Of a stretch of DNA of 64,000 bases, positions 1 through 64,000 are shown in pieces. The stretch is taken from NCBI GenBank assembly GCA_902619595.1, contig CACNFE010000002.1, forward strand, positions 1 through 64,000, written 5' to 3'. This DNA is from an uncultured Pelagibacteraceae bacterium (GTDB lineage: Bacteria; Pseudomonadota; Alphaproteobacteria; Pelagibacterales; Pelagibacteraceae). The notes under the pieces were generated by a model that ran no database searches, was not told the DNA's origin, and was given only the letters and a program-made list of their open reading frames with translations. Position 1 is the stretch's first letter. Each line of letters starts with the position of its first letter. The translations under genes and the position numbers were made by a program.

Positions 1-404
1 CCAATTTTATTTAATATATTATGTGATCTTGTATAGTCACTATAATTAAATCTAGACCCTAAAATTACATCAGCATTAAATTCTCTAAAAACTTTTATAA
101 ATTTTTTAAATTCAATTGGATCATACTCAAGGTCAGCATCTTGAAAAATTATATATTCTCCTGTTGATATCTTTAATCCTTGTTTTACTGAAAATCCTTT
201 TCCTGAATTTCTTGAATTATTTATTAAAGAATTATAAAGTGTATTATTCTCTTCAAGTAATTTTTTTGTACCATCAGTTGAGCCATCATTAATTACTATA
301 ATCTCATAATCTATATCATCTACTTTAGTTTTTTTAATTCTTTGAAGAACATCAATAATAGTTTTTTCCTCATTATAAACAGGGATTAAAATTGAAAGTT
401 TCAT
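1..404 (-). CDS. Family 2 glycosyltransferase, N-terminal part (cut by window edge)
   Basis: About 134 codons are visible from an ATG at 404-402 and the frame stays open to the window edge. The N-terminus MKLSILIPVYNEEKT is the first beta strand of a GT-A fold. VINDGSTDGT supplies the nucleotide-sugar aspartate, and a later QDADLEYDP segment is the DXD-like metal site. GSRF follows, as in polyprenyl-phosphate mannose or glucose synthases (DPM1/GtrB type). The likely role is transfer of a sugar from a nucleotide donor to a polyprenyl phosphate at the inner membrane face for surface polysaccharide. The C-terminal half, which would show any membrane anchor, lies outside the window. Confidence 0.85.
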   Translation of the reverse strand, partial: MKLSILIPVYNEEKTIIDVLQRIKKTKVDDIDYEIIVINDGSTDGTKKLLEENNTLYNSLINNSRNSGKGFSVKQGLKISTGEYIIFQDADLEYDPIEFKKFIKVFREFNADVILGSRFNYSDYTRSHNILNKI

Positions 405-575
405 TATAATTAATTCAAATTAGATCTAAATAACCATAATTCAAGACAAATCCTTAGCTTTAAAAGCAAGATATTAGGGGTTTCATGCTTAATAAAATTT
501 AAAATTTTATTGAAAAACTCCAATAATCATAATTAAATTATATTTTTATAAAATGTTAACAAATAAAGGAAAACT

Positions 576-1769
576 ATGAAAAAATTAATTATAGCTGTAT
601 GCATGTTTTTTACTAGCATTGCATCAAACGTATATGCGGATGGTCACGGCAATATTAAAATGGGTATAATTTTAGGTTTTACTGGACCTATTGAGTCACT
701 TACTCCGGCAATGGCTGCATCTGCTGAATTAGCATTTAATGAAGCATCAGACTCTGGTTCTTTATTAGGTGGAAAGAAAATTAAAGTTGAAAGAGCTGAC
801 TCTACTTGTGTAGACTCTGCAGCTGCAACTTCTGCTGCGGAAGGATTGATTTCAAATGGTGTTGTGGCAATCATGGGTGCAGACTGTTCTGGTGTTACTG
901 GAGCAATTGCATCTAATGTTGCAGTTCCAAATGGGGTAGTTATGATTTCTCCATCTGCAACATCGCCAGGACTTACAACTTTAGAAGATAAAGGATATTT
1001 TTTTAGAACTGCTCCATCTGACGCAAGAGGTGGACAGATTTTAGCAGATATTACTAAAGATAGAGGTGTGAAAAGTGTTGCTATAACTTATACAAATAAT
1101 GACTACGGAAAAGGTTTAGCAGATGTTTATAAAGCCGCTGTAGAGGCTCATGGTATTAAAGTTACAACAACTGCAGCTCATGAAGATGGAAAAGCAGATT
1201 ATGCAGCTGAAGTAGCAACTTTAGCTTCTGCTGGCGGTGATGCTGTTGCTGTAATTGGTTACTTAGACCAAGGTGGTAAAGGTATTATTCAAGGATCTCT
1301 AGACTCTGGAGCTTTTGATACTTTTATTTTATCTGATGGTATGATTGGTGACTCTTTAACAGATAATTTTGGTAAAGCTTTAAATAAATCATTTGGTTCA
1401 ATACCAGGATCTACTGGAAAAGGAGCAGGAGTCTTTGCAAAAGTTGCTAAAGCTGGTGGAATTGACTCTTCTGGACCTTACACAGGAGAATCTTATGATG
1501 CTGCTGCTTTAATAACATTAGCTATGCAAGCGGGTGGTAAAGCAGATAGAGCAACTATTCAAAAAAATGTAATGTCAGTGGCAAACGCACCGGGGACTAA
1601 AATTTATCCAGGTCAACTTAAAAAAGCTTTAGATCTTCTATCTAAAGGTAAAGCTGTAAACTACGAAGGAGCGACTGGAGTAGAATTTACTGATGTTGGA
1701 GAAGCTTTTGGATCTTTCCTTGAAAAAGAAATAAAAGGTGGAAAATTCAAAACTAAAAAACAAAGATAG
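576..1769 (+). CDS. livK: Branched-chain amino acid-type ABC transporter substrate-binding protein
   Basis: This is a 397-residue periplasmic binding protein of the Leu/Ile/Val class (Peripla_BP_6). Residues 1-21 form a signal peptide ending NVYA before DGHG. The mature part opens IKMGIILGFTGPIE, the usual first strand and ligand loop, and continues with a GADCSGVTGAIA ligand-site loop and two Rossmann-like lobes. AAGGAAA lies just upstream of the ATG. The cognate permeases and ATPases (livH, livM, livG, livF) are encoded on the opposite strand beyond an MFS gene, so the binding protein has its own promoter. A strong hairpin terminator follows. The true ligand could be branched-chain amino acids, another amino acid, or an amide such as urea; the sequence does not decide. 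Confidence 0.93.
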   Translation: MKKLIIAVCMFFTSIASNVYADGHGNIKMGIILGFTGPIESLTPAMAASAELAFNEASDSGSLLGGKKIKVERADSTCVDSAAATSAAEGLISNGVVAIMGADCSGVTGAIASNVAVPNGVVMISPSATSPGLTTLEDKGYFFRTAPSDARGGQILADITKDRGVKSVAITYTNNDYGKGLADVYKAAVEAHGIKVTTTAAHEDGKADYAAEVATLASAGGDAVAVIGYLDQGGKGIIQGSLDSGAFDTFILSDGMIGDSLTDNFGKALNKSFGSIPGSTGKGAGVFAKVAKAGGIDSSGPYTGESYDAAALITLAMQAGGKADRATIQKNVMSVANAPGTKIYPGQLKKALDLLSKGKAVNYEGATGVEFTDVGEAFGSFLEKEIKGGKFKTKKQR

Positions 1770-1780
1770 TTTTATATTTA

Positions 1781-1812
1781 AAAACCCTAGCGTCACTTAA
1801 CGCTAGGGTTTT
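1781..1812. terminator. Bidirectional intrinsic terminator between livK and the MFS gene
   Basis: A perfect 12-bp stem, AAAACCCTAGCG at 1781-1792 and CGCTAGGGTTTT at 1801-1812, encloses an 8-nt loop and is flanked by A and T runs, so it can stop transcripts from both sides. The right arm and loop also encode the last residues (NPSVK and stop) of the leftward MFS gene, so part of the terminator is coding sequence. Confidence 0.9.
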
Positions 1813-2971
1813 TTTTTAAGTAAATTTCAGCTCTTATTGTTGCTAATACAATTAAAAGCATAAAAGGAATACAAATTAAATTCATTATTTTCCAACTTGT
1901 AAGTGTAATAAAAATCCCTGCCGATAAACTACCTATTGCATGTATTGAATAAACTACAAAATCATTTAGACCTTGTGCCTTGAATTTTTCCTCTTCTTTA
2001 TAAGTCAAAACAAGTAAACTTGTTCCTGAGATAAACAAAAAGTTCCAACCTAATCCTAAAAATATTAAAGCAACCATATAATTTAAAAAAGTTTGGTCAA
2101 AAGAACTCACAATTAATGTAATACTATAAAGAAATATACCTGCATAAATAATATTACTATTACCAAATTTTTTAATTAAAAAACCTGTCATAAGAGATGG
2201 TAAAAACATTGATGCAACATGAAACTGAATAACAATACTTGTTTTGCTCAAGCTCATATTTTCCATTACATGCATGCTGATCGGAGTTGCAGTCATAAGA
2301 AATGTCATAATTGCATATCCAAACGCTGATGCACATACAGCTTGAAAAAATCTTGGCTGTGAAATTAATTCAATATAACTTCTTCCTTTATATTGTAAAT
2401 TAATTTCTAATTTTGAATTATCTTTATAAAATAAAAAAAGAATTGATGGAATAAAAGTTAATAGAGCGAGAGCAAGATATGATCCAACATATAAGTTTTC
2501 ACTAATCAAATCTTTTGAAAAATTTGCTAGACTTGGTCCTAAAAATGCAGAAATGATCCCGCCAAATAATATTATTGATATTGCTTTTGGTGCAATCTCT
2601 TTATTTACACTTTCAGCTGCTGCAAAACGGTACTGATGTGTAAATGCCATTCCAATACCTATGAATACATTTGCAAAACAAAATAAAATAAAGTTTTGGC
2701 TGTATATAGAATAGGCTGCTAAAATAGAAAATAATGAATTGCCAATTGATGCTAATATAAATCCATATTTTCTACCAATCAAACTCATTACCCTTGTAGC
2801 AATAATTGCTCCTATGGCTATGCCCACTACAGAAATTGACATTGGTAAAGTTGCTAATGATTTAATTGGACTTATTTGAGAGCCAATTATTCCACTTAAG
2901 AAAACAGTAACTGGTGCTGCCGTAAAACTAAAAATTTGACTAAGAGTTAATAAAAAAAGGTTTTTATTCAT
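1793..2971 (-). CDS. Major facilitator superfamily transporter
   Basis: The protein has 392 residues and about 12 hydrophobic segments throughout, the size and pattern of a single-unit MFS carrier of the inner membrane. A conserved loop between TM2 and TM3 reads RVMSLIGRKYGF, close to the MFS motif A (G-x-x-x-D-R-x-G-R-R/K). It follows livM and a 22-codon ORF in the same direction. Its ATG overlaps the stop of that small ORF (TAATG), so it is probably cotranscribed with the liv permease genes. The substrate is unknown; the neighbourhood suggests an amino acid or other small organic solute. Its stop codon lies inside the terminator hairpin shared with livK. Confidence 0.85.
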   Translation of the reverse strand: MNKNLFLLTLSQIFSFTAAPVTVFLSGIIGSQISPIKSLATLPMSISVVGIAIGAIIATRVMSLIGRKYGFILASIGNSLFSILAAYSIYSQNFILFCFANVFIGIGMAFTHQYRFAAAESVNKEIAPKAISIILFGGIISAFLGPSLANFSKDLISENLYVGSYLALALLTFIPSILFLFYKDNSKLEINLQYKGRSYIELISQPRFFQAVCASAFGYAIMTFLMTATPISMHVMENMSLSKTSIVIQFHVASMFLPSLMTGFLIKKFGNSNIIYAGIFLYSITLIVSSFDQTFLNYMVALIFLGLGWNFLFISGTSLLVLTYKEEEKFKAQGLNDFVVYSIHAIGSLSAGIFITLTSWKIMNLICIPFMLLIVLATIRAEIYLKKNPSVK

Positions 2972-3039
2972 TAGAAGATGTATTTATCACTTAAATACAT
3001 CGCAAATGCTAAAGCCATTCCAAGTAATATATATTTCAT
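2971..3039 (-). CDS. Very small membrane-type ORF coupled between livM and the MFS gene
   Basis: This is a 22-codon ORF encoding one hydrophobic helix (starts MKYILLGMALAFAMYLSDKY, ends IF). Its ATG overlaps the livM stop as ATGA and its TAA overlaps the MFS start as TAATG, so it exactly fills the gap with translational coupling at both ends. That geometry is hard to explain if the frame is not translated. It may be a small transporter subunit, or a leader whose translation only serves to reinitiate ribosomes on the MFS gene. No homologue is recognised. Confidence 0.5.
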   Translation of the reverse strand: MKYILLGMALAFAMYLSDKYIF

Positions 3040-4412
3040 ATTTTTTTGACGTTTATTTTTTCTGGAATTAATCCCTTTGGACGATATCTCATTATTACTA
3101 ATAGTCCAACTCCAATCATTAAAAATCTAAAATAAGGTGCGCTCTCAATAAGATGAAACTTTAATGCATTAGTTTCATCTAAATGTGTAGTAAAAAAATT
3201 AATTAAATATAAAGCTATTGGTCCTGCTTCTACCCATAAAAACCACACAACAAATCCACCTAAAATTGCTCCAAAATTATTACCAGTACCACCAACAATT
3301 ACCATTACCCAAATAACAAAAGTATATCTCATTGGTCTATAGCTTCCAGGGGTAAACAAGCCATCATTAGTCACCATCATTGCGCCCGCCAAACCAACAA
3401 TTGCTGATCCTAGAATAAAAATAAGCAAATGCTCCTTAACTACATTTTTGCCCATTGCTCCTGCAGCTTCTTCATTATCTCTAATTGCTCTCATTTTTCT
3501 TCCCCATGGTGAATAAAGAGCTTTTTGAGTAAGGATTAATAGAATTATAACAACTGTTAAAAATAAACCAGTCATACAGAGTTTTACATACACGGATGAT
3601 GCATCAATGACTAATTGGTTTAACACATCTTTTTTATCAGAAACCGAACTTAATAAATTTAATTTTCCTTGATGCAGTTTTTCAACTAAATTTATAAACC
3701 AGGGAGAGGTTTGTAAATCTATCTCGTAGGGAACTGGTCTTTTCAATCCAATCACATTTTTAACTCCCCTTGCTAACCAATCTTCATGTTTAATAATTGA
3801 TACAACTATCTCAGCAATTAGTAATGTTGCTATAGCAAGATAATCAGCTCTTAACCCTAAGGCTATTTTACCAACAATAAATGCTAATCCAGCTGCAAAG
3901 ATTGCTCCAATAATCCAAGAAAATAATACTGGCATTCCAAGTCCACCAAGAAAACCGGTTTTTGCAGGATTAACTGCTTCAATTGCTTCAATACCTGGGA
4001 ATGCAACAAACCTAATTAAAATTACCCCAAATATAATCGAAAATGTAATAAAGTAATTTTTATATTTGTGATTTTTATATTTTTTTAAAAAAAATCTTAC
4101 TATTAAAACCAAACTAATTATCAAAATTAAACTACCTATAATATTTAATCCTCCTGCACTCCAAGCTTCGGGAACAGGCGCAACTGAAACTAAAACTACA
4201 GCTAACCCTCCAAGAGCTGTATAACCCATAATGCCAAAGTTTATTAAACCTGCGTATCCCCATTGAATATTCGCTCCCATAGTCATCACTGCAGAAATTA
4301 AACAGTAATTTAGAATCGATAAAGCAATCGACCATGATTGGAATATTCCAACCATGATTATTAAAAATAACATAATCGAATAAGCAGCTATAATATTAAA
4401 ATAATTTCTCAT
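3036..4412 (-). CDS. livM: Branched-chain amino acid-type ABC transporter permease LivM
   Basis: This 458-residue inner-membrane permease belongs to the BPD_transp_2 family, with 10 or more hydrophobic segments. The segment WGRKMRAIRDNEEAAGAMGKNV near residue 305 is the cytoplasmic coupling loop that contacts the ATPases LivG and LivF. The early GYAGLINFG motif is characteristic of LivM. At 458 residues it is longer than most LivM proteins; a loop at about residues 205-275 (HEDWLARGVKNVIGLKRPVP onward) accounts for most of the extra length. Its ATG overlaps the livH stop (ATGA) and its stop overlaps the small ORF downstream. It works as a heterodimer with LivH. Confidence 0.93.
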   Translation of the reverse strand: MRNYFNIIAAYSIMLFLIIMVGIFQSWSIALSILNYCLISAVMTMGANIQWGYAGLINFGIMGYTALGGLAVVLVSVAPVPEAWSAGGLNIIGSLILIISLVLIVRFFLKKYKNHKYKNYFITFSIIFGVILIRFVAFPGIEAIEAVNPAKTGFLGGLGMPVLFSWIIGAIFAAGLAFIVGKIALGLRADYLAIATLLIAEIVVSIIKHEDWLARGVKNVIGLKRPVPYEIDLQTSPWFINLVEKLHQGKLNLLSSVSDKKDVLNQLVIDASSVYVKLCMTGLFLTVVIILLILTQKALYSPWGRKMRAIRDNEEAAGAMGKNVVKEHLLIFILGSAIVGLAGAMMVTNDGLFTPGSYRPMRYTFVIWVMVIVGGTGNNFGAILGGFVVWFLWVEAGPIALYLINFFTTHLDETNALKFHLIESAPYFRFLMIGVGLLVIMRYRPKGLIPEKINVKKI

Positions 4413-5419
4413 ATTTTTTTTCCCTCAAAAATACCTGAAGGTCTAAACAACAAGACTATGACTAGTATTGAAAAAGAAACAGCAAATTTATAATCTGTTG
4501 ACAATAATTGTACTAAAGAATCTGGCTCTAAAAACTCGGGCAACAAATAAATAAAAAACTTTTTATAAGCATAGGTAACCAAAATCTCAGCAAATGCGAT
4601 TACATAACCACCTAAAAATGCACCGTAGGGATTTCCAATTCCTCCTACAATTGCTGCAGCAAAAATTGGGAGCATATTATTAAAATAAACAAATGGTTTA
4701 TAACTTTTATCTAAGCCGTATAAAACTCCTCCAACTGTCGCCAGAAATCCAGCTATAATCCATGTGATCATAACAACTTTTTTAGGGTCTATACCAGATA
4801 GTAAAGCTAAGTCTTCATTATCAGAGTATGCTCTCATACTTGTGCCAGTTTTAGTTTTATTTAAAAACCAAAATAATGTTGAAACTAAAATAATTGTAAC
4901 CACAAGTGTTATTGCCTGTGTAGATTTGATAGTAAGTCCCTCGCTTAGTCCTGTCATTTCTTTAAACTCTGACGCTTTAAGTATAAATTTTTCACCATCC
5001 ATAAATCTTCTATCAAATGGTCCTATAATTATTCTTATAATTGCCTGAGTAACAAACATTACACCAACACTAACCATAGCTAACTGAACGGGTGCACTTT
5101 TACTTATTCTGTAATATTTAAAAACAAATTTATCAATAAATAACATGTATAAAATCATAGCAAGGATCGCTAAAGGCAGTGTCAATAATGCTGTAGGTAA
5201 AAATCCTAATCCAACTCCAACTGATTGAAAATAATATGTAAGTAAAACAGCGAACATTGTCCCAAAAGACATCATGTCTCCAGTTGCAAAATTAGCAAAT
5301 CGAAGTACTCCATAAATTAATGTCACAAAAATTGCACCTAGTGCTAATTGAGATCCATAAGTAATTGCTGGTATTACAGTGTAATTTAATAATAAAATTA
5401 CTGCATTTAATAATTCCAA
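4409..5419 (-). CDS. livH: Branched-chain amino acid-type ABC transporter permease LivH
   Basis: This hydrophobic permease (about 336 residues from the start preferred here) belongs to the BPD_transp_2 family and pairs with LivM. GAIFVTLIYGVLRFANFATGD is the signature LivH N-terminal segment, and TGTSMRAYSDNEDLALLSGI is the coupling loop to the ATPases. No in-frame ATG is suitable. A TTG at 5419 is preceded at five bases by GGAGGAT, a strong Shine-Dalgarno formed by the last codons (Gly-Gly-stop) of livF. An alternative TTG at 5431 would lie on top of that site, so 5419 is preferred. The stop overlaps the start of livM. Confidence 0.9.
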   Translation of the reverse strand: MELLNAVILLLNYTVIPAITYGSQLALGAIFVTLIYGVLRFANFATGDMMSFGTMFAVLLTYYFQSVGVGLGFLPTALLTLPLAILAMILYMLFIDKFVFKYYRISKSAPVQLAMVSVGVMFVTQAIIRIIIGPFDRRFMDGEKFILKASEFKEMTGLSEGLTIKSTQAITLVVTIILVSTLFWFLNKTKTGTSMRAYSDNEDLALLSGIDPKKVVMITWIIAGFLATVGGVLYGLDKSYKPFVYFNNMLPIFAAAIVGGIGNPYGAFLGGYVIAFAEILVTYAYKKFFIYLLPEFLEPDSLVQLLSTDYKFAVSFSILVIVLLFRPSGIFEGKKI

Positions 5420-5420
5420 A

Positions 5421-6128
5421 TTATCCTCCAAGAAAAGATCTTCTTACTTCTGGATCTTCCAATAGTTCACTTCCAGAACCTTCAAATTTATTTTGTCCAG
5501 TAACTAGAACATAGCCTCGATCAGATATGCTTAGTGCTTGTTTGGCATTTTGTTCGACCATAATTATTCCCACATTGGTCTCTTTTACTTTCAATATATG
5601 TTGAAATAATTCATCCATTACTATCGGTGAGACACCTGCAGTTGGCTCATCTAACATTAATACTGATGGCTTTATCATTAAAGCTCTGCCCAAGGCTACC
5701 TGTTGTCTTTGCCCACCAGACAACTGTCCTACAACTTGAGAACTTTTTTCTCTAAGTATTGGAAAAAGATCATAAATTTCTTCAATAACATCATTAATAT
5801 TATCTTCTCTTAAAAATGCTCCGACTTCTAAATTTTCTCTCACTGTCAGTTCAGAAAAAACATTTTTTGTTTGTGGCACAAACGAAATACCAGATTTAAC
5901 CCTTTCTTGTGGAGAAAGTTTTGAAATATCTGTTCCATTTATTTTAATATTTCCAGATTTTAAATTAAGCAAACCAAGCATTGCTTTCATTGCTGTAGAT
6001 TTGCCTGCACCATTTGGTCCTAATATTGCAACTATTTCTCCTTTATTAACTTTAATTGTACATGATGAAATAATATCTGGTCCATTACCGTAACCAGCTG
6101 TCATTTGATTTCCCTCAAAAAAATACAT
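5421..6128 (-). CDS. livF: ABC transporter ATP-binding protein LivF
   Basis: The 235-residue cytoplasmic ATPase has Walker A GPNGAGKST at residues 37-45, Q-loop VPQT, signature LSGGQRQQVALGR, Walker B VLMLDEPTAG and the switch histidine replaced in the usual LivF context by MVEQNAK. The ATG at 6128 shares bases with the livG stop (TAATG). The final GGA GGA TAA doubles as the ribosome binding site of livH. With LivG it powers uptake through LivHM. The length is normal for the family. Confidence 0.95.
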   Translation of the reverse strand: MYFFEGNQMTAGYGNGPDIISSCTIKVNKGEIVAILGPNGAGKSTAMKAMLGLLNLKSGNIKINGTDISKLSPQERVKSGISFVPQTKNVFSELTVRENLEVGAFLREDNINDVIEEIYDLFPILREKSSQVVGQLSGGQRQQVALGRALMIKPSVLMLDEPTAGVSPIVMDELFQHILKVKETNVGIIMVEQNAKQALSISDRGYVLVTGQNKFEGSGSELLEDPEVRRSFLGG

Positions 6129-6922
6129 TATTGGACATCCATAGTTTTTTGATTGCTTCTTCCTAAATAACTATCAATTACTTTGTCATTTTTCTTTACC
6201 TCATCAGAAGTGCCTTCAAATAGCACTGATCCCTCAGACATAACTATAACTGGATCACACATTCTACTAATGAAATCGATATCATGCTCTATCATGCAAA
6301 AAGTGTAACCTTTTTCTTTGTTAAGTCTTAGGATGGCGGTTCCTAAATCTTTTAGTAATGTACGATTAACTCCAGCCCCTACCTCATCTAGTAATACAAG
6401 TTTTGCATTAACCATCATTGTTCTTCCAAGCTCAAGAAGTTTTTTTTGACCTCCAGATAGATTTCCTGCAAGTTCATTTGATAGGTGTTTTAAATTTAAA
6501 AATTCTATTACCTCTAAAGCCTTTTCTTTTAATTGATCCTCCTCTCTCTCAACAAGCTTTGGATTAATAAGTGCTGTAATTAAATTTTCTCCAGATTGAT
6601 TGCTAGGTACCATCATTAAATTCTCTAATACAGTTAAATTTGAGAATTCGTGAGCAATTTGAAAAGTTCTCAAAAGTCCTTTTGAAAAAAGTTGATAAGA
6701 TGGCATATTGGTAATATTTTCATTATTGAATATTACACTTCCTTTGGAAGATTTTAAATTTCCTGCAATTAAATTAAATAGTGTTGTTTTTCCAGACCCG
6801 TTAGGTCCAATAATACCTGTAATAGACCTTTTTTTAATTTTAAGAGAACAATTATTTACAGCAGCTAAACCACCAAAATACTTTGAGACATTTTCAACAT
6901 GTAAAATTTCTGTTTCACTCAT
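6128..6922 (-). CDS. livG: ABC transporter ATP-binding protein LivG
   Basis: This 264-residue ATPase has Walker A GPNGSGKTT at residues 39-47, signature LSGGQKKLLELGRTMM, Walker B VLLDEVGAG and the switch MIEHDIDFI. The aromatic QIAHEFSNLTVLENLM segment is the LivG-type region after the Q-loop. It is the first gene of the tight run livG-livF-livH-livM. The ProC-like gene ends four bases upstream, so the transporter may be cotranscribed with it. Confidence 0.95.
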   Translation of the reverse strand: MSETEILHVENVSKYFGGLAAVNNCSLKIKKRSITGIIGPNGSGKTTLFNLIAGNLKSSKGSVIFNNENITNMPSYQLFSKGLLRTFQIAHEFSNLTVLENLMMVPSNQSGENLITALINPKLVEREEDQLKEKALEVIEFLNLKHLSNELAGNLSGGQKKLLELGRTMMVNAKLVLLDEVGAGVNRTLLKDLGTAILRLNKEKGYTFCMIEHDIDFISRMCDPVIVMSEGSVLFEGTSDEVKKNDKVIDSYLGRSNQKTMDVQ

Positions 6923-6925
6923 TCT

Positions 6926-7696
6926 CTATTTTGTTTTTTTTAATCTTTTTAAAATAATCCCAGTCGTTTTATTTAATGAATTGTAAAAACCAAGTTTTTT
7001 CAATTCTTTGAGAGATTGTTCATTTAATCCTTTCGGTGTTTGCGATTCCTTCACCAATTTTTTTAAATCGTTAGATTTTTCATTAGCACCTTCTGCCAGC
7101 GCAAGAAACAAAGAAGTTATATATTTTTGAGAATTGTATTTTTTAACACCTTTTTGAACTAACCATGATGATAGACACTGTAAAATTTCATAAAATGGAG
7201 CCATCATAGATGATGTAGCCCAAAAATTTAAAGATAAATTCTCACGATTTATCTCAATTGTATTTCCTAATTTGTTAAAAAATTCTTTAACTTTTCTATT
7301 TGGTGGAAAAATCGGCACTGGTCCTTTTTTGAGTGATATAGGTGGCAAAGGTATTGCTCTAACAATTTTAGCTTTTACTCTAATTAATTTTTTCAGATCT
7401 TTCATTTTTATTGTAGAGATAAAACTTATTATCAAATGTTTTTTTTTAAAAATTAATTTTTTTATGATTTCATTTCCGACTTTTGGTGTCAAAGCTAAAA
7501 AAATCCAATCGCTGGAATCTAAAATTTTTTGATTATTATCATAAATTATTATTTTTTTACTTTTTTTGCTTAATAACTTCGAGATCTTGGGACTACGTTT
7601 AGAAATGAAAATTTTTGAGTATTTTATTTTAGATTTTAAAATTCCCAATATAACTGCTTTTGAAATTTGACCAGTTCCTATAAATCCAAGTCTCAT
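6926..7696 (-). CDS. Pyrroline-5-carboxylate reductase-like NAD(P)-dependent oxidoreductase
   Basis: The protein opens with a Rossmann fold, MRLGFIGTGQISKAV, so the ATG at 7696 is chosen; a GTG at 7732 in frame would place 12 residues before the dinucleotide loop and sit next to a terminator. The middle RAIPLPPISLKKGPV corresponds to the P5CR active region (RxMPNTP in classical ProC), here altered. The C-terminal helical dimerisation domain includes SSMMAPFYEILQ and a TPKGLNEQSL stretch that matches the TPGGTNE motif of ProC. At about 257 residues it is near family size. The substrate may be P5C or another imino acid, since the proline-binding residues are not standard. Confidence 0.8.
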   Translation of the reverse strand: MRLGFIGTGQISKAVILGILKSKIKYSKIFISKRSPKISKLLSKKSKKIIIYDNNQKILDSSDWIFLALTPKVGNEIIKKLIFKKKHLIISFISTIKMKDLKKLIRVKAKIVRAIPLPPISLKKGPVPIFPPNRKVKEFFNKLGNTIEINRENLSLNFWATSSMMAPFYEILQCLSSWLVQKGVKKYNSQKYITSLFLALAEGANEKSNDLKKLVKESQTPKGLNEQSLKELKKLGFYNSLNKTTGIILKRLKKTK

Positions 7697-7737
7697 GAGA
7701 ATATATCTATAAGAGTTACCAAAATAAATCACCCAAA

Positions 7738-7765
7738 AAAAAAGCCCTCATAAGAGGGCTTTTTT
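7738..7765. terminator. Intrinsic terminator downstream of the outer-membrane protein gene
   Basis: AAAAAAGCCCTC at 7738-7749 pairs perfectly with GAGGGCTTTTTT at 7754-7765 around a four-base loop. On the minus strand this gives a GC-rich stem followed by a T run, directly after the stop of the 7787-8440 gene. It separates that gene from the proC-liv operon. Confidence 0.88.
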
Positions 7766-7786
7766 AGATTTTATTTTAAAAATAAA

Positions 7787-8440
7787 TTAGAATGATCTTC
7801 CAAATGATACTGTTAAGTTAGTACTGTCAATATCAGCTGTTACTTTAGTAGCATTAGAAGTTGTTGCAGAAACTGGATCGTAGTCATTATCAGATAAAAC
7901 TACTCTCATAAAACCTTCTCCCATATCTCTTTCAATTCCAATACCTAGTTTAGTACCTTGAATGATCACATCACCAGTTCTATTTGTTGATGAAACTGAT
8001 TTAAGGTCGTATTCACCTTCCGCATACATCATTCCAGCAAGTGCAAAAACATGATTACCAGCTACATCACCTCCAAGAGTTGCGTATGCAGTAATATGGT
8101 TGCTCGCATCAAGAGTACCACTGTTAGTACCAGATGTTCCATCTGATGATTGAGTTGTTGATCTACTTTCTAACTCAGCACTCATAGGAATATAATCTAC
8201 TCCAAATGAAGCTTTTGCGCCATTTGGTAAATCAGTAGCAAACTCCAGGAATAATGAAGGTATAATCACATCATTGCTAATATCTTTTGTAGTATCGATT
8301 GACCCGTTACTGTCAATGTCGTCCGTTACAGTAGTATCCAACATCGCCATAGATGCAGAAAAACCAATCTTTCTCTCAAAAGCGTTGGCTGAAAAACAAA
8401 ACAGTGACAAACCAAGGATCGCAATTAATATTTTTTTCAT
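7787..8440 (-). CDS. Small outer-membrane beta-barrel protein, function unknown
   Basis: The protein has 217 residues with a signal peptide (residues 1-20, ending FSANA). The mature chain alternates polar and hydrophobic residues with many Gly, Thr and Ser, and it ends in LTVSFGRSF, a C-terminal phenylalanine of the kind recognised by the BAM machinery. It is probably an 8-10 stranded barrel. The segment DTTVTDDIDSNGSIDTTKD is acidic and calcium-loop-like, placed in what would be an extracellular loop. It has its own terminator and stands alone. Specific function cannot be assigned. Confidence 0.65.
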   Translation of the reverse strand: MKKILIAILGLSLFCFSANAFERKIGFSASMAMLDTTVTDDIDSNGSIDTTKDISNDVIIPSLFLEFATDLPNGAKASFGVDYIPMSAELESRSTTQSSDGTSGTNSGTLDASNHITAYATLGGDVAGNHVFALAGMMYAEGEYDLKSVSSTNRTGDVIIQGTKLGIGIERDMGEGFMRVVLSDNDYDPVSATTSNATKVTADIDSTNLTVSFGRSF

Positions 8441-8595
8441 TTTAAACCTTATAAATATTTGTTAATTAACAATGTCTTAGTACCAAATTTAGTTTAAATA
8501 GTACACAGATTTGATGATAAACAGATAGTTGAATTTAAAAAAATCCCTCTAAAAAAAGGTTTTTGTGTTGCATTTTTGTCACTTTTTTAATTTTT

Positions 8596-9201
8596 TTACA
8601 AAATACTTATTAATATAGCAATAACAACTAAAGCAAATGCTGAAACTCTATTTATCTTTTGTGGATTCGCTTTGATCCAATGTATTAATTTATTAGCGAG
8701 TACGGCATATCCCATCAATGATAAGAAATCTAAAAAAACATAAGTTGAAATTAAGATAATAAATTGAATTACATAATTACCTTGAAAATCAATAAATTGT
8801 GGAAAAATAAAAGGAAAAAACATCCAAGCTTTTGGGCTAGTGCCAGCAATAAAAAAGCCATCATTAAAAAAGGAAAAGATATTTTTTTTTTTTGAGGATT
8901 TTGAATTAAATTTATTTAAACTCGAATTGTATAAATCATATGCTAAGTAACATAAGTACATAATCCCAGCCCATTTTAAGATTATCAAAAATATTGAATA
9001 ATCAGAAAAAAACGAACCAATAAAAAAAATTACTAAAGTTGCTTGAATTATATTGGCAGTTATATCTCCCAAAGCAGTCCATATACAATTTTTTACCCCA
9101 TAATTTATTGAATTAGATATTATTACTATTCTAGGAGTACCTGGTGTTATAAATAAAAATAAAATAATTTGTAAAAAAAGGAAAAATTCGAGAGGTAGCA
9201 T
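8596..9201 (-). CDS. LysE/RhtB family amino acid exporter
   Basis: This 201-residue polytopic membrane protein has about six hydrophobic helices. The N-terminal FLFITPGTPRIVIISNSINYG corresponds to the conserved TPGPN...G motif of the LysE/RhtB family, although it reads TPGTP here. The region around GTSPKAWMFF matches the conserved NPK segment in the second half, with Ser in place of Asn. Members export amino acids or homoserine lactones. A 47-nt hairpin sits six bases upstream of the start codon in the leader, which suggests control of expression at the RNA level. Confidence 0.82.
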   Translation of the reverse strand: MLPLEFFLFLQIILFLFITPGTPRIVIISNSINYGVKNCIWTALGDITANIIQATLVIFFIGSFFSDYSIFLIILKWAGIMYLCYLAYDLYNSSLNKFNSKSSKKKNIFSFFNDGFFIAGTSPKAWMFFPFIFPQFIDFQGNYVIQFIILISTYVFLDFLSLMGYAVLANKLIHWIKANPQKINRVSAFALVVIAILISIL

Positions 9202-9207
9202 TTGAGT

Positions 9208-9259
9208 GATAGTCCTAAAAAACCGGGAGCTAAAGATGGCTAGATAGGACTATCTTTTT
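9208..9259. promoter_or_regulatory. Structured leader (10-bp inverted repeat) before the LysE-type gene
   Basis: GATAGTCCTA at 9208-9217 pairs perfectly with TAGGACTATC at 9245-9254 around a 27-base interior that contains the small GC cluster ACCGGGAGC. Read leftward, the structure lies six bases before the exporter start codon at 9201, so it could hide or expose the ribosome binding site. Read rightward, it is followed by TTTTT and could end a short transcript. It does not match a riboswitch class I can name with confidence. Confidence 0.5.
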
Positions 9260-9320
9260 CCAATATAACACATGTTGAAAGAAAAGCATCAATCATTTAT
9301 TTAAATTTAGTAATTTTTAT

Positions 9321-9614
9321 ATGAAAAAAAGTCACAGACCCCAAACAAAGGTTAAAAATCCTGAGCCAAATCGCATGAGTCCAGATTGGGTTATATGGGC
9401 AGCTTGGGCCGATCGGATAACTTTTGAGGATATCAAAAAAATTGCAGGGAAAACTGAAAATGAGGTTATAAAAATAATGAGAAAAACCTTAAAGCCATCC
9501 TCATTTCGACTTTGGAGAAAAAGAGCAAAAAATCAAAGTATTAAACATAGAAAAAAATTTGAGATTTCTAGAAAAGAAATAAGAAGAAAAATAAAAAAAA
9601 ATGATTATATATAA
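9321..9614 (+). CDS. DUF2805 / TIGR03643 family protein
   Basis: This is a 97-residue basic protein. The block MSPDWVIWAAWADRITFEDI, then KTENEVIKIMRK and LKPSSFRLWRKR, is the conserved core of the TIGR03643 (DUF2805) family of small proteins of unknown function. The helix-turn-helix-like arrangement and highly basic C-terminus (KNQSIKHRKKFEISRKEIRR) suggest nucleic acid binding, which is inference. The gene starts the rightward pair with glutaredoxin, three bases apart. Confidence 0.82.
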   Translation: MKKSHRPQTKVKNPEPNRMSPDWVIWAAWADRITFEDIKKIAGKTENEVIKIMRKTLKPSSFRLWRKRAKNQSIKHRKKFEISRKEIRRKIKKNDYI

Positions 9615-9617
9615 TTA

Positions 9618-9872
9618 ATGAAAAAAATAATTATGTATACAGGTCCTATGTGTAATTTCTGTGACGCTGCAAAAAGATTACTCGCAAGAAACAATGCCAC
9701 TTTTACAGAAATTGATATTGCATCAAAAGAAGGTTTGATGGAGGAAATGATTAAAAAAGCCAACGGCAAAAGAACTGTTCCACAAATATTTGTAGATGAA
9801 TATCATGTGGGGGGATATCAAGAGCTTAGAGAACTTGAAAAACAAAATAAATTACAAGAATTAATAAATTAG
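9618..9872 (+). CDS. grxC: Glutaredoxin (GrxC type)
   Basis: This 84-residue thioredoxin-fold protein has active-site CNFC at residues 12-15 (most dithiol glutaredoxins have CPYC), followed by the AAKRLL helix. TVPQIF holds the cis-proline and GGYQELREL the glutathione-binding loop. Two cysteines make it a dithiol type that reduces protein disulfides or protein-glutathione mixed disulfides using glutathione in the cytoplasm. The Asn-Phe between the cysteines is a variant that may shift redox potential. It follows the DUF2805 gene closely. Confidence 0.93.
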   Translation: MKKIIMYTGPMCNFCDAAKRLLARNNATFTEIDIASKEGLMEEMIKKANGKRTVPQIFVDEYHVGGYQELRELEKQNKLQELIN

Positions 9873-9876
9873 ATTT

Positions 9877-10581
9877 TTACTGAATATCGATACTGACTAA
9901 AGGTTCTTCTGGGTACATAGAACAAACATCAGTTGCCGCATCAAGTCTAAAGGCGCCAACTGCATCCTTTGTTTTAAATTTAACCTTTATTAAAGGTGAC
10001 TTAAATTTTACTGTATAAGGATTTGCCAATTTGTAAATCATAACTGCTGTAGATCCTGAAACTGTCATTGATATTGCATATTGTGGTGATGAGTAATCCA
10101 TGTCAATATTTGATGAACCAACATCACCATCTCTTGTGCCATCTGTAGCACCATAACTACCTGTATTCGGCAAAAACATTGATGTTGAGACTGCCGATCC
10201 GGTGAGTTTACCAACTAAAAGCTGAGTTGCGCTAGCGTCAGTACCACCATCAGTAATACAATCACCATTATCTGTTGTAACTGATCCTGAAATCGTAAAA
10301 GTTCTGCTAACCGTAGCCCTTAAATGTGTAAAAGTTGTGCCTAAAGGCAAACCAGTTGTTTTAGCAAATTTTCCTACTTCGGCTCCTGCAGAGCTTGAAG
10401 CTATATTAAAAGATGCTGATGTATCGCCGACTGTTGTGCTCGTTGAACATGCACTGTCTTCACATAATTCAACTTTTTGAAGTTCTACAATATACTCAGT
10501 AGCATCACCAGTTGCAGGATTTGCTGAATAAACTTTTGTTGTAAAAAAAATAATAAATAAAAATAAAAATATTTTTTTCAT
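9877..10581 (-). CDS. Secreted protein of unknown function, paired with the inverse-autotransporter barrel
   Basis: The protein has about 234 residues with a signal peptide (MKKIFLFLFIIFFTTKVYS, cleavage before ANPATG). The start at 10581 is chosen because GGAAAC lies just upstream. The upstream barrel gene stops one base earlier, so the pair is certainly an operon. The mature protein is rich in Ser, Thr, Gly and Asp, with predicted beta character and cysteines in LCEDSACS and later single positions. This suggests a surface or periplasmic beta domain with disulfides. No family is recognised. It could be a ligand, passenger-like partner or accessory of the barrel. Confidence 0.7.
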   Translation of the reverse strand: MKKIFLFLFIIFFTTKVYSANPATGDATEYIVELQKVELCEDSACSTSTTVGDTSASFNIASSSAGAEVGKFAKTTGLPLGTTFTHLRATVSRTFTISGSVTTDNGDCITDGGTDASATQLLVGKLTGSAVSTSMFLPNTGSYGATDGTRDGDVGSSNIDMDYSSPQYAISMTVSGSTAVMIYKLANPYTVKFKSPLIKVKFKTKDAVGAFRLDAATDVCSMYPEEPLVSIDIQ

Positions 10582-10582
10582 A

Positions 10583-11470
10583 TTAGTTTCCATTAACAAC
10601 AACTACACCGGATGACTCTAATTCAAGAACTAATAAATTACTTCTCTCAACTCTCTGTAACATTTTTTCTCTTACATCTGAGTTTAAAAAAGCTTTACTT
10701 GAGTGTCCATCAGCCATAGTTGGCCTTTCTTTGCTATAAGGTAAATAAATTAATTTTACAAAATACTGATCTTTATTGATATTATTATCATCAAGCCCAA
10801 ATTCAAAAGTGAAATTATTTGTTACATAAAATTCCCCTTTAAATTTGTCTCCTGATGAGTCATCAGAATTTTTTTCTGAAAGCCATTTATAATTATTATA
10901 GGCTATATTAGCCCAAGGTGTATAGGGCACTTGGCCTTTAATATTTAGCTCTCTACCATCTAACACTCTTTCGGTATTGTCTCTTACATGATTACCACCA
11001 CCAAAACCAAAATAATAATTTCCATTAAATTCAAAATTTGATGCATATAACTCTGCACCAAGACTTAATCTTTTATTGAATTTATGATCTAAGTCAAAGA
11101 AACTGTTCAGACCCATAAAATAACTTTTATCATCGGATAAGATTCTTTTTCCCAATCCATAATTAATAGATTTTCTATTTTTGCCAGATATATAGGAATT
11201 ATTAAACTGAGCTTGATAAAATAAAACACTGTCATCTTCAATTGAAAAGGGTCTCACAAACATAATTGATCCAGTTGGTTTATTATCTTGCTTAACTTGT
11301 ATTGATACTTCTGTATCACCAGGGCCATCTGGTAATAAATTAAATATGAATTTTTCTACAGTCTCTGAACCTTTGCTATAAACGTTATCTAAAACTTTTT
11401 GTGTGCCACTCTCTGCATTTAATGGTGAAAATAAAATTAGAGAAATTAAAATTATTAATGTTTTATTCAT
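10583..11470 (-). CDS. Inverse autotransporter (intimin/invasin-type) beta-barrel domain protein lacking a passenger
   Basis: The protein has 295 residues with a signal peptide ending in LNA. The core matches the type Ve barrel in order: NYGLGKR, then GLNSFFDLDHKFNKRLSLGAE, then FEFNGNYYFGFGG, then ERVLDGRELNIKGQVP and WANIAYNNYKW. Intimin and invasin carry the same blocks, and the VERSNLLVLE end resembles the linker after the barrel. In known members this barrel exports C-terminal Ig-like passenger domains. Here the chain stops about ten residues after the linker, so no passenger is attached. The gene directly downstream encodes a separate secreted protein that may replace it. Confidence 0.75.
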   Translation of the reverse strand: MNKTLIILISLILFSPLNAESGTQKVLDNVYSKGSETVEKFIFNLLPDGPGDTEVSIQVKQDNKPTGSIMFVRPFSIEDDSVLFYQAQFNNSYISGKNRKSINYGLGKRILSDDKSYFMGLNSFFDLDHKFNKRLSLGAELYASNFEFNGNYYFGFGGGNHVRDNTERVLDGRELNIKGQVPYTPWANIAYNNYKWLSEKNSDDSSGDKFKGEFYVTNNFTFEFGLDDNNINKDQYFVKLIYLPYSKERPTMADGHSSKAFLNSDVREKMLQRVERSNLLVLELESSGVVVVNGN

Positions 11471-11512
11471 AATATAAAATATTGTATTATATTAATTTAA
11501 GTAAATAATCAT

Positions 11513-13588
11513 TTATTTTTTTTCTGTCTTTTTTTGGGGATTTTTTTTGATTAATTCTGTATTTTTTATATTTATTGCCATGCAAGTGATATCATCTCTT
11601 AATTTTTCCGCACCCCAATTTAATTTCTTTTCTATAGATTCAACTATAGCTTTTGGAGTTACTTCTGAAATATTATTTATAATATTCTGAACTCCCTCAC
11701 TTCCTAATTCCTCTCCATTCTTAAGATATCCTTCGGTAACTCCATCAGTGTAAACTACAAAAGTCTTATCTTTCATATTTATAGTGTTTGATTTGACCAT
11801 GGAGTCTGAAAAATATTTTACAATTCCGATTGGTGGCATTTCAGATTTTATATACTCATAATTTTTATTTTGATCGAAAGTTAAAATACTTTCATGACCA
11901 GCGTTAATAAAAACCATTTCACCAGTTTTAATATTTAATTTTCCAAAAACAGCAGTAACAAACATTCCTTTGAATTTAGCTTCAACTAATTCATTGTTTA
12001 CTCCAAAAACAACTTTTTCAATTGGATATTTGAGATTGGTAAGGGTTCTAAAGATTGAAGAAGCTTTTGCCATATACATTCCAGCTTTTATTCCTTTTCC
12101 AGACACATCTGCTAATGTAAAAAAATATTCTTCTGGTGTAGATCTTACAACATCAAAATAATCCCCCGAAACATCTCTTGCAGGTACATTTCTTGCAAAA
12201 ATAAAATTTTCAAATTTAGATATATCTGGAAATAAACTTTTTTGAACACCCGCAGCCAATTCTCTTTCTTTTAAAAGTTTAGCTTCTTTTTGTAAGTTTT
12301 CTAAGGCAAGTTTATTTTCCTCAATAAATCTAAAATATAATCCAGTTAAAAATGTTACAGTTACAATGAAAAGTGGGTAACTTATATCAATTAGTTGGGA
12401 TTTAAATTTATAAACAGAAAATCCAATAATTATAATAGCTAAAATATTTCCGAAAAAAATTGATAGACTGTACCTTGGTTTTATTTTTTGAGATAATATA
12501 AAAGTAACAAGAGCAACAATTATAGAAAACAATAACTCAAAAATATAGGTGTTTGGATTTCTAACTAAATAAGATTTATCTAAAATATTTTCAATAACGT
12601 TAGCGTGAACTTCTACTCCTGGAATAGTTATTCCTAAAGGTGTTTTTACTAAATCAAAAAGTCCTTGTGCAGATGCACCTATCAGCACATATTTATTCTG
12701 AAAAAATGATTTATCAAAGTTTCCCTCGTAAACATCACTAGCAGAAATATATTGCTTCTTTTGAGACTTTTTATATTTAATCCAAATTATTCCATTTGGA
12801 TCAGACTCAATTTTGTGAGGCCTTGCACTAATTCTATTTATTCCAACCTCGTTTAATTCAACATAAATATTTTTTTGTTTTTCGCCTACCCGGACCATTT
12901 CTAGTCCAATTGTTGGGTATAATTTTTTATTCAATTGAACAATAAGTGGCAAGGATCTAATGATGCCATCTAATTGATCTAAAAAAGATATTGAGCCTAA
13001 ACCTTTTACATTATTTTCTAATACTTCAAGTGATCCAATAGAAAAAGGATAGGAGTATGTGAATTCAAAAGGGTCTCCACCTTTTGACAAAAATCTAGCC
13101 TTAGCTTTTCTATCATAATTTGAATGTGATGGTACATTGCTTCCTAACACTGCAATAATAGATTTGGATTCTTTTAATTTTTCAGCAAAAAGATCATCTG
13201 GACTTTTCAAATTTTGAAGTTCGGCAACATCAGATGGTATTAGACCGTAAGATTTTATTATTTCTTCAGGTGATTGTTTATCTTTCTCTGTAAAAAATAT
13301 ATCAAAACCAATTGCCTTTGGATCTGATGTATTTAATTTATCTAATATTTTTGCAAAAACTGTCCTGTTCCAAGGAAACTGTCCAAACTTTCCAAGACTT
13401 TTTTCATCAATATCAATTATTACTACATTGCTATCTTTTTTTTTTGCAAATACTTTCTGATACAAATCAAAACTTAAGTATGAAACTGATTTTATAAATG
13501 GTGGATTAATAATCTTTAGTGAAATTAGTAGTAATAGTATTGCAAAAAAAATAAAATAATTTGTATTTTTTTGAAGATACGCTTTCAC
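11513..13588 (-). CDS. CHASE2 sensor fused to a PP2C (SpoIIE/RsbU-type) serine phosphatase
   Basis: The protein has 691 residues. TM1 lies at about residues 12-27, a periplasmic CHASE2 domain at about 35-340 (VVIIDIDEKSLGKFGQFPWNR is its characteristic opening), then three TM helices at about 350-425, a short coiled coil and a SpoIIE phosphatase at about 450-680. Catalytic metal aspartates lie in RDVSGDYFD, DVSGKGIKAGMYMA, TDGVTEG and LRDDITCM. Such phosphatases dephosphorylate an STAS antagonist to trigger partner switching; an STAS and an RsbW-type kinase lie 5 kb away at 17939-18651. CHASE2 senses an unknown extracytoplasmic signal. The upstream neighbour is a FecR-domain protein. Confidence 0.9.
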   Translation of the reverse strand: MKAYLQKNTNYFIFFAILLLLISLKIINPPFIKSVSYLSFDLYQKVFAKKKDSNVVIIDIDEKSLGKFGQFPWNRTVFAKILDKLNTSDPKAIGFDIFFTEKDKQSPEEIIKSYGLIPSDVAELQNLKSPDDLFAEKLKESKSIIAVLGSNVPSHSNYDRKAKARFLSKGGDPFEFTYSYPFSIGSLEVLENNVKGLGSISFLDQLDGIIRSLPLIVQLNKKLYPTIGLEMVRVGEKQKNIYVELNEVGINRISARPHKIESDPNGIIWIKYKKSQKKQYISASDVYEGNFDKSFFQNKYVLIGASAQGLFDLVKTPLGITIPGVEVHANVIENILDKSYLVRNPNTYIFELLFSIIVALVTFILSQKIKPRYSLSIFFGNILAIIIIGFSVYKFKSQLIDISYPLFIVTVTFLTGLYFRFIEENKLALENLQKEAKLLKERELAAGVQKSLFPDISKFENFIFARNVPARDVSGDYFDVVRSTPEEYFFTLADVSGKGIKAGMYMAKASSIFRTLTNLKYPIEKVVFGVNNELVEAKFKGMFVTAVFGKLNIKTGEMVFINAGHESILTFDQNKNYEYIKSEMPPIGIVKYFSDSMVKSNTINMKDKTFVVYTDGVTEGYLKNGEELGSEGVQNIINNISEVTPKAIVESIEKKLNWGAEKLRDDITCMAINIKNTELIKKNPQKKTEKK

Positions 13589-13648
13589 AACTTGAGCTTA
13601 TAATGAATTTATATAAAGTAAATAAATCTTAGTTAAGAAGAGATCTAA

Positions 13649-14902
13649 TTACTTCTTTTTTCTTCTTTTCTTCTTAGCTTTTCTCTTCTTGGCTGCTTTT
13701 TTCTTCTTAACTACTTTTTTCTTTTTAGCTATTTTCTTTTTCTTTTTAGGCTTCGGCTTAGCTTTTTTCTTTTTCTTTGGTTTTGCTTTTGCTTTTTTCT
13801 TAGGCTTAGCTTTTTTCTTAGCTTTTGGTTTTGCTTTTTTCTTAGCTTTTGGTTTAGATTTTGCTTTTGCTTTTTTCTTAGGTTTTGCTTTAGCTTTTTC
13901 TTTTTTCTTAGCTTTAGGTTTTGCTTTTTTCTTATCTGCTTTTTTAGCTTTTTTCTTTTCTCCTTTTTTAGCTTTTTTCTTTTTACCTTTTTTCTTATCT
14001 CCTTTTTTAGCCTTTTTCTTTTTACCTTTTTTATTTTCTGCTTTGGCTTTTTTCTTAGCTTTTTTCTTCTCTGCTCTTTCAGCTTTAATTTTTACTTTCT
14101 TCTCTTTATCTTTTTGAATGTTTTGCTTAATGATAGTTTTAATTTCTTCCTTTTCAAAACCTAATGACTTTAACTCTTTTCTTAATTCTTTTTTAATTGC
14201 TTTTCTTTGAACTTTCTTGTCATCTTTAGAAAGCTTCGCAACTCTCAAAGCTTTCATTTTTTTGTTAAATTTCTTTAATTGATTTTTTGTAATTTTTTTA
14301 GCTTGTCCTGGTGCTTTATTTTTTGTCATTGAGGTAATGCTATATGGATTGTTCAATAAAGTTTGACCAAATTTATTACCAACCAGGACTGCTCCAGGTC
14401 TCATTCCTAAAGTATTATTTTTTCCTGGACCTATTAATAAAGTATCTGTTTTTCCTCTTGAAACTATTGTTTGAAACTCAGTTCCTCTTGAACCTAATGT
14501 TCCCTCTGGAACTTCAACGGTTAAACTGTCGGGATTTTTTTTACTTATTAGTCCAGAAATAACTTTTAAACTTCCTTGTTTAACGCTTGCTACTATTTTT
14601 CCATCATTTGTCTCAGGATCAAACACAAACGTATCCATTACTACTTCTGAGTCTTCACCAATCGTAAAAGTGGATTGATCTAAAAGTAATATTTGAGTAC
14701 CAGCGCCAACTCCCGCATATATTGTTTCATTTAAATAAATTTTATCGCCTGCTTTTAATTCTCTAGTTTCGGTTTTAACTGTTCCTGAAATAGCTCCAAC
14801 AATTCCAACTAATTGTTTTTCTATAGTTAATTTTTCCTCAGCGTAAGCACTTAAGTTGAGTGCAAATATAATTGCTATAATCGACGATATTAGTTTTTTC
14901 AT
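13649..14902 (-). CDS. FecR-domain periplasmic protein with a very long lysine/alanine/proline tail
   Basis: The protein has 417 residues. The signal peptide ends SAYA (residues 1-21). A FecR domain spans about 30-190 (LLLDQSTFTIGEDSEVVMDTF and VEVPEGTLGSRGTEFQT). From about residue 205 the chain becomes a lysine-rich helix, and from about 285 it is almost only Lys, Ala and Pro in KAK, PKAKKK and PKKKKK patterns, resembling histone H1 or bacterial H1-like tails. FecR domains usually sense or bind in the periplasm. A basic tail there could bind peptidoglycan, acidic polysaccharide or extracellular DNA (inference). The tail may vary in length because its DNA is a low-complexity repeat. Confidence 0.85.
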   Translation of the reverse strand: MKKLISSIIAIIFALNLSAYAEEKLTIEKQLVGIVGAISGTVKTETRELKAGDKIYLNETIYAGVGAGTQILLLDQSTFTIGEDSEVVMDTFVFDPETNDGKIVASVKQGSLKVISGLISKKNPDSLTVEVPEGTLGSRGTEFQTIVSRGKTDTLLIGPGKNNTLGMRPGAVLVGNKFGQTLLNNPYSITSMTKNKAPGQAKKITKNQLKKFNKKMKALRVAKLSKDDKKVQRKAIKKELRKELKSLGFEKEEIKTIIKQNIQKDKEKKVKIKAERAEKKKAKKKAKAENKKGKKKKAKKGDKKKGKKKKAKKGEKKKAKKADKKKAKPKAKKKEKAKAKPKKKAKAKSKPKAKKKAKPKAKKKAKPKKKAKAKPKKKKKAKPKPKKKKKIAKKKKVVKKKKAAKKRKAKKKRRKKK

Positions 14903-15002
14903 TTCCTTGAAACTAGCAAAATTCTCGAAAAATTAAATGAAAAAAAACTCATACTGGGCAGCATAAAAAACACCATTTTTCAACGATAAATTGCAAATTT
15001 TA

Positions 15003-16352
15003 TTAATTTAGCCTGAATGATCTAGAGAAACTTAATGAAAAGGAATCGGATATGTAATCGTAGTTTATGATATTAGCTTCAGAAATAACTTTTTCATAAG
15101 ATAAGTTTATAAATAAACTTCTATTTGGATCAATTGCTGGAAAAATATCTCCTATTGCCTTTGTTAACATTATATCAAAAGTATTTGTATAATCTGATCT
15201 TAATTTATTTGAATTAACTGAAGTATCCTCTTTTTTATAATCATTAAAACTCATAGCGTTACTAACTGCAATATACGCCCATGGGAAAGCAAAATTTAAT
15301 CCAAAACCTATATCATAAGTTTCATAATCATTTCCTGCATCCACTCTTGCATCAGTGTCACTATATCCTAAACTTAAACTTGTAGATATTAATTGAGTTA
15401 AAATATAATCATGACCTAAAGTGTAGCCATGTACAATGGAGTTTGTATCCATTGCTGTATCGTCAGTTGAATTATGATTTCCTTTTGAGTCAGCAAATGA
15501 ATATCCATAACTAAAAGAATTTCTTTCACCTACTGAAAAGAAACCTCCTATACCATACATTGTTGAAAAGCTATCTGCATCTGTTTGATAATCCGATTTA
15601 CTAAACATCATGTAAGGACTTAAACTTTGATTACCGTACACTGTATCAAAAGCAAATGTTAAACCATAACTTTGATAGTCATCGTCAGTTTCTGCATATT
15701 GTTCTGAAGAACTATGATTTAAATTTATTAAAAAAGATGACTCTTCGCCAATTGGTCTTGAGGCAGATATACCAAGACCACCACTTAATGTTCTGTCATA
15801 TTTTGCAGAATTAAAACCAGTTATTTCATCAGAAGAACTTTGTAATCTTTTTTTAGAAACACTATTAACATTATCTGTATAAACTACACCGGTAGAAATA
15901 TCTGCTGTTAAATTCCAGAGACTTGGCTCTCTATCTCTTAACTCTTCTTCTATTTCTATTAGAGTTTCTAAATCTTCAGGATCTAGATCTCTTCTTAATT
16001 TCATCTCTTCAATTATTGTGTTTGCTTTTTCAGGAGAGTCGACCTGAACTAATACTGACAGTAAATATAATTTTATCTCAACATTATCTGGGTAAAGCAT
16101 ATTTAATCTTTCAAGAGTTGAGATTGTTTGTTTAAAGTTTCCCATTTTCCCTTGTTGTTGAGCGTACTTTAAATTTAAATCTAGATCATTTGGGTTCTGC
16201 AAAATTTGCATGTAAGTAACATTTTTCTCAGATGAAAATACAGGTTTAATTACAAAACCAAAAAAAACTAATAAGCCGAAAATTATTTTTAATAATTTGG
16301 TCTTTTTAATAAAATTATTCAGTCTAATAGAACTCATAAAAACAAAGAACAT
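15003..16352 (-). CDS. TPR-containing outer-membrane beta-barrel protein
   Basis: This is a 449-residue protein. A hydrophobic signal or anchor (KLLKIIFGLLVFFGFVIKPVFS) is followed by TPR-like helices at about 50-145 (LKYAQQQGKMGNFKQTISTLERL). From about 150 to the end it is a beta barrel rich in aromatic and polar alternation, ending SLSFSRSFRLN. The layout resembles surface lipoprotein assembly modifier or DUF560-type proteins, where TPR domains face the periplasm. A second Met at residue 6 is an equally plausible start. It is upstream of the FecR and CHASE2 genes in the same direction, and may be the outer-membrane part of that signalling group (inference). Confidence 0.65.
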   Translation of the reverse strand: MFFVFMSSIRLNNFIKKTKLLKIIFGLLVFFGFVIKPVFSSEKNVTYMQILQNPNDLDLNLKYAQQQGKMGNFKQTISTLERLNMLYPDNVEIKLYLLSVLVQVDSPEKANTIIEEMKLRRDLDPEDLETLIEIEEELRDREPSLWNLTADISTGVVYTDNVNSVSKKRLQSSSDEITGFNSAKYDRTLSGGLGISASRPIGEESSFLINLNHSSSEQYAETDDDYQSYGLTFAFDTVYGNQSLSPYMMFSKSDYQTDADSFSTMYGIGGFFSVGERNSFSYGYSFADSKGNHNSTDDTAMDTNSIVHGYTLGHDYILTQLISTSLSLGYSDTDARVDAGNDYETYDIGFGLNFAFPWAYIAVSNAMSFNDYKKEDTSVNSNKLRSDYTNTFDIMLTKAIGDIFPAIDPNRSLFINLSYEKVISEANIINYDYISDSFSLSFSRSFRLN

Positions 16353-16473
16353 AGATCAAATAATTGAAAATTCAATTTTTTTTAAATTTGAAAAATAAGG
16401 ATTAATTTCAATAAAATTAAAGATTAAAAGGTATTTATGATCAAAATAGGCTGTCTTAGATTTTAATTTTGAA

Positions 16474-16764
16474 TTATCTATAGATACTCATTGGATCATG
16501 AACACAATCCATATCATCTAATGTCTCAAAAAATATTTCACTTAGCTCTGAGGTGTGAAATTTTTTGCAAAAATTATCACTTTTAACTTCTTGAATAAAA
16601 TTTGATTTAACTTTATTTGCCGCAATCGAACTTGATAGAGATGTTGTTGTTTGTAAGAAATTTCCTGTTTCTGCTAAAGTATAACTTGGGCCTATCATAG
16701 CAGAGTACTGTGTACAATTACTTAGAATTGGAAGTAGCAACAAAGTAATAATTATTTTTTTCAT
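16474..16764 (-). CDS. Small putative lipoprotein
   Basis: The 96-residue protein has the N-terminus MKKIIITLLLLPILSNCTQY, a lipoprotein signal peptide with the lipobox LSNC, so Cys17 would be lipidated. The rest is short and polar, with two more cysteines (FCKKF and MDCVHD). It lies between the pilin genes and the TPR-barrel gene, all leftward. No family is recognised. It could be an envelope accessory of the pilus or of the CHASE2/FecR group. Confidence 0.7.
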   Translation of the reverse strand: MKKIIITLLLLPILSNCTQYSAMIGPSYTLAETGNFLQTTTSLSSSIAANKVKSNFIQEVKSDNFCKKFHTSELSEIFFETLDDMDCVHDPMSIYR

Positions 16765-16836
16765 AAATAAAGTTTATTTACTTATCAATTTTTTAAAAAG
16801 GAATAAAGTATCCATTTTGGGGGTTGACAGATTTAA

Positions 16837-17265
16837 TTAAAAATTTCTTGCGCCTTTAGTATTTAATGTAAGTACTTCTTCTCCAGCTTTGCATGATGAT
16901 AGTGTTGCATCCCACTCACAAGCTTTTACTACAAAACCTGTTGTATGCGTATCTACACAAACTCTCCATCCATCAAGATCAACAACTGGTTCATCCGCGG
17001 TGGTTTCAAAAAGATCAGTGTTGATTTCCTCGACATTTTCATCACTTGGTGAGCAAGAAGCTTGTATAAAGTAACTTCCATTAATAGACTCGTACTCTTG
17101 TTCTTGTAATGCTATTTGCTGCATCGCATTTGTTGCTGCAGATTTTTTAGCTCCACCTACATATCCAGTGTAAGCAAGAGTTCCAATTGCTGCGAGGGCT
17201 CCAATAATTGCGACTACTACTAATAGTTCAATTAAAGTGAACCCTCTAAAATTTTTTTGCACCAA
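16837..17265 (-). CDS. Type IV pilin
   Basis: This 142-residue prepilin has the short leader MVQKNFRG, then FTLIELLVVVAIIGALAAIG, with Glu5 of the mature protein and a hydrophobic N-terminal helix of class IVa pilins. PilD would cleave after Gly8 and methylate the Phe. Four cysteines (CSPSDE, RVCVD, KACEW, SSCK) can form the usual C-terminal D-region disulfides. The reading frame has no ATG start: it begins at TTG (17265) or GTG (17262), which may lower expression. It follows another pilin gene by 23 bp. Confidence 0.92.
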   Translation of the reverse strand: MVQKNFRGFTLIELLVVVAIIGALAAIGTLAYTGYVGGAKKSAATNAMQQIALQEQEYESINGSYFIQASCSPSDENVEEINTDLFETTADEPVVDLDGWRVCVDTHTTGFVVKACEWDATLSSCKAGEEVLTLNTKGARNF

Positions 17266-17288
17266 GGATACTTCTCTACTTTAAGACT

Positions 17289-17759
17289 TTACTCAATTGT
17301 GACAGTACCTGTCACAGTGTTATCGTCTTTATCTATGTAAGTAGTAAGTGTTATCACATCGCCGGAAGAAGTCATAACAACATTACCTCTTTTCATTGAA
17401 GTAGTACCCTCGTCAGCTGGCGCTGAAGCCACAACTGCCATCCCACCATCATAAGGGTCTTTGTCTTGAAGAGGAGACGTTGACGCTGTAAGTGCTGTAA
17501 CAACATCTGAAGCCTCACTAGAACATGTAGCAACTCCACCCATGATAGTCGCGTCTTCATCGAGTGCACATTTTCCTCTCTCGTTAGCTATATACTTAAG
17601 TACGTTGTTATGAATTGCTTTTGTAGAATTAACTCTAGCAGCTCCAATATATCCATTATAAGCAACTACTCCTACAGCTGCTAATGCACCAATAATTGCA
17701 ACTACAACTAACAATTCGATTAGTGTGAAACCTTTTTTGTTTTTATTTTTATTAGTCAT
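17289..17759 (-). CDS. pilA: Type IV pilin, likely major
   Basis: This 156-residue prepilin has leader MTNKNKNKKG and then FTLIELLVVVAIIGALAAVG. The first 50 residues are nearly the same as the neighbouring pilin; the C-terminal regions differ. The mature protein has two cysteines (GKCALDED and VATCSSEA). GGGAGG lies six bases before the ATG, the strongest ribosome binding site in the pilus locus, which fits a highly produced major subunit. It is first in its leftward group and is divergent from the STAS gene, so the 17760-17938 gap should hold promoters for both. Calling it major rather than minor is inference. Confidence 0.9.
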   Translation of the reverse strand: MTNKNKNKKGFTLIELLVVVAIIGALAAVGVVAYNGYIGAARVNSTKAIHNNVLKYIANERGKCALDEDATIMGGVATCSSEASDVVTALTASTSPLQDKDPYDGGMAVVASAPADEGTTSMKRGNVVMTSSGDVITLTTYIDKDDNTVTGTVTIE

Positions 17760-17938
17760 AGACCTCCCTATAGTCTTAATTTTTTAATACCCATATTCTT
17801 AATATTTATAATCATTATGTAAAGAATGAAGTTTTATTAAATTTGCTTAAAAAACTAGTTTTTTTTTAAAAAATATGCTCATTTTGGCCCAAATTTGAGA
17901 TTTTAATAATTTATTAATAATGTTATCAGTATCCTTTC

Positions 17939-18238
17939 ATGAGTTATAAAATTACAGAAGAGGGAAATATATCTACAGTTTTTCTTAATGGAGAAATTGA
18001 TATGGATGTAACTGAAAAAGCAAAAGAGGTAATTTTACCAATTGTAGAGTCTGGTAAAGAGGTTCACCTTAATCTCAAAGACGTTTCCTACATGGACTCT
18101 TCAGGAATATCAGTTCTCATTGAAAGTCATCAAAAAGCTTTAGAAAATAATACCAAAGTAGTTGTTAAAGAGGTTAGTAAATCTGTTTTAAAAGTAATAA
18201 TGATGGCTAAGTTGGAGCAAATACTAAACTTAGAATAA
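17939..18238 (+). CDS. STAS-domain anti-sigma factor antagonist (RsbV/SpoIIAA type)
   Basis: The 99-residue cytoplasmic protein carries one STAS domain. The phosphorylation motif is VSYMDSSGISVLI, with Ser54/Ser55 after Asp53. By family knowledge the kinase RsbW phosphorylates this serine and a PP2C phosphatase removes it. Only the unphosphorylated form binds the kinase. The stop overlaps the ATG of the RsbW-type gene (TAATG). The gene lies between the pilins and pilC, on the opposite strand to both. Confidence 0.93.
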   Translation: MSYKITEEGNISTVFLNGEIDMDVTEKAKEVILPIVESGKEVHLNLKDVSYMDSSGISVLIESHQKALENNTKVVVKEVSKSVLKVIMMAKLEQILNLE

Positions 18239-18651
18239 TGGATTTGTCAGAGTCTAAAGATTTTCTAGTACACACTGCGAGTTTAAAAGAGGTTAGAGTT
18301 TTTTCTAGAGAAGTTTTTGATAAACTAAAGTTAGACAATGATCTTAAAGAGGAATTAGTTTTAGCGATTGCAGAAGCTGCACAGAATATAGTTAAACATG
18401 CATATAAAGGTGTTGAAAATACAACAGATCATATGCAAATAAAAATTTCTTTAAAGGAAAATAATTTAGAAATTGGATTTTTTGATAAAGGAAAACCTGT
18501 TGTTGCTGAAAATATTCAACACAGAAAATTAGATGATATAAAACCTGGTGGTTTAGGCACTTTTTTTATTAAACAAATCATGGATGATGCAGTTTTTAAA
18601 AAAGACCAACAACAATGGGTAAACCATTTAATTTTATCTAAAAAAATTTAA
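18238..18651 (+). CDS. RsbW-type anti-sigma/serine kinase (HATPase_c)
   Basis: This is a 137-residue GHKL ATPase. The N-box is EAAQNIVKHAY with Glu and Asn for Mg-ATP, the G1 box is FFDKGKPV, and the G2 box is GGLGTFFI. No histidine phosphotransfer domain is present, so it is a stand-alone serine kinase of the RsbW/SpoIIAB type. It would phosphorylate the STAS protein encoded just upstream and bind a client, classically a sigma factor. No sigma factor gene lies in this window, so the client may be elsewhere or may be a pilus or other protein. The stop converges with pilC (4-bp overlap). Confidence 0.93.
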   Translation: MDLSESKDFLVHTASLKEVRVFSREVFDKLKLDNDLKEELVLAIAEAAQNIVKHAYKGVENTTDHMQIKISLKENNLEIGFFDKGKPVVAENIQHRKLDDIKPGGLGTFFIKQIMDDAVFKKDQQQWVNHLILSKKI

Positions 18652-19889
18652 CCACCCATAATTGCACCAACATTGAATATTGGTGAATACATCGCAATCA
18701 TAAGCCCACCGATCATAATACCCATGAAAACAATCATTATTGGTTCAATTAAACTCGACATATTATTTACAGCTGTATCAAATTCAGCTTCATAATATCT
18801 TGCAACTGAATTGAACATTTCATCAAGTTGTCCGGTTTGCTCTCCAACCGATACTAATTGGCTGAAAGTTGGTGGAAATAATGGTTCTTTTAAAAATAAT
18901 TTTGTCAACGTCTCGCCTGAAAAAACACCTTTTTTGACATTCTCTAAAGCTTCAGTGACCACCACATTTTTACTAACAGATTTTGCAATTTCTATACTTT
19001 CTAATAAATTTACCCCAGCTGCACTCAAATTTCCCATAATCAATGAAATTTGCGCAATTAATGATTTTAGAATTAAATCTCCAAATACAGGTAATTTTAA
19101 AACTTGTTTGTGCCATTTATATTGTATTGCAGCATTTTTAGTAGTTAGATACTTAAATAAGAAATAACCTCCAACTAAACTTAAAAAGAGAATTTTTCCT
19201 CCGGTTCCTCTAAGAAAACCACTCATGCTCATAATTATTGCTGTAGGCTTAGGCAGGTCGAGGCCCATACCCTCGTACATTTCAGCAAATACTGGAACAA
19301 CTTTAATTAACATAAACGCACTTACAACCATTGCTGTAGTAAACATAATACCAGGATACATAAGAGCACTTTTAATTTTCTTTTTAATTTTTTCTTTTTT
19401 TTCTAAATCATCAACAATTTTGAGTAAAAAAACATCTAATTTACCACTGGCCTCACCTGCTTTTATCAAGTTAACATATACGTTATCAAAGTATTGAGGA
19501 TATTTTTCGAAACATTTTGATAATGTAACACCACCCTCTAAACTTTTTCTAATGTCTTCAATTACTTCTTTTATTGCAGGAGACTCTAATTGATCTCTTA
19601 ACATTGCGAGTGTTTGCAAAATAGGCAACCCAGCTTTTACCATGGTGGCAAACTGCTTTGAGAAAATTAAAATATCCTCCACTTTTATCTTTTTTTTCCC
19701 AAATAAAGAGAAACCTTTACCTTTGGCTTTTTCTTTTTTTTCGCCTTTTTTCTTATTAGTTTTGATTAAATTAGTAATAATTACTTTTTGCTCTTTAAGT
19801 TTAAAAGATGCCTCATCTTGATTGAGAGCCTCAATTTCTCCCTCAACGTACTTACCTGATGATATACCTTTATAAGTAAATACTTCCAT
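18648..19889 (-). CDS. pilC: Type IV pilus inner-membrane platform protein PilC
   Basis: The protein has 413 residues with two T2SSF domains, at about 70-195 and 275-400, each ending in a membrane segment. The N-terminal domain starts MEVFTYKGISSGKYVEGEIEA, typical of PilC/GspF. Motifs include FSKQFATMVKAGLPILQTL and the repeated GExSGxLD form (GEASGKLD and GEQTGQLD). The ATG at 19889 is preferred to the GTG at 19892 because pilB ends in TAG just before it. PilC organises pilin assembly with PilB and PilT. Confidence 0.96.
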   Translation of the reverse strand: MEVFTYKGISSGKYVEGEIEALNQDEASFKLKEQKVIITNLIKTNKKKGEKKEKAKGKGFSLFGKKKIKVEDILIFSKQFATMVKAGLPILQTLAMLRDQLESPAIKEVIEDIRKSLEGGVTLSKCFEKYPQYFDNVYVNLIKAGEASGKLDVFLLKIVDDLEKKEKIKKKIKSALMYPGIMFTTAMVVSAFMLIKVVPVFAEMYEGMGLDLPKPTAIIMSMSGFLRGTGGKILFLSLVGGYFLFKYLTTKNAAIQYKWHKQVLKLPVFGDLILKSLIAQISLIMGNLSAAGVNLLESIEIAKSVSKNVVVTEALENVKKGVFSGETLTKLFLKEPLFPPTFSQLVSVGEQTGQLDEMFNSVARYYEAEFDTAVNNMSSLIEPIMIVFMGIMIGGLMIAMYSPIFNVGAIMGG

Positions 19890-19891
19890 CA

Positions 19892-21643
19892 CTAGCTAGC
19901 TGATAAAACTCGCTCAAATTCCCTAAAGTTTAAGTCTCCATTGGCAATCATTCTTCTGCCCATATCTTGCATGGTTTGAAAACCTTCTTTGATTGCAATT
20001 TCTCTTAACTCTGGCGTTGTAGCTTGTCTTAGAATTGCTTCTTTGATTGGTTTTGACACTACCAATATTTCATAAATTCCTTGTCGTCCTTTATAACCAC
20101 TATTTTTACATTTTGCACAACCTTTGCCTTTAATTGCTTTTACTCTAGATGCTTTTTCTGGAGTGAAACCTAAGTCAGTTAAAACTTTTGGTGTAACATC
20201 TTCGTCTGGAACTCTACAATCTTTACAATTTTTTCTAGCTAATCTTTGCGCAAGTACCATTTGAGTTGCTGCACTGATTAGATAATCTGGTGTTCCCATA
20301 TTTTGTAATCGTGTGATAGTGCTTGGCGCATCGTTGGTATGAAGTGTGCTAAATACTAAGTGACCTGTTAATGCAGCCTTTAATCCTATATCAACCGTTT
20401 CTTTATCTCTCATCTCTCCTACCAGAATTATCTCTGGGTCTTGACGTAAAAAAGATCTCAAAGCAGAGGCAAACGATAAACCAATGTCATCTTTAATTTG
20501 TACTTGGCCAACACCATCTAATTCATATTCAACAGGATCTTCTGCAGTCAAAATATTAAGATGTGGTTTGCTTACTTCTTTTAAAATACTATAAAGAGTT
20601 GTTGATTTACCTGATCCAGTCGGTCCAGTTACTAATACAAGACCTTGGGTACTATGAATAGCTTTTCTTAAATTTTTAAGATCTTGATCTTCAAAATTTA
20701 ATTGTTCCAAAGTTATATCACCTGCGTCTTTGTTAAGAATACGCATTACAATTCTTTCGTTGTTTGCTGTTGGCAATATAGACAATCTTAAATCAACAAC
20801 TTTACCATCAATTTTAAAATTAATTGCGCCGTCTTGCGGTAATCTTCTCTCGGCGATGTCTAATTTACCCATGATTTTAAAACGTGTTACGACCGCACCA
20901 TAGTTATCATGTAAAAATTTTTTATATTCTTCTTGTTCTTGAAGCATTCCATCAAGTCTATATCTGACCCTTGATGAAAATCTGTATGGCTCAATATGAA
21001 TATCACTAACACCTAGTTTAATCGCATCCGCTACAACAGCGGTACTAAACTTTATTACCTCAGACTCGTTTTCTATTGCTTCGATTTCCTCTTCAGGTTT
21101 ATTTTCTAAAACTTCTCCAGCATCTCCAAGCTCTGAGTCAAAAGTTTTTACTTTTTCCTTATTTTCTTTTCTTATAGTTTCAATTTTAACATCACCACTT
21201 TCACTTTGTAACTTTTGAATAAACTCAGAAATCTGAGATACTTTAGCTGCATGAAGTTCAATATTTTTTTTTGTAATTGCTTTTAAATTTCTCATTAATC
21301 CAAGTTTTGAACTATCAGAAATCGCTATATGTAAATTTTTTCCCTCAACTTTAAAAGGTGCAACAAAATTCATATTTATGTAGTTTGATGGCAAAACAGA
21401 TTTAATATCATCTGTAATTTCAATCTTTGATAGATCTACAATATCTAGACTCTGCTCTTTAACTAAAACATCTAAAATTTTGTCCTCATCACAAAGTTTT
21501 AATTCAAAAACTGCATCGATTTGTGATTTGTTTTTTTCAGTGCTTACTTTTTTTATATTTGGTAAATCTTTTCCAGAAATAATATCGTTGTCAATTAAGA
21601 CGTTGATTAAATTTATTTCACTTTCTCTGCTTATTTTCAACAT
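19892..21643 (-). CDS. pilB: Type IV pilus extension ATPase PilB
   Basis: The 583-residue protein begins with a T2SSE_N domain, followed by the AAA-like secretion ATPase. Walker A is GPTGSGKST, the Asp box is LTAEDPVEYEL, Walker B is ILVGEMRDKET and the His box is LVFSTLHTND. The zinc site is CKDC ... CAKC, characteristic of PilB/GspE and absent from PilT. A glutamate-rich linker at about 155-190 separates the two parts. It hydrolyses ATP to extend pili and is encoded between the secretin and pilC. Confidence 0.96.
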   Translation of the reverse strand: MLKISRESEINLINVLIDNDIISGKDLPNIKKVSTEKNKSQIDAVFELKLCDEDKILDVLVKEQSLDIVDLSKIEITDDIKSVLPSNYINMNFVAPFKVEGKNLHIAISDSSKLGLMRNLKAITKKNIELHAAKVSQISEFIQKLQSESGDVKIETIRKENKEKVKTFDSELGDAGEVLENKPEEEIEAIENESEVIKFSTAVVADAIKLGVSDIHIEPYRFSSRVRYRLDGMLQEQEEYKKFLHDNYGAVVTRFKIMGKLDIAERRLPQDGAINFKIDGKVVDLRLSILPTANNERIVMRILNKDAGDITLEQLNFEDQDLKNLRKAIHSTQGLVLVTGPTGSGKSTTLYSILKEVSKPHLNILTAEDPVEYELDGVGQVQIKDDIGLSFASALRSFLRQDPEIILVGEMRDKETVDIGLKAALTGHLVFSTLHTNDAPSTITRLQNMGTPDYLISAATQMVLAQRLARKNCKDCRVPDEDVTPKVLTDLGFTPEKASRVKAIKGKGCAKCKNSGYKGRQGIYEILVVSKPIKEAILRQATTPELREIAIKEGFQTMQDMGRRMIANGDLNFREFERVLSAS

Positions 21644-21644
21644 T

Positions 21645-23192
21645 TTATAAAACTCTTGGTGCTATAAATATTAATAGCTCATCTAAGTTATCACTTTTTG
21701 TTGTACCTTTAAACAGATTTCCTAAAATAGGTACATTTCCTATGCCCGGTAACTGAGCTTTTGTATCAAATACTTTATTTTTCTTAATTCCACCAATTAC
21801 AACGATGTCTCCATCAGCAACTAAAAGCTTAGATTTTATCTTCATTGTGTTAACACTTGGCTCGCCTCCTGTAGCTCTATTTACAGAGTCGTTGTTTACA
21901 CTAACATCCAATAATACATTTCCATCACCGATAATACTCGGGGTAACTGATAGTTCTAAAACAGCAGGTTTAAATTGTGTTTCTGAACCACCGTCACCTG
22001 TTGATTGGTATGGAATTTCCTCACCCTGAGTAATAGTTGCTTCCTGATTATCTATAGTAAAAACTTTTGGATTAGATATTGTTTTTCCTAAACCAAGAGA
22101 CTCTAAAGCTTGTATTTGAGCTTTTAAAATTGAGGTACCTGTCCTTTTAATTATACCGATACCGCTTGTTGCCCCAGCGGCAGCGGCCGTAAAATCTGTA
22201 ACTGATCCTCCTGCATCACTGATAGACCCTGTCTCCTGATCGAAAGTAGTTGATGTCAAAGCATCCCCACCAACAACACCACCAACAACTCTCTGATTTT
22301 TTACGTATGTGCCACCTAATCTTGTCCCTAAAGCTTTTTCAAATGTAGAGTCTGCTTCAACTATAAACGCCTCTATCAAAACCTGTTTAGTCCTTACATC
22401 AATTTCACCAATAATTTTATTTACAACATCTAAATCTTCACTTTTACCTCTAACAATAATAGATCGTGTTGTAATTTCCTCAGTTATTTGAATTGGTGAA
22501 AAACCAGCCTCGCCTGTTGAAGTAAATAATTCATTAATAGTAGTCTTAGCTTCTGCAGGTGATATATAATAAAGTCTAAAAATTTCTGAGACAATTGGTT
22601 CAACGGAATCTTCTAATTCTACTTTCTTTTTAACTGCTGCTGCCCTTGTTGATTTATATGTTTCTTGTGCAGTTAAAGTTGAGGGAGTGTGTACTCTTAT
22701 TAAATTACTTGAAACATCGATATCGGCTGCAAAATTTTTCATATCTAATAGAGCATTAAAGGCTTTATCCCATGGAACATTAATTAGTTCAGCCGTAATC
22801 GATCCTGCTACCTCATCACCTACTAAAACATTTATATCTCCTACCTTACCCATTAATTGCATTGCTTCTGCGTAATCTAAATTTTTAAATTTGAATGAAA
22901 CATTTTGCTTTAAAGTTTTAAATTCGTCAGGAATTAATAAATAATTTCTTTTTTGTTGAGATGATATTTTTTTTCGTTTTTGTAATGCTTTTGTATCTCC
23001 GATCACGGGTTTTGGTCCCATTTTTATAGTTTTATCAATTTCCATTTTTCCTGATTTTCTAATGTCGTCTTTAATCAGTGGTGTATTATGTTTAAATTTT
23101 TTATTAGTTTTTATGTTTGGTTTTGCACAAGCATTCAGTAAAAGTAATAATATTGAAATTACAGAAAATATTTTTAAAGAATTAATATTCAC
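21645..23192 (-). CDS. pilQ: Type IV pilus secretin PilQ/MshL, lipoprotein form
   Basis: The 515-residue protein has a signal peptide with lipobox LNAC (Cys22), so it is a lipidated outer-membrane secretin. Residues about 85-165 form an STN-like domain (VSFKFKNLDYAEAMQLMGKV), followed by an N1 domain and the secretin barrel (GTSILKAQIQALESLGLGKTISNPKV is cut from its start). It ends LDELLIFIAPRVL, the secretin signature. The lipobox and length resemble MshL more than classical PilQ, which has AMIN domains that are missing here. It forms the pore through which pili exit. Confidence 0.93.
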   Translation of the reverse strand: MNINSLKIFSVISILLLLLNACAKPNIKTNKKFKHNTPLIKDDIRKSGKMEIDKTIKMGPKPVIGDTKALQKRKKISSQQKRNYLLIPDEFKTLKQNVSFKFKNLDYAEAMQLMGKVGDINVLVGDEVAGSITAELINVPWDKAFNALLDMKNFAADIDVSSNLIRVHTPSTLTAQETYKSTRAAAVKKKVELEDSVEPIVSEIFRLYYISPAEAKTTINELFTSTGEAGFSPIQITEEITTRSIIVRGKSEDLDVVNKIIGEIDVRTKQVLIEAFIVEADSTFEKALGTRLGGTYVKNQRVVGGVVGGDALTSTTFDQETGSISDAGGSVTDFTAAAAGATSGIGIIKRTGTSILKAQIQALESLGLGKTISNPKVFTIDNQEATITQGEEIPYQSTGDGGSETQFKPAVLELSVTPSIIGDGNVLLDVSVNNDSVNRATGGEPSVNTMKIKSKLLVADGDIVVIGGIKKNKVFDTKAQLPGIGNVPILGNLFKGTTKSDNLDELLIFIAPRVL

Positions 23193-23631
23193 TTGTCTCC
23201 TTAATCTGGTTTTTAAAATTCATGATTAAATATTTTTCGTCGGTTTGAAAAATTGCTTCTTTGGTTGTCATATCTACTAGTTTGACACCATCATTTAGCT
23301 CCTCAAACATACCTACCGTAATTACTTCACCATCTTGATTTATAAGAGAAATAAAACTATCTGAATCTGATTTTATTATTCCAACTAACTTGTAAGTGTA
23401 TAAATCAATTCGCTTTTTTTCTGCTAAACTATTTCCATCTTCAGTTATAACTTTAACTCCACCTGAAAAAGATGAGTCTCCAACAAAAGGATCGTTTAAA
23501 GGTAACGGTTCCTCTTTATTTTGACTTGATGATTTGTCTTTATCATGAGTGTCAGCATAAATATTATTGCTAAATAATACTATTAGAGTTGTTAATAATA
23601 GTTTTACAAATATTTTTTTAAAAGAACTCAT
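23182..23631 (-). CDS. pilP: PilP-like type IV pilus alignment protein
   Basis: The 149-residue protein has a signal peptide ending IYA and a mature segment LPLNDPFVGDSSFSGG followed by LYTYKLVGIIKSDSDSFISLINQDGEVITV, which matches the C-terminal beta fold of PilP where a homology region binds the secretin. Known PilP proteins are lipoproteins; here there is no lipobox, so it is probably a free periplasmic protein. The gene overlaps pilO upstream and pilQ downstream, as expected for PilP. Confidence 0.8.
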   Translation of the reverse strand: MSSFKKIFVKLLLTTLIVLFSNNIYADTHDKDKSSSQNKEEPLPLNDPFVGDSSFSGGVKVITEDGNSLAEKKRIDLYTYKLVGIIKSDSDSFISLINQDGEVITVGMFEELNDGVKLVDMTTKEAIFQTDEKYLIMNFKNQIKETSEY

Positions 23632-24310
23632 CTGTTAGCCCCACTATTGTTAAAGTTCCACTTACTTTTATCGCTCCAGTTGAATCTCCTAACTCTACTT
23701 GTATCTTTTCTGACTCAAAATTCAACATCTTATTAGATAACGATAAAGCCCTCTTAAATTTAATGTATCCTAAAAAATTACCATTGATCTGAAATTTAAC
23801 GGGAATTGAGTAATATGCTATGTTTTTCATTTGGTCTTTTTTAGACACTGCTTTTTTCCTTTTCTTTTTCTTTTTCTTTTTCTTCTTACCTTTATTTAAA
23901 ATTTCCGACTTTGACACTTGCTGAGGTTTGCCTTTTTCTATTACTGAAATAACCAAACCATTTATAGTCGCAAACTCACTTAGGTTTTGATATAAACCCT
24001 CTACTTCTGCTTTTGAATGAAATAATGTTGAATAGTTCTCATACTTAGGTTTAATTTTTTTAATCTTTTGCTTTATTGATACAATATCTTTTTCAAATTT
24101 AGCAATCTCCTCTTGTTTGGTATTCATATCAGAAATTTGAGCCCTCTTTTGTTTTACAATTGGATTTAAAATTGCATAATAAATTATTAAAAAGATAATA
24201 ATTGAACCCAAACTTATACCAATCTTAATCAAAGTTTTTTTATCAGCAAAAGCTAAAATTTTTGCTTTCAAATCATCTATGTTTAAATTTTTTAATTCAT
24301 TCAAATCCAT
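23618..24310 (-). CDS. pilO: Type IV pilus inner-membrane alignment protein PilO
   Basis: The 230-residue protein has a short cytoplasmic N-terminus, one TM helix at about 31-50, a periplasmic coiled coil (QKRAQISDMNTKQEEIAKFE) and a ferredoxin-like C-terminal domain. A run of about ten lysines at residues 140-150 sits in the loop between coiled coil and domain; it is unusual and echoes the basic tail of the FecR protein. PilO dimerises with PilN, here fused to PilM. The gene follows pilMN by two bases. Confidence 0.9.
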   Translation of the reverse strand: MDLNELKNLNIDDLKAKILAFADKKTLIKIGISLGSIIIFLIIYYAILNPIVKQKRAQISDMNTKQEEIAKFEKDIVSIKQKIKKIKPKYENYSTLFHSKAEVEGLYQNLSEFATINGLVISVIEKGKPQQVSKSEILNKGKKKKKKKKKRKKAVSKKDQMKNIAYYSIPVKFQINGNFLGYIKFKRALSLSNKMLNFESEKIQVELGDSTGAIKVSGTLTIVGLTDEFF

Positions 24311-24312
24311 AA

Positions 24313-26766
24313 TTATCCTTTAACTTTTACAAATACTTTAAATCCTTTCATTACTTGGTCTCCCGCTTGTACCCTTGGCATTTTCATTGATGATAGAGAT
24401 GCTTGTGTGATGTAACTTTTTGATTGTAAGTTTCTGATCAACTGTAAGATATCATTATCGCCTGCTGCAATTCCTGTAATAACTACCTGTCTCTTTCCAT
24501 CATAATCTACAGAGTCAAACTTAACTCTATTTGGAACGCTGCTCGCAATCTGTGCTAACACTCTGTAGCTCAAATCTTTATTAGATTTAAGACTATTGCT
24601 TAATTTAAGAGTAGTTGTCATTTTCTTTAATTCTTTTGAAAATTTCGCAACTTCACCTTGCTTAGCTAAATGCTCAGCTACTACAGTATCGTATACTTTT
24701 AATTTATTGTTATAGGAATAAATGTTCCAAAATGATAAAGCGAATAAGATTAAATATATGCCTGCAACCGCACCCACTACTCCTTTATAAGCGAAATCAG
24801 AGAATGCTTTCATTTTCTTTTGCTTAATCATTCCTTCCCTATTCGGAAGAAGATTTATATTTTTTACAGCTGTAACAAATTTGTAATATCCAAATACATC
24901 GAGTTTTCTAAAAGCAAGACCAACAACAGTCGAAAAATAGGATCTATTTTCTATAGTTATTTTATTTTCTAATTGTTGAGGTATTTTTAAACCATCAAAC
25001 GGGTCAAACAAATTAAAGCCAGTATTTACTAAACTTTTTCTAAAGCTAGATAGATAATCATCAACGTTTGGTAAATTGGAAACTACTTTTATATTTCTAA
25101 CCCTTTTTTCATATTTAGTTTCAAAATCCTGTACAGCTTGTTTTACCTGTGTCATAAAACGTCTAACTAGAGCATCTTTTTCCTCTTGATCTTGAGACTC
25201 TTTCAGAATTTTTCTATCCTGACCACGTAGGAAAATATCGGTAATTATTGGGTTATTATTATACAATATCATTACATAATTCTCGTCTAATCCAAATTCT
25301 AACATTGCAGTGAAATTTGTATCCTCTGTTTTATTTGAAATTTGGTTGATTTGATCAACAGCAGACTTTAATGCAAAACATTTAACATCAATAATTACAG
25401 GATTTAATCCACTGTTTTTAATTATTGATGTGTAATTGTTAATATCAGCTAATTTTGAAGCAACAAATAATATATCCATAGTATTTTCTTTTGAACTTCT
25501 GTTAATAACTTGATGAAAAATTGAATAATCGTCAAGGTTATCAGTTAATTGAATTAAGTTTTCCCATAATGAATTTGTATCTACTGCTTTTTTTAATTCT
25601 TCATCATTCATTAATGGAGCAGTAACAACTCTTATAATTGCGTTTGTAACTGGAATTGCAATTGCTGCATTTGGTGTTGATATTTTTGATTTTTGCAATG
25701 CTATGTTTAATTCTTCGCTTACCTTTTTTTCGTGATCAATAATTGCAGAGTCTTCAGGAAGGTCGATTGCATGAGTATAAAATCTATCTAATACCCATTG
25801 ATTTGCTTTGTTTGATGAAATTTGTGCAAGTCTAATTTCTTTATTAGTAATTTCAACACCAACTATTTCCTCACCTTGCGCAGTTTTTTTACCAAGCCGC
25901 GATTTTAAAAAATTATTAAATTTTTCTTTTACTTTATTTTTATCAAAATTTAATTTTGGAGAAGCTGAGTCTTTTTTTCCAAAAGAGGGGGTATTTAGCT
26001 TAATATTTTTTAATTTATTAAAAATGTTTTGAACTTTTGATCCCCCAGCATCAGTTTCTTCTTTTTGGTTTAAAGAAATATTATTTTGTTCTTGTTGTTT
26101 TATCTCGTTTATTTTTTGATTAATGAGCTCTTGAGTAGATATCTCTGGAGATTTTGGTTTTATTTCCTCATTGGGGCCTGGTTTAACCTCAGGATTTTCT
26201 AAATTTGGTTGTGATGAAACATTATCTGGTTTTTGTTGTTCTAATTGTTTTTGTTCTCTCTCTTTTTGCTTATGGACATCATCAAACCATTTCTCCAAAA
26301 TTGGTATTGCTTCCTCTAAATTTGGAGTACCTGATGAAGAAATCTTTTGTTTTCCATCAATATAAAGTCTCCCAACCCAATTCCTTGATTTTAATTCACC
26401 TTTATATTTATCTTGCCTCACATAGATATGTAATCTTCCGTCTTTTTTGTGAATTACTTGATGCTCTTTCTTTTCTTCTGAAGTTTCAGCTACAACATTG
26501 CTTTCATCAGGCTTGTCTTTTTCTGGACTTTCGTCTTTATTTTCATTTAAATTGCCCTCTGACTGAGTTGTTGCATCTGTTTCGGTCTTTATATCACTCT
26601 CAGGTTGTTTTTCTTCAGAAGGTGTATTGTTTTCTAGCTCAGAAATTTTGCTCTCTTTATTTATATCGGGATTTACCGAAGCATCATCAACTTTAGGTTG
26701 ATTATCGGTTCCTTGGTCATTCTTATCTATAATGACACCAAATTTTTCTTTCTCTTTATCGTCCAT
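24313..26766 (-). CDS. pilM: PilM-PilN fusion protein with extra N-terminal domain
   Basis: The product has about 817 residues from the ATG at 26766. An earlier in-frame ATG at 26817 would add 17 residues read through two copies of the CTCTAACACAA repeat, so 26766 is preferred. Residues 1-100 are acidic and disordered. Residues about 105-165 (RLHIYVRQDKYKG, WVGRLYIDGKQK, then a helix) look like a three-strand plus helix integrase arm-type DNA-binding domain. Residues 170-295 form a linker. PilM (actin-like) spans about 298-620, and from 636 PilN begins with INLLP, one TM helix at about 666-682 and a periplasmic domain. In other bacteria INLLP docks into separate PilM; here both are one chain. 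Confidence 0.88.
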   Translation of the reverse strand: MDDKEKEKFGVIIDKNDQGTDNQPKVDDASVNPDINKESKISELENNTPSEEKQPESDIKTETDATTQSEGNLNENKDESPEKDKPDESNVVAETSEEKKEHQVIHKKDGRLHIYVRQDKYKGELKSRNWVGRLYIDGKQKISSSGTPNLEEAIPILEKWFDDVHKQKEREQKQLEQQKPDNVSSQPNLENPEVKPGPNEEIKPKSPEISTQELINQKINEIKQQEQNNISLNQKEETDAGGSKVQNIFNKLKNIKLNTPSFGKKDSASPKLNFDKNKVKEKFNNFLKSRLGKKTAQGEEIVGVEITNKEIRLAQISSNKANQWVLDRFYTHAIDLPEDSAIIDHEKKVSEELNIALQKSKISTPNAAIAIPVTNAIIRVVTAPLMNDEELKKAVDTNSLWENLIQLTDNLDDYSIFHQVINRSSKENTMDILFVASKLADINNYTSIIKNSGLNPVIIDVKCFALKSAVDQINQISNKTEDTNFTAMLEFGLDENYVMILYNNNPIITDIFLRGQDRKILKESQDQEEKDALVRRFMTQVKQAVQDFETKYEKRVRNIKVVSNLPNVDDYLSSFRKSLVNTGFNLFDPFDGLKIPQQLENKITIENRSYFSTVVGLAFRKLDVFGYYKFVTAVKNINLLPNREGMIKQKKMKAFSDFAYKGVVGAVAGIYLILFALSFWNIYSYNNKLKVYDTVVAEHLAKQGEVAKFSKELKKMTTTLKLSNSLKSNKDLSYRVLAQIASSVPNRVKFDSVDYDGKRQVVITGIAAGDNDILQLIRNLQSKSYITQASLSSMKMPRVQAGDQVMKGFKVFVKVKG

Positions 26767-26786
26767 ATTTAAAAAATTTATAGTTT

Positions 26787-26841
26787 CTCTAACACAAACA
26801 TAGCTTATCTCTAACACAATTTTAAAAAATGTCTAACACAA
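26787..26841 (+). repeat. Three direct 11-bp repeats, CTCTAACACAA, 22 bp apart
   Basis: Copies start at 26787, 26809 and 26831; the third has G for the first C. Starts are exactly 22 bp apart, about two helical turns, so all face the same side of DNA. They overlap the region just upstream of the pilMN start at 26766. Their position suggests operator sites for a multimeric DNA-binding protein. I saw the motif nowhere else in the window outside 26787-27101. Confidence 0.85.
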
Positions 26842-26956
26842 AATACAACCTATGGTGACCATTTTAGGTCAAAATGTCTATAAGTGTTGATTTTATTGAC
26901 TTTTTTTAAATTCTTGAAAAAAATTATTTTCTTTTTAAAGAAATATTTATTTTTAA

Positions 26957-26998
26957 TAACTCTAACACAAAATGGTAAAATTTGTTGTGTTAGAGTTA
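26957..26998. promoter_or_regulatory. Perfect 14-bp palindrome built from two opposed CTCTAACACAA motifs
   Basis: TAACTCTAACACAA at 26957-26970 is repeated as its exact reverse complement at 26985-26998, with 14 bases between. This is the centre of the repeat family: plus-oriented copies lie on its left and minus-oriented copies on its right. A symmetric dimer site is the simplest reading. A transcript hairpin is possible, but no T run follows directly. Confidence 0.8.
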
Positions 26999-27069
26999 AT
27001 TATTATTAAATAAAAACCAAAATATCACAAAAATCAACACTTTTATTAAAATCCTTGTATATGCGATTC

Positions 27070-27101
27070 TTGTGTTAGAGATAAATTTTTTTGTGTTAGA
27101 G
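27070..27101 (-). repeat. Two inverted-orientation 11-bp repeats, TTGTGTTAGAG, 21 bp apart
   Basis: Copies at 27070-27080 and 27091-27101 are the reverse complement of the left array, with a start-to-start distance of 21 bp. Together with the left array and the central palindrome they give seven copies in 315 bp, arranged almost as a mirror image. Confidence 0.85.
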
Positions 27102-27449
27102 TGGTTTAATTTTTGTAAAATTTTCATATTTCAGTCTTAAATTTTTTATTTTTTTTTTTATTTCTCTAAATAATTTTTATCATTTTTGGTCAAATTTTCA
27201 TAATTTTCTTTATTTCAATCAAAAATTGTATTTTTTTTTCTTTGTAAGATAGTTTTTTTTAAAAAATCATCAAAAATTTTCATTAAGCTTACTTTATTAA
27301 AAGATTTAATAAAATTTTAAACTAAAGAGAAATTTTTTTTAAAAAAGTAAATATTTTTTATGTTTATTATAAAATTAAATAAAATAATTATTTTAAATTA
27401 ATTAAAAAATAAAATTTTGTTAATTAAATAATAAATAAACAAAATAATA
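27102..27449. other. Extremely AT-rich intergenic stretch
   Basis: This stretch of about 350 bases is nearly pure A and T with many runs of 6-10 T or A, and it contains no convincing ORF. It lies between the repeat array and the stop of the 27450-27749 gene. It is probably intrinsically curved and easily melted DNA. It may hold the pilMN promoter region or a site for nucleoid proteins. I see no tRNA or terminator with a GC stem. Confidence 0.6.
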
Positions 27450-27749
27450 TTATTCAACTAAAGATCTCCCAGTTATATCTGTTGTAAACGATTGATATAC
27501 CATTACTGTTAATGTCTCAATATTTTTAACAACTCTATTATAATCAAAAGACCAATCTACTTTAGTGCAATCTAATTCTTTATAATAATAAACTTGTGCT
27601 TTTTTAATTGAAGGACCAATTTCTTCTGAAAGAATATTTAACATATTTGTTTTCTTATCAATTGCAAAATTGTATTTACAAACATTTGCTGTTGTCCAAT
27701 ATAATACAACCGAAATTAATATTGCAATGAGCGACATAAATTTTGTCAT
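27450..27749 (-). CDS. Small exported protein of unknown function, coupled to the GAF-PP2C gene
   Basis: The protein has 99 residues with a hydrophobic N-terminus (MTKFMSLIAILISVVLYWTT) that is a signal peptide or membrane anchor, followed by a mostly polar domain with two cysteines (NVCKYN, LDCTKV) that could form a periplasmic disulfide. Its ATG overlaps the stop of the GAF-PP2C phosphatase (ATGA), so the two are cotranslated. It may sense or modulate for the phosphatase or belong to the pilus. No family is recognised. Confidence 0.65.
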   Translation of the reverse strand: MTKFMSLIAILISVVLYWTTANVCKYNFAIDKKTNMLNILSEEIGPSIKKAQVYYYKELDCTKVDWSFDYNRVVKNIETLTVMVYQSFTTDITGRSLVE

Positions 27750-29032
27750 TGTATACTATCGACTGTAACAATTGTTAAATCATCTTTTTGTATCATGCCT
27801 GCTTTCACTATATCCTCAATCATTAATTTTAATCGTTTATTATTTGGTGCGTGTTGATATTTTTTTATATATTTTTGAAAACCTTCAACTTCAAGCATAT
27901 CACCTGATGGACTTTTTATTTCGGTTATACCGTCAGTAAAAATATACATTGAACTGTCTGAAAAGTTTGTAGTTGTCTCTTTATATTTTATTTTAGAAGT
28001 TATACCTAGTGGTGGACCGGCTTCAGAAAAGTTTGAAAATTTTTGTTCTTTATCAATTACAAGTGGTGGTTCATGTCCAGCATTTGATAAAAGTAATTCT
28101 TTTTTATTACTATCATAAATTCCAACCAACATTGTAACAAACATTCCTCTTGCAGCTGTTTCACAAATTTCTTTGTTAAGTAAGTTTAAAAGATCTGATG
28201 TAGAAAAAATAGTTTTACTAAGGCAACGATAGAGACTAGATGCCTTCGACATAAGTAAAGATGATTTAATTCCTTTGCCTGAAACATCAGCAACTCCAAA
28301 ACCATACATTCCTTTTCCAATCTCAGAAAAGTTATAGAAGTCACCTGATACAACTTTTGCAGGGATATTTATTCCAGCTATTGGAAAATTTTCATCTTTA
28401 TTCTTAGATAATAATGTTTTTTGTATTTCCCCAACAATTTCTATTTCCTTTTGCATTCTATTTTTTTCAACTAGTTCTTTTGCCATTTTTGCATTACGAA
28501 TTGCTAAAGCAGCAGGTGCAGATAAAGTTTCAAGTAATTTTCTATCATTCTCCTCAAATAATTTTCCATTCGTTTTTTTATTAAGACAATGAATAACACC
28601 GATGCATTCATTCGCAGCAATTAATGGTGAACAAAGAACTGAATAAGTTGTAAAATTAGTTTTGTTATCTAAGTCAAAATAAAATTCAGCAATTTCTCTA
28701 ACATCTTTTCTTACATCTCCAACTCTAATACATTTTTTTTGAAGAACAGCCTTGCCCATTACGCCTTGCGTTAAAGGAATTTCATATTCATCAAGATATG
28801 ATTGATATTTTGATGCGATACATTGAAACACTTGTTTTTTTTCATCAATTAAAAAAATATTTGCTGCTTGAGCATTTATTCTTTTAATTATTACTTCTAA
28901 AGCTGTTTGTAGGGTTTCATTTAAATCTAAAGATGTTGCGAATTCCTGGTTCATTTGTGTAATAATCGCAAGATCCTCGTCCAAAGAGTTATCTTTCTTT
29001 ATTGGCTCAATTTTTTTTGTTTTAAAAAACAT
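27746..29032 (-). CDS. GAF-domain PP2C (SpoIIE/RsbU-type) serine phosphatase
   Basis: The protein has 428 residues. A GAF domain spans about 30-190, then a short coiled coil and a SpoIIE phosphatase at about 215-425. Metal-binding aspartates lie in KVVSGDFYNF, ADVSGKGIKSSLLMSKAS, FTDGITEI and KDDLTIV. It has no TM segment, so it is a cytoplasmic sensor-phosphatase, unlike the CHASE2-PP2C at 11513. Both could act on the STAS protein at 17939. The GAF domain may bind a small ligand or sense redox state. The gene is coupled to the small exported protein downstream. Confidence 0.9.
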   Translation of the reverse strand: MFFKTKKIEPIKKDNSLDEDLAIITQMNQEFATSLDLNETLQTALEVIIKRINAQAANIFLIDEKKQVFQCIASKYQSYLDEYEIPLTQGVMGKAVLQKKCIRVGDVRKDVREIAEFYFDLDNKTNFTTYSVLCSPLIAANECIGVIHCLNKKTNGKLFEENDRKLLETLSAPAALAIRNAKMAKELVEKNRMQKEIEIVGEIQKTLLSKNKDENFPIAGINIPAKVVSGDFYNFSEIGKGMYGFGVADVSGKGIKSSLLMSKASSLYRCLSKTIFSTSDLLNLLNKEICETAARGMFVTMLVGIYDSNKKELLLSNAGHEPPLVIDKEQKFSNFSEAGPPLGITSKIKYKETTTNFSDSSMYIFTDGITEIKSPSGDMLEVEGFQKYIKKYQHAPNNKRLKLMIEDIVKAGMIQKDDLTIVTVDSIQ

Positions 29033-29100
29033 ATTTTATAATATTTTTTGTATTCTTTTATAATTGGCATTCTAATGCTTTTTTGGTAATTTTAATAGAT

Positions 29101-29214
29101 ATGGAAATTATAATTAATTCGCCAAGTTTCTATTTGCATATTCAGGATGCAGTAATTTTTATTCAATATTGTATCGATGGGATCATAAATATTGCATCAC
29201 AATTTAAAATCTAA
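29101..29214 (+). CDS. Possible 37-codon ORF upstream of pilD
   Basis: An ATG at 29101 opens a 37-codon frame (MEIIINSPSFYLHIQDAVIF onward) that stops three bases before the GTG start of pilD. The close spacing could give translational coupling to the weak GTG start. There is no clear ribosome binding site and no recognised family. It may be chance in AT-rich DNA. Confidence 0.25.
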   Translation: MEIIINSPSFYLHIQDAVIFIQYCIDGIINIASQFKI

Positions 29215-29217
29215 TTA

Positions 29218-29988
29218 GTGATATTTGCTTTTTTTTTTATTTTAGGAAGTGTCTGGGGTAGTTTTTCTAATGTTTGTATTTTTAGATTACCACAAGACAA
29301 AGGTGTTGTATTAGATCGATCCTTTTGTCCTAAATGTAAAAGTGTTATAAGATGGTTTGATAACATTCCTATAGTATCTTTTTTATTTTTAAAAAGAAAA
29401 TGTAGAAATTGTGAATATAAAATTGATTTTCAATACTTTATTGTAGAATTATTAAGTGCAATAACATTTTGTGTTATCTATTACGTATATGGATTGAGTG
29501 TTACAACATTATTATTAATAATTTTAAGTATATTTTTTATTATTATATTCTTTATTGATCTCAAACATTCAATAATTCCAAATGAATTATCTTTTCCTTT
29601 AATGTTTATTGGTTTTGCAAAATCTTTTTACCCTAATTTAAATTTGGATATTTTTCCAAACCTAATTAATTCATTAGTTGGAGGAATAGTTGGCTATGTA
29701 ATAATATGGATAATTATTTTTTTATTTGAAAAAATAAGAAAGAAGGAAGGAATGGGCTTGGGTGACGCAAAACTTTTATCGGCGATAGGATTTTGGTTTG
29801 GATGGGTGAGTGTTCCTATAATAATTTTTTTTTCATCCTTAATAGGGTTGTTATATGTTCTTCCGTCTTTAATTAACAAAACAAAAAATTTATCAACACC
29901 GATTCCTTTTGGTCCTTATCTTATAATTGGAACAGTAGTTTATATTGCCTTTGGTAACCAAATTAAATTATTATTATTTAATAACTAA
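29218..29988 (+). CDS. pilD: Prepilin leader peptidase / N-methyltransferase PilD
   Basis: This 256-residue polytopic inner-membrane protein has an N-terminal GSVWGSFSNVCIFRLP and a zinc-type tetracysteine domain (CPKC and CRNC), as in GspO/PilD. The aspartyl protease residues are in FFIDLKHSIIPNE and GLGDAKLLSAIGFW. It cleaves prepilin leaders after Gly and methylates the new N-terminus. The start is GTG. Its stop overlaps the convergent pilY1 stop by three bases. It is the only pilus gene on the plus strand here. Confidence 0.95.
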   Translation: MIFAFFFILGSVWGSFSNVCIFRLPQDKGVVLDRSFCPKCKSVIRWFDNIPIVSFLFLKRKCRNCEYKIDFQYFIVELLSAITFCVIYYVYGLSVTTLLLIILSIFFIIIFFIDLKHSIIPNELSFPLMFIGFAKSFYPNLNLDIFPNLINSLVGGIVGYVIIWIIIFLFEKIRKKEGMGLGDAKLLSAIGFWFGWVSVPIIIFFSSLIGLLYVLPSLINKTKNLSTPIPFGPYLIIGTVVYIAFGNQIKLLLFNN

Positions 29989-32900
29989 AAATTCTCTCGC
30001 CAAGAATTTCTGAAAGATCTAAATTGTTTTTCGCTGGCAAGTATTTGTACAAGAGTATCTTCTGCTTCTTCTGGTCCAGCTAAGTTTGCAAACATGCTAC
30101 CACCGTAAACAACAAGTTTGGATAAAATACCACTTCCTACTTCATAACAACTTCCTTGTGCAACACTAGGATCGATATGTGTAGAGTCTAATGAGCCACA
30201 CTCATCATCATACGCACAAACATATGCCGTTCCTAATTCACAAACTTGTTCAGCTGGTTCATAGATTGGAAAATAAACTTTACCTCTATAAACAGTAGGT
30301 GCTGCTGAAGTTTTTCTAAATTTATTGCCTGTAGTTGATTTAGGGTTACTATCTGGTTCACCTAAATGATATTTCCATGCATCATCATTAGTTCCAACAC
30401 TGCAGGTCGGATAGTTTTCTCCTGTTGTATCAACACAGTCAGAACTTTTATCTATTTTTGGAGTATTTGAACTATTAAATGCTGTCGCTGAATTAAGAAT
30501 AAAGTCTGTACTTCCACTTATAAGTTTAGGATTATTTCTTGAAACAAAGTTTGGAAAATCACGATCTCTTATCCCATAAACTATATTATCCATTAAGCTT
30601 TTTCCATCTTCACCTACTGTTTCAGATATTCTATTAAAGTTCCCTGTTCCCCCAAATAACCAGAGATTTCCGGAGTCTCCTCCAATTGCTGCATCCATTT
30701 CAAAAAAACTAAACCTCTTATTTATATTGTCTGCTTGCAAGTTCATAAGAAATTGCTGCTCATATAGAGTACCATCTGAGGTTAAGTTAATTTTAATTAC
30801 TTTTCCCTCTAAATCATTAATGTAAACCATTGCTCCTCGCCAATCAGCCTGTGGTACATTATCTGCCGTTATGACTATAGGTGTAGCTGGAACTGAATTA
30901 ACTATAGGACTTGCATGTTCATACTCTCCCGTAATTCCTATTTTATACCCTTTCTTTTCACTGTCTAATATCCTCATAAATCCGTCATTTTCAGTTGATC
31001 CAAATAATCTTCCAGCTTTATGTCCAAGCTCTGAATTGTCCTCAAGCGGACCGGCTTCTAAATCAACGATAAAGACACCAGAACCTACACATTTAGTTCC
31101 AGATCCCATTCCTCCACCCATAACTGCAACGTATCTATCATCCTTATGATCTAAGCTTCCACTGGTAGATGGCATTCTAAAAATTCTTGGTGTGGACCAA
31201 GTCTCACCTAATCCACTATAATCGAACTCTATATTATTTATTCCTTGGCCATCGCAAGTCGTCTCTATTTTAATTTTATCAGATTGCCCTGCAATACCTT
31301 GGTCAATAGTGAATTTGTTCGTAGCACCGAAATTTATTGTCAATATAGCGCCGTCATAAGTTGCTGTAACATCATTATCAGATATCTCTATCCAATCGTC
31401 GCTAACTAATTCAGAAATTGACAGTACACCATCCTTTACCGTTCCATTACTTACTGCGCTGTCTGGTAATGTTATATCAAATGTAAAAACATTATCTTTG
31501 AAACATGTTGTTGCTCCACTAGCGTAGGATGTATTTACAAAGCCACCTCCTGCATAATCACTATTACCCTGACATGTATCTTTAGCATCCCTATTAGTAA
31601 AATAATCTGCCTCAAAGTCATCTGTAGTGTCGGCTGGAGTACCGTTATCATTTGTGTAAGTACCTAAAGCTACATCTCTCGTCTCAGCTTCCTCATAGAT
31701 ATTAGCTGCGTGAACCCCCTCAAAAGATTCTTCTAATGAAAGAGTCGCTCTTTGATATGGAAGTCTTGTCATTTTACCATTATGATCTACTCTTATAACC
31801 TCTTTATTATAAGAGTCGTTATATATAGAAAACATATGCAGAGGTCCTGTCCCTGTTTCATATGTACCATCATCCTTTTCTGTTCCAGCTGTTACAGTTG
31901 GTACAGTTATATCCAGTACTGAAAATCCTGCTCCACCACGACCATAAGGAATGAATAATAAAGTCCGCCAGGATTTTCCTGTTTCATATTCTGTCCCGCC
32001 TGGATTTAACCCCTTGATAAACACATCATGAACAACAGGTGATCCATCAACAGCAAATATAGGATTAGTACCTCCAGCTTTATTTCCTCCACCAAATTTT
32101 CCATCCATATTTTTGTTCACCAAGAGCGGGAGCTGGGCTGCAATCAATGGAGGTACAAATGCCCATTCCTCATCTCCAGTTTTCGCATTAAATGCGTGCA
32201 ACGTTCCCCCATTTGAACCTGCGTAAACAATTGTTGTTCTATCTTTGAGAGATGTTTGAAAAGCTCCATAACCTTTAGTTGATCTCCAGTATTTTTCTTG
32301 GTTGTTGCCAAAAAAGTTTGTACTTGCATTAGGTGGACCAACTTCGATTAGTTGAGAATGATAAATATCACCTAAAATCCAATCTCTATCCTCAGTAATA
32401 TTACACGCTCCACTTCCTGAACTTCCATCGTAATCAAAGTAATCGACACCTCTAACAAAATTTATTAATCCTTTTACATCATCCTCAATTCCATCTTCCA
32501 CACCTGGTGTATTTTTAATACCACAAGTTGATTGAGAATTATGATAATCTCTTACTACGTTACCGGTTGCCTCAAATAATTCTTGAATTGCAGCTGCATT
32601 ATTTGTATTCCAGTTATTCCATCCTCCGCTTCCAGTGTAGCCTGCGCTTCCATATTGATCAGTATCAATTGCAGTCCAGATTTTTCTATTCACAGATCCT
32701 TTAGAAGCTTTAACAAGTTCAGCTCCAGCATCCCAGTTACCAGCTGCCTTACCCTCATCGGTATCCAAGTCATCGTTAATGACATTATTATCAATACTAT
32801 ACCTATATAAGTGCCCCTTCCATTCAGTGTTTGACCTATAATTAAATTGCGCTTGATAAATAGATCCACCTTCTTCAAGAGTTGCTGTTATTGATGGAGC

Positions 32901-34931
32901 TGTAAATGATAACCTTTCCGCAATGATTTGTCTGATTTTTGACTCTATCTCTGTCTTTAAATCAGCTGGTGTTTCTGCATCTATTGGAGCTTCACAACCC
33001 GTTTTATTCGTAAGTGGGTCATAAGTAATTGGATCTACAGTATCACCATATTCGCCAGGGCTTTCGCATGATCCTGCTCTTGCAAGCCTATCAAATATTA
33101 CTTTAGCACTTGTTTGATAAGAACCGCCATATCCAACCATAAGAGTAGTAACTTTAAATTCATTTTTCAGTTTTTTCAGAGTTTCAAACGACTCAGTGTT
33201 GTTCCGTATATATCCATCACTTATAACGATTACATAATTTTGCTGACAAGGTTTACCCACCTCATCTATAACTGGTGTCTCTCCTGTTCTATTGCCATAA
33301 TATTGATATGCAATATCTGCGAAAGCATTTCCATCTGTTCCCCATGCCATACCGATTGTTGGGAGCACATCAACAATTTCAGAAGCTCCAGTAGCACTAA
33401 CTCCTACCTCTAGACAGTAATCATTAAGACATCGGTCAGATGTACCTACAGGATGAGTGCCTCCCATCCAACCATTATCCATATAATAACACCAATTAAC
33501 AAAGTGACACCATTTTTCACCGCCACCTCTTGCTCCATCAGGGTTCCAAGCAGCTCCACCACGTGAGTCATTTGTACCTGAATTCCAATGACCAAATCCA
33601 AAGTTTGCTCCAGATGTTAAAGAACTATCTGTTACTATTTCCGCAATAGCATCTTTAGCTCCATCAAATTTTGATACTTTAGCACCGCCATATCTCGCTC
33701 GCCAGGCTGTATTTTTTAAAGCATCTGTCATTTTATTTTCATCGAATTTATGTATGAACGAGTTTCTATCACCCACTAAAACTCTTGTAGCGCTAGTAAA
33801 TATATTATTTGCGAAAGTAGAACTCGAAGCCTTTCCTGGCATATTGAATTCAACATCAGCAGCATTAACAGCCCCTGGGTCTTTATCACTTAAACTCTTG
33901 GCATTTCCACTTTTACCAATAGTAAAATCTAAACTAGCTGTAATATTTGTGTGGTCTATTGAAATTTTTTGGAGAAGATGAGAGTTTTTACTTGTTGCAT
34001 AGATCTTGTTATCTTCTGCTACAGAATATTTGATCGCGTAAATATCTTTTATATCATCTGCAAGAGAATTTGTTTGGCTAGGAGTTCTTGCTTGGTTTTG
34101 TCCTGTGTTAATAAAATAATCCCAATTACCGTCAGTAGGACAATAAAGGTCGTTACCATCTTTTGTTAAAGTATAGCCTACAAGGTGCTGACCTGCTGCA
34201 AGATAAATATAATCACCATTGTTACTAATGGTCATCGACATAGCTGCATTTCTATTTAATAGTTTTCCAAAATGTTGATTATTATTTATCGAACATCTTT
34301 TTTCTCTCCCGTTCGTCAAGTTCTTGACATATAACTTTCCTTTCTTACCACCACCTTCATGAGTTCTACCTCCGACAAAAAGAATTTCATCATTATCAAT
34401 CTCTCTTATCTCAAGTAATGCTGGCATTGCAATTTTTGTTTTATTAAACCCAATAACATCAACGCATTTGCCGTCTTTATCAATTGCAATTATCTGCCCG
34501 CTATTTTGAGTTGAAACTCCATAAACTATATCGCTTGACGTTACAGCCCCGGCCCAACTTTTATTAACTTTTGAATTTTTATTTCCACAATTTGAATCTC
34601 TATTCGCTCCTCTAAAATTGATAGCACCACCAGCAAATGTTAAATCTCTTTCGCCCGTTTCAGCAATAATTTTAGAAAAACCTCTTCCGTTCTCAGCAAA
34701 AATTATATTGCCATCACTTAATTCTACTGCCCAGTCCACACCATAGGTTCCCATTCCACCTGATGCTATATTTCTCATACTCACTGAGCTATCTAACAAT
34801 ATTAATATATTAGCTGGAACATCGCCCTTTCCTGATCCAGGGGGAATTGGTTTTGTAAAAGATTTTGAACCTGTTAAAGATAATAGTATTAAATTAATTA
34901 TAATTATTTTAAATAAATTTTTTATTTTCAT
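29985..34931 (-). CDS. pilY1: Large type IV pilus tip adhesin PilY1
   Basis: The protein has 1648 residues with an N-terminal signal sequence. A von Willebrand A-type region begins near residue 42 (ILILLDSSVSM, a MIDAS DxSxS), continues through GTDGNAFADIAYQYYG and VIVISDGYI, and ends near residue 680. The C-terminal half is the PilY1 beta propeller (VYAGSNGGTLHAFNAKTGDEEW, WRTLLFIPYGRGGAGFSVLDI, VYINDLEGKVIKINL). The cysteine-rich insert HFVNWCYYMDNG ... CLNDYCLEV is distinctive. PilY1 sits at the pilus tip with minor pilins and mediates adhesion and retraction control. It is much longer than the usual 1100-1200 residues. Confidence 0.95.
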   Translation of the reverse strand: MKIKNLFKIIIINLILLSLTGSKSFTKPIPPGSGKGDVPANILILLDSSVSMRNIASGGMGTYGVDWAVELSDGNIIFAENGRGFSKIIAETGERDLTFAGGAINFRGANRDSNCGNKNSKVNKSWAGAVTSSDIVYGVSTQNSGQIIAIDKDGKCVDVIGFNKTKIAMPALLEIREIDNDEILFVGGRTHEGGGKKGKLYVKNLTNGREKRCSINNNQHFGKLLNRNAAMSMTISNNGDYIYLAAGQHLVGYTLTKDGNDLYCPTDGNWDYFINTGQNQARTPSQTNSLADDIKDIYAIKYSVAEDNKIYATSKNSHLLQKISIDHTNITASLDFTIGKSGNAKSLSDKDPGAVNAADVEFNMPGKASSSTFANNIFTSATRVLVGDRNSFIHKFDENKMTDALKNTAWRARYGGAKVSKFDGAKDAIAEIVTDSSLTSGANFGFGHWNSGTNDSRGGAAWNPDGARGGGEKWCHFVNWCYYMDNGWMGGTHPVGTSDRCLNDYCLEVGVSATGASEIVDVLPTIGMAWGTDGNAFADIAYQYYGNRTGETPVIDEVGKPCQQNYVIVISDGYIRNNTESFETLKKLKNEFKVTTLMVGYGGSYQTSAKVIFDRLARAGSCESPGEYGDTVDPITYDPLTNKTGCEAPIDAETPADLKTEIESKIRQIIAERLSFTAPSITATLEEGGSIYQAQFNYRSNTEWKGHLYRYSIDNNVINDDLDTDEGKAAGNWDAGAELVKASKGSVNRKIWTAIDTDQYGSAGYTGSGGWNNWNTNNAAAIQELFEATGNVVRDYHNSQSTCGIKNTPGVEDGIEDDVKGLINFVRGVDYFDYDGSSGSGACNITEDRDWILGDIYHSQLIEVGPPNASTNFFGNNQEKYWRSTKGYGAFQTSLKDRTTIVYAGSNGGTLHAFNAKTGDEEWAFVPPLIAAQLPLLVNKNMDGKFGGGNKAGGTNPIFAVDGSPVVHDVFIKGLNPGGTEYETGKSWRTLLFIPYGRGGAGFSVLDITVPTVTAGTEKDDGTYETGTGPLHMFSIYNDSYNKEVIRVDHNGKMTRLPYQRATLSLEESFEGVHAANIYEEAETRDVALGTYTNDNGTPADTTDDFEADYFTNRDAKDTCQGNSDYAGGGFVNTSYASGATTCFKDNVFTFDITLPDSAVSNGTVKDGVLSISELVSDDWIEISDNDVTATYDGAILTINFGATNKFTIDQGIAGQSDKIKIETTCDGQGINNIEFDYSGLGETWSTPRIFRMPSTSGSLDHKDDRYVAVMGGGMGSGTKCVGSGVFIVDLEAGPLEDNSELGHKAGRLFGSTENDGFMRILDSEKKGYKIGITGEYEHASPIVNSVPATPIVITADNVPQADWRGAMVYINDLEGKVIKINLTSDGTLYEQQFLMNLQADNINKRFSFFEMDAAIGGDSGNLWLFGGTGNFNRISETVGEDGKSLMDNIVYGIRDRDFPNFVSRNNPKLISGSTDFILNSATAFNSSNTPKIDKSSDCVDTTGENYPTCSVGTNDDAWKYHLGEPDSNPKSTTGNKFRKTSAAPTVYRGKVYFPIYEPAEQVCELGTAYVCAYDDECGSLDSTHIDPSVAQGSCYEVGSGILSKLVVYGGSMFANLAGPEEAEDTLVQILASEKQFRSFRNSWRENF

Positions 34932-35485
34932 TATTCTTCCTGTTCAAGTAATACTTCAAAATAATCTGGTGAAGTTACTGCAACGCCCTCTATAATTTCT
35001 TTATCAATATTTTTTATCTTATAGTAATAAATTTGTTTATTCCCGAAATTCCAAAACTTATACCCTGGCCAAGATTTATCTTCAGTGTTTACTGCTCCAA
35101 AACTTGATTGAACATATTTATTGAGCAAACCCTTTGCACTCTCATCATTGTTTTGACCATTTTGCAATTCGATTTCTACTGCACCAACTTTGTTGTTTAC
35201 AACATATCCTTTAATTAAAACTTCTCCAAAGTCTATATCTTCACAGAAAGCATTTTTTTCTGTAACATAAACTGAAACATCTCCCCCGAGACCACTAGAA
35301 CCACTTCCTCTAGTTGTTCCAAGGACTCCTTCTATTTGGGACTGTTCATCCTCAATTGTTCCAAAAATATTTTCAATTGTTGATTTATCCGAACCTATTT
35401 CAATTCCTAGTAAATCACATGCCCATGATATTTGTGAGCTAAATAAAGAAATTATAAAAAATAAAGTAAAAGTTTTTCTTTTCAT
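34931..35485 (-). CDS. Secreted protein of unknown function in the minor pilin operon
   Basis: The protein has 184 residues with a signal peptide ending ISWA before CDLLG. A cysteine sits at or next to the cleavage site, but the preceding ISWA is not a good lipobox. A second cysteine (AFCEDIDFG) allows a disulfide. A middle glycine and serine stretch (TRGSGSSGLGGDVSV) joins two parts. The gene overlaps pilY1 by one base and is four bases from pilX, so it is probably part of the pilus tip or its assembly. No family is recognised. Confidence 0.7.
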   Translation of the reverse strand: MKRKTFTLFFIISLFSSQISWACDLLGIEIGSDKSTIENIFGTIEDEQSQIEGVLGTTRGSGSSGLGGDVSVYVTEKNAFCEDIDFGEVLIKGYVVNNKVGAVEIELQNGQNNDESAKGLLNKYVQSSFGAVNTEDKSWPGYKFWNFGNKQIYYYKIKNIDKEIIEGVAVTSPDYFEVLLEQEE

Positions 35486-35488
35486 TTT

Positions 35489-36163
35489 TTATTCCGGTAA
35501 AACTACCATACTTTCAAGAGGGATTATAATTTTATCTTCATCAAAAATACCGCAGGAATAAACCCTGAAAGCAGTTCCTCTATTAACAACATCGGTAGCT
35601 GACGCTTGAACACTATTTCCAGTCTCAAAGGAGTCCGCTGGGCCAACATTAACCATAAAGTATTCATAAGTAAATCTTTGTAAAAAGCTAATCTCTCCAT
35701 CTCTATACTTGCTCTCTCTTCCAGATGCAGATGAATAGACAGATGCAACTATTGGTTCCACGATTTGATAAAATGAGCCCTCAGTATAATGTGTAACTAC
35801 ATTTTCTAGATTTATGATGTTTTTAAAACTTTTGTAGCACGGGGTTCTATCAGCAGCAGGGATCGTAAAGGAATTTGCTGGAGGTATATTTTTCGATAAC
35901 TCGTCATCTTCTCGAGATACTGTTCCAGCAGTTTTTACTCTTCTTGGTTTTCCCATAAACTTATTTAACAAGTATTTTTCAGCCTCTAATAATCCAGTTT
36001 CAGCAACGTAAAAAGCTTGCTGATATAAATCATCAGTATTATTATCTCGGTGATCACTCGAAGATAACACAACTAGAGTTCCACCCATTAATGACATAGC
36101 TATTAAAAGAACTAACGATAAAATTAGTGTAAATCCTTTTATATTTTTATTTTTATTTTTCAT
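35489..36163 (-). CDS. pilX: Minor pilin assembly protein PilX-like
   Basis: The 224-residue protein has leader MKNKNKNIKG, then FTLILSLVLLIAMSLMGGTLVVLSSSDHRDN. The mature protein lacks Glu5 (FTLIL rather than FTLIE), as in PilX proteins that can start the priming complex. YQQAFYVAETGLLEAEKYL is a conserved PilX segment. Two cysteines are present. It lies between pilW and the 184-residue gene and overlaps pilW by four bases. Confidence 0.88.
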   Translation of the reverse strand: MKNKNKNIKGFTLILSLVLLIAMSLMGGTLVVLSSSDHRDNNTDDLYQQAFYVAETGLLEAEKYLLNKFMGKPRRVKTAGTVSREDDELSKNIPPANSFTIPAADRTPCYKSFKNIINLENVVTHYTEGSFYQIVEPIVASVYSSASGRESKYRDGEISFLQRFTYEYFMVNVGPADSFETGNSVQASATDVVNRGTAFRVYSCGIFDEDKIIIPLESMVVLPE

Positions 36164-37110
36164 CTTCCTATGTTTCTTGTAGCAATACTTACAACTACAT
36201 TGTCTCTTAAATATCTATCATCAAGACCTAATCCTGAATATCTGTCATTACTTAATGTTTTTAAAAATTGCTTTTGTTTTGGTTTATTTTTATAAAATTC
36301 TTTATTTGATCTAAACATTAGTGACATATCCACTTGTTTAATATTATAAAGATCGGATCTATGAGCATTATTTGGTAGAGGATAATCTCCATTTTTCCAT
36401 AAATGATGTCCATTGCCATCAAATAATAAAAATTCCATATCGACTAAATGTGATCTGACAAGTTGATTTGTGTAACACTCAGTACATTTACTTGTCCAAT
36501 TACCAAATGTATTCTCATCGTTTTCAATCCAGCTTTCTTTAGTTTTATAAACCCCATAAAAATCATTATCAGGATTTCCATCCTCATTGTTTATTGGTAA
36601 TGCAAAATATGAAATTTTATATCTTTTATATTTTTGTATTGGATCATTTTTATCAAAATCACCATAGACAATAGATATGCTATCGCAACAAGTATCTGTA
36701 GATCGATTTTTTTGTGGAATTGGAAGATCGCTATCTGGATCCACAGTAAAATCTGCAGGATAATAACCAAGAGTATTTCTAAAGACTATTATTGGATCGT
36801 GGGTATCTATTATCCCTCTGCCCTGCTCTAGTCCTGAGATATGAGTTAGATTATCTGATGGTGGAATTCCTTCATCATTCCGACCATAATAATATTTGTA
36901 TCCTGCTAATCTTATATCTCTCATCATCATTCCAACTATGTCTCTGCTCGAGCTACTAATTCTCGCTTTATCAGTTACTTGTTTATAGCTACTATTAACT
37001 GCAGTATAAGATGCAAACATTGCTCCCATCATTATAGCGGTTACTGCAACTCCTACTAATAACTCAATTAATGTTACACCTGATATCTTTGTTAATTTTT
37101 TTTTCATCAT
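36160..37110 (-). CDS. pilW: Minor pilin PilW-like
   Basis: The 316-residue prepilin has leader MMKKKLTKISG and then VTLIELLVGVAVTAIMMGAMF, with Glu5 present. ISSSSRDIVGMMMRDIRLAGYKYY is the conserved PilW segment. The region NRSTDTCCDSISIVYGDFD and another Cys pair (KCTEC) may bind metal or form disulfides. Two adjacent ATG codons (37110 and 37107) are possible starts, the second overlapping the pilV stop. It is part of the tip-complex operon. Confidence 0.9.
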   Translation of the reverse strand: MMKKKLTKISGVTLIELLVGVAVTAIMMGAMFASYTAVNSSYKQVTDKARISSSSRDIVGMMMRDIRLAGYKYYYGRNDEGIPPSDNLTHISGLEQGRGIIDTHDPIIVFRNTLGYYPADFTVDPDSDLPIPQKNRSTDTCCDSISIVYGDFDKNDPIQKYKRYKISYFALPINNEDGNPDNDFYGVYKTKESWIENDENTFGNWTSKCTECYTNQLVRSHLVDMEFLLFDGNGHHLWKNGDYPLPNNAHRSDLYNIKQVDMSLMFRSNKEFYKNKPKQKQFLKTLSNDRYSGLGLDDRYLRDNVVVSIATRNIGR

Positions 37111-37787
37111 TCCTTAAAAATATAATCTGCTTGAAAGTATAACGTTCTTCTTTTATTGCCCGCATTAGTATTAATTTCAACTCTACCAATGTAAATTTCG
37201 TCAAAAATCATATCCCAACTCCCTGGAAGACATCCTGTACCTGTGCAAATTTTATAAACATTAATAGTTTTTCTATCACCTACACCATCTGGGTTATCTC
37301 TACATTTTAAATAACGATCTTCACCTAAAATAACTCCCCATCTATTTAACTTATTTTCTGGAGCACCTTCTGTTAATGAATTTTTGTAAATACTTGTCAT
37401 ATTGTCTTTTGAAAAAATAGGACCTCCTTTTCCACTACATGAATCATATCCTATTGGGCTTTGATTAATATGCTGTGCGAATTTTTTTATATTATCCGGA
37501 CATACACCACCATCCAAAGCTGTTGGTACACCATAATCATTAATCAAACATTGTTTGGAATTTGGATTAGTATTTGTCGTCTCATCTCTTGAGCCAATCA
37601 TATCCTCTGCTATCATACTTGTAATATAATTTATTTTTGTTCGCTCACCTGAAACTCCAATTGAGTTAACTGAATAATTTACTAATTGAAATACTGCAAG
37701 AAAACCTATTGCAACTATTGCAGTTGAAACTAAAGCCTCAACTAAACTAATACCCTTGATAAGTTTATCTTTAGAAAAATTTCTCAT
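37107..37787 (-). CDS. pilV: Minor pilin PilV-like
   Basis: The prepilin, about 226 residues, has leader MRNFSKDKLIKG and then ISLVEALVSTAIVAIGFLAVFQL, with Glu5 in the right place. The ATG at 37787 is chosen because it overlaps the fimT stop as ATGA; an upstream frame start at 37811 would add eight residues. Several cysteines (KQCLI, GVCPD, DSCSG, LKCRD, KICTGTGCL) suggest a disulfide-rich head domain. It is third of the minor pilins. Confidence 0.88.
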   Translation of the reverse strand: MRNFSKDKLIKGISLVEALVSTAIVAIGFLAVFQLVNYSVNSIGVSGERTKINYITSMIAEDMIGSRDETTNTNPNSKQCLINDYGVPTALDGGVCPDNIKKFAQHINQSPIGYDSCSGKGGPIFSKDNMTSIYKNSLTEGAPENKLNRWGVILGEDRYLKCRDNPDGVGDRKTINVYKICTGTGCLPGSWDMIFDEIYIGRVEINTNAGNKRRTLYFQADYIFKE

Positions 37788-38515
37788 TGAGTCACCCAAT
37801 CGTTTGCCCATTTATATAAATTAATACTACCAAATCTACTCCATTCTATACGAAAAAAATTACTCTGAGCAGGGCCGTTATTATTTAATACACAATGATT
37901 ATCTTCATCTGTTTTTCTTTGACAAATAAATAAATTTTCATTGGCTAAAAAATCTGATCCCTCATTCATTAAAAACATACCACTTGCACTATAAAAAGTT
38001 CCATCTTTTGAAAAACAAATATTACCGCCGTCATTTGGTATAGTCATAGGATTATCATTATTATCTAGCATTCCTATTAAGACTTTAGTTTCATCAAGTC
38101 TAATTTGTTTCACAGTCAATTCATCGCTTGATGCTCCTTCATCATCCCAGTCAATATCCATTGAGCATCTCTGCTCAAATCTGTGAAAAGGTTTTTCAGT
38201 TGTTCCGTCCCACTTATCTCTTACAAGGTTAATAAACTTATTTTGCCCTAAACCATTTGTCTCAACAACTATTTCTTCGTTATCAGTATCTCTATAAACA
38301 CTAAATTGTACAAAACTATATTGTCCTCTTTGAACTTGTGAAAAAATATTTCTCATTAGGGAAGCTGTCTCTGTTGCTTGAGCTCTAACCATTCGTTCAG
38401 TTCTCCACTTTAGGAATGGTTTAAAAGCTGCAGCTGACATTGCACCAATAATTGCTATAACTACGATGAGCTCTAATAAAGCGAAACCTTTAATTTTCTT
38501 TTCCTGCATTTGCAT
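37784..38515 (-). CDS. fimT: Minor pilin FimT/GspH-like
   Basis: The prepilin, about 243 residues, starts MQMQEKKIKG and then FALLELIVVIAIIGAMSAAAF. GGAAAG lies five bases before the ATG at 38515, which overlaps the 3' end of pilT. The upstream frame extends to a TTG at 38536 without support. RMVRAQATETASLMRNIFSQ resembles the FimT/GspH helix segment. Three cysteines are present. The pilin joins the pseudopilus tip complex with PilV, PilW and PilX. Confidence 0.86.
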   Translation of the reverse strand: MQMQEKKIKGFALLELIVVIAIIGAMSAAAFKPFLKWRTERMVRAQATETASLMRNIFSQVQRGQYSFVQFSVYRDTDNEEIVVETNGLGQNKFINLVRDKWDGTTEKPFHRFEQRCSMDIDWDDEGASSDELTVKQIRLDETKVLIGMLDNNDNPMTIPNDGGNICFSKDGTFYSASGMFLMNEGSDFLANENLFICQRKTDEDNHCVLNNNGPAQSNFFRIEWSRFGSINLYKWANDWVTQ

Positions 38516-39503
38516 CAATCTTTCCAGCTGTAACAAGATTTTCTAATGATTTTGACATGGTGATCATTCCATCTTTTACTGCGGTCTGCATGATGCTTGG
38601 GATTTGATGAATTTTTGCTTCTCTAATTAAGTTTTGAATCGGAGCAGTACATTTCATAATTTCAAAAGCACCTACACGACCTTGGCCATCTTTTGTTTTT
38701 AAAAGTCTTTGTGTTACAACCATCTTTAAAGAAGTTGAAAGCTGCGCTCGTATCTGAGCTTGTTGTTCTGGTGGGAAAACGTCTATGATTCTATTTATTG
38801 TATTTGGTGCTCCACTCGTGTGTAGTGTTCCAAAAACCAAGTGTCCAGTTTCAGCAGCTGTAAGTGCAAGACTTACTGTTTCCAAATCCCTCATCTCTCC
38901 AACTAAAATCACATCAGGGTCTTCTCGTAGGGCTGCTTTTAGTGCACTTGCAAAAGTTTGTGTTTGCTTTCCAACTTCTCGATGTGAAACGATACTTTTT
39001 GAATCTGTATGAATAAATTCTACTGGGTCTTCTACAGTTATAATATTTGCAGTTCTTGTTTTATTTATTTCATTAACTATAGCTGCAAGTGTAGTTGATT
39101 TTCCAGAACCTGTTGGTCCAGTGACTAAAACTAAACCCTTATGCATATCGATTATGTCATAAAGGGCATCTGGTAAATCAAACTGTCCCATCTCTGGTAT
39201 TTTGCTTTCTACTCTTCTAAGAACTGCAGCTGGTCCATTTAATGTTTTATAAAAATTAGCTCTAAATCTTAGTCCACTAATATTAACTGCAGAGTCTAGC
39301 TCGTGTGTATCCTGGAATTTTTTTGTCTCATGCTCATTACAATTCGTGGTCATTAAATCTATAAGATCTTGTGGTTTTACCATAACATCTTTAACCATGA
39401 TAATTTCTCCAGTTTGCCTGTATGCTAAAGGAGAGCCTGATCTAATATGAAAATCAGATATTTTTTTGTTATTTTTTGCAAGTTCTTCTAATTTTTCAAA
39501 CAT
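38490..39503 (-). CDS. pilT: Type IV pilus retraction ATPase PilT
   Basis: The 337-residue secretion ATPase has no zinc site. Walker A is GPTGSGKST, the Asp box is ITVEDPVEFIHTDSKS, Walker B is ILVGEMRDLET and the His box is LVFGTLHTSGAPNTI. The C-terminal PIQNLIREAKIHQIPSIMQT matches the AIRNLIRE motif needed for retraction. It is first in the operon pilT-fimT-pilV-pilW-pilX-unknown-pilY1, so retraction and tip genes are coexpressed. Presence of both PilB and PilT predicts dynamic pili able to take up DNA or give twitching. Confidence 0.96.
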   Translation of the reverse strand: MFEKLEELAKNNKKISDFHIRSGSPLAYRQTGEIIMVKDVMVKPQDLIDLMTTNCNEHETKKFQDTHELDSAVNISGLRFRANFYKTLNGPAAVLRRVESKIPEMGQFDLPDALYDIIDMHKGLVLVTGPTGSGKSTTLAAIVNEINKTRTANIITVEDPVEFIHTDSKSIVSHREVGKQTQTFASALKAALREDPDVILVGEMRDLETVSLALTAAETGHLVFGTLHTSGAPNTINRIIDVFPPEQQAQIRAQLSTSLKMVVTQRLLKTKDGQGRVGAFEIMKCTAPIQNLIREAKIHQIPSIMQTAVKDGMITMSKSLENLVTAGKIDANAGKEN

Positions 39504-39576
39504 ATTAAATTTGTATATATAAATGTGAAAAAAAACAATATTTACTTCGGCCTAAGCGACCAAAATAAGCAATTAT

Positions 39577-39918
39577 TTAATAAATAAAATAATATAAAAT
39601 CCAAATAATTAAAGAGTATTCAAAAAAACTTTTTGTAAGATTCAATTGCTTTTCTGTAAATTTTGATTTTAAGAATTTACCCAAAAATATAAAACCCAAA
39701 TGTACTAAAATGATTGAAAAAATAATTCCTATAAGAGTAAACTGAAAAGAGAAGTTTTTATATCCAAAGTAAACAGCAGCTATAAAAGTAAACCATGACA
39801 CTTTTGTGATAAATAATTTAAAAATAAGACCAGCTTTTTTACTAAATATAGACTGTGTTTTTATTAAAGAGTAAGACCAAGTTAAACCAATTAAAAAACT
39901 CAAATATTTTAAAATCAT
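39577..39918 (-). CDS. Small polytopic membrane protein of unknown function
   Basis: The 113-residue protein has about four hydrophobic segments (MILKYLSFLIGLTWSY, FITKVSWFTFIAAVYFGY, LIGIIFSIILVHLGFIFLG, FFEYSLIIWILYYFIY). The gene is two bases downstream of msrB and is probably cotranscribed. No known family is recognised. Confidence 0.65.
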   Translation of the reverse strand: MILKYLSFLIGLTWSYSLIKTQSIFSKKAGLIFKLFITKVSWFTFIAAVYFGYKNFSFQFTLIGIIFSIILVHLGFIFLGKFLKSKFTEKQLNLTKSFFEYSLIIWILYYFIY

Positions 39919-39919
39919 T

Positions 39920-40294
39920 TTATTTTTTTTCCTTAAAAACTAAACAAACCCCGTTATTACAGTACCTTTTTCCGGTTGGCTTTGGCCCATCATCAAATAT
40001 GTGTCCATGATGACCTCCACAATTTTTACAATGATACTCAGTCCTCGCATAACCAATGAGATGATCGGTTTTAGTTTCAAACACATCGGGCAAGGATTCA
40101 AAAAATGACGGCCAACCAGAGCCACTCTCGTATTTTTTTGAGGACTCAAAAAGTTTAATATCACAATTTGCACAATGATATGATCCAGCTCTTTTTTCAA
40201 AATTTAATTCACTTGATCCAGGAGGTTCAGTTCCCTCCTCAAACAAAACAAGTTTTTGATCTGAGGATAATTTAGAATTAATTTTTTTGACCAT
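39920..40294 (-). CDS. msrB: Peptide methionine (R)-S-oxide reductase MsrB
   Basis: The 124-residue enzyme reduces methionine-R-sulfoxide in proteins. Zinc ligands are YHCANC and YHCKNC. The conserved GSGWPSFF and HIFDDGPKPTGKRYCNNGVCL are seen. The catalytic Cys is in RYCNNG (most have RYCINSASL). A further Cys in NNGVC could be the resolving residue. The length is normal. The gene lies between the EamA transporter and the small membrane protein, all leftward. Confidence 0.95.
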   Translation of the reverse strand: MVKKINSKLSSDQKLVLFEEGTEPPGSSELNFEKRAGSYHCANCDIKLFESSKKYESGSGWPSFFESLPDVFETKTDHLIGYARTEYHCKNCGGHHGHIFDDGPKPTGKRYCNNGVCLVFKEKK

Positions 40295-40295
40295 C

Positions 40296-41195
40296 TTAAT
40301 TTAGTTTAGTTTTTTTATTTGATAATGAAATTCCTATTATAATAAATATTGCACCTAAAATATGATAAAACATAAATTTTTCATCAAATATTAACATAGC
40401 CATTATCGCACCAAATATTGGCATTAAGTGTAAAAATATTCCAGCTCTATTTGCACCAATTATTCCAATTCCTTTAATCCAAAAGAAAAATGAAGCTAGT
40501 CCTGGAAATAATACAACGTATGCTAAAGTTAAGAAAAAAGGTTGATTGAATTGAATATTATTTCCCAAAGACATTTCAATTATAAATATTGGTATTAAAA
40601 AAAACAAACCAGATATTATTACTACCTCAAGTAAAGCAATTTGAGATATTTTTATTTTATCTTTCTTCAAAAAAGATGAATAGATTGCCCAGGCAAGCAT
40701 TGCAACCACCATAGTCAAATCCCCTCGATTAAAATCAAGATTACGAATTAAATTAATATCTGCTTTAGTAATAATAAAAATTACACCAATCAAAGAAAGT
40801 GCAACTCCTGACAATTGAAAAATATTTGTTTTTTCAATTTTTAACATAGATGAAATTAAAATTATCCATACTGGTATTGTTGAAATCATTAAGACCCCGC
40901 TAATTACCTGGGTATGATAAAGTGAATAATAAACAATTGAATTAAATATAGTGATACTAGTGAAACCTAATAATATGAAATGACTAATTTTTGATTTAAT
41001 ATAATTTAAATTGTTAATTATTTCTTTATAAGTAAAAGGTAAAAGTATTACTCCAGCAAACAGCCAACGATAAAAATTTAATGAGAATGGTGGTATTTGA
41101 TAAATACTTGCGGCTTTACCAACTATAAAATTTCCTGACCAAAATAAAGTTGCAAAAATTAATAATAAATATGCAAGTCCATTTTTATTACGCAC
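40296..41195 (-). CDS. EamA/DMT-family permease
   Basis: The 299-residue protein has ten hydrophobic helices in two repeats, each with the EamA layout. LLLIFATLFWSGNFIVGKAAS is the characteristic first segment, and the second repeat includes GDLTMVVAMLAWAIYSSFLKK. DMT carriers exchange or export metabolites; the substrate cannot be told. The gene follows the DadA-like gene by three bases, and the pair may handle an amino acid or amine together. Confidence 0.85.
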   Translation of the reverse strand: MRNKNGLAYLLLIFATLFWSGNFIVGKAASIYQIPPFSLNFYRWLFAGVILLPFTYKEIINNLNYIKSKISHFILLGFTSITIFNSIVYYSLYHTQVISGVLMISTIPVWIILISSMLKIEKTNIFQLSGVALSLIGVIFIITKADINLIRNLDFNRGDLTMVVAMLAWAIYSSFLKKDKIKISQIALLEVVIISGLFFLIPIFIIEMSLGNNIQFNQPFFLTLAYVVLFPGLASFFFWIKGIGIIGANRAGIFLHLMPIFGAIMAMLIFDEKFMFYHILGAIFIIIGISLSNKKTKLN

Positions 41196-41198
41196 AAA

Positions 41199-42434
41199 TT
41201 ATGAAAATCTTAAAGAGCTATAAGGTTCTAAGCTTAAATTTGTTTTTTCGTCTAAAATCATTTTAGATACAATCTTTCCAGAAATGGCTCCTAATGTCCA
41301 TCCTAAATGATGATGACCAAACGAATAAAACACATTTTTATAATTCTTTGATGGTCCAATAACCGGTAAAAAATCAGGTAGTGTTGGTCTAAATCCTAAC
41401 CATTCGTCATCATGTTCTGGTAAACCATCTAGCATATACTTTGCATTGTTTATTAAATTTCTTACTCTTTCTGCAGATGGCGGATTTTTCAAACCTCCAA
41501 ATTCAACTGTTCCAACTACTCTTAAACCTTGTTCCATTGGGGTCATACCAAAACCTCTATTTGAAAATACAACAGGTCTTGATATCAAATTTTCACAACC
41601 CTTAAAGTGTATGTGATAACCTCTCTCAGTTTCAAGTGGTATGTCTTCATATAAGTTATCAGAAATTCTTTTTGAAAATGCTCCACAGGCAATAACAACT
41701 TTATCAAAAATAAATCTTTGGGTTTGTGATCTTATAATTGGTTTTTGATCATCAAAATTAAGTTCGTTTATTTCCTGCTTTAGAAATTTTCCACCCTTTT
41801 GAATAAATAAATCAAAAAGTTTTTGAAAAACTCTTTTTGGGTTATTGGTGTGTCTTGCATACGAATAAAATACCCCGCCATCATATATTGGTTTGATATT
41901 GGGTTCTAAATCGTGAATTTCTTTTGGATTAAGAAGTTGTTGATCAACACCAAGCTCATTTCTAATTTTGATTTCCAAATTTCTGCTTTCTATGTTTTGA
42001 TTATTCCAAATATACATAATTCCATTTTTAATCACTAAATTTTCTAAATCTAGCTCTTCAAACAATTCATCATATGCTGGTAAAGCTAGGTCTAAAATTT
42101 GATGCATATATTTTGCTGTATGCATCATATTTTTTTTGGAACAATTTCTTAAAAATTTAAAAAACCAAGGTATCATTCTTGGAACGTAGTTCCATTTTAG
42201 GGCAAGAGGTCCTGTAGAACTTAATAGCATAGCAGGAACATCAGTCAGAACGTCTGGTCTATTTAATGGTACAGATGCATAAGGTGAAAAATGACCAGCA
42301 TTACCATACGATGCACCACTACCAGGTTCGTTTTTATCAAAAATTATAACTTCGTGACCTTTTTTTTGAAGAAAAAGTGCATTGCAAACACCTTGAATAC
42401 CTGCTCCGATTATACCTATTCTAAATTTGCTCAT
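41199..42434 (-). CDS. FAD-dependent D-amino acid dehydrogenase-like oxidoreductase
   Basis: The protein, about 411 residues, is a DadA/DAO-family flavoenzyme. The start at 42434 gives MSKFRIGIIGAGIQGVCNAL with the FAD loop GxGxxG at the N-terminus; a longer frame to 42485 is not favoured. GSGASYGNAGHFSPYASVPL matches the conserved DadA segment, and the end LGFRPTLPDFLPVIGPS and GHHHLGWTLGAISGKI is also typical. It oxidises a D-amino acid or similar amine at the membrane, passing electrons to quinone. Substrate is unclear. Confidence 0.9.
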   Translation of the reverse strand: MSKFRIGIIGAGIQGVCNALFLQKKGHEVIIFDKNEPGSGASYGNAGHFSPYASVPLNRPDVLTDVPAMLLSSTGPLALKWNYVPRMIPWFFKFLRNCSKKNMMHTAKYMHQILDLALPAYDELFEELDLENLVIKNGIMYIWNNQNIESRNLEIKIRNELGVDQQLLNPKEIHDLEPNIKPIYDGGVFYSYARHTNNPKRVFQKLFDLFIQKGGKFLKQEINELNFDDQKPIIRSQTQRFIFDKVVIACGAFSKRISDNLYEDIPLETERGYHIHFKGCENLISRPVVFSNRGFGMTPMEQGLRVVGTVEFGGLKNPPSAERVRNLINNAKYMLDGLPEHDDEWLGFRPTLPDFLPVIGPSKNYKNVFYSFGHHHLGWTLGAISGKIVSKMILDEKTNLSLEPYSSLRFS

Positions 42435-42488
42435 GATAAATAATACATCAAATTTATGTTTAAATTCTAGCGACAAATTAAACAAAAA

Positions 42489-43613
42489 TTAGTGTATTAT
42501 TTGTTTGCTGTGAATTTTTGTACTCATTACTATACTTAAACCAATCATCGTTGCTAACATTGATGATCCACCATAAGACATAATTGGAAGTGGAGAACCA
42601 ACTATAGGTAGTAAGCCTAAAACCATAGACATGTTGACTGCAACATAAACAAAAATTGCAGATCCAAAACCATAACAGAAAAGTTTTCCAAAAAAGCTTC
42701 TAGAATGAGAACCGATATTTAATATTCTAAATATTAAAATTCCGTACAGAATTAATAATATAACTGAACCAATAAATCCATGTTCTTCTGAAAATAATGT
42801 GAATATAAAGTCTGTATGTTTTTCAGGTAGAAATTCAAGATAACTTTGGGTACCCTTAAGAAATCCCTTTCCTGTAAGACCGCCAGAACCAACTGCAATC
42901 TTTGATTGGATAATTTGATAACCTGCACCTAATGGATCTCTATCTGGATTAAAAAAAGTTAATACTCTTTGTTTTTGATAAGGCTTGAGCATTGAAATTA
43001 CAAAAGGTAATGAGATAATTAAAGTTAATCCAGAATAAATAAAATATTTTATATTAAATCCAGCTAACCATAAAACAATTACACCACTTATAGCAATTAA
43101 AATAGAAGTACCAAGATCAGGTTGGCTTACAACCAGAAGAATTGGTAAAAGCAAAATAGCCATTGATAAAATAATATTTTTAAAACTATTAATATTAGAC
43201 ATTTGTTCTCTGTGAAAATATCTTGCAAAACAAACTATTATCGCAATTTTCATAAGTTCAGAGGGTTGAAGATTTATAAAATATAAATTTATCCATCTTT
43301 GAGAGCCAGATGCAGTGACACCATACATTGAAGCCCAAATTAAGAAACCTAAAGTAATTGTATAAAATAAATAAGCTGTTGAATGCCAAAATCTCAAATT
43401 AAAAAAAGATAGAAATATCATCATGGAAAAAAAAGTTACAAATCTTATAAAATGACTTTTAGAGTGGTATAAAAATTCGCCACCATCCGTTGAGTACATA
43501 GAAAAGTTACTAATTATACCTAAACAAAGTACACAAAAAATTAATACAAAATCAAAAGATCTTAATTTTTGAAAAAATGTATATTGTTCTGAATATGAAG
43601 ATTGCTCAAACAT
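42489..43613 (-). CDS. rodA: Rod-shape peptidoglycan glycosyltransferase RodA
   Basis: The 374-residue SEDS-family protein has about ten TM helices. VTASGSQRWINL, SQPDLGTSI and DFIFTLFSEEHGFIGS are SEDS hallmarks, with an acidic residue in the long loop (the catalytic Asp equivalent). It polymerises lipid II for sidewall growth with its transpeptidase partner PBP2 (mrdA), encoded three bases upstream. The cluster mreB-mreC-mreD-mrdA-rodA is complete and points to a rod-shaped cell. Confidence 0.95.
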   Translation of the reverse strand: MFEQSSYSEQYTFFQKLRSFDFVLIFCVLCLGIISNFSMYSTDGGEFLYHSKSHFIRFVTFFSMMIFLSFFNLRFWHSTAYLFYTITLGFLIWASMYGVTASGSQRWINLYFINLQPSELMKIAIIVCFARYFHREQMSNINSFKNIILSMAILLLPILLVVSQPDLGTSILIAISGVIVLWLAGFNIKYFIYSGLTLIISLPFVISMLKPYQKQRVLTFFNPDRDPLGAGYQIIQSKIAVGSGGLTGKGFLKGTQSYLEFLPEKHTDFIFTLFSEEHGFIGSVILLILYGILIFRILNIGSHSRSFFGKLFCYGFGSAIFVYVAVNMSMVLGLLPIVGSPLPIMSYGGSSMLATMIGLSIVMSTKIHSKQIIH

Positions 43614-43616
43614 TTT

Positions 43617-45620
43617 TTAAATATCCACTAAATTATTTTTTCTAATTTTTTCTCTTTCCTCATGTCGGTCAATAATTTTTTTCATAAGTTTTTTTGCTAA
43701 AGGTGCTGCAGTAGCACTTCCAGATCCCCCGTGTTCAACTAAAACACATAATGCATATCTTGGATCTTTATAAGGCCCAAAAGCAACATACCATGCATGA
43801 TCTCTTTCCTCGTATGGAATTTGTGCTGTATCTAAATCCAGCTCTCTTTGCAATTTTGTAATTTTTTTAACTTGAGCTGTACCAGTTTTGCCAGCAAATC
43901 TATATTTTGGATCATCAATTCTTGACCGATAAGATGTACCTCTAACTTCGTTGGTAGAGGCAGACATTGCTTCCAAGACAAACTTAATATTCTCTTGGTT
44001 TCGGAAAAGTTTATTATATTCCTTTTCACCTGTAGAAAAAATTTCCTCAGCAGATCGAATTAAAGATGACGAGTTTTCATTTGTTATTTTAAGGCTCTCT
44101 TTCATTTTATATTTTATCTTCTCAAGTGATTCTTGATTTTTGTCTACTGTTATTCTTGGAAATATTTTAAATCCTCCATTTGCCAACTGTGCTGTCATTA
44201 GACATAGCTGTAATGGTGTAGTTTGAATATATCCTTGGCCTATTCCAGTTATTAAGGTTTCACCTAGAACCCATCCTTTACCTAACGCATTTTTTTTCCA
44301 TTTTGTTGACGGCACCAAACCCTTTTTTTCCTCAGAATATAAATTTTTAAATACTGTATTCCCTAGTCCAAATCTTTTTGCAGTTATATTAAGTCTATCA
44401 ACACCAAGTCTCCTGCTCATCTCGTAGAAATAAGTATCACAAGATTGTTTTAGTGCATCTCTTAGATCTACTATGCCATGACCCTTTTTTTTCCAGCAGT
44501 GATATGTTTGACCATACATTTCCATTTTGCCAGTGCAATTAACTTTAAATTTTGTAGAGATGACATCATTCTCTAGGGCTGATAAAGCAACAATAGGTTT
44601 TATAGTTGAGCCAGGCGAATACAAACCAGAGATAGTTTTATTAATCAAAGGCTTTAAAGGATTTTTTCTGATCAAGTCCCAATCTTTATAACTTATGCCA
44701 TACATAAATAAATTCGGATCGAAAGATGGTGATGAGTGCATGGCAACAATTTCACCTGTATATATATCCATCACACTTATAGAACCCGACTTTTCTGCTA
44801 AAAGTTCGTTACACAATTTTTGTATTTCAGTATCTATGGTGAGTTTAACTTTTTGTCCTTTCTCGCCTTCTTTAAAGTCTACTTGATTTATTCTTTTACC
44901 AAATGCATTTACCTCATATCTTTTGACGCTATTTGTACCAATTAAGGAATTTTCAAATGTTTTTTCTAATCCAGTTTTTCCAACCCTTAAACCTGGAACA
45001 TGTTTATTTTTAATTTCCTCATTTTCTAGTAAATCACTTTCACTTGCTTGAGCCACATAGCCAAGCACATGAGTATAATTTGCTTTATAAGGATAACTTC
45101 TTGCTACAGACAATACTGGTTTTGCTCCAGATAATTCATGTAAGTAGAAATTTACTTTAGAAAATTGATCCCAAGTCAAACTTTCAGATATGATAAGTGT
45201 TTCCCAAGGTTTTTGCTGTTTTTTCTTTTTTACTATTTTGCTGAATTGTTTATCTGATAAAGATAATATATTTTTTAATCTAACCATTAAATACTTAAAG
45301 TCCTCAACCTGTTCAGGGACTACGTGAAGTTGATAAACTTTAGTATTGCCAGCAACTACATTACCAAAATAATCCTCAAATTCACCTCTGACTGGAGGTA
45401 ACCTCCATTCTCGTAATCGATTTTTGTCTGATAGTGTTAGGTATTTTTTATTTTCAGTTATCTGCAAACTAAATAATCTTGCAACTATACCTGTGAAGAT
45501 AATTCCTTTTGCAATTTTTAATATAAATACTCTTCTATTAACAGTATTAAATTTTCTAACATTTGAGTCACCACCATCAAACACTGGAAGCTCCGTAAAC
45601 AAAATTTTTGTATAATTCAA
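43617..45620 (-). CDS. mrdA: Penicillin-binding protein 2 (elongasome transpeptidase)
   Basis: The 667-residue class B PBP has one N-terminal TM segment at about 33-50, a pedestal domain and a C-terminal transpeptidase. The active serine motif is SPGSTIKP, followed by SCDTYFYEMS (SxN-like motif, here SCD) and KTGTAQ. PPVRGEFEDYFGNVVAGN is the class B N-terminal motif. It crosslinks peptidoglycan in sidewall synthesis with RodA. The start overlaps the end of mreD by 44 bp, so translation of the two is coupled. Confidence 0.95.
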   Translation of the reverse strand: MNYTKILFTELPVFDGGDSNVRKFNTVNRRVFILKIAKGIIFTGIVARLFSLQITENKKYLTLSDKNRLREWRLPPVRGEFEDYFGNVVAGNTKVYQLHVVPEQVEDFKYLMVRLKNILSLSDKQFSKIVKKKKQQKPWETLIISESLTWDQFSKVNFYLHELSGAKPVLSVARSYPYKANYTHVLGYVAQASESDLLENEEIKNKHVPGLRVGKTGLEKTFENSLIGTNSVKRYEVNAFGKRINQVDFKEGEKGQKVKLTIDTEIQKLCNELLAEKSGSISVMDIYTGEIVAMHSSPSFDPNLFMYGISYKDWDLIRKNPLKPLINKTISGLYSPGSTIKPIVALSALENDVISTKFKVNCTGKMEMYGQTYHCWKKKGHGIVDLRDALKQSCDTYFYEMSRRLGVDRLNITAKRFGLGNTVFKNLYSEEKKGLVPSTKWKKNALGKGWVLGETLITGIGQGYIQTTPLQLCLMTAQLANGGFKIFPRITVDKNQESLEKIKYKMKESLKITNENSSSLIRSAEEIFSTGEKEYNKLFRNQENIKFVLEAMSASTNEVRGTSYRSRIDDPKYRFAGKTGTAQVKKITKLQRELDLDTAQIPYEERDHAWYVAFGPYKDPRYALCVLVEHGGSGSATAAPLAKKLMKKIIDRHEEREKIRKNNLVDI

Positions 45621-46095
45621 ATAAAATACTAAAAAGTATATAGAATAAAAATGTAAATAACATATTTACCAGGATATCTTCATAAACAATTTGTACATTA
45701 AAAAAGATATTTGATATTGCAAACATTAAAGAGTTTACAACAAGAATTGTGAAACCAAAAAATAACCAGTCGTTCATTCTGCTTGGCCTTAAAGTAATAT
45801 TTCTTAAATAAGATGAAAAACCACAAATAAATAAATAGCTTAATGAGCTCACTCCAATTGGAAGTCCAACTACTGCATCGTTAAATAATCCACTTAAGAA
45901 AATTAGACCATATCCTAGACTACCAGGTCTTTTAAGACTCCAATAATAAATAAGAATGAAAGGAAAATTAAAAGAGAAATACTTCAAACCAAGATAGTTA
46001 AAATCAAATTCATTTAAAGTAGCTATAAATAATAAAATAATAGGACCTTTTTCTAAAAGTTGTTTGAAAATACTTAACTTAGATAATTCTGTCAT
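45577..46095 (-). CDS. mreD: Rod shape-determining protein MreD
   Basis: The 172-residue protein has about five TM helices and matches MreD in size and place. The segment LIFLSGLFNDAVVGLPIGVSSLSY carries the typical D-(A/L)-x-x-G-x-P-x-G pattern of MreD. It stabilises the elongasome with MreC. The first codon overlaps the mreC stop by one base. Sequence divergence of MreD is high in general, so identification also rests on gene order. Confidence 0.92.
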   Translation of the reverse strand: MTELSKLSIFKQLLEKGPIILLFIATLNEFDFNYLGLKYFSFNFPFILIYYWSLKRPGSLGYGLIFLSGLFNDAVVGLPIGVSSLSYLFICGFSSYLRNITLRPSRMNDWLFFGFTILVVNSLMFAISNIFFNVQIVYEDILVNMLFTFLFYILFSILFELYKNFVYGASSV

Positions 46096-46946
46096 TAATT
46101 TTCCTCTGCTTTATAAGATCTTAATTTCACAAATCTTAATTGAGAAAATTCAGAATAAAATTCAACGTTTATCTCAGAATTTAATTTGTTTTTGACTGTC
46201 CTGCCAATTGGTACGCCAGGTTTAAAAATACCACCTGCACCAGATGTATAAACTACACTTTCACTCTCGATTAAAGCTTCTTCTTTTATATACTGAATTT
46301 TTCCAATGTCACCACCAGTACCTGATAGTATAGATTGAATATTGTTTGGAAGTATATCAACAGGAATTTTACTATTTAAATCAGACAAAAGTAAAACTCT
46401 AGATGTAGTAAAATTAACTTCAACCACTTTTCCAACTAAGTACTCTTGATCTATAACACCCATTCCTAGTATTACACCATGTTTACTTCCCTTGTTTACT
46501 ATTATAGATTTTAAAAATGGACTTTGCTTATCAACTATAACTTTTGCAAGAATTTCGTCAGAGGAAAATTTCAATTCATTAAGTGTTTCTTTTAATCTTT
46601 CATTCTCTGTTTGTATGTATTGTGTATTATATTTTTTTATTTCTAAATCTTTTACTTTTTGTTTTAGGATCTTATTTTCCTCATAAACAAAGAAATGATT
46701 TTTGGTAGCAATAAATCCATTTTTAATAACGTTTTCAGGAGTAGAAAATATAAATGTAGATCTATAAGCAATCTCTTTCAAAGATAATTTTGCATAATTA
46801 ATAACTTTAAAGTCATATCTACCTAATATTAAAATACTTAATGTAAGAATAATTAGTGCTGAAAGAGAGAACTTTTGTTTATTTTCTTTTTTTAAAAATG
46901 CAGATCTTATAGCTATTATAAAATCATCTCTACTTGAGGGTTGCAT
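46095..46946 (-). CDS. mreC: Rod shape-determining protein MreC
   Basis: The 283-residue bitopic protein has a cytoplasmic N-terminus, a TM segment at about 28-42, a coiled coil at about 80-115 (ENKILKQKVKDLEIKKYN) and a periplasmic beta-barrel pair. KVIVDKQSPFLKSIIVNKGSKHGV and LLSDLNSKIPVDI are characteristic. It links MreB filaments to PBP2. It lies between mreB and mreD. Confidence 0.95.
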   Translation of the reverse strand: MQPSSRDDFIIAIRSAFLKKENKQKFSLSALIILTLSILILGRYDFKVINYAKLSLKEIAYRSTFIFSTPENVIKNGFIATKNHFFVYEENKILKQKVKDLEIKKYNTQYIQTENERLKETLNELKFSSDEILAKVIVDKQSPFLKSIIVNKGSKHGVILGMGVIDQEYLVGKVVEVNFTTSRVLLLSDLNSKIPVDILPNNIQSILSGTGGDIGKIQYIKEEALIESESVVYTSGAGGIFKPGVPIGRTVKNKLNSEINVEFYSEFSQLRFVKLRSYKAEEN

Positions 46947-46954
46947 TTTTCAAA

Positions 46955-49568
<2,614 letters not shown>

Positions 49569-49661
49569 AATTTTTTTATAAATTTGCAAATCAATAATAC
49601 TACCTCTCGTGTAGATTGCAAAATAAAAGAGTTATATCAACTCAAATTGGAACAAAACTTT

Positions 49662-50696
<1,035 letters not shown>

Positions 50697-51245
50697 TTAT
50701 TTGAAAGTTTCTGCACCTCTGGTCATTGCAACCGCTCCCGTTCTTGAAACGCTTATAAGTCCAAACTTTTTTAAATTTTTTGACATTTTATCAATTTCTC
50801 TTCTAAGAGCTGTAATTTGTATTACACATGATTTTTTTGTTTTATCCAATATTACAGCATTATACTTTTTACAAGCATTTAAAGCCTTGCCTCTCTTATT
50901 ATTATTGCCAACAAATTTGAATAATGCCATTTCTTTAAAAATTACCTGTTTATCTTCTCTTTTGAAGTCAGCTACCTTATGGACTGGAACCAATTTTTTT
51001 AGTTGCAATTTAATTTGATCAATAACTTGGGGGGTTCCTGTTGTAACAATGGTTATTCTTGAGATATTCAATTTTGAGTCAATTTCAGCTACAGCTAACG
51101 ACTCTATATTATACCCTCTTCCAGAAAATAATCCCACAACTCTTGCTAAAACTCCAGCCTCGTTATCTACCCATACTACAATTATATGCGTATCTAATTT
51201 TTCCTTTTTTCCTGCTACGCTGTAGGCTGATTTAGATTTAGTCAT
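50697..51245 (-). CDS. ilvH: Acetolactate synthase small (regulatory) subunit
   Basis: The 182-residue protein has an N-terminal ACT domain (HIIVVWVDNEAGVLARVVGLFSGRGYNIESL) that binds valine and a C-terminal ALS_ss domain. It activates and gives feedback control to the large subunit. Its start shares a base with the ilvB stop (TAATG), ensuring equal production. Confidence 0.96.
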   Translation of the reverse strand: MTKSKSAYSVAGKKEKLDTHIIVVWVDNEAGVLARVVGLFSGRGYNIESLAVAEIDSKLNISRITIVTTGTPQVIDQIKLQLKKLVPVHKVADFKREDKQVIFKEMALFKFVGNNNKRGKALNACKKYNAVILDKTKKSCVIQITALRREIDKMSKNLKKFGLISVSRTGAVAMTRGAETFK

Positions 51246-53011
51246 TAAACTAAAGTTTTACCTTTTCCAGTTATTTTATTCTGCTCTTGGTCTTTTGGTC
51301 CTAAAAGCATTTGGTTGTGAGGTTTTCCTGATGGTATCATTGGGAAACAATTTTCCTGTTTATCAACTAAACAATCAAATATTACAGGTCTATCAGTATT
51401 TATCATCTCGATAATTTTATCATCCAATTCATCTGGAGTTTTTGCTCTTATTCCAATACATCCATATGCCTCTGCTAATTTAACAAAATCAGGTAATGCA
51501 GCTGTATAGCTTTCTGAATAATTCTTTTCATGTAATAATTCTTGCCATTGTCTTACCATGCCCATGTACTCATTATTTAATATAAATATCTTTATTGGTA
51601 AATTATATTGAACTGCTGTAGACATTTCTTGTATGGTCATTAGAACCGACGCTTCTCCAGCAATATCTACAACTAGTTTTTTTGGGTGAGCAATTTGAAC
51701 ACCAACCGCAGCAGGCAAACCATATCCCATTGTTCCTAACCCTCCAGATGTCATCCATCTGTTTGGTTTATCAAATTTATAATGTTGGGCTGCCCACATC
51801 TGATGTTGACCAACCTCAGTCGTAATAAATGTATCTTTATTTTTTGTTAACTCGTAAAGCCTTTGAACAGCATATTGAGGTTTTATAGTCTCATTGCTGT
51901 TTATATAATCAAGTGATTTCTTTTCTCTCCACTTCCCAATTTGTTCCCACCATTTTGATATTTGTTGTTTATTAGATTTAACAAAATTAGGTTTTGTCTT
52001 CTTAATTGTTTTTATTATTGAAGAAATTACACTTTGAACATCCCCCACGATTGGTAAATCAACTTTTACGTTTTTATTTATAGATGATGGATCGATATCA
52101 ATATGAACCTTTTTAGACTTCGGTGAGAATTCATCTATCTTTCCTGTTATTCTGTCATCAAATCGAGCACCAATATTAATCATCAAATCACAATCATGCA
52201 TTGCATTATTAGCTTCATAGGTACCATGCATTCCTAACATGCCCAGAAAATTATTATCATCACCAGGAAAACAACCTAAACCTTGCAATGTAGATGTAAT
52301 TGGAAAACCAGTCGCAGCTACAAGCTCTCTTAATAACTCACTTGCTTTAGGGCCAGAGTTTATTACGCCCCCACCAGTATAAAAAATTGGTTTTTTTGAT
52401 TTTGACATCAACTTAACTAATTCATCTATTTCTTTTTGTGAAAAATGATTATGAACTTTTCCATTTAATTTATTTTTCTTTTTAAATTTTGGATAATCCG
52501 TTTTCTGAAATTGTATGTCCTTTGGGATATCAACAAGAACTGGTCCCGGTCTTCCAGTTGTTGCTACTTCGAAAGCTTTGTGAATTATTTTCGATAAATC
52601 TTTAATATCTTTAACTAACCAGTTATGTTTTGTACAAGGTCTTGTAATTCCTGTAGTATCACATTCTTGGAATGCATCTGTTCCAATTAAATGAGTTGGG
52701 ACTTGTCCTGAAATACAAACTAATGGAACAGAATCCATGTAAGCATCTGTTAATGCTGTTACTACATTTGTTGCACCCGGACCAGATGTAACAAGGACAA
52801 CGCCAGGTTTACCCGAAGATCTTGCATAACCCTCTGCTGCGTGACCAGCTCCTTGTTCATGACGAACTAGAATATGTTTAATTGATGAATGATTTTTTAG
52901 TTCATCATAAATTGGTAGAACTGCTCCTCCTGGATAACCAAAAATATATTCTACATTTTGGTCTTCCAAACATTTAAAAACAATTTCAGCTCCTGATAAC
53001 AATTTTGGCAT
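51245..53011 (-). CDS. ilvB: Acetolactate synthase large subunit
   Basis: The 588-residue ThDP enzyme makes acetolactate or acetohydroxybutyrate from pyruvate. FGYPGGAVLPIYDEL and HEQGAGHAAEGYARSSGKPGV hold the catalytic Glu and substrate loop. The ThDP motif is GEASVLMTIQEMSTAVQYNLPIKIFILNNEYMG in part (GDG replaced by GEA, then N-N), so the usual GDGSF motif reads GEASV here. Small and large subunit genes overlap. Confidence 0.96.
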   Translation of the reverse strand: MPKLLSGAEIVFKCLEDQNVEYIFGYPGGAVLPIYDELKNHSSIKHILVRHEQGAGHAAEGYARSSGKPGVVLVTSGPGATNVVTALTDAYMDSVPLVCISGQVPTHLIGTDAFQECDTTGITRPCTKHNWLVKDIKDLSKIIHKAFEVATTGRPGPVLVDIPKDIQFQKTDYPKFKKKNKLNGKVHNHFSQKEIDELVKLMSKSKKPIFYTGGGVINSGPKASELLRELVAATGFPITSTLQGLGCFPGDDNNFLGMLGMHGTYEANNAMHDCDLMINIGARFDDRITGKIDEFSPKSKKVHIDIDPSSINKNVKVDLPIVGDVQSVISSIIKTIKKTKPNFVKSNKQQISKWWEQIGKWREKKSLDYINSNETIKPQYAVQRLYELTKNKDTFITTEVGQHQMWAAQHYKFDKPNRWMTSGGLGTMGYGLPAAVGVQIAHPKKLVVDIAGEASVLMTIQEMSTAVQYNLPIKIFILNNEYMGMVRQWQELLHEKNYSESYTAALPDFVKLAEAYGCIGIRAKTPDELDDKIIEMINTDRPVIFDCLVDKQENCFPMIPSGKPHNQMLLGPKDQEQNKITGKGKTLV

Positions 53012-53049
53012 TCAATCAATCTAGCTGAAGTTGTGCTAATTGGTCAAGT

Positions 53050-53973
53050 TTAAGTGTGATATTTTTTAAATTTTTTTATGTAAGAAGTTAAATCTTGAGA
53101 TGGAACTTTTTGCCAATCTTTCATTTGTCCTCTTGCCCAAGTGCTTTGCCTTTTTGAGTATTGTCTTGTTTTTATGAATATTTGTTCTTTTGTCGAAATC
53201 AAATCCTGTTTATTTAACAAATATGAGCTGATTTCATTAATTCCAATGATTTTACTAGAGCTTTTATCTTTATTAACCCTCAATTTTAAAAATTTTTTTA
53301 CCTCTTTAATAGCTCCATCTTTAATCATCTTATTAACCCTCTTTTCTATCTTTTGAACAAGATCTTCTCTTTTGGTATCTATCAATATTTTTACTAACTC
53401 CTGATCATCGAACGGTATAGTCGTTTTTTTAAACCATTGGGTTAAAGTTTTTTTGGTAAATTTTTTTACTTCATATGCTCTTATAGATCTTTGGACATCA
53501 GTTGGATTTATTTTATTTTTTACATTTGGATCGATTTTAACTAGTTTTTTATAAAATTGTTCTTGACCTAAATTAGACTGTATTTTTCTAATTTTATTTC
53601 TAAAATTTACTGGTATTTTCGGTATTTTTACTAATCCACTTGTTATCGATTTAAAATATAATCCTGTTCCACCAACTATAATTGGAATCTTATTTTTTTT
53701 TTTTAATTCCTTAATTTTTTTTTGAGCTATTTTCAACCATTGTCCTGTTGAAAAATTTTTTTTGGCATTTAAAAATCCATACAGATGGTGTTTAACTATT
53801 TTTAAATCTTTATTTTTTGGTCTATCAGTTAAAATTTTAAGTTCTTTATAAACTTGCATACTGTCAGCATTAATGATTTCTCCATTTATTCTTTTTGCAA
53901 GTTGTATAGCAAATTTAGATTTTCCTGATGCGGTAGGACCAAAGATAAGAATTATTTTGGACTGTATGTCCAT
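53050..53973 (-). CDS. miaA: tRNA dimethylallyltransferase MiaA
   Basis: The 307-residue enzyme adds a dimethylallyl group to A37 of tRNAs reading U-starting codons. The P-loop is GPTASGKS, DSMQVYKEL is the substrate site, GGTGLYF and the HHLYGF segment are typical. The C-terminal TRQYSKRQSTWARGQ region is conserved. It lies between the Deg protease and the ilv genes. Confidence 0.96.
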   Translation of the reverse strand: MDIQSKIILIFGPTASGKSKFAIQLAKRINGEIINADSMQVYKELKILTDRPKNKDLKIVKHHLYGFLNAKKNFSTGQWLKIAQKKIKELKKKNKIPIIVGGTGLYFKSITSGLVKIPKIPVNFRNKIRKIQSNLGQEQFYKKLVKIDPNVKNKINPTDVQRSIRAYEVKKFTKKTLTQWFKKTTIPFDDQELVKILIDTKREDLVQKIEKRVNKMIKDGAIKEVKKFLKLRVNKDKSSSKIIGINEISSYLLNKQDLISTKEQIFIKTRQYSKRQSTWARGQMKDWQKVPSQDLTSYIKKFKKYHT

Positions 53974-53976
53974 TTA

Positions 53977-55380
53977 TTATTTTAATTTGATACCAATATA
54001 GCTTATTTGGTTTTTGTTATTATAAATGACTACTAAAATTGTTTTGTTGTTAGCCACTAAAGATGATTTTACTATATTTTGTAAGTCTCCAGGTGTTTTA
54101 ATTTTTTTCTTTTGTGCCTCAACAATTATATTATTTACCATTAAGTTTTTAACAGGACTATCAGCGTCAATACTTGTAATTACAACTCCTGTAGTATCTT
54201 TTGGTAATTTTCTTTTTTCAATATCCTCATCATTTAAAGGCCTTACTTCAATTTTTAAATCCTGAATTACTGTAGTTTTTAAAGCTTTTGGTTTTTTTGG
54301 TTTGAAATCACTAGATGTTTCTAATCTTCCTAATTTAATTTTTTTAAAAATCTCTTTTTTATTTCTCCAAATTTTTACCCTCACAGTTTTTCCAACTTCT
54401 GTTTGAGCAACAATCATTGGTAATTCTCTCATTTGATTGATAACGGTCCCATCAAATTCCAAAATTATATCCCCTGCTTTTATTCCACCTTTTTCAGATG
54501 GACTCCCGGGTGATACACTTGATACTAAAGCACCTCTTGGTTTATCTAGCTCCTCCGCATCTGCAATTTCTTTTGTAACATCTTGAATTCTAACTCCTAA
54601 CCAACCTCTTTTAGTTTCACCATATTTAATTAATTGATCTACAACTTGCTTTGCATTGTTTGATGGTATTGCAAAACCAATTCCTATAGAACCACCTTGA
54701 CTTAAAATTGCTGTATTCACACCCACAACATCTCCATCCATATTAAATAGAGGTCCACCTGAGTTACCTTGATTTATTGAAGCATCGGTTTGAATAAAAT
54801 CTTCGTATCTAGAAAGTCCAATGCTTCTATTTCTTGCAGATATTATACCTGAAGTAACAGTTCCACCAAGTCCAAAAGGATTTCCAATTGCAATAACCCA
54901 ATCTCCTATTCTTGCTAGATCTGAGTTTCCAAATTTTACGGGTTTAAAAGTATCATCTGACTCTATTTTTAATACTGCTATATCTGATAAAGGATCTGTT
55001 CCAATGATTTTTGCTTTATACTCTTTATCTCCGTTTACTCTTACTAAAATATCGTCTGCATCTTTAATAACATGATTGTTTGTGACTACAGTTCCATCTT
55101 TATCTATAATAAACCCAGATCCAAGTGCACTAGCTTTTCTTTCTTGTGGTGTACCAAATTCTTTAAACATATCCTCAAATGGAGATCCAGGTGGAAATTG
55201 AAAGTTAGGGAAAGGGTTAGTTTTTGTAACAACAGTTTGTGTTGTAGAGATATTTACAACAGATGGCATTAATTCCTCAGCCAAATCTGCAAAAGAACTT
55301 GGCACGTTTGATGAATTTGATGTGGTATTTAGATTAATTAAAAATAGAAAAATTAGACTGAATTTAAATATTTTGCTCAT
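53977..55380 (-). CDS. Deg/HtrA-family periplasmic serine protease (Do)
   Basis: The 467-residue protease has a signal peptide, a trypsin-like domain and two PDZ domains. The catalytic triad is in VVTNNHVI (His), DPLSDIAVLK (Asp) and QGNSGGPLF (Ser). The first PDZ starts near GWLGVRIQDVT. It degrades or refolds misfolded envelope proteins. It follows DUF2065, hflC and hflK, a common alphaproteobacterial envelope-quality group. Distinguishing DegP from DegQ is not possible here. Confidence 0.94.
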   Translation of the reverse strand: MSKIFKFSLIFLFLINLNTTSNSSNVPSSFADLAEELMPSVVNISTTQTVVTKTNPFPNFQFPPGSPFEDMFKEFGTPQERKASALGSGFIIDKDGTVVTNNHVIKDADDILVRVNGDKEYKAKIIGTDPLSDIAVLKIESDDTFKPVKFGNSDLARIGDWVIAIGNPFGLGGTVTSGIISARNRSIGLSRYEDFIQTDASINQGNSGGPLFNMDGDVVGVNTAILSQGGSIGIGFAIPSNNAKQVVDQLIKYGETKRGWLGVRIQDVTKEIADAEELDKPRGALVSSVSPGSPSEKGGIKAGDIILEFDGTVINQMRELPMIVAQTEVGKTVRVKIWRNKKEIFKKIKLGRLETSSDFKPKKPKALKTTVIQDLKIEVRPLNDEDIEKRKLPKDTTGVVITSIDADSPVKNLMVNNIIVEAQKKKIKTPGDLQNIVKSSLVANNKTILVVIYNNKNQISYIGIKLK

Positions 55381-55382
55381 TT

Positions 55383-55568
55383 TTAACCTTTAGAAACCCA
55401 CACTATCGCAAAACCAATAAGAGCAAAAATAAAACCCGCAGTTCTTAATTGATTAGATTTAATAGTATCAATCTTCTTTAACATATTTTTCATTTTTGAT
55501 GGAAATAAGGCATAAAGAATACCCTCAATAAACAAGAACAGACCAAAAGCTATGATCAATTCACTCAT
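55383..55568 (-). CDS. DUF2065 family small membrane protein
   Basis: The 61-residue protein has two hydrophobic segments separated by a basic stretch: SELIIAFGLFLFIEGILYAL, then FPSKMKNMLKKI, then RTAGFIFALIGFAIVWV. The EGxxYALFP pattern and placement immediately after hflC are typical of DUF2065. Its function is unknown; context suggests a role with HflKC. Confidence 0.9.
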   Translation of the reverse strand: MSELIIAFGLFLFIEGILYALFPSKMKNMLKKIDTIKSNQLRTAGFIFALIGFAIVWVSKG

Positions 55569-55578
55569 TTTAATAATT

Positions 55579-56445
55579 TTATTGGACTGGTTTTAAATTT
55601 ACGTTTCCAAAGAATTTAAAAAATTCACTATCTGGTGATAATACCAACGAAGTTTCTCCTCCAATTAATGCTTTTTCATATGCTTGCATTGCTCGATAGA
55701 ATGCAAAAAAATCTGGATCTTGGCCAAATGCATCAGCAAATATTTTATTTCTTGCTCCATCACCTTCACCTTTCATAATTTCAGATTTTTTTTGTGCATC
55801 TGCTAAAATTACGGTTACTTCTTTATCTGCGGTTGAAGTAATTGTTATTGCCATTTCTGCACCTTTGGCTCTGAATTCTTTTGCTTCTCTTTCTCTCTCG
55901 GTTTGCATTCTTGCAAAAATTGCGTCACTGTTTGCTTGAGGAAGATCGGCTCTTTTAATTCTTACATCAACTATTTTTATACCAAATTTTTCCGCCTCTA
56001 TATTTACACCCTCTTGAATTAATGCCATTTGTTTAGTTCGGTCTTCAGATAATAAAGTTTGTAGTCTTTGAGTACCTAATACACTTCTTATTCTAGAATT
56101 AATAATTGTTGATAATCTTGATCTTGCCACTCTCTCGTTTCCAACTGATATATAAAATTTAAGCGGGTCTACAATTTGAAATCTAGCAAAAGCATCAACA
56201 ATCAATCTTTTTTGGTCTGAAGCAATTACTTCTTCAGGTGGAGCATCTAAATTTAAAATTCTTTTGTCTAAGAAAACTACATTTTGAATAAACGGTAGTT
56301 TGAAGTTTAATCCAGGTTTTAAAATTATTTTCTTTGGATCACCAAATTGAAGAACAATGGCTTGGTTTACTTCTTTAACAATAAATATTGAGAAAAATGC
56401 TACAACTGCGATCACTCCTATAACTGGTAATAAAATTTTTTTCAT
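55579..56445 (-). CDS. hflC: HflC, membrane protease modulator (SPFH family)
   Basis: The 288-residue protein has one N-terminal TM segment (LPVIGVIAVVAFFSIFIV) and a periplasmic SPFH/Band 7 domain. VNQAIVLQFGDPKKIILKPGLNFKLPFIQ is the stomatin-type start, and AMITITS-like and the helical ARMQTEREREAKEFRAKGAE segments follow. With HflK it forms a cage around FtsH and limits its proteolysis. The start follows the hflK stop by one base. Confidence 0.95.
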   Translation of the reverse strand: MKKILLPVIGVIAVVAFFSIFIVKEVNQAIVLQFGDPKKIILKPGLNFKLPFIQNVVFLDKRILNLDAPPEEVIASDQKRLIVDAFARFQIVDPLKFYISVGNERVARSRLSTIINSRIRSVLGTQRLQTLLSEDRTKQMALIQEGVNIEAEKFGIKIVDVRIKRADLPQANSDAIFARMQTEREREAKEFRAKGAEMAITITSTADKEVTVILADAQKKSEIMKGEGDGARNKIFADAFGQDPDFFAFYRAMQAYEKALIGGETSLVLSPDSEFFKFFGNVNLKPVQ

Positions 56446-56446
56446 A

Positions 56447-57541
56447 TTAGTTTGTTGCCTTTTTTAATTCAGGAAGTGGAAGGTATGGAACAACTCCAGA
56501 TCCTGCTTCTTTATCAATTATAACTTTATCAATATCTGCTAAAACTTTTTCCATTGTTTCCAAATACATTCTTTCTTGAGTTACTTTTTTTGCATTTTTA
56601 TATTCATTAAAGATTGCCAAAAATCTACTTGCTTCACCTTCAGCTTTAGCAACTACTTCTTTTTTATATGCTTCTGCAGCTTGTAAAATCTTTTGAGCTT
56701 CACCTCTAGCCCTTGGAATTACATCATTTGCGTATGCTTCAGCTTCATTTTTAGATCTTTCCATATCAGCTCTAGCAGCTTGTACGTCTCTAAATGCATC
56801 TATAACCTGATCAGGTGGATCAGCTTTTTGAGTTTGAACTTGTGTTATTTCAATTCCTGAACTGTATTCATCTAATATGTTTTGTATAATTTCTTGTGTA
56901 TCTATTTCAATTTTTGATCTTCCCTCTGTTAAAATTGGTTGAATGTCACTTCTTGCAATAACTTCTCTCATAGCTGTTTCTGCTGCAGCTTTAACCGTTC
57001 CTTCTGGATCTTGAATTTTAAATAAAAAATTTCCAGCATCTTTAATTACCCAAAAAACCGAAAAATCTATATTTACAATATTTTCGTCTCCAGTTAGCAT
57101 TAAGCTTTCCTCCGGTACATCAGCAACTCCGCTTGAGCTGAAACCGCTATCTCTTTCTGATCTAAAACCAATATCTATTCTGTTAACTTTAGTAACTTTC
57201 GGTGTAAGAACGCTTTCTATTGGAAAAGGGATATGGTAATTTAATCCTGGTTGAGTTGTTGACGTAAATTTACCAAATCTTAAAACCACTCCTTGTTCAT
57301 CTGGTAATACTCTATAAAGACCACTTAAAGCCCAAACAATTAAAAGAACTATTAAACCAAATAATATTGGCTTATTACCGCCTTGGAAATTACCGGGCAT
57401 AAATTTTTTAATTTTTTCTTGAGCAGTTCTTATAATTTCGTCAATATCTGGTGGTGTTGGTCCTTTTCTTCCTGAACCGTTTCCTCCACCTGGGGGTGAA
57501 CCCCAAGGACTTCCACCTCTGCTTTTAAAATCATCTACCAT
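56447..57541 (-). CDS. hflK: HflK, membrane protease modulator (SPFH family)
   Basis: The 364-residue protein has a Gly/Pro-rich cytoplasmic N-terminus (GGSPWGSPPGGGNGSG), a TM helix at about 59-77 and a periplasmic Band 7 domain (LPDEQGVVLRFGKFTSTTQPGLNYHIP). The helical part includes VQAARADMERSKNEAEAYAN. It is the partner of HflC, first of the series hflK-hflC-DUF2065-deg-miaA-ilv. It is divergent from mrp, with 77 bp between. Confidence 0.95.
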   Translation of the reverse strand: MVDDFKSRGGSPWGSPPGGGNGSGRKGPTPPDIDEIIRTAQEKIKKFMPGNFQGGNKPILFGLIVLLIVWALSGLYRVLPDEQGVVLRFGKFTSTTQPGLNYHIPFPIESVLTPKVTKVNRIDIGFRSERDSGFSSSGVADVPEESLMLTGDENIVNIDFSVFWVIKDAGNFLFKIQDPEGTVKAAAETAMREVIARSDIQPILTEGRSKIEIDTQEIIQNILDEYSSGIEITQVQTQKADPPDQVIDAFRDVQAARADMERSKNEAEAYANDVIPRARGEAQKILQAAEAYKKEVVAKAEGEASRFLAIFNEYKNAKKVTQERMYLETMEKVLADIDKVIIDKEAGSGVVPYLPLPELKKATN

Positions 57542-57618
57542 GAACTCTATATAGTGTCTTTAATTTGAAAAACAAGATAAGTTACTTATATAAAGTACAA
57601 ATAACATAAACTGAGACA

Positions 57619-58410
57619 ATGGAACCTAAAATCAAACAAAAGAAGTTTATAAAAAACCCTATAAACGGTACAAAATTTACAATAGCTATATCGAGCGCAA
57701 AAGGTGGTGTTGGTAAATCAACTTTTGCAACTAATCTAGCGTTAGCACTTAAAAAAATTGGTTGTAAAGTAGGTTTGTTAGATGCCGATATTTATGGGCC
57801 CTCATTACCCAAATTATTTTCAATAAATGAAAAACCAAAGTCAGAAGAGGGGAAATTAATTCCAATTAATAAATATGATATACAGTGCATGTCAATTGGG
57901 TTTTTAACAGAAGAAGATACACCAATGATTTGGCGAGGTCCTATGGTCACCAGTGCAATTAAAACTTTTACCCAAAAAGTTGACTGGAAAAATCTTGATT
58001 TTATTATTGTGGATATGCCGCCTGGTACAGGTGATACACAACTTACTTTTGCTCAGGAAATAAAAGTGGATGGAGCAATTATAGTATCAACACCTCAAGA
58101 GATTGCTCTTCAAGATGTGATTAGAGGAATAAAAATGTTTGATAAGTTAGGTGTTAATATAATTGGTCTTGTAGATAACATGAGTTATTTTATTGGAGAT
58201 GATAAAAAAAAATACCCCATTTTTGGTGAGGGTGGTGTAAAAAGAACAGCACAACAATTTAATAAAACATTTTTAGGTGAAATACCTCTCGACCCAGATG
58301 TTGGAAAAAAAGGAGATGGTGGAAAGCCTATAGTTGAAAGTGAACCAGGCCATGAAGTATCCAAAATTTACAAAAATTTCGCAGAAAAAATTAAATCATC
58401 CTATCTTTAA
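57619..58410 (+). CDS. mrp: Mrp/ApbC-type iron-sulfur carrier ATPase
   Basis: The 263-residue P-loop ATPase has the deviant Walker A motif [35 protein letters not shown] and [14 protein letters not shown], as in Mrp/NBP35 proteins that bind and transfer Fe-S clusters. The usual NMSYF-C-x-x-C segment reads [17 protein letters not shown] here, so the bridging cysteines are missing. The N-terminal MIP18 domain often fused in Mrp is also absent. The gene converges with thyX, overlapping by 20 bp. Confidence 0.92.
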
Positions 58411-59338
58411 GGTTCATAGCCTCCATTAATTCATTCCATTCCCTCCTTGAAAGTCCAGAGTCCTCTAAAGAAATTTTTTTATTTTGAATTAATTTTTGGA
58501 TCACAGCTTTTCCTTTAGAGGATACTTCTGTACCTCCTACCCTATAATCCATGAACGCTTCATAAGTAATTGGCACCCATCTTTTTAAAGTATCCAGCAT
58601 AGCATCTGCATAAGATCTTATTTCGTATTGAGCATGACTATCTGCCCTTAGTCTTAAAAAATTCATTAAATTTAATAAATCAGTTTTCCAGTACCACTGA
58701 GTGTATGTGTTTAATGTTAAATTCATTCTTGCGAGTTCTCTAGCGAGACCTGATTTTTTTTCGTCAATAATTGATCCATCATACCTTTGGTTCAACATTT
58801 TTTCGTAATTTTCATAGGTTCTTTCAGCATCAGATTTTAATAAATTTAAAACTTCTTTTGCTTGATCACCATCAATAATATCTCCACGTCCCTGTCTATT
58901 ATTTCGAGATTGGGCTGCAAGATTTTTATTAGAAGGAAGATAAAATTCTTTATCTAAAATTGAATACCTTGCAGAATACTCATTAACATTTGCTGTTCTA
59001 TGTCTAATCCATTGTCTAGCTATAAATATAGGAAGCTTTACATGATATTTGATCTCACACATTTCAAAAGGTGTACTATGCCAGTGCCTCATTAGATATT
59101 TTATCAAACCTGAGTCTGTTGAAACTTGCTTAGTACCTTTTCCATATGAAACTCTTGCTGCTTGAACAATAGACGTATCATCACCCATATAATCAATCAC
59201 TCTTATAAAACCGTGATCTAATATCGGTATTGCTTCAAAAAGTATTTCCTCTAGTTTCGGTACTGTAACTCTTTTTGTTTTATTTGACTGAGATTGTTGA
59301 GATTTTATTTCTTGTTCTTGTTCTTTTGTAAGTTTCAT
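58391..59338 (-). CDS. thyX: Flavin-dependent thymidylate synthase ThyX
   Basis: The 315-residue enzyme makes dTMP from dUMP using FAD and methylene-tetrahydrofolate. The ThyX motif is [15 protein letters not shown], with QWIRH before it. [18 protein letters not shown] and [17 protein letters not shown] are conserved. It is slightly longer than typical because of a polar N-terminus rich in Gln and Lys. It is transcribed away from the tmRNA gene at its 5' side. Confidence 0.96.
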
Positions 59339-59383
59339 GAATAATTTATTGAATCTTTAAATTAAGGTTTTATATTATAAATG

Positions 59384-59642
59384 TTGGATTTCCAACTACG
59401 ACGATAAACGAATTTCGTAATAAACATTGCGGACGTGGGGGCAGTACCCACCACCTCCACCATTACAACTTATGGGGGTGAACTAGGATCGACGGATGTG
59501 TAAAAGTCTTTCTTTCGTTCGGGATTGTTCCACCGTGACGGGCTATTTTATAATTGCAAATGATAAATTTGCTCTTGCTGCTTAATTAATTTATTAATTA
59601 AGTAACGGGGTTTTGGGGCACCTGGCAACAGAACGCCCCTTT
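59384..59642 (+). ncRNA. ssrA: Circularly permuted two-piece tmRNA (SsrA)
   Basis: The acceptor piece comes first: T stem GTGGG/CCCAC at 59435-59439 and 59447-59451, then CACCTCC and ACCA ending at 59462. Eleven bases later the coding piece begins with GGGGGTG at 59474-59480, which pairs with CACCTCC over seven pairs (one G-U) to rebuild the acceptor stem. The pattern GGATCGACGG follows, as at other tmRNA 5' ends. The tag frame GCA AAT GAT AAA TTT GCT CTT GCT GCT TAA encodes ANDKFALAA at 59556-59585. A stem CTTAATTAA/TTAATTAAG covers the stop, and a GGGGC/GCCCC hairpin with T run ends the gene. The T loop GGCAGTA is not the usual TTCRANN. The 5' limit is approximate. Confidence 0.93.
59615..59642 (+). 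repeat. tmRNA 3'-terminal hairpin, repeat copy 1 (functional)
   Basis: GGGGC, ACCTGGCAACAGAAC and GCCCC form a stem-loop followed by TTT, closing the tmRNA coding piece and serving as its terminator. This 28-bp unit is found again exactly at 60887-60914 and in weaker form at 62902-62916 and 63430-63449, so it is the reference copy of an attachment-site-like family. Confidence 0.9.
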
Positions 59643-59886
59643 CTTATAAAAAAATCTTTAACCATTTCAATAATTTTAGAAAATTATTTTTGTTTTGACC
59701 ACATTTATACCGCAGTTCAAATATTTTTGACTTCTGTCTTCTCATACTAAGTATTTATCTCTTTAGTATACTTTTTGATAAATATGCATGCCGCACTAAT
59801 AAATCTAGCCGCAGTTTGACCGCAATTATTTACAATTTCAAATATTTTTAACTTTGGGCACACATAGGTCGCAGTGAAAAAAGAAA
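59643..59886. other. Noncoding stretch with short internal repeats downstream of tmRNA
   Basis: No convincing ORF lies here. It holds two related segments, CGCAGTTCAAATATTTTTGA at 59711-59730 and TTTCAAATATTTTTAACTTT at 59836-59855 with GGGCACACATAGG after it, plus scattered GACCGCA or TACCGCA words. The second segment resembles 60781-60812 on the far side of the next two genes. The stretch may be recombination-site debris or a promoter-like region. Confidence 0.6.
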
Positions 59887-60483
59887 TTAATTAATTTTGC
59901 TATAATAGAATTCAGGTTGATTATTAATTTTGTTAAACGAACGCGGCCACTTTTTTTGGATTATTCTATTTTTAAAATTATTTAGAATAAACTTTCCCTC
60001 GTCTCTATAAGTGAAATGGAAACCTGCAACTTTTTCTGATTTAAATAAACCGTTCTCCCATTCAACATTAAAGAGAAAACTTTCTGAATTTTCTTTAGTT
60101 AAACCAGTTAATTCAATTTTATCAACGTAGCTATGTTCAAATTTAGTCATAATAATTGTTCTATCGTTGTCCCAGAATTCTCTCCAATAAGATGTGTAAT
60201 CGTATTTTTTGCTTAGTAGATTATTTGAAGTTTTAGACCTGCTTTGAAAAAAATGGTCTCTAACAAGTTGAGATTTAACCCTTGCATGTCCATCGTTCTC
60301 AACTATTGCTCCAACAGCGTTTGCGGTAATACCTACTACTCGCCAACTCCAAGGTTCCCAGCCTGTAATAGATGTTAAAAGATTTTTCTTTTTTTGATGA
60401 TCAAATGAGGAGTCAAAAACTTTAACATAAAATTCATACATCTCTTTTTTAAGTTTTTCACTTGGTTCAATTCCTTTGGACAT
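59887..60483 (-). CDS. Hypothetical protein of island cassette 1
   Basis: This is a 198-residue soluble, aromatic-rich basic protein with no signal peptide. Visible features are an acidic to basic helical start (SEKLKKEMYEFYVKVFDSSF), TGWEPWSWRVVGITANAVGAIVENDGHARVKS and a C-terminal WPRSFNKI. The start overlaps the end of the small membrane gene upstream by 17 bp, so the two form an operon. No family is recognised. It lies between the first two copies of the tmRNA hairpin repeat. Confidence 0.7.
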   Translation of the reverse strand: MSKGIEPSEKLKKEMYEFYVKVFDSSFDHQKKKNLLTSITGWEPWSWRVVGITANAVGAIVENDGHARVKSQLVRDHFFQSRSKTSNNLLSKKYDYTSYWREFWDNDRTIIMTKFEHSYVDKIELTGLTKENSESFLFNVEWENGLFKSEKVAGFHFTYRDEGKFILNNFKNRIIQKKWPRSFNKINNQPEFYYSKIN

Positions 60484-60775
60484 CTTTTGATTCTTTAAAA
60501 TTTAATTCTGCACCTTCAAGGTAATAACATCTCCAACCAAAATTCAATGCTTTTATTCTATCGTTTTTTGAAAGCCAAATTCTTGGATATTCTCCTTTAT
60601 AATCTTTAATAACTTTATCCACTTTCCAGCCATTATAAACATAACGATATAAATCTTTTTCATCCGAACAATCTATCCAAGCTTGATCTTCTGGTGCAAA
60701 AATTAAGGCTAGTGAAATTGCTATAAAGATTAATAAAAATATTGAGTAGAAAAAGTACTTAAAAATTTTAATCAC
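60467..60775 (-). CDS. Small membrane-anchored protein of island cassette 1
   Basis: The 102-residue protein has one strong N-terminal hydrophobic helix (FKYFFYSIFLLIFIAISLALIF), then a polar domain with two cysteines (WIDCSDEK, WRCYYLEG). It is probably anchored in the inner membrane with the domain outside. It overlaps the 198-residue gene and the two are the only genes in the first cassette. No family is recognised. Confidence 0.7.
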   Translation of the reverse strand: MIKIFKYFFYSIFLLIFIAISLALIFAPEDQAWIDCSDEKDLYRYVYNGWKVDKVIKDYKGEYPRIWLSKNDRIKALNFGWRCYYLEGAELNFKESKDVQRN

Positions 60776-60780
60776 TAAAC

Positions 60781-60812
60781 TTTTTTAATATTTAACTTGG
60801 GCACAATTAGGG
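60781..60812 (+). repeat. Imperfect copy of the segment at 59836-59868
   Basis: TTTTTTAATATTTAACTTGG followed by GCACAATTAGGG resembles TTTCAAATATTTTTAACTTT followed by GGGCACACATAGG on the other side of the two cassette 1 genes. The pair of direct repeats brackets 59887-60775 inside the hairpin-bounded interval. Confidence 0.5.
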
Positions 60813-60886
60813 TCCAATTTGGACACAGCTGCCAAAGAAATTTGAGTATTTTAAACTCTAGAATTGTTATATAACGTTAAAGGTTC

Positions 60887-60914
60887 GGGGCACCTGGCAA
60901 CAGAACGCCCCTTT
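60887..60914 (+). repeat. tmRNA 3'-terminal hairpin, repeat copy 2 (identical)
   Basis: All 28 bases match 59615-59642 (GGGGCACC then TGGCAACAGAACGCCCCTTT). It is not attached to a tmRNA body. It can still fold as a terminator and marks the boundary between cassettes 1 and 2. Confidence 0.95.
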
Positions 60915-61736
60915 TTAATTATAATAACCAATCTCCTTTAAATATTTCTTGGACATGATTGGTAATAAAAATGCTTTTGGATTTTTAGGATAATTTTCCC
61001 ATAGAAATCCATGATCTTTACTTTCTGGGGATTTTAAAAAACCTTTGCTATTAGGACTTATGTTGAAAGAAATATGGTCGTTGGTTGCGTGACCTACATA
61101 ACCAATAAGTTCTCCTTTTTTAACAAATTTTTTTTTTATACCACCACAACTTTCTGGACCCACAATTTCATTTAGTCTTTGATTGGAATAAAATTTTTTA
61201 TAAAACATTCTAATTTTACATTTACCTTTACCAAATCCGGGAACCAAAGGTGTTTGAGGCATTAAATGATAATACAATACCATGTCATTATTTACTGTTC
61301 GAAATGTTAATGAAAGCGCATCAAAAGGATATCTGCATTTAAGTTTTTCATTCGTATCTGGATGAACAATTTTCTTAAATTTTGCACCTTTAATATTTCT
61401 TGCATGAGTATTATTTTCAACTAAACAATGATACTCAGAACTTCTCTCACTTGCTGAAACTAACTCCATATCCATAACTGCAAAAACTGGCGTACCTCTT
61501 TTAACTTCAATAGATGTGCCCATTTTTCCTGCGTATCCTTTTCCTGTTGTACATGGACCGCCTGTTACTGCTGGCAACCAAGAGTTAGGTTGAGCGGTTG
61601 CGGTTACTCTTGCTCCATTAAATTTGCAAGGTAGTTTGTTATAAGTCTTATATTTAATCTTAGTCTCAGCAAACGAATGTGAGGTAAAAAGAGAAAACAT
61701 CAAAACTAGAAAAAAATATAGAGATAATTTTTTCAT
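60915..61736 (-). CDS. Secreted degenerate M23-like (LytM-fold) protein
   Basis: The 273-residue protein has a signal peptide ending SFA. The order GYAGKMGTSIEVKRGTPVFAV (residues 68-87), VLYYHLMP (153-160) and KKGELIGYVGHATNDHISFNI (206-226) follows the M23 peptidase fold, but the zinc ligands are lost: the first His and the Asp are replaced, and the HxH motif reads HIS. Six or more cysteines suggest disulfides. It may bind rather than cut peptidoglycan, or regulate the partner. It overlaps the GH12-like gene by four bases. Confidence 0.65.
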   Translation of the reverse strand: MKKLSLYFFLVLMFSLFTSHSFAETKIKYKTYNKLPCKFNGARVTATAQPNSWLPAVTGGPCTTGKGYAGKMGTSIEVKRGTPVFAVMDMELVSASERSSEYHCLVENNTHARNIKGAKFKKIVHPDTNEKLKCRYPFDALSLTFRTVNNDMVLYYHLMPQTPLVPGFGKGKCKIRMFYKKFYSNQRLNEIVGPESCGGIKKKFVKKGELIGYVGHATNDHISFNISPNSKGFLKSPESKDHGFLWENYPKNPKAFLLPIMSKKYLKEIGYYN

Positions 61737-62662
61737 TCCTTAACAATCTCATATTTCAATTTTTTGATTTTCATTTCTCCAATGCCATCCCATATTTCGG
61801 TAGTAACCTCTATTCCTGGCACGATATCAGTATTTTTAACTAATTTTCTTTCTACTAAATAATCAAAAACCTGTTTTAGATTGATATCTATAGAATAGTT
61901 TCCATCTTTGTTAATTTTTGTATTTCTTTCAAAAGAGTCTATAGAAAAGAAATATTCTAAACCTTCAATTTTTCTTTTCGATTCTTGTCCTTTATTCGAC
62001 CAAACTATAAATTCATAATTATTAGTTTTAAGATTTTTAAATCTTATTTTTTTATGTTTTCTTGCTGTAGCATCAAATTTTAACATAATTTCAATAAAAG
62101 GTTTAACATCATCAGGATGTCTCAAAAAAAAAGTTATGTTGTTGTTATAGGTTCCCTTAGATTTAAAATTATAATCGTAGGCAAGTTGGAATTTCTTAAT
62201 TTCTCCAATGGATATAGGAAAATCTTTATTTGTTTCCCCATAACGATTTCCAGAACTACCTGTCCATGCCCTTTTACCAATAAGAGATGTGATATTTACC
62301 CAGGATTGTTTTTTTCCTGCTCTTGCTGAATATGATTTTACAGCAGTATAATAAAAACCAGTACCATCTTGTTTTATACAAACACCTAAACTTTTGCCAT
62401 GTTTATATTTTTTTTCTATTCCTCTTTTATGTTTAATTCCCCATGCATCAAATAAATACCAATCTGTATCAATATTTTCGTTTTTACTGACCTGACCAAA
62501 ATATTTTGTTCTTGAAAAATTTTCATCATAAATATTACAGTCTAGTTTATTGTCTTTATTCATCTTAAATTTATCAATATTTTCAACAGCATACTTTTCT
62601 GCAAATGAATATGCTGTAAAAAAAGGAAATATTAAAATTATAATTAGTAAAATTTTTCTCAT
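61733..62662 (-). CDS. Secreted glycoside hydrolase family 12-like protein
   Basis: The 309-residue protein has a signal peptide ending SFA. The order of segments fits the GH12 jelly roll: TDWYLFDAWG (like YNxYNNLWG), VKSYSA (like VKSYPN), ISIGEIKKFQLAYDY, NITFFLRHP, FIEIMLKF at 190-196 (nucleophile E191 in EIML, like EIMIW) and VTTEIWDG at 286-293 (acid/base E289, like GTEIWxG). NNYEFIVWSNKG and YFFSIDSF match the strands between. GH12 enzymes cut beta-1,4-glucans and related polysaccharides. The assignment is from motifs only. Confidence 0.55.
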   Translation of the reverse strand: MRKILLIIILIFPFFTAYSFAEKYAVENIDKFKMNKDNKLDCNIYDENFSRTKYFGQVSKNENIDTDWYLFDAWGIKHKRGIEKKYKHGKSLGVCIKQDGTGFYYTAVKSYSARAGKKQSWVNITSLIGKRAWTGSSGNRYGETNKDFPISIGEIKKFQLAYDYNFKSKGTYNNNITFFLRHPDDVKPFIEIMLKFDATARKHKKIRFKNLKTNNYEFIVWSNKGQESKRKIEGLEYFFSIDSFERNTKINKDGNYSIDINLKQVFDYLVERKLVKNTDIVPGIEVTTEIWDGIGEMKIKKLKYEIVKE

Positions 62663-62988
62663 ACTAAATAATTATAGAAATATTATTAAAACAAATAAAT
62701 GTATTTATTTGTTTTAATAAATCGTAATATCAATTTTAAAGGCAATTTCAGGTTTTAGGGTACGATAAGAGAGTAATTGCCCCCGATTTCAATGAAGTTT
62801 CAAAACAAGGTTTGGGACAAAAGTTAAAACTCTCAATGAAGTCCTCAATGAAGTCTTTCAAAAAAGTCTTATTTTCTGTTATAAACTGGTTTAAGGAGTA
62901 GAACAGAACGCCCCTTAATTCTGACACTTTTATTTAATAAAGTTTAAATTGTTAAAGTTAATTTTCATAACTTTAATAACTCCAAAAT
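62663..62988. other. Noncoding stretch with 17-bp inverted repeat and CAATGAAGT repeats
   Basis: TATTAAAACAAATAAAT at 62685-62701 is repeated as its perfect reverse complement at 62704-62720, two bases apart, just upstream of the leftward GH12-like gene. TCAATGAAGT occurs at 62789, 62833 and 62845. A frame of 21 codons (MKSSMKSFKKVLFSVINWFK onward) runs 62836-62901 and ends at the truncated hairpin copy; it is too short to assert as a gene. Confidence 0.6.
62902..62916 (+). repeat. Truncated tmRNA hairpin repeat, copy 3
   Basis: AACAGAACGCCCCTT is an exact 15-base match to the 3' half of the tmRNA terminal hairpin. The 5' half (GGGGCACCTGGC) is missing, so it no longer folds as the stem-loop. 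It divides cassette 2 from cassette 3. Confidence 0.85.
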
Positions 62989-63321
62989 ATGCAACAACAA
63001 GATTTATTTGATTTCAGGAGAGATATTCTCTTTGAAAGAGAAAATCAAATCGCTTGTTTTTATGATGTCCTTAGCGAAACTGAAGACACAATAAGTTATG
63101 CTGAACATATAGATCCTAAAAAAAAATTCTCTATATGTGGTATGGAATATGAAGAGTATGTTGATGTTAAAAAGAAATACTTAAAGGGTTTGACTTATGA
63201 TCAAATACTCAACTACTTAAAAAAATTTAAGAAAGAAGAAAGATTAGAAAAATATAAAATCTTACTTAAATTTAGAAACATACCTTTTGATGCTGATTTA
63301 TTTACTTGGAACAGCGATTAA
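62989..63321 (+). CDS. Hypothetical protein of island cassette 3
   Basis: The 110-residue soluble acidic-basic mixed protein is mainly helical (FRRDILFERENQIACFYDVL, EEYVDVKKKYLKGLTYDQIL, LKKFKKEERLEKYKILLKF). It is the only rightward gene of the island and the only gene of its interval. No family is recognised, and there is no signal peptide or TM helix. It could be a small regulator or a toxin-type protein, but nothing shown supports that. Confidence 0.65.
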   Translation: MQQQDLFDFRRDILFERENQIACFYDVLSETEDTISYAEHIDPKKKFSICGMEYEEYVDVKKKYLKGLTYDQILNYLKKFKKEERLEKYKILLKFRNIPFDADLFTWNSD

Positions 63322-63429
63322 TTAACTTTACAACAAAGTATAGAGAATAAAACCAACTGAAAAGAAAACATGTCGTTCTGGCAATGAAGTATTCAAATAA
63401 CCTAAGTATTATGTAATTATTTGGTTCTA

Positions 63430-63449
63430 GGGGGACACAGAACGCCTCT
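63430..63449 (+). repeat. Degenerate tmRNA hairpin repeat, copy 4
   Basis: GGGGGACACAGAACGCCTCT keeps GGGG, ACAGAACGCC and the 3' pyrimidine run but lacks the middle CTGGCA. The flanks TAGGGG and CCTCTA can still pair, suggesting the hairpin shape is retained. GGTTC lies just upstream, as at copy 2. Confidence 0.6.
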
Positions 63450-63460
63450 ACCACGTTATA

Positions 63461-64000
63461 TTAGATTTTAAATTTATTTTTTAAAAATATAATTATAAAA
63501 AGCAGATTTGGCGCTGAAAACTCAAGCATTAATCTCATAGATCCAGTGCTTACCATAAAATCTAAATCATGAGGTGAACTAAGATAAATTAAGAAAATTA
63601 AAAATATACTTAAAATAAGATAGACATATAAAAAAATAAATTTTTTAAATAAGCGCTTGTCAAAAGCAATAGCTAAAGCAAAGAACATACTTAAAACTAT
63701 ATGTGGAAATTTAAATAATGAAAAAATAATATATTTAGAAATAAGTGCGAGATTTATTATTGTAAAATTGTTAAGAAAAATACTTATTATGTTAGAAAAT
63801 TCAAAATCTTTTGAGAGGTCAAAATCAAGTCCATTAAATTTAAATATTAAAAAACGCACTAGTATCATAGAAAAAAGTGTAGCTATTAAAGTTAATTTAA
63901 ATTTTGTAGTTTTTTTAAAGAAAATTACTAATATAAATAATATTACTAAACTAAGAACAATTCCCTCATTTTTCGTCCAAATTATTAAATTTAAACACAA
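63461..64000 (-). CDS. C-terminal part of a polytopic membrane protein (cut by window edge)
   Basis: About 179 residues of the C-terminus are visible with five or six hydrophobic helices (SLVILFILVIFFKK, LIATLFSMILVRFLIF and others). The segment YLSSPHDLDFMVSTGSMRLML before the last helix resembles the periplasmic end of membrane glycosyltransferases or polymerases of surface polysaccharide. The N-terminus lies beyond the window, so family assignment is tentative. It marks the far side of the tmRNA-linked island. Confidence 0.65.
   Translation of the reverse strand: MCLNLIIWTKNEGIVLSLVILFILVIFFKKTTKFKLTLIATLFSMILVRFLIFKFNGLDFDLSKDFEFSNIISIFLNNFTIINLALISKYIIFSLFKFPHIVLSMFFALAIAFDKRLFKKFIFLYVYLILSIFLIFLIYLSSPHDLDFMVSTGSMRLMLEFSAPNLLFIIIFLKNKFKI

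Follow-up and report, generated by a model that had tools for sequence, protein, structure and literature searches.

An array of 11-bp sites upstream of the fused pilMN gene of SAR11 and its predicted reading by an integrase-type domain of PilMN

What is the role of a cluster of short repeated sites directly upstream of a type IV pilus gene in SAR11, and which protein reads it? The window (the whole stretch of DNA analysed, 64,000 nucleotides from an uncultured Pelagibacteraceae bacterium) carries six exact copies of CTCTAACACAA and one near copy (GTCTAACACAA) at 26787-27101, directly 5' of a fused pilMN gene. The array is placed between a 99-aa ORF and the minus-strand pilMN gene. Among the heterotrophic bacteria of the surface ocean, SAR11 has been described as the most abundant group. 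Its pili are little studied, although dividing cells have been observed with filaments interpreted as pili (PMC12636525). The features of the locus are as follows.

18648..24310, minus strand: genes for PilO, a PilP-like protein, secretin, ATPase (T2SSE) and PilC (T2SSF), as co-directional, nearly abutting ORFs
24313..26766, minus strand: pilMN fusion gene, 817 aa, with matches to PF11104 and PF05137
26242..26472, minus strand: N-terminal domain of PilMN, assigned as homologous to the arm-binding N-domain of tyrosine integrases
26787..26797, plus strand: site C3, CTCTAACACAA, the closest to pilMN, with its position kept in relatives
26809..26819, plus strand: site C2, exact copy, 22 bp from C3
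26831..26841, plus strand: site C1, GTCTAACACAA, a weaker copy with one mismatch and the usual variant here among relatives
26843..26872, minus strand: putative sigma-70-like pilMN promoter, TTGACC-N18-TTGTAT, directly before site C1
26882..26904, no strand assigned: second conserved element, B-C gap, AAAAGTCAATAAAATCAACACTT, found in 27 of 38 distinct relatives
26960..26970, plus strand: site B2, exact copy, half of the inverted centre
26985..26995, minus strand: site B1, exact copy, the other half of the inverted centre
27026..27044, no strand assigned: second conserved element, A-B gap, AAAAGTGTTGATTTTTGTG, found in 33 of 36 distinct relatives
27070..27080, minus strand: site A2, exact copy
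27091..27101, minus strand: site A1, exact copy, 21 bp from A2

The site array and its conservation across SAR11

Start-to-start spacings in the window array are 22, 22, 129, 25, 85 and 21 bp. The pilMN start is the ATG at 26766, and the nearest site, C3, ends about 20 bp before the start codon. A preliminary description of this stretch had counted seven copies, three of them direct copies 22 bp apart. The spacing of the three is indeed 22 and 22 bp and two of them are exact, but the copy at 26831 differs at base 1, leaving six exact copies in total. The palindrome with 14-bp arms and the inverted pair 21 bp apart (27070 and 27091) were both recovered as described, and the statement that the motif is confined to this part of the window holds for exact copies, with one further single-mismatch site at 32450.

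In the whole 1.0-Mb assembly (85% complete), the exact 11-mer is found seven times: six times at the array and once on another contig. A composition-based estimate for this A+T-rich genome gives a chance expectation of about 0.7 exact copies per genome. Thus, the single copy elsewhere can be attributed to chance and the cluster cannot. With six of the seven exact copies at one locus the motif is not scattered genome-wide, and a DNA uptake sequence is rejected on the same count. The motif has no match to TTATNCACA, and so is not a DnaA box, and its unit is too short for a CRISPR, both as previously proposed. A replication origin (oriC) was also rejected, as GC skew stays negative through the array and there is no TTATNCACA match.

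SAR11 relatives whose PilMN is 62-80% identical have the same array in front of pilMN. In addition, 80 named SAR11 loci were fetched by the presence of the PilMN N-terminal domain, and the array was read where upstream sequence sufficed. Loci carry 5-9 recognisable sites, in the order A(- -), B(- [-] + [+]), C(+ + +), with two apparent exceptions (L181 and L191). The A-B distance is 85-88 bp in all 59 loci measured. For the inverted centre, 52 loci have 25/26 bp, 11 have 35/36 bp and two have 90, the last two without a recognisable intervening site. B-C distances are 125-130 bp in 43 loci, 138-140 in 11 and 116 in six, and the 148-150 of a further six is consistent with a lost C1. Within cluster C, C2-C1 is 22-23 bp and C3-C2 is 19-22 bp among relatives. 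The spacing steps are close to one helical turn (10-12 bp), and the sequence between the sites is only 50-60% identical in most groups. In close relatives that retain this pilMN, motif and spacing are both retained. The mirror order noted in the preliminary description is kept in most lineages but is not essential: the deep lineage G117 has five recognisable sites, all in a single orientation, spaced 84, 21, 96 and 20 bp. Helical phasing is thus better conserved than mirror order.

The two exceptional loci have features of their own. Upstream of L181, SpoIIE-type sequence is joined in reverse to PilMN, most likely as a single-cell amplification chimera. L191 (MAG BS30m-G18) has an apparently duplicated, partly decayed array of 15 sites, at about -1127 to -294 relative to the domain. 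In 22 of the 80 loci (L130, L133, L140, L142, L150, L156, L162 and others) the contig breaks off no more than about 1.3 kb upstream of the domain. Breaks in assembly are thus unusually frequent at or near the array, which may reflect A+T-richness, inverted repeats or local variability. L135 comes from a MAG titled Gammaproteobacteria but has a SAR11 pilMN locus, so that the label of the bin or contig is probably wrong.

An integrase-type domain in PilMN and its association with the array

PilMN is ordered as N-terminal linker, DNA-binding-type domain, linker, PilM and PilN. In the long form of the protein (about 750-840 aa), the extra domain of about 70 residues (KKEHQVIHKKDGRLHIYVRQDKYKGELKSRNWVGRLYIDGKQKISSSGTPNLEEAIPILEKWFDDV) lies between two long linkers, which are likely to be flexible, judged by their composition. 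The domain is far better conserved than the rest of the protein, with a mean pairwise identity of 95% compared to 77% for the PilM-PilN backbone, and is the more conserved of the two in 99% of pairs. Even in G117 and G130 it is 81-82% identical to the window domain, where the backbone is only about 50% identical. Long-type loci also carry, between pilus gene blocks, a GAF-SpoIIE phosphatase gene and the family-less 99-aa ORF (27746-29032 in the window), neither of which was seen in the short-type regions compared.

Judged by sequence alone, the domain may resemble AP2. Sequence searches of Pfam, NCBIfam and PDB returned nothing useful, and no close relative was found in viral and phage collections. 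PHROGs gave weak matches only, the best (7e-4) being a functionally uncharacterised phage protein and a still weaker one the C-terminal part of an HNH endonuclease. In a class-wide profile search, the N-domain of one tyrosine integrase was matched (E 0.0024 per genome over 289 genomes, not significant alone). The reverse search with that N-domain in 142 genomes found integrase-size open frames elsewhere and, in this genome, only PilMN (E 7.7e-4, 38% identity). Comparison of profiles for the two domains in hhalign gave 94.8% probability, with 37% identity over 51 columns. When the integrase N-domain (INTN) profile was run against 3118 SAR11 ORFs, 133 of the 137 matches had the PilMN VIHKK core, and the remaining four come from G130 and L200, where the core of PilMN differs slightly. 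On these profile comparisons, the PilMN domain is homologous to the N-domain (about 60 residues) of alphaproteobacterial tyrosine integrases. In the integrase homologues the N-domain is followed by a SAM-like core-binding domain, which is the position of arm-binding domains. PilMN is without the SAM-like core-binding and catalytic domains, both of which the integrase homologues have, and has PilM_2 and PilN instead. An AF2 model of the domain has four strands and a helix (pLDDT 84-86), where the arm-binding family would call for a three-stranded sheet and a helix. Foldseek searches of PDB and BFVD with the model gave no confident match to a solved structure; the predicted fold is compatible with the integrase link and is not counted as evidence for it.

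The distribution of the domain follows that of the array. Among 121 genomes of the genus, 28 have the domain, and the repeat pair occurs in precisely those 28. PilMN is found in 49 genomes, of which 21 have a short form without domain and without array, and the other 72 genomes have no PilMN match, domain or array. The repeat pairs listed share a contig with the domain, close upstream of it, and sites are located directly upstream of pilMN in all relatives having the domain.

L186 (AG-435-N15) clusters with short forms in the PilMN backbone tree (SH-aLRT 96), its backbone being 80% identical to that of short-type G035 and 60% to the window protein. Its PilO (74% identical to G035, 50% to the window) follows the same pattern, and it retains the short-type PilT-like gene (92%). 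Nonetheless, L186 has the domain and eight sites, located downstream of a transporter gene (MFS/ATG22-like), and the usual long-type SpoIIE/GAF and 99-aa genes are absent upstream of its array. Thus, on at least two occasions domain and array have changed as a pair, and the genes usually found upstream are dispensable. The backbone tree needs about 2-3 changes, so the number of independent co-gains or losses is small. Additionally, as domain and array are adjacent, a single recombination tract could carry both, which limits the argument from co-occurrence.

A link between domain and motif is also seen at the integrase genes themselves. Within 120 bp upstream of their start, these carry direct repeats (CTTACACA, CTAGCACA and similar), mostly paired at a distance of 11 bp (11 of 18), with tRNA-like sequence adjoining in many cases. 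The pilMN site core is CTAACACA, and it shares with the integrase repeats the consensus CTNRCACA. As this consensus was formulated after inspection, the upstream regions were retested with the pilMN 8-mer CTAACACA, allowing up to one mismatch. This probe found 25 sites within 120 bp upstream of 16 of the 18 integrase genes, compared to 0.62 expected from the remainder of the same loci, although the 18 integrases are related to one another and are not 18 independent cases. Of 280 permutations of its letters, CTAACACA ranks first, and the next has 12 sites. A predicted DNA motif can in this way be assigned to the whole integrase N-domain family, and CTNRCACA sites would be useful for predicting the att sites of these integrases. 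Alphaproteobacterial integrases with this N-domain and predicted arm-type CTNRCACA sites are found at L220-L237 and L241-L243.

Proposed role of the array and competing explanations

Taken with the shared motif and the shared distribution, the homology of the domain makes it very probable that PilMN binds the array. The preliminary description had left the binder unnamed; it is likely to be PilMN itself, through its N-terminal domain of integrase arm-binding type. That description's proposal of a cooperative operator bound by a multimeric protein, with the pilus operon as target, fits the conservation at a single locus, the quantised helical spacing and the strict linkage to long PilMN. With reasonable but lesser confidence, the array is interpreted as the operator of the pilus operon, read by PilMN through a captured integrase arm-binding domain in a case of autoregulation. 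The downstream pilus genes (18648-24310) are likely to be regulated together with pilMN.

The putative window promoter has a counterpart in L205 (TTGACC-N17-TTATAG), and a TTGACC-N17/18-TTATAG-like promoter is found just before C1 in several lineages. A consensus promoter scan does not call the predicted pilMN promoter in the window. If the promoter is right, C1 overlaps the transcription start and C2 and C3 are in the leader, an arrangement suggestive of repression. The G117 sites, by contrast, precede a TTGACA-type promoter, and so would fit activation or looping as well as occlusion. The gaps between clusters contain the second conserved element, GTTGATTTTATTGACTTTTTT, whose position in the A-B gap is nearly constant and which is often present in the B-C gap too. 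This is possibly an IHF-type bending site; a strict IHF consensus in the gap elements is at chance level, and the genome has three HU/IHF-family proteins.

The proposed mechanism is as follows. PilMN would have acquired a tyrosine-integrase type arm-binding N-domain, joined by long linkers to the PilM ring protein. One domain would read each site of about 11 bp, the sites lying on one helix face and forming three clusters (two sites in A, 2-4 in B, three in C), each gap with a conserved, possibly IHF-bent element. Several domains of a PilMN oligomer or assembled ring could then bind at once, with high avidity. With C1 over the predicted transcription start and C2-C3 in the leader, the bound state would most likely repress the operon, so that either the product or the assembled machine would feed back negatively on its expression. 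Such self-repression, by way of arm sites overlapping the promoter, is known from integrases (PMC2951348). PilM forms a ring with PilN, predicted to be six-fold in Thermus (PMC13039148), and a ring of PilM on PilN means that one machine could bind several sites. A more speculative and rather unlikely extension is that the assembled ring holds the array as one body, senses its own assembly, switches the operon off and anchors the locus at the pilus site; binding to the array would then be strong only once the ring is assembled.

It is also unlikely that PilMN binds the array mainly so that the chromosome, or this operon, is tethered at the pilus machine in the membrane, as a centromere-like or localised-expression anchor, with transcription control secondary. 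The number and spacing of the sites are more elaborate than simple repression needs, this locus has the genome's only site cluster, and PilMN should be a membrane-anchored ring component with a cytoplasmic N-terminal domain on long linkers (PMC13039148). However, the sites straddle the predicted promoter, which points to regulation, and the array is absent from 93 of the 121 genus genomes. It is thus not a general segregation site, and a general chromosomal centromere-like site was rejected for this reason.

It is improbable that the array serves as operator for some other transcription factor, encoded elsewhere, with the PilMN N-domain doing other work, such as protein-protein contact. As the assemblies are incomplete, such a factor could escape notice. 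However, this would not be expected to place array and domain in the same 28 genomes or the same motif upstream of the domain's integrase relatives, and in L186 the array is kept without the neighbouring long-type SpoIIE/GAF gene and 99-aa ORF upstream.

A leftover phage attachment site (att arm sites) with no present role is very improbable. The motif, the arm-type site clusters and the possible IHF sites do resemble an integrase att region, but diverged genomes have kept both motif and spacing although the intervening sequence drifts, which needs selection. Moreover, the window has no tRNA, and in neither the window nor the SAR11 loci does the INTN profile match an integrase N-domain besides PilMN. 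That the repeats act as RNA in the pilMN leader, regulating translation or mRNA stability, is hardly credible: C2 and C3 do fall within the presumed 5' leader, shortly ahead of the start codon, but A and B are upstream of the predicted promoter, A and B1 are oppositely oriented, and helical-turn spacing is a property of double-stranded DNA.

In lambda-type att intasomes, arm clusters are separated by bending sites and read by N-domains. The PilMN array is alike in its arm-type clusters and possible bending sites; in contrast, no strand exchange would be expected, and the central sites share the arm motif. The membrane-anchored or bifunctional regulators ToxR, CadC and PutA are proteins with another job or location that also bind their own or related promoters. 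Unlike these, PilMN makes up the structural platform (PilM-PilN) in a type IV pilus. A close parallel to the proposed autoregulation by PilMN is IntS of KplE1, a negatively autoregulated integrase, which also has an integrase-type N-domain and arm-type repeats upstream of or overlapping its own promoter, and whose nucleoprotein complexes involve IHF (PMC2951348). Unlike IntS, PilMN is without a recombinase core and is a pilus assembly component, and no core-type site was identified. Its sites are 21-22 bp apart in three clusters, whereas those of IntS-type integrases are 10-11 bp apart. MrpR of SPbeta (PMC10516654) and ALOG domains (PMC3537659) are described as exapted, tyrosine recombinase-related DNA-binding parts that are now regulatory; they are dedicated regulators, whereas PilMN is part of a cell-surface machine.

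Autoregulation through arm sites is already known for integrases, and tethering to the pilus machine would be the novel case. The open-access papers searched describe neither this array nor a sequence-specific DNA-binding domain in a platform protein of type IV pili. If true, autoregulation by PilMN would be a rare direct coupling of a cell-envelope machine to its own genes, through a mobile-element DNA-reading domain taken up, with its matching sites, by a structural subunit. It would also offer a natural system in which to follow the long-term evolutionary matching of a DNA-binding domain to its target array. Elsewhere in the window, a permuted alphaproteobacterial tmRNA with the tag ANDKFALAA is found at 59345-59676.
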